A stretch of DNA of 64,000 nt, taken from contig NC_134506.1 in the NCBI RefSeq assembly GCF_027942865.1, positions 15,646,436-15,710,435 on the forward strand, given 5' to 3'. Position numbers and translations under genes: made by a program. Positions 1 to 64,000 of the stretch are shown here, in pieces. This DNA comes from Odontesthes bonariensis. Its lineage: Eukaryota > Chordata > Actinopteri > Atheriniformes > Atherinopsidae. The notes below the pieces were generated by a model. That model searched no databases. It saw only the letters and a program-made list of their open reading frames with translations, and was not told the DNA's origin. The number at the start of each line of letters is the position of its first letter. Positions within the stretch are counted from its first letter, which is position 1.

Positions 1-82
1 CACCTTTAATTTATTTTTTAATAAGTCTACTCTGTATTAACCCTTCTGTTTGACAATAAGACCACTTTAATCTTCCTTCTAG

Positions 83-466
83 ATTATCCCGAGGTCGACT
101 CAATGATGCATTCCAATTAGATGACTCGACACTGGAGTTTGTAGGTGTCCCTCCAACACTGGCCCCGCCAGTGGAGCAACCGGTGGAGGTGTGGCTGGTG
201 GTATTTGGCGTGATTATGGGCATCGTGGTGCTACTGGGCGTCTACCTCATATTCTCTGGTGTCAGAGAGCGCAGGAAGTGAGTTTAGTCTTGAGAAAATA
301 TCTGTTACGGCAGATCAATCAGTTTGATGACAGTGAAACATGTTCTGTTTCTTGTGTTTAAAGGAGACCTCCAAAGGCTGCTGTGGATAATCCTTACGAT
401 ACAGATTTTGATGGACAAAGTAACAAAGCCTATGATGACAGTGACAATGAACAAACTGGATTATGA
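83..466 (+). CDS. ace2: Angiotensin-converting enzyme 2, last two coding exons (partial)
   Basis: Two exons, 83-277 and 364-466, joined in phase; the rest of the gene lies left of the window. They encode the end of the collectrin-like neck ([15 protein letters not shown]), a single transmembrane helix ([16 protein letters not shown] and following), a basic stop-transfer (RERRK) and a cytoplasmic tail containing NPY and ending in QTGL. ACE2 is a type I membrane carboxypeptidase that trims angiotensin II and partners amino-acid transporters in epithelia; its catalytic domain is outside this window. Acceptor AG is at 81-82, the donor reads AA|GTGAGT and the stop is TGA at 464-466. Collectrin (cltrn) is the main alternative because it shares the neck and helix, but the tail with NPY and a terminal QT-x-hydrophobic pattern fits ACE2 better. 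Neighbouring pir and vegfd support the assignment. Confidence 0.85.
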
Positions 467-1215
467 GCTCATGAAGGATGAAGGGATGATTCGTGAATCG
501 TAGTGGAATGGTTTCCTTTTCATCATGGCTTCTGATCAACATCATCATAACTGCAAAATGTAAATATGTGTGAAAGTCTTAGTTTGTGTTAGAATTTTGA
601 GCCTCATCATGTAAAGTTAATACACTTGTTAACAAAAAGTACACTTAATCACTGTATACCCACTGTTCTTCCATGTTATTGTACTTCAATTGTACATTTT
701 AACATATAGATTGTATATTTTAGTAGTCTTGTTCCTATGAATGCCTTAGGCAAAAATACTCAATATTGTTATAGATAATTATATTGATCAAACTGTACAT
801 ATTGATTTAGTTTACTTACTGTAAACATTATAAGTTTCGGGTTTTATCAGTATGAAAGGATGACAGCAAGGGGAACTTGTGTTGTCAATACTATTTAAAG
901 CAGCACAAATGTTTGAATAATAGCAAATTTAAAAACAGCACAATATTCTGATAACACTCTTATCTTACAATATGATTTACTTGCAATTGTTTAAAGCTGT
1001 ATTTCCAGCATGGCTTATTTCAGAAGGTATACTTTTTCCACATTTCACCTAAACAGAAGAGGGAATCCCCCTTTGACAATCAACTGAGAGCTTTCAAGTT
1101 TTCTTTTTAAAAATAGATTTTGTATTTGTATTAGTTTTTAGAATATTAAGTCAAATATTGCCTGTTGTACAACTGAGAGGAGCATAAGAAAATAAAATTT
1201 TTACATGGAAACATT
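467..1215 (+). other. ace2: ace2 3' UTR with polyadenylation signal
   Basis: AT-rich sequence without an open frame follows the ace2 stop. A canonical AATAAA is at 1191-1196. The transcript end near 1215 is inferred from the signal. Confidence 0.5.
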
Positions 1216-1249
1216 TGGTCACACATTGCTGCTGCCACATTAGATTAGA

Positions 1250-1545
1250 ATGCAGATCTCAGATCAACACCACTGGAACAGGATGGAACTGGACAGGTTG
1301 CCAGTCCATCACATGGCCACAAAGAGACAAACAAGACAAATAATCATCCACACTCACTGCTCGGGTCAATTTAGAATCACCAATTAACCTAATATGCTTA
1401 TTTTTTGGCTAGTGGGAGGAAGCCAGAGTACGCGGAGAGAACCCACACATACATGGGTAGAACATGCAGCAGGGATTTGAAGCAGGAACCCTCTTGCTGT
1501 GAGGCAGTAGTGCTAACCACCATGCCACTGCATTCTGGATCAACA
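1250..1545. repeat. Interspersed retroelement fragment, family shared with 3970-4350, 20080-20275 and 31204-31480
   Basis: Contains the diagnostic string GGGAGGAAGCCAGAGTACGC, then GAGAGAACCCAC and a tail reading 'gtgctaaccaccatgccac'. The same ordered blocks recur at 3970-4350 and, in part, near 20.1 and 31.2 kb. This is a very common fish interspersed repeat; I do not assign its class (LINE 3' end or SINE). Confidence 0.6.
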
Positions 1546-2057
1546 TTGCTGAAGTATTACATTTAAAAAAACTTCAAAAAACTTTTCATTAGACATATAA
1601 TTTGTTGTATTTTTTCATGTGCAAGACATGAGCACTTTTAAATTGTTTACCAGGAAATAGCAAGCTACAAAATATCATTAAAAACACCTACGAACTGACA
1701 TTATTGTGATTGATGGGCCAAATACTGGCGCGCTGGGGACAAAAAACACACGACAGTCATATAAAAACATCAATTTCCATTAGATCAGAGTAAACCAATT
1801 GAATTCTATTACAATATTATGTCCGGTTGAGTTAAAAGGGACCTGCCAAATATCAACTGCACCCAGCCTGCTTTTCTCATGTTTCAATAAAAGTAACACC
1901 CTCGGTCATTTGAGCTGACACAAAAACTGTACCACATTTGAATGAAAGACGGTTGTATTATACATATCTACGCACCTCTGCTATAGCAGAATTCGACAAA
2001 GTGATGCTGATATCTGTCACTGAACCAGATGGTTCAAACGAGAGTGAATATCGTGGT

Positions 2058-2063
2058 TTTATT
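2058..2063 (-). other. il1fma: Polyadenylation signal for the minus-strand IL-1 family gene
   Basis: TTTATT on + reads AATAAA on -, about 112 nt downstream of the stop at 2175-2177. Placement suits a short 3' UTR. Confidence 0.5.
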
Positions 2064-2174
2064 CTTTTTAACATAGCTTTTGAGTTACAGATAAAAATGC
2101 ATTTTAAAAGAGAAGAACTTTTAAATGTTGACCTGACTTGACTGAGAAGAGGGTCTGAAAAAGACAACTCTCAA

Positions 2175-5100
2175 TCACTTCTGAATGACGAAGAGGAACG
2201 ATGGGTCTTCTCGACCTCCATCCAGCTTTTCCATTTCCACTAAGTCTGGGTTGACTATACAAATGAACCATCCGGAATGGAGCGCCGATTCAAACCTCCG
2301 CTGTTTTGTCCGGTCAGCCTTCATGTAGAAGACATAAGCGAGGGTGTTGTCATCATTCTTGGAGATCTGCTTCAGCCTCTGCTTTTCGCATGTCTACAAA
2401 AATCAAAATCCATTGAGTCATCTTGTTTAACTCTCATTAGAAATAATTAAAAAAGAAAGGTGTTTTAATGTAAACTCAACTAAATAACATGTGATGTACT
2501 TTTATATTTGAAGCGAGGAGGTGTCATGTTGCATTACACTTCGAGGTGTTTCAGGTATCTCACATGCCTTTCATGACAGCTCCTGGTAACTTTTAAACTG
2601 TCAGCGGGGTGGCTTTTAACATCAGAGGTTAGAGTTAATGAAGAATAAGTACTGCAAGAATTTCACCAAGTTCAGTTTAACCCTACATAGACGGGACAGT
2701 GACATTTAGAAATACCGATGCCTTGATGTTAGCAAAGCAGATGCAGAGCAGGAAGAAGTATCTCATCCGTGACCTTGTTTAAATTTCAGTAATTGTTGGC
2801 TGTAAGAACTCTTATTGGCAGATGCTTTGTGTCAGTTTTTATTTTCATTACTCTCTTCAAAATGTCTTGGGATGTGAAATTTAGCTGTTTTGCATTGAAA
2901 CAACTTTTTCACTTTTGCCTCAGAAAATTAGTTGTTTCTGTACTGCTACTTGTATCAGACTTTTTTTTTTTTTTTTACAAAAGTATTGTAGCTTCTACTT
3001 GAATAAAGATTGTGTGTACTTTTGTTGACAAGTGTCAATCATATGAGTTGACACTCAAGTTAACAGTCATTAGAATGCTGTGTTTCCTCTCCCTGAGTAA
3101 CCACAGCTGAGTTATATCTATATATTCAGGAAAGGAACTAAAAGGAAAAATACATTACTCCATTGTCATACCTCCACCTGTAAGAACACCTTATCTCCTT
3201 CCTTGCAGCACCTGAGAAAGCAGTTGGAGTCAGTAAGGTTTAGCACCACTGGCATTCCTTTGAAAGACATGTCCATCCTATTTGACTTGTAGTAGTAGAT
3301 GGTGATTCTCTCTGAACACAAAGGAAATAGAATGTCATGTTAACACTTTTTCTCCTGTAGGCAAATCCCATTTTCTCATGTGATACTGAGCTGTGAATTA
3401 GTCATGTTGATGTGTACTGCGCTAAATGACTAACCTGGATTTGGTGAAGAATACGGAGTCTTCTGTGAGCAGATACCTCTTAGGTAGTGGTGAGACGGTA
3501 CATGTTCAATTAAGACTTTCGAGAGCTTTTCCTGTCTGAAAATGATACTTCCTCTTGGAACTGAAAGCCACACAGAGAACAAACAGAGGCCATGCAGTTT
3601 GTAACCCAGCAATCTTTACCCTATTTTAAGAATGTGAGAAGTCTAAAGCAACAACAGCACAGCCTGTATGAATATAAAAATATTTCAATAAAACAAGGAT
3701 AACACCAAAATACAATCCCTCAGATATGTGGACTAAACTACAAGTTGGCAAAGACTCGCTTCACTCCATCAGTAAGAAAACAGTGTTTGTAAAGATAAAG
3801 TAATAAAAGATGTTGATACTTCTTATATTTCTTCCTCAGATATTGCATGATCGTCTGCCCTGATAAAGGCAAACTAACAACAGAAATTACAATAATACAG
3901 GTGAGTCACACATTGTCCTGTTCTTTCTCTGGAAAAGTTTAAGATTTAGTTTTTTCTAAAGTAGACTAAATAACTATCCATCCATGCGTCCATTTTCTGT
4001 ACCCGCTTAATCCAATTCTGGGTGACAAGGAGGCTGGAGCCTATCCCAGCTGATGCCGTGTGAGAGGCAGGTACACCCTGGATGGGTTAGTCCGTCACAG
4101 GGATACACAGAGACAAATGAGACAAACAACCATGCACACTCACGCTCACACCTGGGGTCAATATAGAATCACCAGTCAACCTAATATGTATTTTTTTTTA
4201 AAAATTGGGAGGAAGCCGGAGCACCAGAGAGAACCCATGTATGCTTGGGGAAAACATACTCACCACAGAGGGGCCCCGGCAAAGATTCGAACAAGAAACA
4301 CTTTGCTATGAGGCGACAGTGCTAACCACCACACCACCAAGCAGCCCCGCCAAATAACATTAGAAACAAATAATGTGGAACAATATAAAGATTAACTGCT
4401 GTTATTAGTTGCATATGAGAAAAATGAAAATGAGTGAAGGCAGGAGACTTAAAGCCAACTCACTCACCAACTGTCACTGTGCTGGATTCTGCCACCACAA
4501 TGACGTCGTTGAGGGTACATCCTGTGCTATGACATCCCTGGCATGGGCTTCCGGTATCGCAGCCCCTGCCACTCACCACAGAGATGCTGGTTTTCATCAT
4601 CTGAATAACAAGCAGGTCTCCCCCCTCTCCATTCTCCTCATTTTTATCTTGGCAAACATCCTCCTCTAGATCTGATGTGGCCTCTTCCGCTCCCTCTGGC
4701 CCAACTATACTTTCTTCCTCCCTCATCATCACCCAGGAAAAACTCAGAACTGTTGACTCCTTGGAGACGGGTTGTAAAGTGTCCTCTTCTGCGGGAGACT
4801 GCTCAGCTTCTCCCCTCTTCTTGACCGCCTTGTGCACTGTCTAAAAAAAAGAAATGGGAAGTCCCAGTTTTTGAATTTTTTTGGAAAGAATCAACAGAAA
4901 GCTTAACAATGATATATATAAAAAAAAAACAGACAAAGAACCACGACCCGCCCTAATATGCCAAAATACAAAATCACAACAATACAGCCTTAAATTAATA
5001 CAAAACTATAACTTTAATGCATTCCACATGTTTGGAACCTCTTTCTCACGGTCCTTGGGTCACTTCCCTCTTTCAAAAGACAGAAACACTAAACAATGAT

Positions 5101-7279
5101 GTTACGCAGATCTCACAAGTGGAGCTGCTAGCCATTCAACTGAAACAGAATAAAGAAAATAAAGTCTAAAATAAAATGTCTGCCTTGGAGATGTCCAGTG
5201 TTTGAGACTGTGGCATCACACAAGCTCACCAGCATTGGATTCCCCTTAGAAAGCATTTGGGCCAACTCCTCAGGTGTGAGATCCTGCAGGTCAACACCAT
5301 TTATCTCCATCAGCTTGTCTCCTCTTCTGGGAAAAAAATAAAACAGACATCTTATTTATCAGACCCCTGTGATATGATATGACTACTTATGTTACAAAAC
5401 ATTCACTAAATATATCTAAAAAGCTGGATAAAATTCTAAATTCAGTTGTTCAAAGGCAGTCTAAAATTATAGTAAAATGTGAGTCAACATGAGTCATAAA
5501 AGAGAAAAAAAAAATCAATACATGGAAATCTTAATGTTTACTAAAATCCTTTATTGAAATCTAACATGATATATTATATAGGTGTTTGTATTATGTGCAT
5601 ACATCAATTATAGGGTGTCAGTCCCTAACCCAAGCCTCCTACTATTCAAATTTTTAAGAATCATATAGAAATTATCTTTTTACACAGTTGACATGGCAAT
5701 GCAAGGCCGTTTTTTCTCTTTTTTTCAACCCATAGGCCAAAATTGATATTCCAGATATTACATATAGCCTAATTCCCAGAATAAACATGTATTTCCATGT
5801 AAATAAGATTGGTTACTAATATGGATTGTTATCAACAAAACAGGCAATATATGAAAAAATTATAACAAAAGATAATCAATTAATTAGATTAATCAATCGC
5901 TTGGCGCTATTTTTCTCTACCTTCGTATCACTTTGGGCTGTATAAACCGTGCAGACCGAAGTGCAGACCGAGCAGTGAGCATGTCTTCTCATCTATATCA
6001 TGTTCTGTTAAATAATTAAGCCTATTTAAACTAACACAGACTTCTACTCAGCCAACAGAAAGAAGGCAGATGCCCGTAAAACGGGTGGTGGCCCAGCACC
6101 GCCACCTCTAATGGAGGCAAAGGAGCTGGCCCTAAGAAAGAATATTAGAAGGCCAGTGGCTGAGGGAATCCCTGGAGGGAGTCCACCCCCAAGACACAAG
6201 TGCCTTTATAAAGTGTAATAGGCCTATAGATATATTTTTTAAGCCTATTCATACAAATATTTATTTGTCTTTTATGTTTTCTTCTCTTTTGCCCCAACAG
6301 ATTCTGATGGTGCCGCTCAAAAAGATAATTTTCTGGAAATGCTAAAACATCAATGCGCAGTCTGATAACCATCTCCCGATGAATATTTAATTCTGTGCGC
6401 AGTAATGCTGCACCTTCATCCACGGGATCGTTGTCAAAAAGACATGCCATGTTCGTGAGAAAAGTCTCCTACTGTGCCTACAGTTACCCCTCTTTCTCTG
6501 ATTTGAGTTACCTCCCTTTGTGAAACGGAAAACTCAGAGTTTCCCTCATGTCAGGGTTACGAAACTCAGAGTTTTCACTAAACCTGCTTTGTGAAATGGA
6601 CCTCTGCTCTTCCCCACATCATATACCATTATCCAATCCAATTTTATTTATAAAGCACTTTACAACAACCTCAGTTGACCAAAGTGCTGTACAGAAAAAT
6701 AAAAACAAAAAATTAAAAGAATAAAATACAAGAATAAATTAAAAGACATAAAACAGCTATATAATTTAAAACAATAATATTACTAAAATAAATTTAAAAA
6801 AATAATTATACATTCAACATCTCACATCGTGTCGAAAGCCAAGGAGAAGAGAATTGTTTTAAGATATGATTTAAAAACAGACAGAGAGGAAGCCTGTCTG
6901 ACGTGGAGAGGCAGATCGTTCCACAGATTAGGAGCAGCCACAGCAAAGACACGGTCACCTCTGAGCTTGCGCTTTGTTTTCGGTTTTCATTACAATAACC
7001 CTAACCATGTGGAGAGTGTTATAGAGTGCTATACCTGAAAAACTTTTTTTTTTCACTTCCCTTACTGTACTTCACCACATTTTCCACATCGTAGTGATGC
7101 TTCCCCTCATGGATCTGGTGTACAATCAGCACGGCTCCATTAACAACACCATCCTGAAATGCAGGAATAAATAAACAAACCTGAACTCTTCCAAACAAAG
7201 GACGTCAACAAATATACACACTCAAATTATCTCATAAACAGTGGTGAAAACCGTTGAGGACACCCACCTTCAGGTCCAT
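2175..7279 (-). CDS. il1fma: Interleukin-1 family cytokine with PDZ-like N-terminal region
   Basis: Seven coding exons (transcription order): 7279-7268, 7153-7035, 5326-5230, 4840-4468, 3560-3435, 3311-3172, 2393-2175. All junctions are GT-AG and in phase, giving 361 residues. The first coding exon encodes only MDLK. Residues 5 to about 80 read like a PDZ domain: an early hydrophobic strand (GAVLIVHQIH), then RRGDKLMEINGVDLQ, LTPEELAQML and a final strand PMLTVHK. Residues 81-200 are acidic and probably disordered, with a cysteine cluster (GCDTGSPCQGCHSTGC). Residues about 200-361 form the IL-1 beta-trefoil, with RRFESALHSGWFICIV matching the family signature region, and the protein ends FLFVIQK. 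No signal peptide is visible, as in classical IL-1 cytokines. IL-1 family members act as secreted receptor ligands; receptor and direction (agonist or antagonist) cannot be read here. The symbol is my best match to the teleost IL-1 family member A; IL-1 family membership itself is much firmer. Confidence 0.8.
3970..4350. repeat. Interspersed retroelement copy in an IL-1 gene intron
   Basis: The fullest copy of the family in this window. It starts 'catccatccatgcgtccatt', passes 'tcccagctgatgccgtgtga' and ends 'gctaaccaccacaccacc'. It lies in the intron between the exons ending 3560 and starting 4468 and does not touch a splice site. Confidence 0.65.
5890..6610 (+). mobile_element. PIF/Harbinger-type transposon remnant (Myb/SANT-like protein fragment)
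   Basis: On +, 6060-6180 encodes a fragment like the DNA-binding companion protein of fish Harbinger elements (KTGGGPAPPPL, then RPVAEGIPGG), then frames break. The right end, 6490-6605, carries subterminal 'actcagagttttcac' repeats often seen beside such elements. No transposase is left and the left boundary is uncertain. The 5' part (5900-5985) shares short blocks with 40812-40960, including 'gcagaccgagcagt'. It sits in an intron of the minus-strand IL-1 gene. Confidence 0.5.
6630..6990. repeat. Interspersed repeat, probable LINE-derived 3' region
   Basis: Starts 'ccaatccaattttatttata', has an A-rich stretch, then a coding-like block 'cagatcgttccacagattag' that I associate with fish LINE 3' ends. 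No intact frame. It ends just before the IL-1 gene exon at 7035. Confidence 0.4.
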
Positions 7280-8400
7280 GTTGCTGGCTGGTGTTAGTAA
7301 TGGCAAAGTGGCAAAAAAAAATGGCAAACCGAACCCACCAGTGATCGCAGCAGCTTTTTAAAGCTTTCTGTAAGCTTGTGCTTCTGCTGAGTAGAAGGGG
7401 AAGTAGGAATGTGGAGCCACTGGCACAGCTGTAGATGGGGAACTGATGTCTAAAGAGGAAGTAAGTGAAGAACTGTAAATCTTTGATGAAAAGGGACACC
7501 GTTTTTTTAACAGAACTTGCAACATTCTATGGAAGAACAAGAGGTGAGGATTCAATGACAGAAATAATGTAGCAATTATATGGAAAGTTCCCAATCATGT
7601 GATTTTATTTTACTCTCACACACATGTGTACTGGTCTGACCTTTGCAGACAAGTAAAATAAAAAGCCAAATCTTTAGCTTCTATTTCTTGATTTTCACAT
7701 TTGGACCAACAACACAAGAACAGCATTAGAGTGTCAAAATTCAGAATGAAAATTATGCAAAGAGAAGAGGAAACAAGATTGGACTGTTGTGCATGGGAAC
7801 TAATGGGAGAAATGTACATAACTTCCTCTCTATAATACTAAAGTTCTATCATCTAGAGTAAACAATCCTTTTTACCATTGTGGTTTTTTTTTTATATATA
7901 TATAAAACGACACAGAAGTAATAATGGTTTTTCACAAGCCACGACTTTCAATGAGTAAATTTTTTTCCACATCAAAACAGGGCAATAAAGCAAGAGGGAT
8001 GGACATAACAATTTTTGATCAGAAAAAAAAGGTGCTTTGGAGGGTTGTCTTGTAAACATAGTTCTGCTTTCATTCATCTACAATTATGTATTTCCTAAAT
8101 ATTTGAAAGTGTGCATTGTGAAACTGCCAGCTATGAGAATCAAGTGGTTGTAGTGAGCTACTTCGTCTGCACATTGAGGGTCAGGAAACCATGATGAGAT
8201 AATCTGTCGGTGCTGTTTGAAAGGAGTTGAAAGTGGGAAAAACTGTTTTTAAATATACATGTGATACGTACTTAGCCCATGAATGTCAAGGTCACCGAGG
8301 TCAGACAGCTGATATGTCCGAAGTAAAAAGATTGTAGGAATCTATCCTGACATCTTGCTCGGTGGGACTTTGTGGATGTTCTGCAATACAAGTTGGGGGG
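7280..8400. other. 5' side of the minus-strand IL-1 gene, no further coding seen
   Basis: The ATG exon (7268-7279) must be preceded by 5' UTR and a promoter within this interval or just beyond. The sequence is AT-rich, with a poly-T/TA run at about 7885-7905. I see no ORF with recognisable protein character and cannot place the transcription start. Confidence 0.3.
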
Positions 8401-8520
8401 GGGGGTTATCACAACTTAAGTGGAAAATGCAGTAAAAGCGAGGCCAAGCAGGAGCTTCAGGCTGCAACAGCCACCAAAGCTTCCTGCTAGCTAGCTTGGA
8501 TTCAGCTTATCAGTTATCTG
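8401..8520 (+). other. Possible untranslated first exon of the flavoprotein gene
   Basis: A strong donor (TATCTG|GTGAGT) follows position 8520. The first coding exon at 11286 begins directly after an acceptor, so at least one upstream untranslated exon is required. Pairing the two is inference; other donors in 8.5-11.2 kb could serve. Confidence 0.25.
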
Positions 8521-8825
8521 GTGAGTGGTGTATTTCTAATATTGTAGAAAGCAACAGAAAGGAACTCTGTTACAATTCTGATGCATCAACTTGTTTACAA
8601 CCTTATCTAATTTAACTTTGTCTTCTTCAGAATCGCTCTTTAGTTCAAACATTTACTGTTAAATAACCAAAACAGTGAAAAGTGCTAAAAATGGCACAGG
8701 TTAAACACAGTCAGAGTAAACAGGGCAGGCAGTGTCATCTGCTCGTGGATGGAGATATGAGTAGGGAAATATTAGCATATTAATGAATGTGGAAAAGGGT
8801 ATTGTCATACCACAAACCAATTTAA

Positions 8826-10065
8826 AGGTGCCATGGCATGAAAATAAATGGAGGCTTTTATATATTTTTATAGGCTTTAGTGGTCCCCTAATACTGTATC
8901 TGAGTTTTTTGTATCTGAGAAAGGCGGGGCAAAGCGGAGGGTGGGGGTGTGGCCTTACTTACGCCCATGGTACCTTGCGCAAATGTTTTGTGAATCGCTA
9001 TGGCACGTAGAGGCACGGCAGCCCTATGCCGTAAAACTAGCGAAACCTGTTGAAATGAGCTTACTTTGACAATATGACGAACTAGTTAGTGAACAACTTT
9101 CCTAACACAGTCAAACATCAAGCAAGTGCTACACAAGACACAGCAAGACAACAAAAAAGGCGTGCGTGAAGGGGAAAGCAGGAGTGAGGATTTTGACATT
9201 CTCATCTGATTGCTCTGGTTTGCAAAGATGCACGTAGCGCTAGCGCTGGAACCATGAATGAATCATTATCCTGATGAAATGCACTGAATTTGCGGATTCA
9301 TTCTTCTTCGGGAAGCTTGAAGTAGGGGGTTTTGGTCTAAAATGAGCGAGCTAACCATCTCATGGGCATGCAAACACCTCCAACAGCCCATTTGGCAGAG
9401 ATAAGAGCTTGCAGATGCTATTAGCTGCATAGCTAACGATACAAACCCTTTCCTGTGGTAACAAGCTATGTAACTATACTGTACATACAGGAAAGCAACA
9501 CAATTATAGAGCGTTAAATTACTTACTTGTCCGAGGTCTGTAGTTGGGCCAAAGAGAGTTGGTACTGATCCAGGGTTAATTTTCAGACGGTCGGCAATGC
9601 CAGCTCGGTATTGGCCCAAGTTCTGGAAACATTGGTCGGTGAAATGTTTGGTGCACACATACACAAATCTCTTCGGTTCTGTCGTCACTTTCCCAGAAAA
9701 AACACAATCTGTCCACTGGCTCTTTAGAGGTTCTGATGCAGGAGCTCTAAACAGATGTTTTACATCCATATACAGCGCAATGAGCTGGCCAAAGAGCTGT
9801 GGGCGGGGAAGGGCAGTTTTGGCATAGCCATATATGGGCTCTGGGTGGAAACAACCTTCACGTCATAAGCGGGCACACGTCATAAGCGGCGGCTTTCCCG
9901 ACCAGGCCATCTGCATGGTCACATTTCCAAAGGCGGAGAATAATTTCCAGTGCATGGTTTAGGTCTATCGTCATTTTTAGCCACTGGGGGACCGCAGGCA
10001 GGCTAGAGGAACTCATAATAATGTTAAACAACCTTAAAAAGTGAAAATTTCATGCCATGGCTCCT
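8826..10065. mobile_element. Kolobok-like DNA transposon, 1240 bp, TTAA target sites
   Basis: Left end AGGTGCCATGGCATGAAAAT and right end, reverse complemented, AGGAGCCATGGCATGAAAT are terminal inverted repeats. Both are flanked by TTAA (8822-8825 and 10066-10069). TTAA duplication plus an internal THAP-domain fragment on the minus strand points to the Kolobok superfamily, whose transposases carry THAP domains; piggyBac also uses TTAA but has no THAP domain. The element is too short to encode a full transposase. Confidence 0.7.
9266..9769 (-). pseudogene. THAP-domain transposase fragment inside the Kolobok-like element
   Basis: A 167-codon minus-strand frame. Its first 80 or so residues look like the second half of a THAP zinc finger: VCTKHFTDQCF supplies the C-x2-H pair and VPTLFGP is the conserved AVPxxF-type box. 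The N-terminal cysteine pair of the C2CH finger is absent from the frame, and the remaining residues have no recognised domain. It is a decayed piece of a transposase and not a host gene. Confidence 0.55.
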
Positions 10066-10873
10066 TTAAGGTCACATAAGGTTATTTAAAGGCAGAAACT
10101 TTGAATTTTTTTAGGGGATTGATAACTTTTGGAGTTGACTTTGAATGAGATGATAAGAGACTTTTATTCTTTTTGTGAACAGAAAACAGGAATAAGTAAG
10201 ATGTTCATGTTAGTGCATGAGACTGCAAACATTTACACCTGTGTTATGGCTTTGATGTGTTGATACTGGGATGAGTGTGTTACTAAATTTATACAAGTAC
10301 ACACACATGCATGAATGCATGCATGCACACACACTGAAGCTATTTCCAGCTTTCCCTTTGGAGCTTGTGAAGTCCAACTAAATCTGTATAGGCTGGAGCA
10401 GATTGAGTTACATGAGAGTGACACGCAAAGTTTTCAAGCCCACCACCGTCTACTGCAGAATGCCAGAGCTGAGGGACCGACCACGTTTCCACCAAGCTGG
10501 CACACGCTGACAGGTCAACCAGGTACTGTGATGTACTGAACAAACAATATGATATTCTGCTGAATTGTTTGTGTATGGCAGCTGATAAAAGTTTTTATTA
10601 CAGTGGCAGCTGAATGTGCTCATGAATGCTATATTTTACTTGCTTAAATGGTCTTAATACTGGATAATCAACCGTTTTCACACAAACTTCCTGCTCAAAA
10701 AAGTGCTAATTGATATCTATTCAAGTAACACACATTGTGTTGCCTGGAATGGAAATCTTTAGTTCAGGTTTTCATGAGAACAAGTCATACAGAGTTCAAA
10801 GGACCTTTGGCTCTCAACATGTACATATTAAGTACAGTAACATAACAATTAACAGAAGTAACATAATCATCTT

Positions 10874-10957
<84 letters not shown>

Positions 10958-10985
10958 CTTTATTAATCCCGAGGGAAATTTAAGC
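10874..10985. repeat. (GATA)n microsatellite with LINE 3' tail
   Basis: About 20 perfect GATA units (10874-10956) run straight into 'actttattaatcccgaggga'. That junction is the usual 3' tail of a fish non-LTR retrotransposon, so the microsatellite probably grew from the element's tail. The same tail without the array is at 27150-27180, and its complement at 31625-31670. Confidence 0.8.
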
Positions 10986-11285
10986 ATAAAATCAAGAATC
11001 AAGCATAAAAACATCTCAGCATGAATAACAGTACAATAAAATTGTGAAATGCCTTCTGTTGAAAATTATTTTGTATACTTTGGTGTGCTGTAAACATTTC
11101 TGTGTTTTCACTGGAGATTAATTCTGGAATAAATATTGCAGTTTTACTGCAAAGCAATATGCTCTTGTTTAAGAAATTAACACTTATCAGAAGACATGCT
11201 TTGAAAGTATAATTAAGTCTTTTTCCACACTTGATTTGAGGAGTGATATAACCATGCCCTGGTCTGCCTGTGATGTGTGTTTCAG

Positions 11286-14200
11286 ATGGTCATGCTCGAC
11301 GTGTTAATAATAGGAGGCGGCCCTCATGCCCTGACCTTGGCTAGCTTGCTGTCCAGCCCTGACTCTGATCCAAATTCTGACCATGGACATGACCAACCTC
11401 TCTCCCTCTCCTGCTCAGAACCTCAGAGGTCTCAGCCAGACCCTGAAACATCCAACAACAAACGCTGCAATGGCAAGCGGAAGAGAAGGGTGAAGGGTAC
11501 AGTATGCTCACTTTAAGTTAACAAATCAAATGAATTTGATCAAATTTTTTACTTTGACTTACTGGCACGCTTGAAAAAACATTTAGGTAATTAACAAAGC
11601 TGTCAAAGCCATTATTTTTGATGGTTAATTCAGTGTTCCATGCTCATTCCACTTAATTAGTCAAACTTTCGGGTTTGGATGTTGATTCAGAAAATATGAC
11701 TTGTCAATACAAACATTGTCAAAAGGCAGGTGACTTAATAGGTCTGGATATTTATAGGTTTCTCATATTGTAACTCCTGAGGCATCATTGTGTTTCATTA
11801 TTTTTGATTTGCATCAAATAATTTTGACTTTAGAACAAACTGTCATGGTTTTAAATGCAGATTTGGCCCATATGCAGAACACACTCAGGAGGTGGAAGTA
11901 GATTTAAAATGTTTATTGAAAAACTAGGATGATGAAGAGGAATGGTCTGGGACTGGAAACTCTGGAACAGGTTTTCAAGGAGGAGTTGATGGTTCACCAC
12001 CAGGGAGCGATGAGTGAGGTCTGAGAGATGGAAGCCGGTGCTTGAATAATCCAATGCGGGAGGCTGCTTGGAAGTTAGTGTCTGAATCCAGGAAGTAGTT
12101 GGTGGCATGAGATGGTGGTTTCGACAAGGCGGCTTGGAGGGTGAGCAAGGCTTTTTAAGGAGGGCTTCTCCAGGATGCTGCCAGCGAGGAACCTCAGGGG
12201 GAGAGGAAAACTTGTAATCTGGAGGAACAGCACAAAGACATGAATAATGTTTTGACACTGGAAACAGGAGCACGAAGGTAACCTGGGAAGGAGCACAGGA
12301 AAACGTAAGGAGATCTCAGAGAGACGGCCAGAAACCAAGAGAGCACAAGACGTACCACATTGGTTAACACACTGGCGACGAAGTGCTGGCAGCAGACTCC
12401 TTTTAAAGCAATACTATGTAACATTTCTACCTTAAAATAACAGTTTGAAAAAAATTGTGCGGCTAGAATGAGTTTTAATATTACGATTGGCCTGTCTCCT
12501 ATGCCCTTCGGGGGTCTGAGTTGGAAAAACTGCGCTATGTAACTTTGCTGGACCAGCCCGGGAGCTGAGCGGAAGTACTTGACTTGCTTTCTGGCACACC
12601 TACCGCAAAAACAAATAGACCCCTCTCACGCTCCCAGGTACATTTGATTACTCTTACCTTCTCGGTCGACATAGCTTGCACCTTCTGACTCCTCGCCGGT
12701 TCGTCAACAAACGTGAAACGTGAAAGCGAAAGGGTGTTGTATTTACGACAGTGTAACCGTACATTACCTCCAAGCCTGTAGGGGGAGTTCCATAATGGGC
12801 TTTTTGAGAAGTTACATTGTATTGCTTTAAGCCTTTCCTTGATAGGTCTTGATGGGGAACACCTGTCACTCCCCAGCCACCAGAGCTCAGGCGCTACCTA
12901 CTGGACGAAAGAGGAAGCAGCAGGCAGAACAAACAGAGGGAGAAAACTCTCGAAGTGCTTTCTGTCAGAGACGATATTCACACAGGCAATTTACATTTAC
13001 ACTTCTTAGGTTGACTTGGCATGTAAAAATTGATCCATAATTTTAAATATCAGTGTTTTATTGACCAAAACGTTTTGGCAATAGTGTTGATTTTTCTGAC
13101 AGAAAGGAGTGCATTAGCATGTTAAAGGACAAGACCGTTTTTTTGACATTGGGCCCTTGATTTCACATTATAACATGATGTTCTACTCACCCCTGCTTGT
13201 TGTTGGTAATTTGGAGCTGTTCCGAAGATATTCGAGAGGCGTCTGGCTGTTCTCTTGAGATATTTGGCCATGAAACGGTTTCCTATGGGCAACGTTATAC
13301 AGGCACAAACTATGCTGTTTATAATTTATTAATTACTGTACACTAGCACTGATAACGTGGAGGTGCGTCGCTTACTTAAAAAAATCCGGGTTACTGTAAT
13401 TTTGAATTTTAGTCGAATGAATAAATAGGCAGCAGGTCTGTGGGCTGTCTGTGGTAGTAGCACGACGATGACGTCAGTAACACCCACTTTACGACAAAAA
13501 TTCAAAATTACAGTAACCCAGATTTTTTAAAGTAAGCGACGCACCTCCACGTTATCAGTGCTAGTGTACAGTAATTAATAAATTATAAACAGCATAGTTT
13601 GTGCCTGTATAACTTTGCCCATAGGAAACCGTTTCATGGCCGAATATCTCAAGAGAGCAGCCAGACGCCTCTCGAATATCTTCGGAACAGCTCCAAATGT
13701 TCAACAACAAGCAGGGGTGAGTAGAACATCATGTTATAATGTGAAATCAAGGGCCCAATGTCAAAAAACGGTCTTGTCCTTTAAGCGTGGATTCATTTTG
13801 AGTTCTTTTCATGCAATCACACAGAAAAGGTTTGCAAGTAGGAAACTAATCTGAGAGCAGAAATACACTTAAATATGTATATGTATGTATTACAAGTAAA
13901 GTAGTGTCAAATTGTGCTTAAAATCAATCCAACAGTTTTGCTTGTTATATATATTTTTTATTTCAAACCCCTCTTTGATTACATAATAAAAACATAGGCT
14001 ACATTCTTTTGCCATTCAGTTTCACTATTTACTCGTATTTGATCCACTGAACAAATCTGGGATGTCTGTGCTGATTCTGAGGTCTGAGGGCAAGTGTGTT
14101 TTTAAAATAGAGTGCACTCTAAAATCAGTAAGGTTGTCTGTGTCACTTCCTAATATTAATTTTAGCCTGCATGGGACACATCCTTATCAATCAAACTTTA

Positions 14201-17200
14201 CTCTAAATGTGTTTCTGATTGGTCTCTGCAGGCCAGACGCTGGAGGAGCAGCTAGCAAAGTTCAAAATACCAGAGAGGACCGTTTGCCCTCCTCTCAGTC
14301 TCCAAGCCGTAGATACTTATGGAGAGTGGACTGCTTTGTGGGAGAGCCAGTTTACAGCTTTGAACATCCCTCACCTGCGCTCGCACACCCTGGTGCACAC
14401 AGACCCTCTGAATAAGGTATAAACACAAAAAAAACTACTTGAACTAGAAATGAGAAAAGGCTCTTTCTGTATCAATGTAAATGAGCAGTTGTGTGAATAT
14501 CATCTCTGACAGAAAGCACTTCAGGAGTTTGTTCTGAAGTATGAGCGTTCAGACGAGCTTCACAGTCTTCCAGACCAGGTCTACATTCTGGATGAAAATG
14601 CATTCTTCAATGACATGCGGCTCGGCAAAAAGGAAAAGAAGCGCCTGAACATCACCTCCACTCTGAAGAACAGTTTGTCTTTCAGTCTACCGGGAACCCA
14701 ACTAAGTGTGGATTTCTTTCAAGAGCAGGTGAGTAAAATGTTTCTCTTCTGACTGACTGATTTGAAAGTATTCTGTTTAAATAAGTTGTGATGAGACTTT
14801 AATTATACTTTAACTTTAATTTCTCCCCTTCCTACACCACCTTCTTGATATAAAACTGTGATACCCTAACGCATTTGTTCCAGTTTGAGTGTTAATCAAT
14901 GCTTGTTTGCTCTGACAACTCCATAGAACAGTTAAAAAACGTAAAAACGTGAGTCTTAAACAATGTGCTTTATTGACTTCAAGCCGTTACCTCCAAAATC
15001 ATAATGACACACACACAAAAGAATTATTGGAATCATCATGGTGATAAGTGTATTTTGAACTTTTTGGTAATACTGTAGGGTGCATCAAGGGTCTGTGTTG
15101 AAATTTCTTATCTCTGGTCTACATCTACCATATATCGTAAACATGACGTGCGGAATGCAAGAGAATTGGACTGATAACTAGAATTTCAGAAAAGGTCATA
15201 TTTAATGAAGCACAACAACAAAACCAAAAACATAAAGAACAGAAAACATGGCGACAAAACAGGCAACGTTTTGGTATTTCACAGAATCTCACAAACATTC
15301 ATCAAAAAAATAACAAAATTCCTCCACAAGACCAAAAGTCTCTCTTACAAAAACTCACTTATCCATTATATCCATATCCACATTTCAAACAGGACAACGA
15401 AGAATTGACAAGTACGACCATTTTGTTAGGTTTCCTGAAATGTTTTTGTGTTTTTAAGAATGTTGTTTTGTGTTTTGTTAAATGCTGTTTTTTGAGGCAT
15501 GTTGTTGTGTTTTCTATCAGATTTTTGTCTTAGTTCGAATTAATTTTCTAAGACACTGTATCCTTTGAAATGTTGCATTTTGCATTTGGTACCTCATCTG
15601 AGTGGCAAGCTAACAGATTTGTTGTTGTAAAACAAGATTTTCTGAATTGTTTGAGTTTTTTCAATCTACTCATGCAGGTGAGGAGATACAAGCTGGATGG
15701 AATGCTAGTGAAGGGAACAGTGGAGCACATCATACCTGTGATGGAGGACAAGAAAGAGATGGTAGAAGAACAAAGAGGACAAGGAGAGGTCAAAAGGATT
15801 GAAGATGGAGCAAGGGAGCGAGTGAAATATTTTCAAGTCCAACTACGAGAAGGCGACATTCTAAAAGCTCGCCAGGTCGTCATAGCAACAGGTCCGACCC
15901 GAGCACAGATGGCAAACATTCCTTCTTGGGTGAAAAGTATTGGCGAGAGCTACCCAGAGGAGCGTCTGCAACACACAGTTAATCTCATGCACCAGTTGCC
16001 AAACTCTAAGCAAAAACTCAGAGATACAGACTGTCAGAAACAGGAAGAGACATTTACTACTCGTGGTGAGTAAAATTTCACCTAAAAATGGTGCAATATC
16101 TTGAAAAACTTTGCAGGGGAACAATGTTTTTTTTTTTTTATCAAAGAAGAGAAGATGACTGAAACATCTAAAAGTCTAACATTCACCAGAGTATTTCATG
16201 CCTTGCTTTGACCTGAAACGTCTGTTAATCTTCAGACTTTCGTGACCTTTTTACACCCGTCCTCAGCCCACGTCTTTCTTTACAAGTGCTATATGCTTAT
16301 GTGTGTCTAGGCCTGTATGTAGTGTGTGAGGCAGGGCAGAGAGTAATGGTAGTTGGTGGAGGTCTGACCAGCGCTCATGTCGTCTCAATTGCCCTGCAGC
16401 AAGGGGCCAGCCATGTGACGTGGGTCATGAGAAAACACCTGCAGGTCTAGTAACTGTGTGCATCGGCATGTAGATCAGCAATTTAAAAACACTGTCTCTA
16501 CACTTGTTTGTCCCCACACATTTCAGCATTTACTGTTTCCTCCGCAGCTGAAGCAGTTCGATGTGGGTGATGTGGAGAGCTTGGTGGGTCGATACTCCCA
16601 CGTCGAGCACGGCATTAAGATGGATGGCCAAGCCTACCTACGGCAGTTCTATAATGAAAGGAGTCTCCACAAACGGATGGCTATGATTCGCCAAGCGAGG
16701 AAAGGAGGAGCCGTCACCCCGGAAGCCTACATTCACCTGCAGCCTTCCATACTGAATGGACAGGTGGAGGTGAAGACATACTGTGAGGTAATAGAACACC
16801 TGCATGGTGAACAGAGGGTTGAGATAAGTGACAAGTGAACTGAGATGATGGTTTTGAGAAATAGATGAGACAGGGTGAGAAGTTGTATAGAAGAGTCCCT
16901 CAGTCTTTCTTTTTTTTTTTTTTTCACAAGCCAGAAGTGAGCAGGGTAGGACCAGCAGGTGGAGATATACCCAACAAAGTTTATGCAGTTTATGTTTTGA
17001 ATGAGAGTGTATGGGAGCCAGAGATTTTGGAGAGCCATTCACAAACTGAACATCCCCCATAGATCAATCAAGGGACTTTCACTTGTTGTGGTGAATGCTG
17101 TCCTCTGCTTCCAAACTCATTTGTGTCTTTGTGTTGTAATTTGAGCTGTGGTTTGATTTGTGCTGTGCTCCCACAGTTAAGCATTCAACTGCCACCACGT

Positions 17201-19432
17201 TGGCCTTTCTAGAGCCAAAAGTGACCATATTTGGAAGAGAGAGTGGCGCTAGAGAGTGATCCTTGACAGTTGATTGAACAAATGTGTGTTTTTTGAGGAC
17301 TTATATCTATTAGATTAGCTAATTATTTTCTGAAGGACTATCAGCACACAAATCAGATGGAGTGAATCTAGCTAATGGTCTCATTAGATCTACTGATTTA
17401 GGATTCCATGAAATTTCTGTTTTTGAATGAGACTTTATTGGAGTCAGAGATTTTTTGTGACTTGAACCTATCTGCTGTCAGTGGTTTTTAATTTCCAAAT
17501 CAGCTTCACATCTGACAGTGGATGGTTTAATCAGTCAATTATACGACTTACGAAAAAAAGCCAAACTCTGGTGGCGGTGGGTGATATTGCATTCTACTTT
17601 GAGTTCACATTTTAGAACTGAAGGCTTTATCTATCTTTTATACAGTGCATGGTATAAAAGGACATACAATACTTGTACGTTAGATACAATTCTCCTTTTT
17701 CTTTATGGCTTCTTACCTTCACTTGCAAACAATTGAAAGAAAAATGTCATACATTTTAGCTGACAATATTCATTTGACTCAAATTAGACTTGGTTTAGTT
17801 TCTGTAACACATTAAATGTTTGCATCAAATATAGATGAACTCCATCTAAAAATATGATTTGTTGCTGTAAGTTATTTTTCCAACAATTAGTATACATAAG
17901 TACACCGACAGTTAGAAAGCTGCCTTTCTGCTTCATACAAAAGCTGATTAATGCAAAGTGAAAATAATAACTATCTGCACTTCTATGCAAAACTAGTGCA
18001 GTCAGCTCTATCTCAAACGATGTGAATAATAAAAGTATCTAAGGATATACTTTCCTAATTAAACACACCACCAACCAAACATCTCCCTGATAGTGTTGTC
18101 TATAGGTCCCCTGATTTCTGCCAAAACAGCCCCTCAAGGCAAATTATCCCACTGAAAGAAGCGGCTCCATCAACATGAAGGCAAAAACCCAAGGTTTCCC
18201 AGCAGAACAAGGAGATCAGTGTTATTTACTTAAGTTAAAATACAACCAGAGTTAGAGTATATAGGGTGAGATCAGTTGACATGGGGATGGTTTAGATCCT
18301 TTCCCAGCCTAACACATTGTTCTCATGTCGGAATAGGCAGCCTATTCTCCTATTTGTATAAGTCCCAACAGTATTCAGATTACAGCACATCCTGTCATTC
18401 GTGAGCGGCAGATTAAACACGGAAGATCTGCTTAGTATAACAGCACAAGCAAGAATACTTTGAAAAAATGGTCTGAGTTCAAGGACTGCTCTTCCTTTTG
18501 CTGAGAAAAGTCAACCAGGCAGCTCAGTGGGACCACAAAGATCACACCTTAGATGTTAAATATCTCACAAGACTCCTCCTGCAAGTCTGAGCATGTCAGA
18601 TTCAAATTAATTTGTGATTAAAAATTCAGTCATGTCTGAATGCCTGATACCAAGTCGTCGCTTTATAATACAGTGTATTGTACATATAATGTATGTGCAG
18701 AGTTAACTTGAATCTCATGAACAACCAGGTGAGTGAAGCCGGCTGGGACTACAGGCACCAGGCCTGGAGTCTGTCTCTCAGCTCTGGGGACCACTGGACA
18801 GGAGATATGATCTGGCTCGCCACTGGCTGCAAACTTGATGTCAAACAAGACCCACTGCTTTCTGAAGTCATAAGAGAATTCCCAATTCAGGTGGGTTTTA
18901 GCAGAAAATTGGCCTATTTAAATACAGTTTTATTGTTTGTATAGAAATGTGGAACAAAATAAATGTTAAAAATAAATTAGCAGATGGTAAGCAGAATGTG
19001 CTTTTGTACTATGCTTTTACAATATATCCTGAACCAGAAAATACTCAGATAATAAAAAGTTTCTGGCTTGTGCCCTTTGAAGGTGATAGATGGATGGCCA
19101 TGCATATCAGAAAGTTTACAATGGGCAGAAGGGTGCCCACTCTACCTGATGGGGCAGTACGCCGCTATTCAGGTATGCTCTATTCATATTTATAGTATTT
19201 CACTGTGCAAAAACTGGCCCTGGCAACCAAGAACCTTCCTTTTCCCCATCTTACCACACAGGTTGGACCTCATGCAGTAAACCTGGCTGGGGGACAGGCT
19301 GCCAGCATGCGAATCGCTAAGGACATCATGCACCGTCAGCTGCAGGACAGTGTGCAGACTGCTGACATGAGCAGGGACAAATCAAAAACTGAAGATTATA
19401 TTCAACAGATGAAAGGACTTTTATGGCTTTAA
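11286..19432 (+). CDS. FAD/NAD(P)-dependent oxidoreductase, monooxygenase-like, unnamed
   Basis: Nine coding exons: 11286-11496, 14232-14416, 14513-14728, 15678-16065, 16311-16444, 16548-16787, 18729-18890, 19083-19172, 19262-19432. All phases join and give 598 residues. The N-terminus LIIGGGPHALTLA (from residue 7) is the dinucleotide fold that binds FAD. A basic low-complexity insert follows (GKRKRRVKG). RQVVIATGP closes a first nucleotide-binding unit, VMVVGGGLTSAHV (about 345-357) is a second glycine-rich motif suited to NAD(P)H, and MIWLATGC (about 485-492) resembles the ATG-type motif of N-hydroxylating flavin monooxygenases. GPHAVNLAGG near residue 544 is the usual C-terminal FAD contact. 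No signal peptide or membrane segment is seen. The closest family I can suggest is lysine/ornithine N-monooxygenase-like; substrate unknown. It is not OSGIN, whose motif differs. Weakest point: the acceptor at 18727-18728 has a poor pyrimidine tract. Confidence 0.8.
12407..12826. mobile_element. TTAA-flanked MITE, copy 1 of a two-copy family
   Basis: Inverted ends AGCAATACTATGTAAC and, at the right, GTTACATTGTATTGCT, each next to TTAA (12403-12406 and 12827-12830); 420 bp. It is the reverse complement of 21995-22408 over essentially the whole length. Non-autonomous, with no coding frame. It lies in the first coding intron of the flavoprotein gene. Confidence 0.8.
13126..13780. mobile_element. 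TTAA-flanked foldback element, 655 bp near-perfect palindrome
   Basis: Ends AGGACAAGACCG and its complement, with TTAA at 13122-13125 and 13781-13784. The arms (13126 to about 13413 and about 13494 to 13780) are complementary over about 285 bp with few mismatches, leaving a unique centre of about 80 bp. Kolobok-like by target site. It is intronic. Confidence 0.8.
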
Positions 19433-19528
19433 CATTAGCATTTATCCTGATGAACCCAGAGGCATGTGAGCATGGTATCCATGATTATTGTGGTCAAAGG
19501 GCCCCTAGAATGGAATCATTGTGAACTT

Positions 19529-19534
19529 AATAAA
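19529..19534 (+). other. Polyadenylation signal of the flavoprotein gene
   Basis: AATAAA 97 nt after the TAA stop at 19430-19432. The next gene's first features start about 0.8 kb downstream, so the two genes are close and co-directional. Confidence 0.6.
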
Positions 19535-20079
19535 AACCTTATTTTAGTGTGCTTGGCCAAGATGCTGAATGCACAACTTCACACTGTGTTTATTGTATGT
19601 AAACAATATGATGGAAATATCCATAACTCACAGTATAGGAGTTGAACTAAAGTGGTCATCAAACCAGAAAATTGCACTAAAATTGCCATTGCCTCATCTC
19701 CCAATTACTGATAATACAGTCACCTATAACAGTGCTCAATTACACACTGGAAATCCCTATTTGTGAGCATAAAATGGCTCTGTGGTTGCTTTATTTTATT
19801 AATCATAATAAGATATCCAGAATGAAATAAACTCAGAACATTTAAGTCTCTACATAGTTATTATCTATCTCTTTACGGTCCTTATTCACAATTTTGTACT
19901 GTCTCTTTTTTGTTGTTGCTGTTTTTTTGGGCCTCGTTAAAAGTATTCAGACACATTGCGTTATCCATTCATATTTGATCGTTTATTTACCTTTAACAGA
20001 TTCAGGGTAGTAAAGGATTTTATGTTTTGTAAAGCTATCTGGACTCATTTCCTTTTTGTGGCAAGGAAAAAAAACTGAC

Positions 20080-20275
20080 CTGATTTCAACAAACCATTTG
20101 CCTCTTTTACTCCCATTTTCTCCACTTCAGGGTGGGGGGACTGTGGGGGAAAAGGAAGAGTACCCGGAGAAAAGCCACGCATGGACGGGTGGAACATCTT
20201 AACTCCACACAGAAAAGACCTCAGCCGGGATTCGAACCAGGAAACATCGTTGCTTTGGCGACAACCACAATGGAG
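20080..20275. repeat. Interspersed retroelement fragment
   Basis: Carries 'agagtacccggagaaaagcc', 'aactccacacagaaaagacc' and 'gggattcgaaccaggaa', the consensus blocks of the family also at 1250, 3970 and 31204. Confidence 0.6.
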
Positions 20276-20279
20276 AATG

Positions 20280-20447
20280 GCTCCGCCTAGCTCCGCCTCC
20301 GCCTCCACCTGTTTGACTTCTGAAATGTAAACCTACCTGAGGAGACAAAGAGCTGCAATCATATGTTTATTTGTATACATTGTTTTATTCTAAAACGGTT
20401 TAAAGAAACAGAAACGCGTCGGCACAAATATTCGTGTTCTCAGACAG
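20280..20447 (+). promoter_or_regulatory. pir: Probable pirin promoter and untranslated first exon
   Basis: GC-richer sequence with CpGs (CCGCCTCCGCC at 20294-20304) ends at a strong donor, GACAG|GTGAGTG, after 20447. The pirin start exon opens at the acceptor GTTGTGCAG ending 21504 with 27 nt of UTR before the ATG, so this donor is the natural partner. No RNA evidence; the transcription start is not placed. Confidence 0.35.
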
Positions 20448-20658
20448 GTGAGTGCCCTTTAAATGCGAGCTCTTCACGCAGTTTACTGTGGCTGCACCTT
20501 GGACTAATCTACGATCGTGAGAAATTGAACTCTCTCCGTGCAGACTAAAATTGTAGTTTTATATTGGACGTTGTTTGTGAACCTCTCTAATTGTGACGGG
20601 GCAGTCGCCAGACAACAGTCAGGCTACATCTCCACATAGGAGCAAATGTTCAGTTGTC

Positions 20659-20856
20659 ATGCAGCGTTATGGCCACACATATGAGGAAGTAGCAAACTGT
20701 CAACAAATCTATGACGTCGAAGTTGGATGCTTCAGCGTCCAGGAAATAAACTTATTAAAGAAGGAATATGTCGTGGTTAATGGAGAGTGTCGATCGAATG
20801 ATTCTATCGAAAGGCTTGTGGCCAAACCGTCAGCAGCAGAGGCTGATTATCCGTAA
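20659..20856 (+). other. Unrecognised short open frame upstream of pirin
   Basis: From an ATG at 20659 a 65-residue frame runs to a TAA at 20854-20856; it is open further upstream without an ATG. It resembles no family I know. It lies between the proposed pirin UTR exon and the pirin start exon, so it is intronic or an alternative 5' exon. It may well be chance. Confidence 0.15.
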
Positions 20857-21531
20857 ATCTGATCAGCTGACCGCTCAGCTGATTGCTGACGACAAGTATT
20901 TCTCAAAGGTCTGAACAGACCTCCCAATTTGCAAGAAAAGTGTTGAAATCGGGAAAACCCCATCTGGTATTGTTCCTCCTTATTCTCATGTAGGTTTTGT
21001 GTTTTTCTAATCTATCCATCCATTCATACTTAGCAGTGTTAGCCATATATGTATCCTACAAAATACACAAATTATACAACAATGAATGATACAAGTTAAA
21101 ATATGTTTTCTGTGGCTGAGTGGAGATGAATTGAAACTTCCGACTGAATGCTTTTACCTAACTGGTTATTTATCTCCCTTATACCTTCTACAAGCTTAAG
21201 TTGCAAATGTGAGTTGGTGAGGAGGTGAATAAATCGATAGCTATTTGAGGCTGAGAGGCGTGTGAATTGTGCCATAAGGCTGTAAGAGCTGATTAAATGT
21301 ATTTAACATAACAATTGGATCACATTTGTCTTTAATTATGTTACAGATGAGAAAAGTATGGTGTAACTAAAATCAGGGAACATCAGAAGTTACAACTTGA
21401 CACTGACCATCAATTTTTTTTCAGAACTGTTGCACTGTTGTCTTGTGTTGAGTCAAATTTGACCCTTTTTCCATGTACCCTGAGCTCACGTTTATGTTGT
21501 GCAGAGCCTTGTGTGCGCTTTCCCAGTGAGA

Positions 21532-24500
21532 ATGAATGTCAGGAAGGTGGAAAAGACAGTTCTGAGCGTGGAGCAAGCAGAGGGAGTTGGTGCTCGGGTT
21601 CGCAGAAGCATTGGTAGAAAGGAAGTAAGCTCCTCAACTACTTATAGTTCAACTGTCAAAGTTTTTGATGAACACACACATGATAACTATCACAGCAGCA
21701 GCCTACATTTCTTTTTGCTTCACCGATTTTCACTGTCAGCTTAGGAACCTGGATCCTTTCCTGATGTTGGATGAGTTTAGAGTGAGCAAGCCGGCAGGTT
21801 TTCCCGACCATCCACACAGAGGATTTGAGACGGTAAGGCTTTAAAGCCTTTTGTGGCGAATTTGAATATTACCTGTTCTTTCTTGTGTTACAGTATGTGA
21901 TCAAAACTTGAATATGTATTGTTTTCTATTCGCTGACTGAACAAACAAGCAAGTGCTGGCACCAGTTTCGTCTTTAGGAAATAATGACACTTAAAGCAAT
22001 ACAATGTAACTTCTCAAAAAGCCCACTATGGAGCTCCCCCTACAGGCTTGGAGGTAATGTACGGTTACACTGTCGTAAATACAACACCCTTTCGCTTTCA
22101 CGTTTCACGTTTGTTGACGAACCGGCGAGGAGTCAGAAGGTGCAAGCTATGTCGACTGAGAAGGTAAGAGTAATCAAATGTACCTGGGAGCGTGAGAGGG
22201 GTCTATTTATTTTTGCGGTAGGTGTGCCAGAAAGCAAGTCGAAGTACTTCCGCTCAGCTCCCGGGCCGGTCCAGCAAAGTTGGAGTTTTTCCAACTCAGA
22301 CTCCCGAAGGGCATAGGAGACAGGCCAATCGTAATATTAAAACTCATTCTAGCCGCACAATTTTTTTCAAGCTGTTATTTTAAGGTAGAAATGTTACATA
22401 GTATTGCTTTAAGACCAAACGTTAGTGCCACAGTTCCTAGACTGCTACCAGATTCAACCAAATCTCTGGGGTTTCATACTTTCTTTTCAAACTGGATTTT
22501 CAGCTCTTGAATCAGAATAACACATAATCACAAAGACAACTCTAATGAAGGTAAACAATATTCTACATAATTATTTAAGGACATACATAGGGGCTGCATT
22601 TTTCCCATTGATCTAACAGTACTAAGGTGATACAATTCTTCAACAAAAAAAAAAAAAAATGAGCAGAGCAGATAAAGCAAAGTACTTGTGTCACTATGGA
22701 GTGAAATTCTGACTTTAATCACTAGATGGCAACAACAGGACAGTCTCTGGAGAGTAGAGAACATGCTCAAAATTCATCAATAATAATTGAATAGTCATGC
22801 TTTTAAAAATCACACATTAAAGGTGGGGTCTGTGATGTTTTCTGGAGCATTTTTTATCATATTGTCTGAAAACCTCCTCACAACCCCATTGCACCCACTA
22901 AAATAGAATGTTTGAAAAAAAAACTAAATTTTTTAGTCCATTGTAGAGGGTGTAGCAAGAGGAAATGTCTGACCAATGGAATGACTTCTATTGGATTCTG
23001 ACATGCCAATCAACCGTCAGCCCCCCTCACCCCTCCCCCCTGCGCGTTCACAGACTTGTGACTCGTTCATGTGTTTTCAAGGCGTGGTTTCGAGGGGTGG
23101 GCAGAAGGGAGAGGCAAGGTTGTGTATTTTCAAAAATATAGCTTGCAGGAACCGTTTTTCCAAGATCTCATACCCGACCTTTAAGTTTTTCAAATACTTG
23201 AAATATATCCCCATCTTGAAAGAGAGAGGTAGCACTGTGTGTGTTTGTGTTTGCTATTTCTTTTTTGCACTGTCTTTATATCAATGGTTGATGCCAAGGT
23301 CTGGCAAGAAACAATTTGTCTTATATATGCAATTTAATCTTGCATTTTTTTTTTGTGCATAGGTGCAAGTGATGGTGAGTGTGTCTAACATCAATCTAAC
23401 AAGCTTTATTGATTAACAAAAACCTTGATTTAGTCGGTGAGGACTAGAATTGCTGACAGTGGAACATAAAAGGACAGGACAGATAAAGACAATAGACAGA
23501 AAACAGACAATGACAGGTGTGTGTGTAAGGTGTACTGTGGTGTGTATATATGACTGTGTGGACGTTTGTGTTGTGCTCTGTAAGTAACCCCCTTATCCAC
23601 CAAAAAAATAAAGCCTTCCAGCAGTCAGATATAAAGCAGTGATGTTGATGGATCACAGCTGGTGCTGGTGTGTTGGGTCAGTGCCATGCACCTCCACCAG
23701 TGCTCTGGATTGCCCCCCTAGTCCCAGCAGGAACCGTGCAGCCCAGCTAGACCCTGCCAGCAATAGAGGCAGCCAGGGCATGAGCCCCCTCAACCTCAGG
23801 GGCAACAGGGAAAAGGACCAGCCCAGAATCCAGTAAAGACACCAACCAGGACATCCTGAGTAAACCAGCGGCCCAGCGGGTATGGCACGGAGGTTAGGTG
23901 GAGGGTGAACCCCGGCCCCCCACACCCGCATCGCAACCCCGCCATGGGAAAGGCGCGCGCCCCCCACCCCCAGGACGTAGAGCAGAGGGGGCTCGCCCAA
24001 CCCATTGGGAGGCCCAAGGAGCCGCACGACACAAGCCCTCCAGTCAGGAGGGGGCCATCAACTCCTGTAGGGATCCAGTTGGTAAACATCCTGGCGGGGC
24101 TTGGTGGAAAAGCACCAGTGGGAGGGAGCAACCCAGGCAAAACCTGCAGCATCCCCCCACCCCCAGCAGGCCACCCCCACAACATCACTGCACTGAGAGG
24201 ACAGCGCCACATTCCTGTGCCGCAGCCCCCCCTCCACACAGAGCCCCATACCCTCGAGCCAGCACCTCCAACCCTATCGTGCTATGGTGTGTGCCTTTGT
24301 GTAATAACTCTGAAGCTGGTGAGGTGCATTAAAAGAGGCGTGACGCAAACCCACATCGGAGAGGCACGGGGACAGGTAGCGACCAGACCCCCCCCCCCAT
24401 ATATCCCAAATCCCCAATCCGCCACGTGCAGGAGCCCAAACCTTGAGCAGCCCAGCAGGGAGGGACAATCGACAAGAACCAGACACGGCTGCACAGGGGA

Positions 24501-27500
24501 CACCCAGCTGCAGTGGGAGGACACCGCGGACAGCGAGGGAACCCCCACAAGGCCATGTAGGATCCCCAGCTCCACCCGACGCCCGGAGTACTGGTGCCAG
24601 ATGGAGTTCTCTCCAAGGGACACGGCCCTATCCCAAAAAAAGATAGGTCCGCCACCCGAGAAGGTCGGAGTATAGCGACCCCCACCCACCAGGAGGCCCA
24701 TGCAATACAGCCCCCGGGGATGCCCCACGACGGGACCGGGGAACGCACCCCAAGCCCATCGAGAGGCTGCGACCAGGAGGGGAGGCAAGGTAGCACCCAG
24801 GCCCACCCAACGCCCACAGCCACGAAGCCAGGCAGGATACACAGTAGTGCAGCCAGCACCACTCCAGGACACCTGAGCCCCTCCAAGATCCATTGCCCCG
24901 AAAACTAGGACGTCCCCGACCCCGACCAACCCATCACCAATCAGGGGCAGCCGACTACACAGCCCATGACAGACCAGGAGGGCCACCCTTTGGTTAGAGG
25001 AAAGTGAGCAGCCAAACTAATTACATATAGGCAGTGATGGAGATGACAGGATCATACTGGAGGCCGGGATTCTTCCTGCTAACTCAGGGAGAAGAGCATA
25101 CATGTTCGCTATTTCTTATTTCTTTATGGAACCATCTTTGGTTTTGTGTTTACTTTCTTTTTTTATTCATTTTTGTTTATGTATATTCTCTTTTATTGAT
25201 TAGAAATTATGCTTCTGTTATTTAGTTGTTGGAGGGCTTTTTTTTCTTTGTTTTGTTGCTTAGTTTTTCTAAATTCAATATACTCCCACTTCACTGATGA
25301 ATGAGGCTAACGTTGCTAGTTGGACTCACATCTTTAAAAACTCAGACATTGCCTTTAGTTTGCCAGACGTTCCCCTAAGTGTGTTTGATTTGGCGGAAGC
25401 AACTCAAATCTCTTGGTGTGGGAGGATAGAACGACGCTTCACTCCCAGCATGCCTTTCAGCAGGTGTGTTTGCTCACACTCACGTGGTTTTGAAATCACC
25501 CAGCTGTGGAGGCAGATTGCATGCAGTTCACTGCAGGGGCCCGAGCTTCCCTCCCTTACACAGATGTTCCCCTTTGAGCCAATGACCCCCACACTCAGCA
25601 CTTTTCTCCCTGTCAGGTCTGACCACTACAGCACTGAAATGAATGTAAACATGGCTTTCATGTGTTGAGGAAGCTTCTAGCTTTGTTAACCACTGGCAGG
25701 AGTTAATCAAACCTGGAGCACAATATAGGATATAATGCAAATATGTTTATTGTTTTACAAAGTATTTTGTCAGGAAAATTCAGCAGTATGTTTGAAAGTA
25801 TGACAGTTTTTTATTATAATCATATGTATGACGCAAATCAACTTTGGTTTAGGTGTGTGTGTGTGTGTGTGCGTGTGTGTGTGTTTGTGTTTCAGGTCAC
25901 GTATGTTTTAGAGGGGATCACAGCCCATGAGGACTTCTGTGGACATTCAGGAAGACTGAAACCTGGAGATCTGCAAGTAATGAATTGTTACCCCTGGCAA
26001 AAATAGTCAAATCCGCACACTTGTAGATGTTCATTCAGCAGCTTTTATTGAGTAAAGAAAAAAGAAATAAAAAAAACACAGATTTGACGCAGAATGGTGA
26101 CATTTAACAATCGAACATTTTGGCTTTTTAAAGCATACATAAATTTTTTTTTATATTTTAATGTATTGAATCTTAATCTGTAGTAGAAAGAAAAAAAATT
26201 ATTTAGGAACAAGAGGAGGAAAAATAATGGAGTCATGGACCAAAAACATCACCGGTATTACTTTGTAGCTCATCCTCTGGCTTTTATGACAGCTTGAATC
26301 TATTCAGGATTTTCACAAATGTATAACAACATTCATCATTAATCAGGTGAAATCTTTCTTGTACAGCAGCTGACATGTCAGCTTTGCAGGATAGAGCCTT
26401 ATTGATGACCTTGACACCTGCCTACCAGTTCTTTGAAGCTTCCCAAATTTCTTAATTATTCTTTTTACATCACCACAAATTAAATAACTGTATTCCTTGA
26501 TCTTTTAGGTGGATACAAATTCTCTGAGACCATGATCAAATATAAATCTAAATCCTTCATTGTAAATGTGATTTGGTCTCATTTGATAACATGAATCAGA
26601 AGTCTTCTTTACCTTTATTCTGCCTATGAATGAAGCACAAATTGGCAGAATAAGACTGAAGTGTAAACAAATAAAAATCCCCAGAATCTCATTACAAATG
26701 CATTTCATTGTTGTGCATTCACACTAATTGGATATTATGCCTTGTGGGTTGTTTCCTGTGTTTTCAAAGCAGTAAAGTTTCATTCACACATGCAAACGCA
26801 CAGGCTGCTGACTCAGCCTCAATCTGTGGCAGAGGTTCAGTCAGTTCAGCTGAATTTGCTCTACCCCACCACTCTTTGTGGGCTCCTCGTGGGAGTTGCA
26901 GATGCTCAAACAGACGCCCGGCTGTGACAGCAGTGTTTCATTAAAGGAGACGGTGGAGGCATCATGTTAAAAGAGTTAGTGTTCAAATAATTTCAGGACT
27001 TTTAGAATATTAAATTGACTTCAAACTGCTGATTAATATCCTTTCAAACCATCCCTAATAGTAAATTCCCAGTATGCAGTGATTTAAAAAAAGCGATGAT
27101 AAACAGTCGCAGGTTGAAATATCAATTCAGTACAATTCAATTCAGCAATACTTTATTAATCCCTGACGGGAAAATAAATCACTTCAGTATAAATTGTTAT
27201 TCAAGATATGCTATTGCTGTAGAAAGAAAACAAAATTAAATAAAAAATCAGCTGCCAAACACTAAGTACGTTGAAGTGTAGAAAAGATGTGTGGTAGAAA
27301 ACATGAATGAAGATTGCCATCAATGGACTGGGATGTTGTTTCTGTAGCTTTGCAACAAGTTAGCTGATAATGTCACACACAGCCTCAGCAGGTAACGCAG
27401 GTGAACTCTCTCAGTAGACAATATTCAACATCTCAGTTCAACATCTCGTGTGCAGAGACGCTCAGTAACAAGATTACACCATCTGTTGTTAAAAAGGTCT

Positions 27501-30500
27501 GTAATCTCTCCTCCTTCACTATTCCCTCTCTGTCTGCAGTCCCTGTCTCCCAAATAGTCTTAAAGCTGAGTAGAGAGATGCTGGAGCTATCCCTGCAGCC
27601 ATTTGTCGATGAAACAAATAATAATGCCTTTCGCACTGCATTCTTGTCAGCTCTCGAAGCTTGTTCATTTTATCTGACAGTGATCTCACAGGTCTCATTA
27701 TGATAAAGGGAATAAATGGTTTAAACTTCCTCCCTCTTTTTCTCGCTTATGTTCCTCCTCTTCATGCTTGATATCTGCTCTTCAACACATATAGAACTGG
27801 GGTCTCATTCCAGGCATTAATTAGGCTTTGGAAAACTCAATTAGCTGATCTCACATGCAAACAACTTTCTGTTGCCATGGTAATATGTCAGAACAGATGT
27901 GAGAAGTTATCAGTTACCTGCGGAAATCTGTCCAGCAGCTCAGCTTTCAAATCACCTTAGAAGGTCTGAAAAATCTTTTCACAGAAAAAATTTCAAACTT
28001 AACAATGACTTAAGTTTTACTGACTTTCAGCCCTCCTATGCGTTACAGACGGCCCACTGAGGGTTCAAAAAAGCCATCATAATCTCACAGCAGAGGGTAT
28101 GATAGATACAATGGTCCACAGACGAAAACATGGGCTTTTTTTCCCCATCTTTTCTCTTTGTCTATACAGGGAGGGACACCACTTTTATCAGGTCTACTTT
28201 CAATATATGGCCAGATTCTCATTAAGTGATGACATTCAACTGCCACATGTTGCTGCATAACAATGTATTCACATTGCATACTGTTGATTTGGTCGCTTGT
28301 AAGGAAGAAGCGAGTGGAGGAGTCTCAGTCCACTGATATTTTCAGATGTCAGAAACAAGACCCATCAAAACATAAGAGTCCTTTCCAGTTTGTGCTGCTG
28401 ATTTTTCTTTGCTGTCACTCGTGGATGGTTAGGGTTAGAGAAATATATAGGGTTAGTCCTTACTCAATATTCATGCATCATCGTTATAGTCACGTCACGT
28501 GAGTGTTCCCTACATAAAGCAGTAACCTGCACATATGTTGCCTTCTCAATTTTTGACTCTTGAGTTCTGACACTACTACATTAGGATATACCCAAATGTC
28601 CCTTTTTCACATTATCTTGTGAAACTGGGGAGACACAGTATGTAGAGGATGGTTGAAGCCTCTAAGACAACATGTAGTTTTTTATAGTTTTTTCTGGGGG
28701 TTTTTTTGGTGACCAATTCTGATGCACTTTTTATGCTGATTAAACATTAACATATGAAAGACTTGAAGTCCTTAAGAGTGTCTGGATTACCATAGAACAA
28801 GCCCACTAATCTGAAAAATGATAAGAGTAAAAACAACATTTTATGTTCTCTAGCATACAATTAGAGTTCACATCATCTTTTCATCACATCATCTCATTTG
28901 CACGAGTGAACTCATTCACACCATATGAACTTGTGGGAATTGTTTATTATTTTGACCTTTTATGAGAGTAGTTTATACATTTTAAATGCATCCTGCATCA
29001 GGTTTACATTTTCACACACATGACTTCACTTTTGAATTTGGCAACTATACGTCCTTCAATATTTGGGTGCCTCTCAGCAGTTAGTTTGAGTTATATGTCA
29101 ACATTTCAGTGTATACTCACCTTAGACTAATTTTTGCATAATAGATAAAGCAAAATTTCCTAGTAACTGCCAACTGCACACAACAAACTCTTATGACCGG
29201 CCTCCACGTCTTCAAGCAACTTTGCGCAGCGGGCATGAACATTCCCTTTGGCCAACTTCCCTGGGTCTCCAACAGGGTCTCCAAAAGATGGGATATGTTT
29301 GTAAAATGGCCGGAATTCTCCTCTAAGGCATTCAGCGTACTGCATCTCTTTTCTTTCTTTTTTAATTTAAACTCAACAACAACCGGCCAATGTACTCACA
29401 TTATAATAATGACATTTATGAGGTGTAATGTTTGTCACTGATAATGTATTATACAATTAAGGCCAGAGTTGTCTCAATCCTTAATGGAGATTTACACAGT
29501 TTTTTTTTTCTGTTTATAGAGGGGTCACTTTTAACCAAATATGGAAGACTCAATGATCTCAATTGAAGTCAGATCATCATAGTTCCTTTGGCTAACTTCT
29601 TAAATAATGTATTCCCGTCCATGTTGTAGATATGAGTTATTCTGATAAAATAATTCTGTCCTTAGGTAAAAATAAATCAAACTTCAGCTACTTTCATTCC
29701 TGTAAAAGTCATCATTTTCTGAGTCACTCCTGGTGCCATGCCGCATGTATTGCAAAACTTTCCCTTCATCTTGTAATTAAATACAAATACAAATCAAATA
29801 CAAATGGACAAATAACAAAGACAAACACTATTATAGCCTCAATGAACAGAGATGTCAGTAACTTTTTGGACACCCTGAGCTTTTCTGACTATGTCTTTGG
29901 TATATTTGAGATATATGTTTCATTGTCTATCAGTGGATGACTGCAGGACGGGGGGTGGTCCATGCTGAGATGCCTTTGTCAGAGGAGCCAGTGGTAGGCT
30001 TACAGCTGTGGGTGAACCTGCCAAAAAGAGAAAAGATGGTGGAGCCAGCGTACCAGGAGCTTAAAGCCTCAGACATCCCAAAACCCAGCCAGGGTGGTGT
30101 TACAGTCTCTGTGATATCTGGAGAAGCTTTGGGAGCAAAGGTACTTGTCCCGTCGTGTGTTAATGCATCTCCATAATTCATTTGTGATGTCACTGCAACA
30201 TTATTATGCAATATGAAACTACAGTCAGAACACCACTTTGAAATTGAGCCTGTTTACTTTCCTGCAAAACTGCTGTTGTCATGATGATTGCTCATTTGTG
30301 GGATGTTTGAGGCAAACAAGAAAAAAAAAGTCATTTAATGACATAAATGTGCGTGCCTTACTCTGTGTGTGTGTGTAAGGGAAAGGGGAAAATTACACTT
30401 GATTACCACATTGTTCAACCATTGCGAGTTAAAGGAGTGTTTGTCTGAAAAGAGGAAATATCAAATGAGGAGCAGATTCTTCTGTGCTATGAGGGATGAC

Positions 30501-33500
30501 TTACTAGTGTTGTGGTGTGTGTCTGCATAGCTGTTTTCCTATATAAGTGAACTGCTGTGGAAGCTGACGTGTAGACTGTTAAAGGAAGTGAGGACTAATG
30601 ACTAACTGTGTATGGGGTTGAGAGTGAAAATGAATTAGTTCCAGGTTTATTATGAGTATGCTTAACCCTATGTTGAGCAATTTGAGTTTAAGAGCATGAA
30701 AACATTGCGGCTGGTTCTGATTCACCTTCAAACTACTGTTTGCATGTTAAGACACAGGCTCAAGGGTCCATATTTGACTCAGGTGTAGGTTAAGGTTTGC
30801 ATAAGGGTGTGTGATGACTATGGTTTGAATATTGGGTTATTGAGTTTATTGTAGATTAATGCGTATGAACATGATTACTGTCGGGCAGGAGATGCAGCTA
30901 GTTGCGGACCAACTTTAAAGCCTTGTGGTTTTAACATCTGTTTGTCTGTATCGTGTTTGTTAAGGTCGAAGCTTCCATTATATTCCATCCTCTACAGTAC
31001 ATAATATCATCAAACGATTTTCAGCTGTGTCCCTGTGTTCAAGGGACACAGCTGAAAATCACATTTGGACGCTCGTGATCTTCAGGCCCTCAAGTTGCAC
31101 TGCTTTAAAAACAGGCAAGATTCTGTCATGGAAATTACTGCACAGGCTCAGGAACTATTTCAGAAATCATTGTCTGTGATTACTGAGGCAGTGGTGGAAA
31201 ACTGTTCTGTGGTCAGACAAATCCATCCATCCATCCATTTTCTACATCTGCTTAATCCAATTCAGTAGCGGGGGAGAGGCAGGCTACACCCTGGTCACCA
31301 GTCCATCACAGGGCCAACAGAGGCAAATGAGACACACAACCATGCACGCTCACACTCACTTCTAGGGTCAAGGGTTTAGAGACGGCAATTAAACTGACAT
31401 GCATGTTTTTGGGCGGTGGGAGAAACTCCAGGAATCCAGGTGGTGGACAGACCAGTCAGCCATCCTCACATTTAGCCAATTATGTCACAATGTTTATTTT
31501 GTTTATTTAGTCATTTATTATTATTAGTAGTAGTATTTTTACTAGAATTGGTATTATTATTGTTGTTGTTCATATACAATCATTGTAAATATTTATAAAT
31601 TTTTTTGAGCAACTTGACTAATTTGAATTTCCCTCATTGGGGGATGAATAAAGTATTTTTCTAATCTATTCTAAAACCATGGGTTTTTTTGCAACCTTTT
31701 TAGTTTCTGTTTAAGTTCTTAGTTTTGCCATGTTTTAGTTTTGTTAAGTTTTAGGTTCAGGTCTTGTATTTAGTTTTGCCATGCCATGCCACTTTTTTCC
31801 TCAGTCTTTCTCCTGCCCTGCCATCAGCTTCACTTCCTTCACCTGTGTTTATTATCATCAACTGCACTCACTCCACAGTATTTAGTCTACCGGTTTGGTC
31901 ATGTTCAGTCAGATCCTTACACCCTTCACTACGGTCACAGCCTAGCCTAGCTAAGTATTTTTCATATCATATCATGTCAAGTCAAGTTCATTATTTTTCA
32001 TAGCTTTAGTCATGTTTTATTTTGTCACAGTTTAGTTTGTTTTCCGGCTCAGCCGCGCTTTATGTTGACCTTCTTTTGAATAATAGATCAAGTTTGCCTT
32101 TTGAAAGTCCGCATCCGTGTCCTTTCCATGCCTCCTCCCCACCAACTCTGACAAATTAAAATAATTTGGCACATCATGAAATGCAAAATACAACAACGAT
32201 GACCCAGGACTGTTGAGCTGCTGGAATCCTCTATCAAAAAAGAATGGGACAACATTCTTCCCCCAAAGGTCCAACAACTGGTCTCCTCAGTTCCCAGACA
32301 TTTCCCAAACATGGCCTTGTCCCAACTTTTTTTTACATTTTGCTGCTGTCAAATTCGAGGTGAATTAATATTTTTCTTGAAATGGTAAATTGTGTCTCTT
32401 TCAACATTTGCTATGTCACTTATGTTCTACTGTGCATAAAATATTTTCTGAGATTAGCAGATAGACATATTTACAGTCCAAACTTTTTTTGGAATTGGAA
32501 GATTTACTTCTACCTGTAGTAAAAAGTTTACCGTTTTTCACAATTTGGGGCATCTGCTTATTTTAAAGTATAAAGGAAAGTATAAAAAAAAAATGTGTTT
32601 GTGTGTTATGATGACAGAAACATGGATATCTCACTAAAAACACAATGTTTAAAAACATGTAGAAAAAAATGATATTACCTTCTGAAGCTGTAAATAAATT
32701 AGCAAGACAGTCACTGGGAGCCCGTTTTCAATATTACATTAATTACTCAAAGTTGTTGCTTATATGTATTAGTAAGATTATGATTTTATTCATATTGTAT
32801 TTTTTTCAGCCTTTTTTGTTGTTTCTTTGTTTCTTTTGTGTAGTCTAAGGTCTACACAAGGACTCCAACCTTGTACCTGGACTTCAAAATGCAGGCAGGG
32901 GCCATGCATGTGCAGCCAGTTCCCCTCGGTAGGAAAACATCTCTAAATACCTCTTTGTTTGTCTCTAGCTTGGATTGAGGGGGGATGAAAGTGCTAGTCA
33001 GGTCTGGAAAGATGCATAAACGGAAAAATCTCGTAGTTACTTTTGGATTAGCAGCCTTCTTGTTATTGTGACCTAACGTGTGCTTTAAAGTGTCCATGCC
33101 ACGAGATGACCCTATTTACCACAGGTTGTATTGTGGTAATGTTGTGGCAATTACAAGAAATTCTGGTGATCCTTGGAATGCTTTGGATGACATTGTTTTG
33201 GTGTAATCAACCAGAAAGTCCATATGAATGTCCGTTAAAAATGCTGTGTAAAATGATTTGTTTCTTTGTTTGACTTCTTTCTGTGAAATTTACCCTAAAT
33301 TACTGAGTCTCTTGGCACGTTAGGTGGAATCCGCTGATTCGTGGTAGAGAATTGACAGGATTGTGTTTAGCATCTTGTCCATGTCTCTTTGTCCTAGCAC
33401 GACAACACAGCTTGAAAAAAGTTATTATGCTCTCTGGATTGAATGAAAACAGAATCCAACTATTTTTCTTCACTTCTCTGTAGAGAATGTAAAATTGATG

Positions 33501-36500
33501 TCAATCCATGTTGAACTCTGGGTAATTGTTTGTGTTGGTCCTGCTTGCATGAAAGGGACCCTGATAAATGACCTTCAGGATCATGTATTATAAACACACT
33601 GTAGGACTAGCCTCAACAGTCATGTCTCAGTCCATTTCTAGTCAACATGAGGATACTATGTATTCATATCCAATCCATGTAAAAAAACAAACAAACAAAC
33701 AAAAGAAAACATATTTTGAACAAGTTCCAAGATTACAGCAAACCTTTAATGAGTGATAACACCCATTGTTAATGACTTCTTGAAATAATTGCACAGGTAT
33801 AATTATAAGTATTCTAACTGGTTTATTTTAATTGAGTCAGAAAGTGGGGTAGAATATTTCCGGAAATTAAATGTATGCACAACAGCGCCTTGTTAATTAC
33901 CAGTTTTTATATCCACTCACTGTTCGTGAGCTATTGGTGATTTGTAACTTATAAACGCATGTAAAGCGCATTCACTCTGTTAAAAAAATGTTGTTTATAA
34001 CGTCCAGCATTGTGAACGAAAATACAGCATCAGTAGTCCAGTGCCACGCTTGGATTAATGTTGTTTGTCTAATTCCTAGGCAGTTCGATTTAGTTTTTCC
34101 CAGTAAGGTCATTTTTCTCTCTTCTTTGGGTTCTTATACACCAAAGTGATGTAGTTTGTAAAAGGTGTAAAAGGCCTTATACTGAGTCTACTTTGGGTCA
34201 AACAAAATAGCACTTGAACACACCGCAAAGATGACTTCCAGCCAGCATGTGTGATCTACAACTGAGGAAGAAGATATAGTCCACTAATGCAGAAAGGGGT
34301 CGACAGTACAAACGTATATATACATATCATATATATCAAGGAAGGCCACTTGGATAAAAAGAAAAAAGTCAGAATAGCAGTGTGTGCTTTGTGTTTTTTT
34401 CGGTAATGTCTAACAGAACGGGCGTCTCTTGGGTTGTGATTATCAGGTAGTCTTCAGTTTATTCACTCCATATGGCTACATGGTTGTGAAAGTGCAGGAC
34501 GGATCCTGGTGAAATTGGGGCCCTTATTCAGAATCAAACACACTGATATTTCAGAAATCTACATCCAGATTTAGTTTCCTCTGTCAACAATTTATCATTT
34601 CTGTTGAGTTTTCTGAGTTTTTTTCATTAGCATGCAAAAGTTAGCTTTGTCAGTTGGCTAATTAATTTGACTAAGAATATTTTTAACACCCTGCAGATGT
34701 AGCCTACTGTTTATTTTATTTTATTTTTTTCGATGGTCAGATGAGTCCTTTTTATTGTGTATCAACCAAAATGACATTTGAACTTCTTAAACACTGAATA
34801 CTAGAAAAAAAAACACCTTCCCCCACCCCCACCTTTCAACTATGCCTGACCCTTGTACTGCTGGTGCAGCATGAGGACGTCCTCCTGAGAGACCCTGGTC
34901 CAGCCCTCGCTGTGGACGTGGTACAGGTTGACCTGCCCTCCGCTGTAAGCGTCGCGGAAGGTCGCCTGGTAGATGGCGCGGCGGCCCAGCTCGCAGGCCT
35001 CCTCCACGGTCAGCTTGTGCTGCAGGTCGCTGTCTATCACGCCGTAGGCGTACATGGAGCCCGAGCCTACCGCAAACAGGTCGCTGCACACCCGGTTCCC
35101 CTCCGAGTCAACGTAGTACAAACCTGGGCCCCTCTTGTCCCAGCCACACACCATGGTTCCCATGCTGAGTCCCATGCCCTTATACTGGTAAACCATGTTG
35201 GCGAGCAGCTTGGAGGCGGCCGCCACGGAGATGTGTTCTTTGTTGCGAAGCTCGTAGATGCGGCACAAGACCGCTGTTTTCAAACACCAAGGTAGAAAGC
35301 GAAGAAGAAGAAAAAGAAGCATGAATCCCATAGACATAATACATATAATATATTATGTCTATGATGAATCCACTCGAAGAGAGACTTGCCGAAGAGGTCC
35401 TGCTGGTGAATTTCCTTTAATCGTAGTAGGCTTGTCATTGAAAAAACCCGCTACTCCACCTACTGTCCTGGCGGTGAATCGCCACGCAGCACACGCAAGC
35501 GCCGGCAAAGCTAAATGAAGCATAAACGTCTCGAGCCATTAACACAAGCGCAAGACGCAAGCGCAAGGGCAGTTAAAAGAAGTATAACCCAGCCTTGAGG
35601 CTTTCCCCCGGCGTAGCCTCGGATTCCAGACCATTCTGTCCGGATCCACTACCAAAAGCCAAGGGCTGGCGATAATCAAACGAATAATCTGAACATTCGC
35701 TGCTCAATAGATTAGCAAGGGCCATCTTTCAAAGTGTCCCCTACTGTTTAATTTTTAGCAACATTTAGCAACAGCAAAAAAAAAAAGAAGCATTTTATTG
35801 TGAACCATATTAAGATTCAGTCATGCAATAATATCTACTGAAAGCAACAATGGAGCAGCTGCTGCAGCTGTTTGCCAACAGGTGTTTGTTATTACCGTGG
35901 AAAAATTTCAGGGTTTTGTCAACAACTTGTTTCTGATAATTGCAAGAGGTCAAATATTTTTTATTGCAGTTTTAAGAACGGATTACTTTTTTTTTAATGG
36001 TTCCTTCTGCTTTATAACCTACAAAGATCATCTCTTTGTTTTACAGGATGGACTACCTTCATCTATACTCTATCAGGAACTATTCGTGTTGGTGAGTCTT
36101 ATCAGGTTTATGCACTCGCATCCACACCTCTCTGAGTTTACAGCAATATAGTTTACCTCCCCTATGAATACAGTTTGATTAATGTTCTCAACAGAAAGAA
36201 GAAATCAGTGTTAAGCAGGGTACTGACATTCTTTGGATTGATATATAAGCTCTCTGGCCTCTTTTCTCTCTTTTCCTTTCTGCTGTGTCTAGATTACAAG
36301 TGTGTGTGATCTCAAGCCAATTACAGCTTCCCAGCCAAAATGCACATGTGCTCTACTTCAAAATCTTGAAGGATTCATACTGTCACCCTGCTAAGATTAC
36401 GAGGATGTCAACTCAATCTAAAATGTACCCAACATTACTGGGATATAGTATATGTATGGTATTTTTCATTGTCTGACCTCATATCACCTTACTCACATGA

Positions 36501-38497
36501 TATAACTATTTTATCAGTAGAGCTGCTGAAATATTTTCTTACAATATCTAATTCCCCTCGCATGAGAACGAACCCTTTTATAAACTGAGGTCCTTTTCAG
36601 AGGCTTTGTTGGTTTGTAAGAATTCCTCTTTTTAATATCCTATATTAAAATGTCATTGTTTCGATTACTCTCCATTGTTACACTACAGGATCTCTCAGAC
36701 TATGTAATGGCTGCCAGATGTTTTGATGACATGAGAGGCTGGAAAGGGCTGCTGAGACTTAAGTAGTTATTTGAATTTTAAGTCTCCATTTCCACACGCT
36801 TTCTTTGGCGAGCTGGCTTTGATAATGAATTCAGCACAATCACAGCTGTCTGCCCTTCTCAGTGTTCAGTATTAGGAAGTGTTAAGCACGCAAACTAACT
36901 AAACGGGTTCAAATGTCTGAAACCTGCTGGTAGAATTCTGTCTTCTAAGTTACCACCACTGCTTTTGTTATGCCACAAAGATTAGTCATATCCTGAAATT
37001 GTTGTCAGTACATAAACACTTGTAAATTTGTAACACACACCCACACACCCACACAAAAAAAGGAGTGTGTTTTTGTGTTTTTTTTGTGACGAACATCACA
37101 GGCCTTTCGGTAAATTTTCCCCAATGACAAATTATACCCACAGAAACTCCACATTTCCTGACGTCATCAGTCGTGGTGATAACATTTTTTGATAATTAGA
37201 TGATTAGATTATGCAATATACCAATGGTAAAAGTTTCACTGATTGGACCCTATGGAATAAAGTAGCAGGTTTACACTTTAATTAGAATTGGTGTGTTTGT
37301 AAAAGTGGGGGAAATGCTACAAATATTGATTGAATATTGATTTGCTTTGTTGTCAAGGCCGAGATCAGGAGCAGCAGCAGGTGGAGCCCCATCACACTGT
37401 GGTGTTTGGAGATGGAGACTGCGTCAAGCTTGAAAACAAGGTGAGAAACTTATATTGATGCATATTAATGCTGCCTTGGAAGCACATAGCCCATCATAGA
37501 TACTGTACATGTGCTTCAACTTTGTGTTATCTGGCACTTCTGAGTGTCGCTGAAAAAACATGGCTATCAGATGTAAGTTTACATCATTTTTTTTGGCATA
37601 TAAACAGGCACAACAATCATCAACCATATTGTTTATCTCCATTGTTGTGGTGGTTTGGGTCTCACAGATTCATAATAAGTTTGAGTGCTTTGGCCAACCC
37701 AGTATCCAGGAAGAAACACTTTACAGTTACCACAGTTTTGCATTTTTATCATTTCTGGGAAGCAAAAGTATGTGCCCATGTTCCACAGATAGATATTTTA
37801 TGTGTTTTTCACACACGCAGACAGTTTTGTACATGTTTTATGTACCAATTTTACCTTTCTTTTTTCACACATGCTCATGACTTTGTTAGCATTATGGGCC
37901 AACAAACAGAGGCCTTTTAAGGAGCTTTGTTGGTGTGGCAGATGAGTCTAACACATGCCTTTTCAGCAGACAGACCTGTGTTTAGACTTTTGGAGGAAAC
38001 TAGTATCTTAAATTCTCTTTGGTTCCACATTTGTGCCAAAGTCACTTAGTTGAGTTTATAGAGTAAAATATCTAGAAAAGATTAGGAAAGAAAATACCTG
38101 GTTAAGGTTGGGGTGTTAAATCCCTTATTAGGGTCATATAAAAATACATGGTTTGGTGTTAAATACCAACCCATACACATGTGTTAAAAAAAAAGTCAAA
38201 GTAGTAAAATATCTAACACATAAAGCGAACACATTTCTTGTATTTCTTCTTTCCAGAAATGTAAAATGGCAGCATATGTTTTATGAGACCGGGCTGGTTT
38301 TAGCTTGATTTGAACACATTGTGGGTGAAGCTGTAACACAACTAATACCTTTGCCTCATAAGTCTGACAGACTGTGTACCTCATGGAAACAGAAAGGCTG
38401 TTCCTGTCAATGACTAAATCACCACATGTCTGCTTCAAGTTCCTGCAGTGGAAGAACGACTCATGCCCTCAGCCATATTTCAGGGATGGAATAGGGA

Positions 38498-38568
<71 letters not shown>

Positions 38569-40190
38569 TTCCAAGATTTTAATCTTGTCAAGCCAGAATA
38601 AAACTCATGACTCTCTCAGGTATCCAGTGTGGAATCCCTTAATCCTTTTAATCCGATTTACAGTTTACAGTCGCCATTCAGAACTGTACATTAGGTTTAA
38701 CTTTACGTTTTGAACAAAATGTTGTTTTCCCTCTAAGATTGTTTCATATAAAGCTTTCTTGAGTGTTTACAAAAAAAGATCATTGAAACAAATAAAACTA
38801 ACGCCATTCTGTATAACAAATGTGTAGTTCTCTTTCCTTATCTTGTGATCGCACTGATTGTTTTTCTTTTTTGATTGGGAATGGCATCCCATTTTTTTTT
38901 TGAGGTGCCAATCTCCATTACAAACTGAACTTAAAGTGATACTCCGGAGTAGATTCAACCTGGGGTCATCTGAACCGTGATATCCAGCCAAGTAGCCCAC
39001 CCGCAGTTTTTTCGATATTGGCTGAACATCAGCTGAGTTACTGAGTTATCCCGAATAGCTTCGTACAAGGGTTAATGGATCCTGGTCCGTATCTCCAAAA
39101 TTACCACACAAAAATCACATGCCATGACACCAAACTTCTACAGTAGTACAAATATGGTCTGTACTCACCAAACGATGCATTTGGAAGTTTGAAAATAGTC
39201 CAGGAGTTTATTATTATCAACACAAGCCTGATAGCTTCTCTGCAGCTAAAGCTGCGTCGACGTCACTTCAGAGAGCTGGGAGCTTCAAAGTAAGATGAGG
39301 GTTGATCTACTACTGTAGACAACAAAGTATATGCTATATTCTACATGTTTTTTTTATGAATTTTTATGTTGTAGAGTTGTGAAGTTATTTTATCAATGGA
39401 GAAACTGAGCAGCCTTGCTTTGTTGTCTACAGTAGTAGATCAACCTTCATCTTATTTTGAAGCTCCCAGCTCTCTGAAGTGACGTCGACGCAGCTTTAGC
39501 TGCAGAAAAGCTATCAGGCTTGTGTTGATAATAATTAACTCCTGGACTATGTACAAACTTCAAAATGCATCGTTTTGTGAGTACAGACCATATTTGTACT
39601 ACTGTAGAAGTTTGGTGTCATGGCATGTGATTTTAGTGTGGTAATTTTGGAGATACGGACCAGGATCCATTAACCCTTGTACGAAGCTATTCGGGATAAC
39701 TCAGTAACTCAGCTGATGTTCAGCCAATATCGAAAAAACTGCGGGTGGGCTACTTGGCTGGATATCACGGTTCAAATGACCCCAGGTTGAATCTACTCCG
39801 GAGTATCACTTTAAGTTCATCCACTTCTCATACAACAATGATATTATCTGCATTTCCTCCTCAGGGCTCTGAAGTTTCTCATTTTGTGCTGATTGCTGGA
39901 GAACCAATCAACGAGCCTGTGGTACAACACGGTATATACATTTTTTCATTTCATATCCTTAATGTCAACAATGAGTCTCTGAACAACATAGTGGCTGTCC
40001 TTTTTACAGGAATCATAACCACAACTGAGTCAACACTTGAGTTTGAATACTTGGTTGTGTTTGCCCTTCAGGTCCGTTTGTAATGACCACAGAGGAAGAG
40101 ATCAGACAGGCCATCAAGGACTACCAAACTGGCAGAAACGGCTTTCAAAGAGCCATAAACTGGCGGTCCAAAATCAGAGATTCTGTTTGA
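21532..40190 (+). CDS. pir: Pirin, iron-binding cupin nuclear protein
   Basis: Nine coding exons: 21532-21624, 21740-21832, 25896-25976, 29934-30140, 32844-32928, 36047-36091, 37358-37440, 39865-39931, 40072-40190. All join in phase to give 290 residues, the same length as human pirin. Landmarks: [11 protein letters not shown] near the N-terminus, then the cupin metal ligands, [11 protein letters not shown] (H55, H57) and HAEMP (H99, E101), all intact. The second cupin half includes [10 protein letters not shown] and [14 protein letters not shown], and the protein ends WRSKIRDSV. Pirin binds a single Fe and acts as a redox-sensing cofactor for NF-kappa-B; quercetin dioxygenase activity is also known for the family. 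The ATG at 21532 is chosen because it gives the usual start and follows an acceptor at 21504. Introns carry several MITEs and an antisense psmb5 retrocopy; no exon is disturbed. Confidence 0.95.
21995..22408. mobile_element. TTAA-flanked MITE, copy 2
   Basis: Flanked by TTAA at 21991-21994 and 22409-22412, 414 bp, opposite orientation to the copy at 12407-12826. A THAP-like or transposase frame is absent. It lies in the second coding intron of pirin. Confidence 0.8.
22821..23180. mobile_element. TTAA-flanked MITE with imperfect inverted ends
   Basis: Left AGGTGGGGTCTGTGATG and right, reverse complemented, AGGTCGGGTATGAGATC; TTAA at 22817-22820 and 23181-23184; 360 bp. The ends match only partly, so this copy is old or of another family than its neighbours. 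Confidence 0.6.
23640..24990. repeat. GC-rich island, probable 5' region of a retroelement
   Basis: About 1.35 kb with C-rich sequence such as CCACCCACCAGGAGGCCCAT stands out sharply from the AT-rich intron around it. Long frames exist on both strands but are biased by composition (Pro/Gly/Arg-rich) and look like no protein. I recall similar blocks repeated in fish genomes next to LINEs, so an untranslated 5' region is likely. It lies in the second coding intron of pirin. Confidence 0.35.
25987..26720 (-). mobile_element. Tc1-like transposon fragment
   Basis: Begins with ACCCCTGGCAAAAAT, the outer end of a Tc1-like inverted repeat similar to 40497. Degraded sequence follows ('gcttttatgacagcttgaat'). 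No matching right end was found before 26720, and no open transposase frame remains. Confidence 0.4.
26945..29933. other. pir: Pirin intronic DNA, no gene seen
   Basis: AT-rich intron between exons at 25896 and 29934. Apart from the repeat tail near 27150 I recognise nothing; short frames are not protein-like. Confidence 0.4.
27140..27185. repeat. LINE 3' tail
   Basis: 'actttattaatccctgacgg' matches the tail adjoining the GATA array at 10957. Confidence 0.45.
31019..31059. repeat. Perfect short inverted repeat (17 bp stem, 7 nt loop)
   Basis: TTTTCAGCTGTGTCCCT is followed by GTGTTCA and then the exact complement AGGGACACAGCTGAAAA. It lies in a pirin intron and would form a stable hairpin in RNA from either strand. 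Confidence 0.85.
31204..31480. repeat. Interspersed retroelement fragment
   Basis: 'atccatccatccatccattt', 'ctgcttaatccaattcagta' and 'caaccatgcacgctcacact' match the copy at 3970-4350 in the same order. A reverse-complement LINE tail ('aatttccctcattgggggat') follows at 31625-31670. Confidence 0.6.
32030..32480 (-). repeat. Interspersed repeat, second copy at 51055-51720 in opposite orientation
   Basis: Reverse complement contains 'aaagttgggacaaggccatg', 'gtctgggaactgaggagacc' and 'agttgttggacctttggggg', matching the copy in vegfd nearly base for base. Stop codons interrupt every frame. Class not determined. Confidence 0.6.
32929..34700. other. pir: Pirin intronic DNA, no gene seen
   Basis: AT-rich, with an AAAC-type short tandem at about 33680-33705. 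No recognisable exon or repeat family. Confidence 0.4.
34712..35266 (-). pseudogene. psmb5: 5'-truncated retrocopy of proteasome subunit beta 5
   Basis: An uninterrupted minus-strand frame from [20 protein letters not shown] to a TAG at 34840-34842, about 141 residues, matches the C-terminal half of PSMB5 ([44 protein letters not shown]). There are no introns. AATAAA lies on the minus strand at 34751-34756 and an A-rich tract at 34712-34731, the usual mark of LINE-driven retroposition. Similarity stops abruptly upstream of 35266, so the catalytic threonine region is missing and it cannot be an active protease. It is antisense in the pirin intron 32929-36046. PSMB8 is less likely because [15 protein letters not shown] follows PSMB5. 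The open frame suggests recent insertion or residual constraint. Confidence 0.75.
38500..38562. repeat. (TG)n microsatellite
   Basis: About 31 perfect TG units in the pirin intron between exons at 37358 and 39865. The frames reading poly-Cys-Val here are artefacts. Confidence 0.95.
38935..39810. mobile_element. TTAA-flanked foldback element, 876 bp
   Basis: TTAA at 38931-38934 and 39811-39814; ends AGTGATACTCCGGAGTAGAT and its complement. The arms are complementary for about 400 bp each (for example 'tgcgtcgacgtcacttcaga' recurs inverted), with a short AT-rich centre near 39330-39390. The right end stops 54 bp before the pirin exon at 39865. Confidence 0.85.
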
Positions 40191-40423
40191 GCACTACATT
40201 ACATTGTTTTTGCTCTGTCAAACGGTCACACAGTTACGTTGCATTGGTATTTATTCATTTGCCGACTCCCTCACTGGACAACTGGAGGCTGTTGCTGCAG
40301 CAAAATGTCTTGATCTTGTACTTAACTGCTTGTACGAACGAATCGAGGGTTTTTTTTGGGGGGGGGCCGTGAATGTTGTTTTTTTTCCATGATTTAGGTA
40401 TAACACATGCTAGATTCAATTAT

Positions 40424-40490
40424 ATTAAATTCAGTTTATTTATATGGTCCCAAGTCACAACAAATGTCATCTCAAGTCACTTTAAAGCCT
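40424..40490. repeat. Interspersed repeat fragment
   Basis: 'attcagtttatttatatggt' followed by 'cacaacaaatgtcatctcaa'. The same blocks occur at 58470-58520. Confidence 0.5.
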
Positions 40491-40496
40491 TGTGTA

Positions 40497-41530
40497 CAAC
40501 CCCTGGCAAACATGATGGAATCACCGGCCTCGGAGGATGTTCATTCAGTTGTTTCATTTTGTAGAAAAAAAGCAGATCACAGACATGACACAAAACTAAA
40601 GTCATTTCAAATGGCAACTTTCTGGCTTTAAGAAACACTAAAAGAAATCAAGAAAAAAAATTGTGGCAGTCAGTAACGGTTACTTTTTTAGACCAAGCAG
40701 AGGGAAAAAAATATGGAATCACTCAATTCTGAGGAAAAAATTATGTAAACACCCTGTAGACATCAAAGCGTCAAGACAGAAAACTTAAAGCAATATGTCT
40801 CAAAAACGCACATCCAATGTAAACTGTGCAGACCAAAGAGCAGACCGAGCAGTCCCCTGCTTCCGAGCAGCAAACACCGTAACAGGTGCGGCTATCGCTA
40901 GGTGGCTGAACGCATTGATATCAAGGGAGGCAAAAATAGCGCCAAGCGAAGTGAGGTCTGACTTTTTCATGCAAAACGATTTTGTGATGCAAATGTATTA
41001 CTCTTTTGAACGCATATTGTTTTGAGAAGCAAGACGCTTTATTTTTCTAGCCCCAGCCAACTAGCCGGACTACTTTCGTGGACGCCAAAACTCAGCTGGA
41101 ACTCCGCTCACAGGACGCAGCGGGGGGGGGGGTAAGGGGATGTCATACAGCTTCATGTCAAAAGAGGCGAACTATCCCTTTAAGTCCATGCCTCAGAGAC
41201 GGCAAGCTGTTATAAAAGCCAGAGGTGGTGCAACAAAATACTAGTGATGTGTTGGAGCGTTCTTTTGTTTTTCATGATTCCATAATTTTTTCCTCAGAAT
41301 TGAGTGATTCCATATTTTTTTCCCTCTGCTTTGTCTAAAAAAGTAACCGTTACTGACTGCCACAATTTTTTTTCTTGATTTCTTTTAGTGTTTCTTAAAG
41401 CCAGAAAGTTGCCATTTGAAATGACTTTAGTTTTGTGTCATGTCTGTTGATCTGCTTTTTTTCTACAAAATGAAACAACTGAATGAACATCCTTCGAGGC
41501 CGGTGATTCCATCATTTTTGCCAGGGGTTG
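40497..41530. mobile_element. Tc1-like transposon, internally deleted, with nested insertion
   Basis: Long inverted repeats (about 235 bp each) start CAACCCCTGGCAAA and end in the complement, flanked by TA (40495-40496 and 41531-41532). Between them only scraps of the transposase gene remain: 'gacatcaaagcgtcaagaca' on the left and 'ccatgcctcagagacggcaa' on the right. About 40812-41179 is unrelated DNA inserted in the gap. Non-autonomous. It lies downstream of the pirin stop and may be in its 3' UTR. Confidence 0.8.
40812..41179. mobile_element. Element nested in the Tc1 copy, TTAA-type right end
   Basis: Right end reads GAACTATCCCT then TTAA (41180-41183), and the Tc1 sequence resumes straight after. 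Left end is not clear and may have gone with the host element's deletion. It shares blocks with 5890-5985 ('gcagaccgagcagt', and 'cgcttggcgctattttt' inverted). Confidence 0.5.
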
Positions 41531-41890
41531 TATACAAGGCTTTGCTCTGAACCAGCGCCTTATAAATGAAAGCCTGGAAAATTGTTGACATACAGAATGT
41601 CTCAGCAGCAGATATTCAATGAGCTGAGGCAGAAAGTTTCCATGCTGAGGATACTTTAAGCATTATCATTTTGCATGTCATTTGTCATAAAAACAAATAA
41701 TAACAAAATCAACAGCCGAGTGACTGCTTCCCAGAAGCAGATATATGTGTTCTAAGCCAATGTGTAGAGACATTTTCTATACCTTTCTATACTTTCTCCT
41801 TCTGTATTTATGGTTTTCTCTTCTCACCTTTCATTTCTCTATCAGAATCTCTACCTGTTAGGCTGAATTCAGCCATGTTGCTTGCATACA

Positions 41891-41896
41891 AATAAA
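41891..41896 (+). other. pir: Candidate pirin polyadenylation signal
   Basis: AATAAA 1.7 kb after the pirin stop. If used, the 3' UTR includes the Tc1 copy. Use of this site is inferred. Confidence 0.3.
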
Positions 41897-43042
41897 GGTT
41901 TACAAAACAACTCAGAATATTGCTTGATTATTGGGAAGGCTTTGGGTGCTCCTGCCTAATACAATTTAACATTTTAGAATGTAAAAATGGTTACATATGC
42001 TGTGATGTATGATGACAAATCTGTATTTATTTCTGTATGTTCCATAAGAAACAGAATATAATTCCATAAAATGTATTGATTTTGTTCAAATGTCCTCCAT
42101 TATGCATGTTTCCAGTAGATTACATCCTAAATCACAATGGCCTGGATAGGCAAGTGGGTGGAGTGTCTGTGAGACAGGGTTTGTGCTGGCATCTTATTTC
42201 CCCTCACACGTTATGAAGGTCTGGATCACATTTAAAACACATGTTCTTGCTTGTAGGCAGTGTGCGGTTTGGTAACTGCAGGAGAAAGGACACTGGTACA
42301 GGATTTAAAAGGCAGGAGACTTGTTCACTTGACATGTGGATATTGAAAAGGGAAAACGGAATCAGAAGCAGATAAAAAGGAGAGCTTTAATGCTGAACGA
42401 CCTGTAGCAGATGAAGAAACACAAGAGCAGAACAAGAAATGCTGTTTTTTAGAACTGGATCGTAGAATTGTGTTGCTATTCCTAAACTGTGTTTTTGTTT
42501 TTTTTTTCCAATTCCAAAAAATATATATCAATATTGCAAGTACTGGCAATAGAAACTATTAGAAAGAAGTAGAAGTAAGGAGTTACTCAGCTCATCCATT
42601 CAAAGGGCCTTTAATCCATCTGGACAAAAGAGAATGTGCCAATGAGAGGTCTTCAAGAAACTCTTGATTTCATTTTGTGTTTTTCCTTTTTTCTTCTCTT
42701 TCAGAGGAAAATCCCCAAACTTTTACTAAACACATTGTTTAACTGGACACCTCAGTGTCTGCATCAAAGTTTTAGCAGTACGTCCAGGTTTTAAAGCCTC
42801 TTCTCCATTTGGCTCACGGGTGTCTGGGTTACCGTGACAGGTTACGTCTGGCTCAGACACACACGCACGCACTCTGCTGTGCAGCTGGAAGATCAAGAGT
42901 TTGTGTTGCAAATACCTGCTCTGGGAGGACAGGGTGTGTGGTCCGAGGGGCTCAACTGGTCTGGGAAACGGAGTCAGAGAGGCAGCCAACTTGAAGAGCT
43001 TTTACTGCGCTGCTCAGAAAAGGAGAGCAGAGTCAAAGCTTG

Positions 43043-46000
43043 ATGATGAACGTGAAGCAGACTCTGTGCAGAATCTCTTTCACGGTGACTTTGGTGGTGG
43101 AGCTCGGCTGGATAAATATGGGCTACAGCATGCACAGGGAGGGAGGAAGTAGGGTAAGTGTTCCATGAAGCTTTACATCTACAAATTTAGCCACTATCTG
43201 ATGTATAAAAGCAGCAATCTGAAAAAGCCTCCTGCAGTTCACTGCTTCTTTCGGTTTATCTGTGTCCCTACTTCTTTTTTCTTCATTATCTCATAAATTT
43301 CATGCTTGTCCAGCTGCTGCCATTACAGTAAACCCACATGTGTTCTGTCCAATTTGACAGTAAAAACGTGCATGTGTCTCACACAGGAAGCCAGAGGACT
43401 TTTTCAAACCATTTCACTCCTACGTTTTTGTCTCATTTCCTTACATCAGTTTTCTTACTTGTCAATAATCTCCATCTCAATTCAGCCTTTATTTGATCTT
43501 CAAACATTACTTTATCGCCTTTCCCAGGCACTTTCATTCTATTTCTCGGTAGAGGGCATATCTGGCAGAGCTTTGTCTGATAGAAGTGGAAGCTGTCAGC
43601 TCGCAAACCCGCTCACCCAATTTTGTTGGACACCAAACAAATAAGTGGGCTTTAATTGTTACACTTATTGAGAGGAAATAAAGCAATCATTGTGGAGTGA
43701 ATTATTGTTCTGTCTGTTGTGCCTCACCCTAGTTGTAGACCTGCCATTTGGGATAAAGCCTAAGCTTTCCTGCCTCAAAAATGAGTCTGGGAAGATCTAA
43801 ATTTTAACTCCACTCCCATCCTGTCTTCAGCTCATTTAGTTCACATCCTTTGCCTTTGTTGTCTATTAACATGTCAACAAGTCAAAACAAAAACAAAGCA
43901 ATAAAAATCTTTCACAAAAGACACAAGTTTAGATTTAGTGCCAGGGAGAGAAAAGTTCAACTGAAGTAACCTATTCGACTGCACTTCATAGCGTGTCTTG
44001 TAATTCACCCTGCTTCCATTTTGTTCTGGTTTACGTCACCATGGGAACTCTGCCTTTCAGTGGTAGCATGACATGTGGTTTTATGGTTTTCTCACACCCT
44101 TCAAACGCAGCTTCTCAACTGCTGACAGAGCTGGGCCAAGGATCGACTTACACCCTGCTTCAGTTTTTATGTCAAAGTCTATGTGCCTGTGTACATCCAC
44201 CACATGTCTTTTGTCATGGCATGTTGGAAGCTTTATTGGAAAAGTCTTATTCATTTAAGCTGCCTTGGGTTTAAATCTGGCTATATAGACTATGATTCTT
44301 TTGTAAAACAAGGCTAAAACCGTTGTAAATAGCTGGACCACTTATGGTCACGTTCCAGTTGTGTTGGCAGTTTGTTGCATGAACATTCAGTGTATAACTC
44401 TGGACATTCAGAGCTGATTTTGTGAAGATATGCTGGAACAGCATTAAGTCTGTCACCTTTGTTTCTTTTAAGATATTTTTTTAATTTTGAAAAAAAAAAT
44501 TAAAAAAAGAGAGAAACAACATCGCTTTATTTTCTCATATTCACTCTATTTAGAGTAACTTTTGACAACAGATTAACAAAAAAGTCTTTAAATGGGTGAA
44601 TTCATCTATTTGATCTCAAATCAGAGCACAGTTGACAGACCGCCAAAGATTACAAATGTGACATAAAATTATGGTGAAATATTGTTCATTAAAGTATCCA
44701 GCATTATATATGAAAAAAGCTACAACATTAACAGATGTTGAGTGAAGGTAAAAAGCATAATGCTTGTTGGAGCCAATGAGAGCTCATTCTATAAGTAGGA
44801 ACCAATCGTTGTCAAGTCAAGTGTGTTTTTGATGACTGTCTTGGCTTGACTGCATGTTGCTACTATCTGTAAGTTGTGCTACATAACTTTAAACATATTT
44901 TTTGAATCTAAGAAAATAAATTGAAGTAATCAAGTGGAAGACTTGTTTCGGGCTTGAGCTCATCTGACACGGGCATCTCGACATCCTTAGGATGGTCATC
45001 CAGGTGCAGCACCTCAGTTGCTTCAAGCTTTCCAGCTCACTTCCGAGCAATAAACTGATAACATGAACTTCTCTTTGACGGTAATCTGTCCTGGTTGTCA
45101 GTTCGTCCTTGGTTACTGCCAAAATCAATATTATGGTTAAGAAAAACAGAAAATAAAGCTAGATGTTTGTAGTCAGCCTTCGAATCAATATATTCTCCCT
45201 TAAAACTGAGTTTTACTGAGTGTCATGACAACCAGACTAGCAACAGGACCAAAACAGAAATGTCCAGCTTCGTACAATGTGGAGATGGATTCTGGATTAA
45301 GCTGAACGTACATGAACATGTGAAATTAAAAAATATAAACAACATGCAACCCCATAAATATGGGGTCCAAAACACAGAATAGAAATACGTGATAGTCAGT
45401 GGTTTTCTTTCTTTAAAAAAAAAAAAAAAACTACAGTAGCCAAGCAAACGACTGAAACAATAACAGTAACATTATCTATCATTATGGTGATTGTTCTGTT
45501 TCCCCCTGGTGGTGATTTTGAGTTATTGCAGAATTAATTACCAGGCCCTTCCAGTGTTCATGCATCGGCTACAAATGCTCCACCACAGAGAGTTGGTTGT
45601 CTGAGCCTTGGAGTGGAACCAAAATTTTACAAAATATAACTTAGAAGATTCAGTAAAGCAACCTCAGTCAAATCAACTGGGTCTCTCATTTTGTTCGCTA
45701 TCTGTTGGCCAGGACAGAGTAGTGATAGTAAACTTTTTAGATCTCTGAGGCAATAAAACTTTCGACAAACATTGTACAGACTTCATTTTATTCTCACCAG
45801 GTTCAGCTACTTCTCAGTAATGTCCCAACCAATCTTGACACTCCTGACCTTATAGCGGGGTTGATCACCTGCCTCCTGTCATGGCTTCTCTCACCAATTC
45901 TATGTGCCTCTTCAAGCTCAGGTGTCTGTTGCTGATTAAAAAGGAACATTTAAAAAATGATCAAGATAAGAAAAAAAAAGAGGGCACTGGTGTTTGAAAA

Positions 46001-49000
46001 ATCCTGAATTCAGTCTCCTAGAGAATGTATACTCTGTGGTATTTGTCGGTGCACGAACATGCATGTGCCCTGAAGCTTGATTGTCACTTGTTGTTTCTTA
46101 CATTTGCAGAGCCAGAGCTGTAAGCAACCACAGGAATTTTATTATTTTTTTTATTACAATGGAAACAGAATGGAAAGCTACGAAATTGTGACAAGATAAT
46201 TGCTGAATTTGACTGATCCTATTTTGGATTAGAATGAGTGACTCAACTTTTAACTACATGTGTGGACTGTAGGCTGCTGGCATACAAAATGTTTCATTCC
46301 ATTTGTCACAATTGCGAGTGGGGAGTCTTTTTAACTCAAAGACATTTTGACAAAGCAACAGCCAATTGGAGGGCATATTAGCAGAAAATATTCATTATGC
46401 AATACATAGCTATATATATTATACATCATGTATAAATAATATACACTATATATATATATATATAGAATGTTGACATAAATGTAACCGACCTTTTCCAATT
46501 CAAAGTTTAAAACTAAAAGTAAACAAGAACATTAGCGGCCATGAGAGGTTTTTTTTAACATTCCTGACTCGCACATGATGACAAAATGGCTGCCTAATGG
46601 CTGCCTAAAATGTTAATGTCCAGCATTTGTCCAAAGTCATTCCCTATTAACTAATAGAACATCACATTTACCCTCATGTCATCTGGCTGTCCAAATATGA
46701 AAAACTTCACGTGGAATATTTTTCTTTTGTTATTGCCCTCTGACAGAGGAAAGATACCTTTTTCAAAGACATTCAGTAGTCCTACGAAATCATGCTCATC
46801 ACTGAAGAGGCTCAACTTGTACTGTTTTCACTAGAATCATAAATGTTTCAAGTTCACATGTAATTATTGCAAATGCAAAATTGTACAAATAAAATTACAT
46901 AGAAACTGAGATTATTTTCAATTCTGTGATCCCGGCAGGTAATGAGGCAGTGGGAAAGAGAGGTGAGGTCATCCTCCAGCTTAGATGAGCTGCTGCGACT
47001 CACAGACTCTCCTGACTGGAAGTTGTGGAAGTGTCGTCTGAAACTGCAGCAGCCAGAGAGCCAGGCAGCGGCCTTCTCCTCGCCGCCTTCATTCGGGTCA
47101 CACCGCACCACACGCTACGCTGCCGAATCTTACAGCCTGGAGATACTTCAAGGTTGGATAAAATATGCCTTATGCAACACCATGTCGTGACAGATCATGA
47201 AATACCTTCAGTGGTCCATGAAAAAAAAAAAGAACGTAACAGTCTCACAATAAAGGCTCTAAAATTGTACAAAAGCTAAATCTTTTTTCCTTAGTTCCAC
47301 AGTGAGGAAGTTCCTTTCACACTGATAACACTTCCACTCATAACATTACGCTTGTAACGTAATTATAATGACGTTGCCAATTCAACTAGGTCAAAAATGT
47401 GGTATTAAGGGAAAGGGTGGTGTTTAATCCCAGACCTTCAAGGAACAGATTTCTGTTTCAAATTGCATCCTGCAAAATCTTTTCCACTGCCCACTGGTTG
47501 GAGTTAAGAGTTAAAAGTACAAGGTTAGAGAGTTAGAATGAACTTACATGGTTTGGTTTAGATGTTTAAAGGGGAACTGCGGTATTTTCAACATTAAGCC
47601 TCTTTTATGAGTCGTCTCCGGTATTTGCCTAATTTAGATTCTTCTCAACCTGCTTCAGAATGGCAAGTCATGTGCATGTCCTAAAAGGTCCGTAAAAGCA
47701 CCATAAACGTCCGTTTTCAAAATCATCAACTCACCGGAGTGGTTACTGGTGTGCACTGGTAATCCATATCAAATTTCGTTGCGAAAAGCTGCTTCTGTCG
47801 TGTTTTATTTGACATTTTGTAAATCCCATTGAGTTCTATGGAAGACTGGATGTTCGTTGATATTACTCCGCCATCAAGTGGTGTGGAGTATAGCAAGTCA
47901 GATTCAACTGCTGAGTGGAAGTTTATCCACGGCTGTGAGGTGGCTAAGAAAATAGTGCGAGCATGAACGAGCTGCCAAATAAAACACGACAGAAGCAACT
48001 TTTCGCCACGAAATTTGATATGGATTACCAGTGCACACCAGTAACCACTCCGGTGAGTTGATGATTTTGAAAACGGACGTTTATGGTGCTTTTACGGACC
48101 TTTTTGGACATGCACATGACTTGCCATTCTGAAGCAGGTTGAGATTAATCAAAATTAGGCAAATACCGGAGACAGCAGTAAACATCAAAAAAGCGGTGAG
48201 GGGGGTTCTAAAACATTGCAGACGACTCATAAAAGAGGCTTAATGTTGAAAATACCGCATTTCCCCTTTAAGGTTAGAAAGAAATACACTGTACGCTGAC
48301 TTAATTCTCAGCGGTTCCTGTCGCGTGAAACAGCACGTCGTACTTTTTATTACACAAAACAACTGCAAAACTAAAATGTTTTTAACCAGTTTTTAAGCCA
48401 AGGTTTGTTAAGCCACTGCGTATTAGATGTGCCAACAAATGTTTCTATTTCACAATGTCAGGTAACACTGGGCTTTCTTATGTGCAACTTTGTGTGATGG
48501 GGTTGTCAACAGTGTTTTTTTTCTCTTTAGCCATAGATGAAGAGTGGCAGCGCACTCAGTGCATGCCCAGGGAGACGTGCGTTGACGTGGCCAAAGAGCT
48601 GGTCACTGACCCCTCAATCTTCTTCAAACCGCCCTGTGTCTCTGTCCATAGGTCAGTTTCACATAAAGAATAATACAGAACTTTAACCTTTCTGCGTGTT
48701 TGTGGCTTCATTATGCCTAAAACTCAAGCTGGAAAAGCCCGAATGCCATGTCAGTTATCTTCCTGTGACTTACGTTTTCTGCCACGTGGACTTTTCTCAT
48801 AGATTATGTTTTCCTACTGACAGGTGTAGTGGTTGCTGCAATCAAGAGGGTGTCACCTGCAGGAACACAACTGCTGTATATGTGAATAAAACTGTAAGTG
48901 ACTGCTTCCCTGATTAAAATGAAATACTTTTCGTTTAGCCGTTTTCTAATGGTTTGAGCAGTAGCAGGACTAGTTTGCCAGAGGCAAAAACACTAAAACT

Positions 49001-52000
49001 GTGCATAATTCTGCATTTTTTAGGTCCTCAGTTTTATTCCATTCAAGTTTGTACCAGAACCTGTGCTGATAAAAGTGGCAAACCATACTGAGTGCAGGTG
49101 CATGGAGCCTGCAATAATTCGCCGTAATGCTCGACCTCATCGGAGCAATGGGTGAGTCCGACAACTCAACTGATTTTATTTCTCTGACCCCTTTTTTAAA
49201 GATACATTTCCAATCCATTTTTTTTTTTTTTTTTTGCAGTTGTCCTCTGACGAGCCAGCTGTCGGAAGCAGAGGACTCCAGGAGACTATGTGCCAGGGGA
49301 TTCATCTGGGATTGTTCAACTGAAAAATGCATACCTTACCCTTCTAGTACACCAGGTGTGCCTATAGCTTTATATCAGAAATAAACTCTTTTGACTGGGA
49401 TCTGCAGGAAATATAACGAAAACAGAAAAAGTGTCGTTTTCCCGACTTTGTAGATAAGATTCTGTTCATTTAGCTTAAGCAGAACACAAGCACACTGTTG
49501 ACATATTATAACCTCCAAACGATTTTTGCATTTTTGCTGCTCTTTCTGATGAAGCTGCAACCTCAGAGGTACCAAGGCCAGTGTCCCCTATTTTTTTATA
49601 AACAGGGGGAGTGTGAAAGTGGGCCATATAAAGATTAGTTGTTTCTGGCTCTTTCCAGTTGTAGATCAGGATTAAAGTAAAGGCAAAGACTGATAGGAGA
49701 CGGTTGTCCTCACTGACTTTACCCAAGAGGCACAGAGCACTGTCCAAATGTTTTCTCAAGATGTTCACCAGTTCTTGACTCATCTAAGGTGTCCTACAGA
49801 AAAGGGTTGGCCACAGGCCTGTTTTGTTTTGGTGCTGCCATGTTTCTACCCCTGAGAAGCTATTCTTATCACCTTAACCCCACATGATTTGAGCATTTAA
49901 AAAAAAGAAAAAAAGAATCTATTTATTCTGACCAAAGACGAACAATCAAATAAAGCATATTCATAGTTATACGGAAGCCAAGAGTGGCCATGCCTAATGA
50001 AACATTTTTAAACTGGCTATCTCCATTTCATGAATTAATTCTCGTTATCTCTTGATAATATAGCTAATTTTGTCATCATTATGGTTAATTATAACATTAT
50101 CTCAAAATAACAAGGACTGTCTTCTTGTGATAATGAAATAATAACATAAGATAAGACAATAAGATAACAATTTTGTTTTCCTCAAGATAACGTGTCAATA
50201 TATTAAGTTAGTTCAGTCTTGTAAAGTTAATTTTCCAGTCGCAGCAGACAGTGGAATGCATGAAGGGTAAAACAGAGTTTGTTAAACTCTTATCTATGTT
50301 CAGAAATGCTACTACCTGTGTTCAACAACAACAGACATTTACCAAACTAATAGGAGCACACAGAATTACACGCGCATGCCTCCACCAGAGGTCATTGCTG
50401 GGATGATGAACGATGAAATTGGGTATCAGCACAAGTACCAGTTATTTTCAAGCACATCATAATTGCCTTGTGATCTCAAGAATCAAACCGCATCTTCTCA
50501 TAATAATATGTCATGATCTTGAGAGAACAACAGGTTCCAGTTCTTTTAAAAGGAACAAAACAGTCCTTTTCCTGTCCTCACTTTGAGCAGTTGTAAGCTT
50601 GGCTCTTCCATCAGCTCCCCTGCCTAACCGCTGTCTGCCAAAGTTAAGACACTGACTACCCCTATGTACTCCACACAACCTCACTTCCAAACAAACTGCA
50701 ATATCCCTTTTTAAAAATACTTAATCATCATCTCTTGCTTAGAGTTTCCACTCAGTTCATGGATGCCAGATTGTGAGATAGATGTGGACCGCTGTGACTG
50801 TCTTCCTCGGCCTAAGCCCATTCTCCAACCAAGACCAATCCATCGCTGTCAACTCAACTCCTCCATCTGTGCCTCCAGGCGACAACGTTTTGATAAAGAA
50901 TCATGCAGGTGAGTCAGACTGAGTTCTTTCTAATACCGTGTTGTTTGATAAATGATTCATTCTTCAAACACTTCAGTCTCCACTCAAAGGTCACATTACG
51001 CACATAGCACATTTATCTTTGTCAACGCATCCTTGTTATTTTCATCAACATCCCTGATTCCCAAAAAGTTGGGATGCTGTGTAAAAAATAAATGAAAACA
51101 GAATGTGCTGATCTGCAAGTCTCATCAACGAATATTTTATTTACAGCTTAATTTAGAAAACATATGAGCTCATCTTTTGATGGCGGCAACACATGTCAAT
51201 AAAGTTGGGACAGGGCCATGTTCACCACTGTTTATCATCCTATCTTCTTTTAACAAGTCTGTGAATGTCTGGGAACTGAAAAGACCAGTTGCTGGACCTT
51301 TGGGAGAGGAATGTTGTCCCATCCTTGTCTTATATAGGATTCTAACTGCTCAACGGTACAGAGTCCTTTTTGACGTATTTGCGTTTTTGCATGTGTCAAA
51401 CACTCTCAGTTGGTGAAAGGTCTGGACCATCGTCAGGTCAGTCTAGTACTTGGACTCTTCTACTTCAAAGCCATGCTGTTGCAATAGATGCAGCATACGG
51501 TTTAGCATTATCTTGTTGAAATATGTAACTCCCTCTCTAATAAAAACTTCCATATGGGTGCTTATGTTGCTGCAAAACTTATATCTTCCCTTCAGCATTG
51601 ATGGTGCCGTTCCAGATGTCGAAGTGGCCACTTCCATAGGCACTAATGCATCCCGATACCATCACAGATGCAGGCTTTTAATCTGAGCGCCTATAACAAG
51701 CCATGTTTCCTGTAATTCCAGGAATAGTACATTGAGAAAAATCACTCTGAAATTTCCCCCTAACTTGCAGATGCAGTGTTTCACTGACAGCTTAACCTCT
51801 GCCCATCTTCGCTTTTTGAAAAGGATGTTCTTTTTTTATTTTCTGAATTTAGGCAGAAGGTTGAATGCTCTACTTTGAGTCATGTAATGTAAGCAAAACT
51901 TGGAGCTGGTGTTGTGGTAAAGAAGTATCTGTTGAGTACAGAAGGAACCAGAACCAAACGTTGTTGTCTGTAGGTCAGAAACGTCCAAAAGGCATGTTTC

Positions 52001-52122
52001 TCAGGCCCCTGCCAAGTTCATGTTATTCCAATATGGAATGACTCTGTAGACTCTTTTGTGTATAAATGCATGCATATTGCATGCTTCTAAATGATCGCTC
52101 CTTTCTTCACAGATGCAGATAG
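43043..52122 (+). CDS. vegfd: Vascular endothelial growth factor D
   Basis: Eight coding exons: 43043-43153, 46939-47152, 48531-48651, 48824-48893, 49024-49151, 49240-49355, 50743-50908, 52113-52122. Phases agree and give 311 residues (human about 354). A hydrophobic signal peptide lies near the N-terminus (ISFTVTLVVELGW). The propeptide has SSLDELLRLTDSPDWKLWKC, a VEGFC/D hallmark. The cystine-knot growth factor core follows: EEWQRTQCMPRETCVDV, PPCVSVHRCSGCCNQEG and ANHTECRCM. N-glycosylation sites include NTT, NKT and NHT. The C-terminal silk-like cysteine part is short (CEIDVDRCDCLP, then CQLNSSICASRR) and ends CRCR. The last exon carries only 10 coding nt. VEGFD signals to VEGFR2/3 in vessel and lymphatic growth. 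Vegfc is excluded mainly by length and by pir next door. Two ATGs are adjacent (43043 and 43046); either gives the same protein within one residue. Confidence 0.93.
43154..46938. other. vegfd: vegfd intron 1, no gene seen
   Basis: 3.8 kb, AT-rich, with a TA microsatellite near 46410-46465 and poly-A/T runs. Short frames have no protein character. Confidence 0.4.
47570..48267. mobile_element. TTAA-flanked foldback element, 698 bp
   Basis: TTAA at 47566-47569 and 48268-48271. Ends AGGGGAACTGCGGTATTTTC and, inverted, AGGGGAAATGCGGTATTTTC. The arms pair for over 200 bp; the right arm has an extra segment of about 50 bp near 48180-48225 that the left lacks. It lies in vegfd intron 2. Confidence 0.85.
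51055..51720 (+). repeat. Interspersed repeat in the last vegfd intron
   Basis: 'aaagttgggacagggccatg' and 'tctgggaactgaaaagacca' pair this copy with 32030-32480 (inverted). Frames are broken by stops. It lies between vegfd exons 50743-50908 and 52113. Confidence 0.6.
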
Positions 52123-52451
52123 CCCAAGTAGCGGTCCGCTGGGGGAATGAATTACGACAAGCTACTCACCAAAGAGCAGTGAAAAAAAATGCCTATAATT
52201 TATTTACAGAAATATTTATATGGATCACTTAAACTAATCATATTAACTAACATGACCATGTTAACTGATTTTTTTTTAACATGCATACATTAAGTTTTAA
52301 TCATTGTGTTAAGTTTTGTACATTTGCTCTATGTGCACTGAATATGTAGTTTATATTTAAAGATTATTTTTATAATTTGACTTTGTTGTGAATATGTTGA
52401 TTACTTCTTCAATTTCTCTGCTGTTTATACATGTGACTATAATTTTATCTG

Positions 52452-52457
52452 AATAAA
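52452..52457 (+). other. vegfd: vegfd polyadenylation signal
   Basis: AATAAA 330 nt after the stop codon, in an AT-rich 3' UTR. Confidence 0.65.
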
Positions 52458-52849
52458 TGTATTTTAGCAGAGCAATCACCCCAACACAGAACTACTGAAG
52501 CAAAAAGCTGTAACCCTTTATCAACAGGGGCCAATCAGTCATGAACAATTAAATGACAAATTAGGTTGGGTTTTAAAAACATCTTGATGAAGTCTTGCTA
52601 CTTTAGAAAGCCGTGGATGTCATCTTCAAACAGCATCTCTAGAAAATATTCAACGTCTGGTATCTAATGCCAACAACAGCAACAACATGTATGCACAGTA
52701 AAGAGACAGTAAAGAAAAGTGCTTGTTGCATTATGGGAAGTCACCCAGCAGCGAAAGCTGAAGAAGGAAGGTTTGAAGCCTCATCTTGAAGGTACGGAGT
52801 GTGACAATTCAATTGCAGAACACAGAAGGCAGGTGAAGTGAACAAAACC

Positions 52850-53270
52850 TAGCTCAAGTTGAAGCAAGTGAGAAAAAAAAAGGAAAAGCACACAAATGTA
52901 CAAAAAGGGGAGGTGGCAATAAAGGCTTGACAAAAGTGACAATCCATTTAAAAAAATGAAACAATAAAATCAAAGAACCAATGTGAAGCTCAACTGCTGG
53001 CATGGCAACAGGACACCGGGGGGGCAGACAAAGCACAGACCAAAACAGAAGACTATTTATACACTGAAAACTAAGGGGATAACGAGGCTGTGGAACACAG
53101 GTGGAACAAGGAGGGCAGGAAGACAAAAGAGAGACGTATAAGTGACACACAGGGAGAGTGATTACAAACTAGAAACCTAACAAGAAGAGAACTAACAAAA
53201 CCTGGACAAAAAGTAAAAAATTGCACAAAGAAAATAACCAAAGCCACAGACCACGACACTGGAAGAACTC
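52850..53270 (-). repeat. Probable interspersed repeat
   Basis: On the minus strand, a T/C-rich stretch with 'ttccacctgtgttccaca' and 'agtgtataaatagtcttctg' resembles a repeat type I associate with fish genomes; a similar stretch occurs at 31740-32030. The TATAAATA could be a promoter of the element. Weak call. Confidence 0.3.
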
Positions 53271-54500
53271 TCCCTGCAGTATTTTGGGTCAATCAGAGGC
53301 ATTGCAGTGAGCCATTTGGACAAACTGATGATAAGGAATTATAACAGTCCAGCATAAAAGTAATAAATGGATGGACTCATTTTTCCACATCATTCTGAAA
53401 CAAGATGTTCCTGATTTTGATCATACTGCACATACATACCACACAAAAAGGCGGAGACCTGTTTTATGTATGTTTTATGACCTGAGTTATGAATGAGTTC
53501 CCAAAAGAGCTTGATCAAGTGTATTAAATGTTATAAGAGCCTAAAACCCTATTTTTTGTCAGCAACAACCCTTTTTTTGCGTGTTCGAAAATTCAAATTG
53601 TGGCAGAGAAATTATATAATTTATTTCACATTACATTTTGTTTAATTTGTGTTTGCTCTGTGATAATGTTTAAAATGATCCAGTGGAAACAACACGTTCT
53701 TTGCTAAGACAGCGTTGACTGTAAATGGAGCTTCTCTGACTGCCGTTTCTAAATGTGCATATTTTACTTCTGCTGTTGGATGAATGCATTGATTTCCAGG
53801 CTAGTATATCTATTTTCTCACCACAGGTCTGCTGCTGATCAATAAAATTGCAAACAGGAAAGTGTGTTGTCTTTATTTCCTTATCACTTGAGTCTCAGAA
53901 TTGATTTTGCAACCATCATAAAAAGGTCAGACATCACAGTGTCTGAATGCCATCATGTCGTCAAGGTACATGTTATTGTGATAAGCTCCCCTGTAGCTGC
54001 TTGCTCTAATAGCAACATTAAACGTCTGTCTATGTTCTAGCTTATGTTGAATGATGGCATCACTCTGCATCTTGGTGCCATAAAGGCAGAATTGCAATTG
54101 TCAGCTCTAGACAGTTTCTGAGTTAAAGAGTTTTGTCTCCCTCTCCCTGCAGTGTTTGTGTACTCCTGTTTCCTCACAGTTACACACTTAAATAAAGTAG
54201 TAACGTCGTTAGAAAGGACCTGTTTCTTGCGCTGTGCTTTGCTCAGAAAAAAATTCCCAATAGTTCCCTAATAATGCAGATTTAACTCCCTTTAATACCA
54301 GTGAAACTCATGCTTGTTTGATATACATTTCCATTTAGTTTCAGGTAAAGAAAAGTAAGCAAGAACATATAATGAATGTTTGTATTGGAAGTAAATATAA
54401 GGCTCATGAGATTACTATAAAAGCATGACCTACATGATCTCTACAAAGATGGGAGCTCATTTCAAGCTTCAATTTCTTAAATTAACCAACATGTTAACCA
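53271..54500. other. Intergenic DNA, nothing recognised
   Basis: AT-rich sequence downstream of vegfd with AATAAA-like strings (for example near 53845 and 54190) but no coding exon I can support. Confidence 0.4.
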
Positions 54501-54501
54501 G

Positions 54502-55330
54502 CAGCGGCTGGCCAATAGAGGGCGCTAGGGCCCCGCCCTCCCAACAGAAAGCATCATTCAAAAGAATTTTACAAAAATGTCTAAATTTCACATTTTTGTG
54601 TTTAAAATATTGATATACCCACTAGCATGTGTAAAATATAATTTGAAAAAAAATACAAACTACTGTGTAAAATCTGTTTTACACACTAGTAAAAAAAAAA
54701 ATTGCCCAGAGGAGGCGGGGTTTTGTGGCAGATTAGCCAATAGGATAATCATATTGTCAAACGTATGATACAAATTTATCCAATCATCGCTGTGAAAATA
54801 ATTCCATGAAGGGCAACAATTTTATCACCCCAAGCCTAAACGACGGCAGTTAGACTCTCAACAGGCGCCATTTTTCTACATTACAGCAAGCAAAATGACA
54901 ACCACGATAAGACCAAGTCCTAATTCTGTAAAATCTCTCCTTCAAGACCCATTTGAGAGGAGAACTTTAATAGAGAAACTTCTGGTAAGAGTTGGGCCCG
55001 GATCAACCTGATCTCGCTATCAAACAGCGGGCAAGCCAGAAGGGAAAGCGGTACGTGAGAGGCTTCTCTCCTAACTGGCACACCATAAGGTTCGGCTAGC
55101 TGGATGCAGCCATGCTAACGCTTTATTTTGTTTTCCGTTTATGCTTTTTTAAACGACTAGGACAGATCGCACCTGGACAGTTACAGGAGTAAGGAATGTG
55201 AATATTATGAAACATCTTTCTGAGAAAATAAAGACACACGAGAACACCAGGCAGAACATCGCTATGCAGCTGGATGACGGTCACAGGCTGGCGGTGAGGA
55301 AGCACAACAAGGAGGTGGTTAAAAAAACGA
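54502..55330 (+). pseudogene. hAT transposase remnant (ZMYM/DUF4371-like)
   Basis: A hAT-style end (CAGCGGCTGGCC) at 54502. An ATG at 54895 begins TTIRPSPNSVKSLLQ, typical of the N-terminus of fish ZMYM-like hAT transposases. The frame hits TGA, then similarity resumes in another frame (KQRASQKGKRYVRGFSPNW) and, after a gap, as HLSEKIKTHENTRQNIA. At least one frameshift and an in-frame TAG make it non-functional. The right end was not found. Confidence 0.6.
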
Positions 55331-55985
55331 CATACAAGTTTCTAAATGCACCTTAGATTGAGATTATTTTGCTGTTTCTCAAATATTTATAGTGCATAAA
55401 CATCAATCGTGTAAAGTTAACTTGTGAAACTTTTTACTGGACCAGGATGTCCATCCCCTCTCTCTGTGAGGACAGGACAGCTGGACAACCACAGGAGACA
55501 GAGGATGCTGGGACCAGGAGAACAACAGAGGCTGGCTACAGAAGTAAGTTATATTTTCTTTTTGTATAGAAAAATTAAAAAAATTTTTTTTAAAAGCTGG
55601 ACTTGGTGCTGAAGATCTTATTTACCACAGCTAATTTTAGATGAATGATGCGACTGACCATCTGTAATTGATATTTCCATTCATTTAGTTTGTATTCTTA
55701 TTTTGGTCACATGATGCTGTTTTTGACAGATCAATATTGAATATCTGGTTGGGGAATGACCTGCACCTAAGAAAATAGAAATGTTACAGTTATGTATTTT
55801 TTTATTAAAAATAAAATCTTTAAATGTTTGTTTCAGGCATGTGATAACATCCTGGTGCATGCTGAGGAGCGCTTTGCCCTCACTCAGCATCTCTTGAGAG
55901 CAACACTGCTGCATGGAGAACTGTTTCCTCAACACATCGCAATGTGGACAAGGCCAAGCTCAACCCTCACTGCCAACGGTTTTAT

Positions 55986-56383
55986 TCAATGATGACGATT
56001 CACTCTAACCCACACACTTATCGCAGCACTTAGTGTGTCAACGGCGCAATGATGACGGATAGAAATAAAGCCTTCATAAGTTCTGCCACCTTCTTTTCCC
56101 TTTGTCGCCGCCTCCTGTGCTGTTAGTTTGGAGCACAGATCAATAATGTTGGCAGGCTTTTCTTTAAGTTGTTCTTTAAAGCTCTCTACCTCTTTCAGAA
56201 CTGACTGATCATCAGTTTCTGCTACTGGTGGTTTCAATGTTTCACACAATTCTGCAATGACTCGGTTGCACTGCTTGAGCGCCTGCTCACACTTTTGACG
56301 GAGATGACACTCACATGTCAAACAGCTTTCCACGTTCTTTAGTTTTTCCTCAGTCATGGAGCTGCCACTCTCTGCTGCGACTC
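55986..56383 (-). CDS. Unrecognised helical, cysteine-containing open frame, possible exon
   Basis: The minus-strand frame has protein-like character: an acidic, helical pattern with regularly spaced Cys and Leu (CEQALKQCNRVIAELCETL, then VLKEVESFKEQLKEK), suggesting a short coiled coil. Boundaries are uncertain; an acceptor may precede 56383 and a donor (AAG|GTGGCA) may end the exon near 56090. The family is not recognised. It could belong with 56453-56767 to one minus-strand gene or be a pseudogene, since a retroelement-like tail separates the two. Confidence 0.3.
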
Positions 56384-56452
56384 TTCTGTCTTGTTCACGT
56401 GTGAGAAAGAATCAATCTTTATTTACATTGCGCATTTCATACCACAGGCAAC
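56384..56452. repeat. Short retroelement tail
   Basis: On the minus strand, 'tgtggtatgaaatgcgcaat' followed by 'gtaaataaagattgattctt' is the common fish retroelement 3' terminus. It separates two coding-like stretches. Confidence 0.45.
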
Positions 56453-56767
56453 TCAATGTGCGAAGAAGTTCTTTTTCAGCAGCTTTGCCCTGAGAATATC
56501 CACCCGTTGGTATAAATAGTTGATCTGGTCATTCTTATGTTGTAGCCGATGACTTGGCTGAGTTCTAGAGTCTTGGTAAGAGTCCTGTAATTTCTCTGAT
56601 CCATAATCTTCGTCGGCAGCAGAGGCGTTAAGAGGGAATCCCCTCGGTTTCTGAAATTGGAAACTTCCACTTAATGCGGAGGCCCGGGGATGATCCACCA
56701 CAAGCTGGACATCCTCGACATGAGGAGTCACAGCCACAGCAGAGACCTGGGATGGTTCTTTTTCCAC
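56453..56767 (-). CDS. Unrecognised open frame, possible exon of a minus-strand gene
   Basis: 104 codons on the minus strand; the first half is Ser/Pro-rich (VAVTPHVEDVQLVVDHPRAS), the second polar and helical (RLQHKNDQINYLYQRVDILR), ending at TGA. An acceptor-like 'cctctaacag' lies just upstream (about 56778-56787). The phrase GAGACCTGGGATGGTTCTTT is duplicated at 56741 and 56801, so a small tandem duplication spans the 5' edge. No family recognised. Confidence 0.25.
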   Translation of the reverse strand: MEKEPSQVSAVAVTPHVEDVQLVVDHPRASALSGSFQFQKPRGFPLNASAADEDYGSEKLQDSYQDSRTQPSHRLQHKNDQINYLYQRVDILRAKLLKKNFFAH

Positions 56768-56919
56768 TTCGTCCTTTACTGTTAGAGGAGACGGGAATCC
56801 TCAGAGACCTGGGATGGTTCTTTTTTCAACAGGTCAGGTCAGGTTTTCTGAGCTTGATGTTAAATATTCTGGCCTGTTGGTGGGTTCCTCATGACTGTCG
56901 TTACAGCCAAAAGTAATGG

Positions 56920-57780
56920 TATACGTGTAGAAACCCTCAGGCAAATTGTTGTCTACCGTGAAGTAGATGATATTTTGGTTTGACTCATTTTGCTTGTTGT
57001 TTTTAAGTGCTTGTCAAAATGACTATTTAAGATGGTAATTAAGTGTTGTTCTGTGAAAAAGGAGTAAACACTGGAAAATAGGACCTTATTCTGTGATGAT
57101 CTGCAGGCTTAAGGCTTCTGTTCCGTCCCTCTGGTCGTGGTTCCGACCACAGATTCTGGATGGAATTGAAATCCGGATTCCCGAATGTTGATTTGTGTTT
57201 TCTGTTCATCTCTTGACAACTTCAACTTAATACTTCATGTCAATGGCAAAGCTCCACTTCTGCCAGTTTTTCAGCAACCTGAATGTTTTCCACCAGCTGT
57301 GTTTTTCAAGTCAGTTTTTACAAATATTGCCAAAATAAACTTTTATATTTCCAAATTTTATATGTTTTACTTTCAATTCAATTAAATTCAGTTTTATTTA
57401 TGTAACCAACCTGCTCATCAGCATTGTATGGCGTTAAGCTATTTACGGTCTAGAGATGATTACTCACTTTACCAGAGGCCTGGGGTAAACAGTAGAAATG
57501 TTTACTGATGACTGCTGTGCTTTCTAAGGTTGCGCTCTCGAGCCCCCACTCTGAATTACACCTCAGAGATTCATTTAACACACACTGCTCATATTTTAGT
57601 TGATAAATCACACATAAATAAAACAGAGTAAAACATTACGTAAGTTATATTAAACTAATAACCATTTATTTGAGCCCACAGTTGAAAATGATAAGCCCAA
57701 ACACAATGGCAAGAAATGCAGGACACTGACAAAACCATACACAAACAAGAAAAAGAAAAATACCCGGCCGGGGTTAAGCA
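56920..57780. other. Gene-free stretch
   Basis: AT-rich with a repeat-like block at 57365-57400 ('caattaaattcagttttatt'). No exon recognised. Confidence 0.35.
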
Positions 57781-57789
57781 AAGTTATTG

Positions 57790-58290
57790 TGGAGCTCATA
57801 CCGTCTATTGACCTGAAGCGCTTACTCACAGACAGCCGACAATGTAATCCACCTCGTCTCCACAAACGCAACATCCACCGATGTCACCCGAGTACCGACT
57901 CCATGACCATCCAAGGTAACGGTTTTCTGACACGAAGTAGCCTCCTCTGTTCGTCTTAACACCGCGACCCGGTCTTAACAGGCTAGCGGAGACTCCGTAG
58001 TTGGCCGTTCGTTAGATAGCATTATCCAACTGTCAGTGTCAAACGGTAGAAAGTGAACTAAACTTCTCAAACGAAACATAACTCATGAACTGAAACCAAA
58101 CGGACACAGAAAGACAGTGTGTCGAACTGCTCTTTCTCCTAAACGTCTGTAGTTGACATGTTGACTTAAAAATAACTAATTAAACTCTTTTCCAACTCGG
58201 TATCGAAAGATGTCTCTCCCGTTCACAATCCCCTCCTACGCTCCTCTTTCCGTTCCCATGACAACCTGGTAACCCTGTCAACCGAACAGC
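57790..58290 (-). promoter_or_regulatory. CpG-richer promoter-like segment with an X-box candidate
   Basis: CpG density is clearly above the flanks. GTTCCCATGACAAC at 58252-58265 matches 12 of 14 positions of the palindromic RFX X-box (GTTGCCATGGCAAC), a motif of ciliary gene promoters. On the minus strand a strong donor (CTGTCT|GTGAGTAAG) follows at about 57830, consistent with a first exon at about 57835-58000. A minus-strand gene running toward 56 kb is therefore plausible, but its start codon is not settled. Confidence 0.35.
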
Positions 58291-58454
58291 AGGCCGTATA
58301 GGAAGCTATAATACTCCGTCAACAAAATAAAAGTTCATTTAACAAGTTGTCTACAATGTTATAAATACAATATATTACATTAGATGCTTATTAAAACTCT
58401 TATTTAAAACATATATTAGTGCACCAAAACATATCAACACATACTTGGCTTTAG

Positions 58455-58640
58455 CCAATATTTCAGGTGTGTTACATTTATATAACGCCAAATTACAACA
58501 AATGTCACCTCAGGGCACTTCAATAATACAGTCCAATTCAGGCTAAATGGAGTTCAATTCATTTTAATCAAAATTCATTTCTAAATGAATCCAATTCATT
58601 CATACAGAGCCAATTCAAAAACAATTTCCAACCAACAGAT
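58455..58640. repeat. Interspersed repeat fragment
   Basis: 'acatttatataacgccaaat' and 'acaacaaatgtcacctcagg' match 40424-40490; a run of 'caattcat'-type short repeats follows. Confidence 0.45.
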
Positions 58641-59063
58641 TGCACCAAAACTTCTTTCGGTCCAGTCTCCCAAACTTGCACTATTTCTAACTAGATATAA
58701 CATTTTAATAGTTCTAAGATCCTAACTTTCTGGTTTTATTTGAATTTTAGTCCCATTTTGAAAGTGGGGTTTTACTTTTAAGAAAAAGCCTCCAAATAAA
58801 AGTGATTTTTAGGAGTGTGCAGGGATTTCATTTACATTAATGGACAGGTCAGTTATATTTAACATTAGGGCCGTGTAAGCAGCAGTCAGGTGAGTAAAGA
58901 GTTCACAGATCAACTGCCCTACTATTCAAAGCTTTTAAAATGAGTAATAAAATCTGACAGGTAACAAGAGAAGGAAGGACAAGAGGCAGGGAGGTGGTCG
59001 ACCACTGTGGCATGGTGTGGGAATAATCACCTCACCTATTGATTTTAGGAGGACCACGAGTAA

Positions 59064-59776
59064 AGCCTGATTCTGCCTGATTCTTACTCGGCGCAACCTC
59101 GCTTTGACCCATTCTTACTAGCTGGTCGCAAATGGCGCAAACGGTCACGTGACCCAAAATTCCGCCACGCCCCCCGTCGCAAGCTAAAAAATCCTCGCGC
59201 GTCGCAAGGTCGCGCACACAACTTTTTTTCTGACTTCGCGCGAGCGCAACCGGAAACAGCTGACCAAGAGAAAGGAAACATGAACACTGCAGAGACCGCG
59301 GTGACCGAGAGGGTGCGCCTCTACAAACATCTGTACGACACGTCTATGAAGTTACACTGGGACAACGTTGTCCCAAAGGACAACGTTTGACAAAGTTCGT
59401 CTTGTTGCAAAGGACGAACACTCCACCTTCTCTTCTGTTTTTGCCGCAGCCGCTTAGCTCTGAGATACATATACAGTTCTACACCCAGAGTAAATTCATT
59501 CCGCATCCGCATCAGATGTGCCAGCCTCTGCTGACGTGACACCACAGGTGGCATTGTGTATGCTTTCTTCGTATGCTTTTCTTCGTCCGGTTCTTCAGCT
59601 TGTTTCCTCAACAGTGACGCCCGCTGGTCTGGAGAGAACTGCAAATGTGACGCATACTCGGCGCAAACTGCGCTTATGAGCTGAAGGAACTGTGAAGGGG
59701 CTGGCGCTTTCGATGACGTCATTAATGGTTCTCGAGCCAGAACAGTTGCGCGGTTGCGCCGAGTAAGAATCAGGCT
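59064..59776. mobile_element. PIF/Harbinger-type element, 713 bp
   Basis: TAA target duplication (59061-59063 and 59777-59779). Inverted ends AGCCTGATTCT with CTTACTCGGCGCAACC inside the left end and its complement at the right. On + from 59281 an ATG frame (RVRLYKHLYDTSMKLHWDNV) resembles the MADF/Myb-SANT-like N-terminus; on - a frame with KQKRRWSVRPLQQDE resembles the region before the Harbinger nuclease. Both are truncated, so it is non-autonomous. Confidence 0.7.
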
Positions 59777-60250
59777 TAAGTCTCCATCCTAGGAGAAGAG
59801 GTGGTTGAGGAAAACCTGGGCAGCAGACTGACTGGAAATGCAACACTGAAGCTGTCTTAGAAACAAACTGACCAGACTGTACTTGTGAAGGAAATTTAGA
59901 TATTTCAGTGCCTGCACCAAGATGCTGCACATCTTTTATAAGTCTGTGGTGGAGAGTGCCATCTTTCTTTATCACCATCTGTTGTGGCAGCAGCTGAGAG
60001 CCAGCGAATCAAAGAAACTGAGCAAACTGCTGAAGAAGGCTGGCTCTGACCTGGGGGTTGCTTTGGAGCTGTCCCCAGAGCAGTCTATTTCAAGGAAGAA
60101 TGTTTGATGAGCACTTACTTCACCGACTGCTCCATTCAACATCCACCTTGAAACGCTCGTTTGCCTTCCTGTACCTGCCTCTGTCTCCAGCTCCTGTCTC
60201 CGTCTGCTCCAAGAGGAATTAACTCTTAAATCCTGCGATCCTTGTTTACT
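59777..60250 (+). pseudogene. Non-LTR retrotransposon reverse transcriptase C-terminal remnant
   Basis: The + frame at 59922-60107 (MLHIFYKSVVESAIF, then SKKLSKLLKKAGSDLGVAL) matches the typical C-terminal region of fish LINE ORF2 proteins. Upstream and downstream similarity lies in other frames. 5'-truncated and dead. Confidence 0.5.
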
Positions 60251-63200
60251 GAACTGGGGAAAAAAACAGAAAATAAATCATCTTCCAACTTTCCTTTTTT
60301 TCAGTTGGCTTTTGGGCCCTGGAGTCTGGTATCATGACACTTTAACAAAGATAAACATCTATGAATCACCTTTGTTGACAAATGGGAAGATATAAATTGG
60401 GTTTGGAAAATAGATTTACGTCAACACTCATGAGAGGATAGCCCTAAAAAGTGCTAACCATTCCTGGGTTTAAAGAAAGCTGAAGTAGCGTTCCTGCTGT
60501 CTGAGGCACCGGTGGACGAGAAAGTCCAGTATTCTAGGCGCTGATATGACTGTTTTCATTAACGGAGTCTGGTGGCTTACAAGAGGATATAGAGGATTAC
60601 GTCTGAAAGGGCTGTCTGAAGGCGTAACATCAAAATCTTTGACTTAATTGGAATTTTTGTTGCTGCTTCAAACAAAAACAGATAAGTCAATGCTGCTCTC
60701 TTCTATAATTACAGAAGACAAAAAGACTCATGTCAATAATTATTAAAAAAAAGTTGTGAATCTAAAATGAGCCGTGCCTTATAATGCAGCATCAAGTAAA
60801 TGAAAAAGCACGATAACTTTTCATTCCTCTGATATCTTTTGACACTTGTTACACATTGCATTTGGCTGCTTCTTAGGCCAAAGCATAAATGTAACAAGGG
60901 GCCAACAACACTGGATCGATACACTGTTGGGTGGACGGGTACAATGCCTTCACACAGAAAGTCTTACGGTCACATTCACACAGAGACGCTGAGAGGAGAG
61001 CTATTGGACATATGTTGAAAGAAACATCAGACACTGAATGGTCATCAGACCATCGTGTCTTTCACTAAGTGGGACATTTTGCTGCAACAGCCAGGGCTTT
61101 CAAATGGAAAGAGAAAAAGAACATGTAAGCGGTATCGCGTATATATTCATATGGTCGAGCACCATAATATACACAGATTTAGAGTTGTTAATGTTTGGGA
61201 GGTGGTGTCTGTTTCCTAATTATTACCTTTTGCACATAGTAATAGACCAGACTACAATTCACAAGTCTATGGTGCAAAATTGCAGCCCCCAATGCAGTGA
61301 GAATGCATTTCCAGAAAAGCAAAAAAACTTCTTTTGTCAAACAGTTAAACATTTCAAATCATAAATAAACCAAAATTTTACACAGTCCAGAGAGTGAGTT
61401 TTTGGAGTTTCCCCTTATCTTTGTTCTCTTTAGAATTTGTGCTTCCCAACCAGATCTCACTGGAATATGTAAAAAGAAGCAGAACCTCTAAAGGATTATG
61501 TAGTTTCAGCATGTAAATGTGTTGAAATGAAGTGCTGGCACCACTGGTATAATGCCAATAGAAAGTGGATTATAAGTGAAAGCGTTGCTCAATTTCTTTT
61601 TGTTTTGTCCTTTTTAGGATACTGCTTCTTTTGTTTTCAGTTGTTGACCAATCGGGTTGGTATCTCATATTTCACCGTCAGTAAAATGTGAAAAATGTAC
61701 CGACCTGGTCCTTTTGGGAAATTCTCAAAAGCAATGGTGTTGTCACTATCTTTCTACACACTGATGACTGAACCTGTTGGTCTGACTGATGTATGTGAAA
61801 TGAGAAAGATCTCTCAACAATAAAAAAAAAAAAATGTGGGGTTGGACTGTGACAGAGTAAGTTTACATGCACCGTTACGTCAAGCGAAGGCTACAGCTGG
61901 ACTGTTTGATTGGCCTGGTCGAGTAACCTATGTCTACTCCACTACAATAGGTGGAAATATGTCACCTTCAGCTTGTGAGTATTGGGCATTTCTCTAGTTA
62001 CTGATTACACAGACCAAAACCACTGACACTGTAAATATTTGGCTGGTGTCTCGTTAGTACCTTAGCAAGCAGTTCCTTGCACAGCTTTACAGCTCTGTAT
62101 ATTCATAAGAGCTTTACACTTTACTTTTATTTTTACAAACGAGTAGCATGCTGTACCACATGGTTATTTTTTTTGTTTGTTTCTGTCTTCTTATGTGTAT
62201 TTTGTAGTAGTACTTTCCAAGTGAGCTTAACATTACTGCCATTTCCTTTTCTGTTATGACCCAGAAATAAAGGGGTGTTGTTTTTGTTAAGGCTTTGATG
62301 TCTTCATTTAAAAAGGGCATGCAGAAAAAAAACAAAATGTCAAACGTGAAAAAGCAACAGAGCCGTAGTATGGGCCACGAAAATACTGAACCCCTCGGGC
62401 AGATGCTGCCAAATGTGCAAAAATCACTGACGTTGTTGCTGCAGGATGTTCTTCATCACCCCTGTCTGAGGATAATGGTGGTTGTGTTCACAGGGAGGAG
62501 GAGGAAGAGAGCGAGAGAGATAGAGGTGAGACTGGAGGGAGAGTAGCTGTGGAAAACGATGGGCTATATAGCTCAACGGGATGTTGTGATGATAATGATA
62601 ACCGTAGGCCATGGTGTTCCACAAATGTATCAAAATGAAATTTATGTTGATGAAACAAAAAAAATTCTGCTCACACCAGTATGCTTAAATCAGACCAAGT
62701 GAATGAAGGTATAGTTTGCTACATGTTCTCATGGCAATAACGAATATGTTGGCATGTAGTGTCTTTACTGTCGCCACCATGTTGTGCACACTTGCTGAGA
62801 CAGTAAACATTTGCTGACAGCTAGCAAGCAAGCTCTCTTCTTTTCCCCCTGTTAAACTAAAAATATCTTCTAATGTGGCTCTAATGCGTTGTCCTATTGG
62901 ATGAGTGTCATTTTGTTAAACCCCATTCATCAGCATTAATAGTGAGTCAGTGGGTTGTTGTTTGTTGTTGGAAACGTTCATTTAGGACCCACAAAAAATA
63001 TGTTTATGAGCCAGTTACCGTGAGACGTCTGCTTTTAGCTGTGTATGAAACATCTATTCATTCATTTGCTGTGTTACATTGCTATGTTTTTAAACCTTTT
63101 TATAGCCTCTCTGACAAACAAGCACAAGTGCTCAGCACTTGTTTTTTTTTTATGGATTTATTATTTTCTTTTCATCTGAAACACAGAGACATGGATTAAT

Positions 63201-63740
63201 TGTTGTATTCATTCCTATACTTAGGCTGCCCGGGGGGAGAAAAGCTAATTGAAATGTTTCTTTGCATTTTTTTGTTTTTTTGGGGCCTTCCTTTTTTCAT
63301 TTTTTTTTTCACCACAAATGGTTGCAGTGAGCCTTTATGGTAAAAATATCAAAATTTGGAGAAGGCAATGGGAGGTCCCATACTTTCTTTCAGCATTACA
63401 TACCCAAACCAGGTGTTAGAGGTGTCTAAGGCAGGTTCATCTCCACTACTGTTGAACAGGATACACTGTAATCGCATTAAATGGTGAAATATAAACCACC
63501 AAAGTTTTAATAAAATTATGCCATTTTGCAATTCTAGGGTTCATAGATGTTTTCAACTCAGTGTCTACTCTGATACATGTCATACATATCATGTGGATGC
63601 AATGATACAACGTGCTTATTTACTTTTTATATTACTCATAACCTAAAGGGAGCATATTTTTAAAAGATATAACTCTTTCTTGTTCTTGAGAGATCATATG
63701 TGTGTGTGTGTGTGAAGTCACTAACATCAGAAAAACTCAC
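60251..63740. other. Gene-free, AT-rich intergenic or intronic DNA
   Basis: 3.5 kb in which I find no recognisable exon, transposon end or RNA gene. Poly-T/A runs occur at several points (for example 61815-61835, 63140-63152 and 63299-63310), and a (TG)n tract at 63700-63713. It may be an intron of the gene whose exon is at 63741. Confidence 0.35.
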
Positions 63741-63835
63741 ATTCAGATTTTTCAGCAAAACATTGTCTAGTTCGCTCCGCCTCCTCTGCTTGGCCTTGAT
63801 CTCTGCTGCTCTCATTTTCTTGCTTACATTCAACC
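63741..63835 (-). CDS. Orphan minus-strand exon of an unidentified gene
   Basis: 95 bp with a good acceptor (CTTCATTATTTTATCAG) and a consensus donor (AAT|GTGAGT). The open frame is highly charged and helical: VSKKMRAAEIKAKQRRRSEL then DNVLLKNLN. The gene's other exons would lie right of the window and possibly left of this exon. Family not recognised. Confidence 0.45.
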
Positions 63836-64000
63836 TGATAAAATAATGAAGCACAGCTTTGGACAGAAATGTTCCGTTGTCAGTTGTACTGAGCAACATC
63901 TATTTAAATCAACCCCAGCCTCAGAGAATAATGAGAGTCCAGTGGATGAACATAATGCTTTAAGGCAATGTTACAGGAAAATTTGGCAAAGGACTGTATG

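Follow-up and report, generated by a model that had tools for sequence, protein, structure and literature searches.

Gene Model and Domain Composition

The window, i.e. the whole stretch of 64,000 nucleotides of Odontesthes bonariensis DNA that was analysed, carries on its minus strand a gene of seven coding exons spanning positions 7279 to 2175 (Table 1). Joined in phase from the genomic sequence, these exons yield an open frame of 1086 bases, corresponding to 361 residues and a stop codon, and GT donors and AG acceptors are present at all six introns. The product is most likely a precursor in which residues 1-80 form a PDZ-derived prodomain, about residues 81-203 a linker and about residues 204-361 an IL-1 beta-trefoil. 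We consider it probable that the gene is the fish cytokine nIL-1F (il1fma) and encodes an antagonist precursor; the role of its prodomain is far less certain. No family was returned by an NCBIfam search with the whole 361-residue protein, and a promoter scan of positions 7280-7500 gave no match with a bacterial model that is uninformative for this DNA.

Table 1. Coding exons and 3' signal of the nIL-1F gene in the window.
Feature	Positions	Strand	Content
Coding exon 1	7268..7279	-	Encodes MDLK; start codon context CAACATGG
Coding exon 2	7035..7153	-	Residues 5-44, 5' portion of the prodomain; alone unrecognisable as PDZ
Coding exon 3	5230..5326	-	Residues 44-76; bears nearly all of the PDZ signal
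Coding exon 4	4468..4840	-	Residues 77-201: final PDZ strand (TVHK), acidic linker, Cys cluster
Coding exon 5	3435..3560	-	Residues 201-243; trefoil begins
Coding exon 6	3172..3311	-	Residues 243-289; IL-1 trefoil
Coding exon 7	2175..2393	-	Residues 290-361, then stop codon; IL-1 trefoil including FESALHSGWFIC region
AATAAA, likely polyadenylation signal	2058..2063	-	About 110 bases past the stop; read by eye

The C-terminal part is readily recognised as an IL-1 family ligand. Pfam IL1 (PF00340) matches residues 243-335 (E 4.3e-11), and a comparison of residues 200-361 with PDB sequences places IL-1 beta chains on top (best E 6.1e-6). Profile searches of the genome covered 945 Mb in 187 contigs, and PF00340 gave, at E up to 1, five exon matches in three loci, situated on contigs C27 and C7 and in the nIL-1F window. 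The exon of nIL-1F itself obtained just 19.8 bits in this search, under the cut-off, and the copy number is thus weakly constrained; the same search, which detects nIL-1F itself weakly, revealed no further locus able to be IL-18. The other two loci are presumably IL-1 beta genes, a name that we infer; fish IL-1 beta is, like nIL-1F, a beta-trefoil ligand of the IL-1 family. In these two loci, a scan of the coding strand (three forward frames, 9.9 kb each), which takes in about 8.5 kb of upstream sequence, gives PDZ scores of 3.8 bits at most, whereas the identical scan of the nIL-1F locus reaches 23.3 bits.

Strength of the PDZ Match

The first-pass annotation had described this gene as an IL-1 trefoil fused to the second half of a PDZ fold; most of that description is borne out. 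The exons lie where it had placed them and all join in phase, the strings that it quoted (RRGDKLMEINGVDLQ, LTPEELAQML and PMLTVHK) are found within residues 44-80, and a PDZ-like stretch does precede the trefoil in the same protein. With regard to the Pfam PDZ profile (PF00595), the assignment holds for residues 1-90 alone, which match at residues 26-76 with 24.9 bits (E 2.7e-5; curated cut-off 23.2), but not for the whole protein, which at 21.6 bits (E 3e-4) falls slightly under the same cut-off. The match spans profile positions 28-76 of 81. When residues 1-90 were searched with phmmer against PDB sequences, DLG4 ranked first (E 6.2e-5) among 144 chains with E up to 10; the best 60 of these can all be assigned to PDZ proteins from their names or their known content.

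A second profile was constructed from 20 hand-picked PDZ regions of the same genome, mostly complete within one exon and taken from 150 matches. On this own-genome profile residues 1-90 score 27.3 bits and the whole protein 23.6 bits, while the top score among 2000 shuffles of residues 1-90 is 10.3 bits; such shuffles wipe out all order and therefore test sequence pattern rather than fold. Given this distance to the shuffle maximum, the relation of the prodomain to PDZ is real. Ordinary PDZ exons match more strongly: the nIL-1F exon does not appear among the 150 exon matches listed in the PF00595 genome search, the lowest of which scores 30.8 bits.

Localization of the Signal to the Second PDZ Half

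What the present analysis adds is that the PDZ signal is confined almost wholly to exon 3. Searched singly, this exon (32 residues) reaches 22.4 bits over PF00595 positions 46-71, slightly under 23.2, and neither exon 2 (39 residues) nor exon 4 (124 residues) gives any Pfam match. The two halves were also scored separately with half profiles from which one family at a time was left out. Eighteen of the 20 own-genome PDZ regions, grouped in nine families, were used here, the first member of each family serving as control; L023 and L024 start past the first strand and were excluded. Residues 44-80 obtain z scores of 8.4 to 9.7, equalled by none of 200 shuffles in all nine tests. Residues 1-43, in contrast, remain at shuffle level throughout the nine tests (z -0.4 to 1.0, reached by 30 to 126 of 200 shuffles), whereas true PDZ first halves, with their own family left out, stand out in nine of nine (z 2.6 to 8.0, reached by 0-2 of 200 shuffles). 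In a separate test, residues 1-28 were reached by 384 and residues 1-43 by 168 of 500 shuffles; the six positive controls of that test belonged to the profile itself. The phrase 'second half' in the first-pass annotation is therefore literally correct, residues 1-43 being unrecognisable as PDZ.

The sequence features of a canonical ligand-binding groove are likewise not seen. A GLGF-type motif, which marks the carboxylate-binding loop, is missing near the start of nIL-1F. Of the 20 own-genome PDZ regions, 17 have it, and the sequence of the other three is cut short at that place. The position of the class I histidine is occupied by Pro62; His is found there in 11 of the 20 regions and Pro in two (L023 and L025). 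Since the first half is at shuffle level and the GLGF-type motif is absent, we name the stretch PDZ-derived rather than a PDZ domain. Ordinary binding of C-terminal peptides by the prodomain appears doubtful as judged from these residues, and a standard PDZ anchor is disfavoured because the GLGF-type loop is unrecognisable and Pro stands at the class I histidine position.

Correspondence to Published Fish nIL-1F

The first-pass annotation knew of no IL-1 precursor with a PDZ, a claim contradicted by the nIL-1F of lumpfish. As published in 2020, that protein has 352 residues, an IL-1 domain, a PDZ (IPR001478) and seven coding exons, the underlying merged transcript having been verified by Sanger sequencing (PMC7144542). 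The gene in the window is very probably an orthologue of this known cytokine, whose PDZ is already in print, and the architecture can accordingly not be claimed as new. In a comparison by published description and primers (PMC7144542), we noticed no substantive difference between the two proteins apart from length (352 versus 361 residues); the domain pair and the number of coding exons are common to both. Seven of the ten printed lumpfish primers give, in the best of three frames, peptides that share at least five identical residues with the window protein. They fall at residues 106, 160, 198, 271, 292 and 354 (two primers), none of them within the PDZ part, and primers F353, F355 and R360 have no convincing match to the window protein (PMC7144542).

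In the lumpfish paper, the term PDZ occurs twice, as an InterPro label in a single results section and in the legend of one figure, and the discussion does not mention it (PMC7144542). Among open-licence papers, we found no report of a PDZ in fish nIL-1F beyond this one, and the term PDZ occurs 0 times in the retrievable text of PMC12108812 and PMC5861070. As the lumpfish authors describe it, the nIL-1F clade takes in ghost shark and coelacanth, the gene is thought to have been lost in tetrapods, and synteny is called identical for the species treated (PMC7144542). The review PMC4929537 further describes fish nIL-1F as lacking a signal peptide and nIL-1Fms as having no one-to-one orthology with mammalian IL-1R antagonists. 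In trout, inhibition of genes induced by IL-1 beta is described there for the C-terminal 169 residues of nIL-1F, a result that has no bearing on the prodomain, and grass carp nIL-1F acts as an IL-1 beta antagonist, likely through receptor competition (PMC4929537).

Alternative Readings of the Prodomain

It is very improbable that the PDZ-like stretch is part of a different gene or of a mispredicted exon and thus lies outside the nIL-1F transcript. The gene model of the window was derived from genomic DNA only, which leaves some room for such an error; yet splice sites and phases are consistent at all six introns, and the lumpfish transcript, confirmed by Sanger sequencing, has the identical domain pair and exon number in the published description (PMC7144542). 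The statement of the first-pass annotation that the fusion is no gene-calling artefact is thereby strengthened. In addition, scoring of 325 translated minus-strand stretches between 5327 and 20000 with the own-genome profile revealed no alternative PDZ exon, the best score being 2.2 bits. The sole GLGF-like string in these 325 stretches, GFGL, is located in stretch 7357-7235 in frame with exon 1. We take it as a chance occurrence, given that no ATG precedes MDLK, that the stretch has no PDZ match at E up to 50 and that it is too distant from the PDZ half.

Two further readings accept the transcript and concern the state of the prodomain. It could be a complete, folded PDZ that has diverged in the sequence of its first half and that binds a partner C-terminus to anchor the precursor. 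We consider this possible but not likely: 25 residues precede the match at profile position 28, against 27 profile positions, roughly enough for strands A and B, a length that fits a diverged first half and so makes a full PDZ fold conceivable; moreover, InterPro assigns a PDZ in the lumpfish protein (PMC7144542). Against it stand the shuffle-level behaviour of residues 1-43, where real first halves stand out in every test, as well as the missing GLGF-type motif and the replacement of the class I histidine by Pro62, a replacement which is nevertheless shared by L023 and L025. Exon 3 could instead be a relic, i.e. a PDZ fragment that does not fold as PDZ and forms part of a disordered propeptide. 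Such a fate would agree with a signal that resides nearly whole within about 26 residues and with the lack of canonical ligand-binding features, but we regard it as unlikely, as the second half still departs strongly from its shuffles and the PDZ call in lumpfish suggests that the sequence has been retained (PMC7144542). The weights given to the main reading and to these alternatives are not exclusive, the complete domain and the relic differing from the main reading only on the prodomain step. The half-domain result narrows the question to a diverged PDZ, a half-PDZ or a relic.

Proposed Processing and Action

The reading that we prefer, a precursor with a PDZ-derived prodomain and an antagonistic IL-1 trefoil, invites a proposal on its processing. 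Two candidate cleavage strings are present in the linker, LEED137/V and VVPR203/GS, the latter spanning the junction of exons 4 and 5. By common site preferences, VVPR203/GS is presumably a thrombin-type and LEED137/V a caspase-type candidate site. A cut at VVPR203/GS would leave a trefoil of 158 residues. A candidate site of thrombin type ahead of the trefoil can likewise be read from lumpfish primer R358 (VMLVPRGG, compared to VTVVPRGS here), and both caspase-1 and thrombin sites are predicted for lumpfish nIL-1F (PMC7144542). In the window protein, cleavage close to VVPR203/GS, or else after an Asp upstream of it, would most likely free the trefoil. The freed trefoil would then leave the cell via the unconventional route of the IL-1 family and, as in other fish, fill IL-1R1 without signalling. 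An antagonist role is most likely for the window protein by analogy, being carried over from other species.

The PDZ-derived part would most likely act before cleavage, and may retain the precursor in the cytosol or tether it to a partner. Contact could be made through a surface outside the usual groove, or through a strongly diverged groove. Since the hallmarks of a canonical groove are not observed, we prefer retention or contact by another surface to classical binding of C-terminal peptides. It is conceivable, although we advance it as a speculative proposal only, that a truncated or diverged PDZ uses a non-canonical surface to set the location of the precursor and the timing of antagonist release, and so acts as a scaffold-tethered IL-1 brake for which mammals would have no counterpart. 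If a PDZ-derived prodomain were to govern where an IL-1 antagonist is located or how it is released, this would represent a mode of IL-1 regulation that is missing in mammals, and zebrafish would permit a direct test of such control by the prodomain. To our knowledge, IL-1Ra does not possess a PDZ. The antagonist role of mammalian IL-1Ra parallels that reported for trout and grass carp nIL-1F in PMC4929537.

Relation to Other PDZ Domains

The second half of the prodomain has a GDKLMEINGVDL-type sequence in common with DLG/MAGUK and InaD-like PDZ. Unlike these PDZ domains, nIL-1F has no recognisable GLGF-loop half and carries Pro in place of the class I histidine. Intron placement was compared by eye in 14 own-genome PDZ exons, selected for a match start at profile position 36-44: the intron has the same position and phase as in nIL-1F in two, lies one base later in about nine and is found elsewhere in three. 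A shared placement in two of 14 is too weak to name a PDZ donor, and donor assignment by intron position was abandoned. The two exons concerned, L038 and L039, which are similar to DLG4 PDZ1, have the intron at the same codon and in the same phase (2) as nIL-1F, again as judged by eye.

Intron position and neighbouring features

Within the PDZ region of the cytokine gene, the intron between the minus-strand exons 7035-7153 and 5230-5326 is of phase 2 and splits the codon two before Gly-Asp. The same intron codon and phase recur in two of the 14 PDZ exons from the same genome that were compared by eye (L038 and L039). Upstream of the cytokine start codon, the stretch carrying a string similar to the GLGF-type motif of PDZ domains is devoid of an ATG, gave no score as a PDZ domain and is probably 5' untranslated or promoter sequence.

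Additional features in the window
Feature	Position	Strand	Basis or remark
ACE2/collectrin-type gene, C-terminal membrane segment	102-281	+	PF16959, E 2.5e-25
Linker Cys cluster CDTGSPCQGCHSTGC	within 4468-4840	-	cytokine precursor, residues 170-184
GFGL, GLGF-like string	within 7235-7357	-	5' of cytokine start codon, exon 1 frame
Reading frame with THAP domain	9269-9769	-	PF05485, E 6.2e-7
Reading frames resembling FAD/NAD oxidoreductase	15570-16838	+	by eye, including ..ARQVVIATGPTRAQ..
Proteasome beta subunit exon	34843-35337	-	PF00227, E 5.5e-27

The ACE2/collectrin-type gene, the tail of which extends to approximately 460 as read by eye, lies on the opposite strand to the cytokine gene and heads toward it. 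The THAP reading frame is perhaps of transposon origin, and the oxidoreductase-like reading frames have a significant match in neither Pfam nor NCBIfam. The proteasome exon presumably resembles PSMB5/8.
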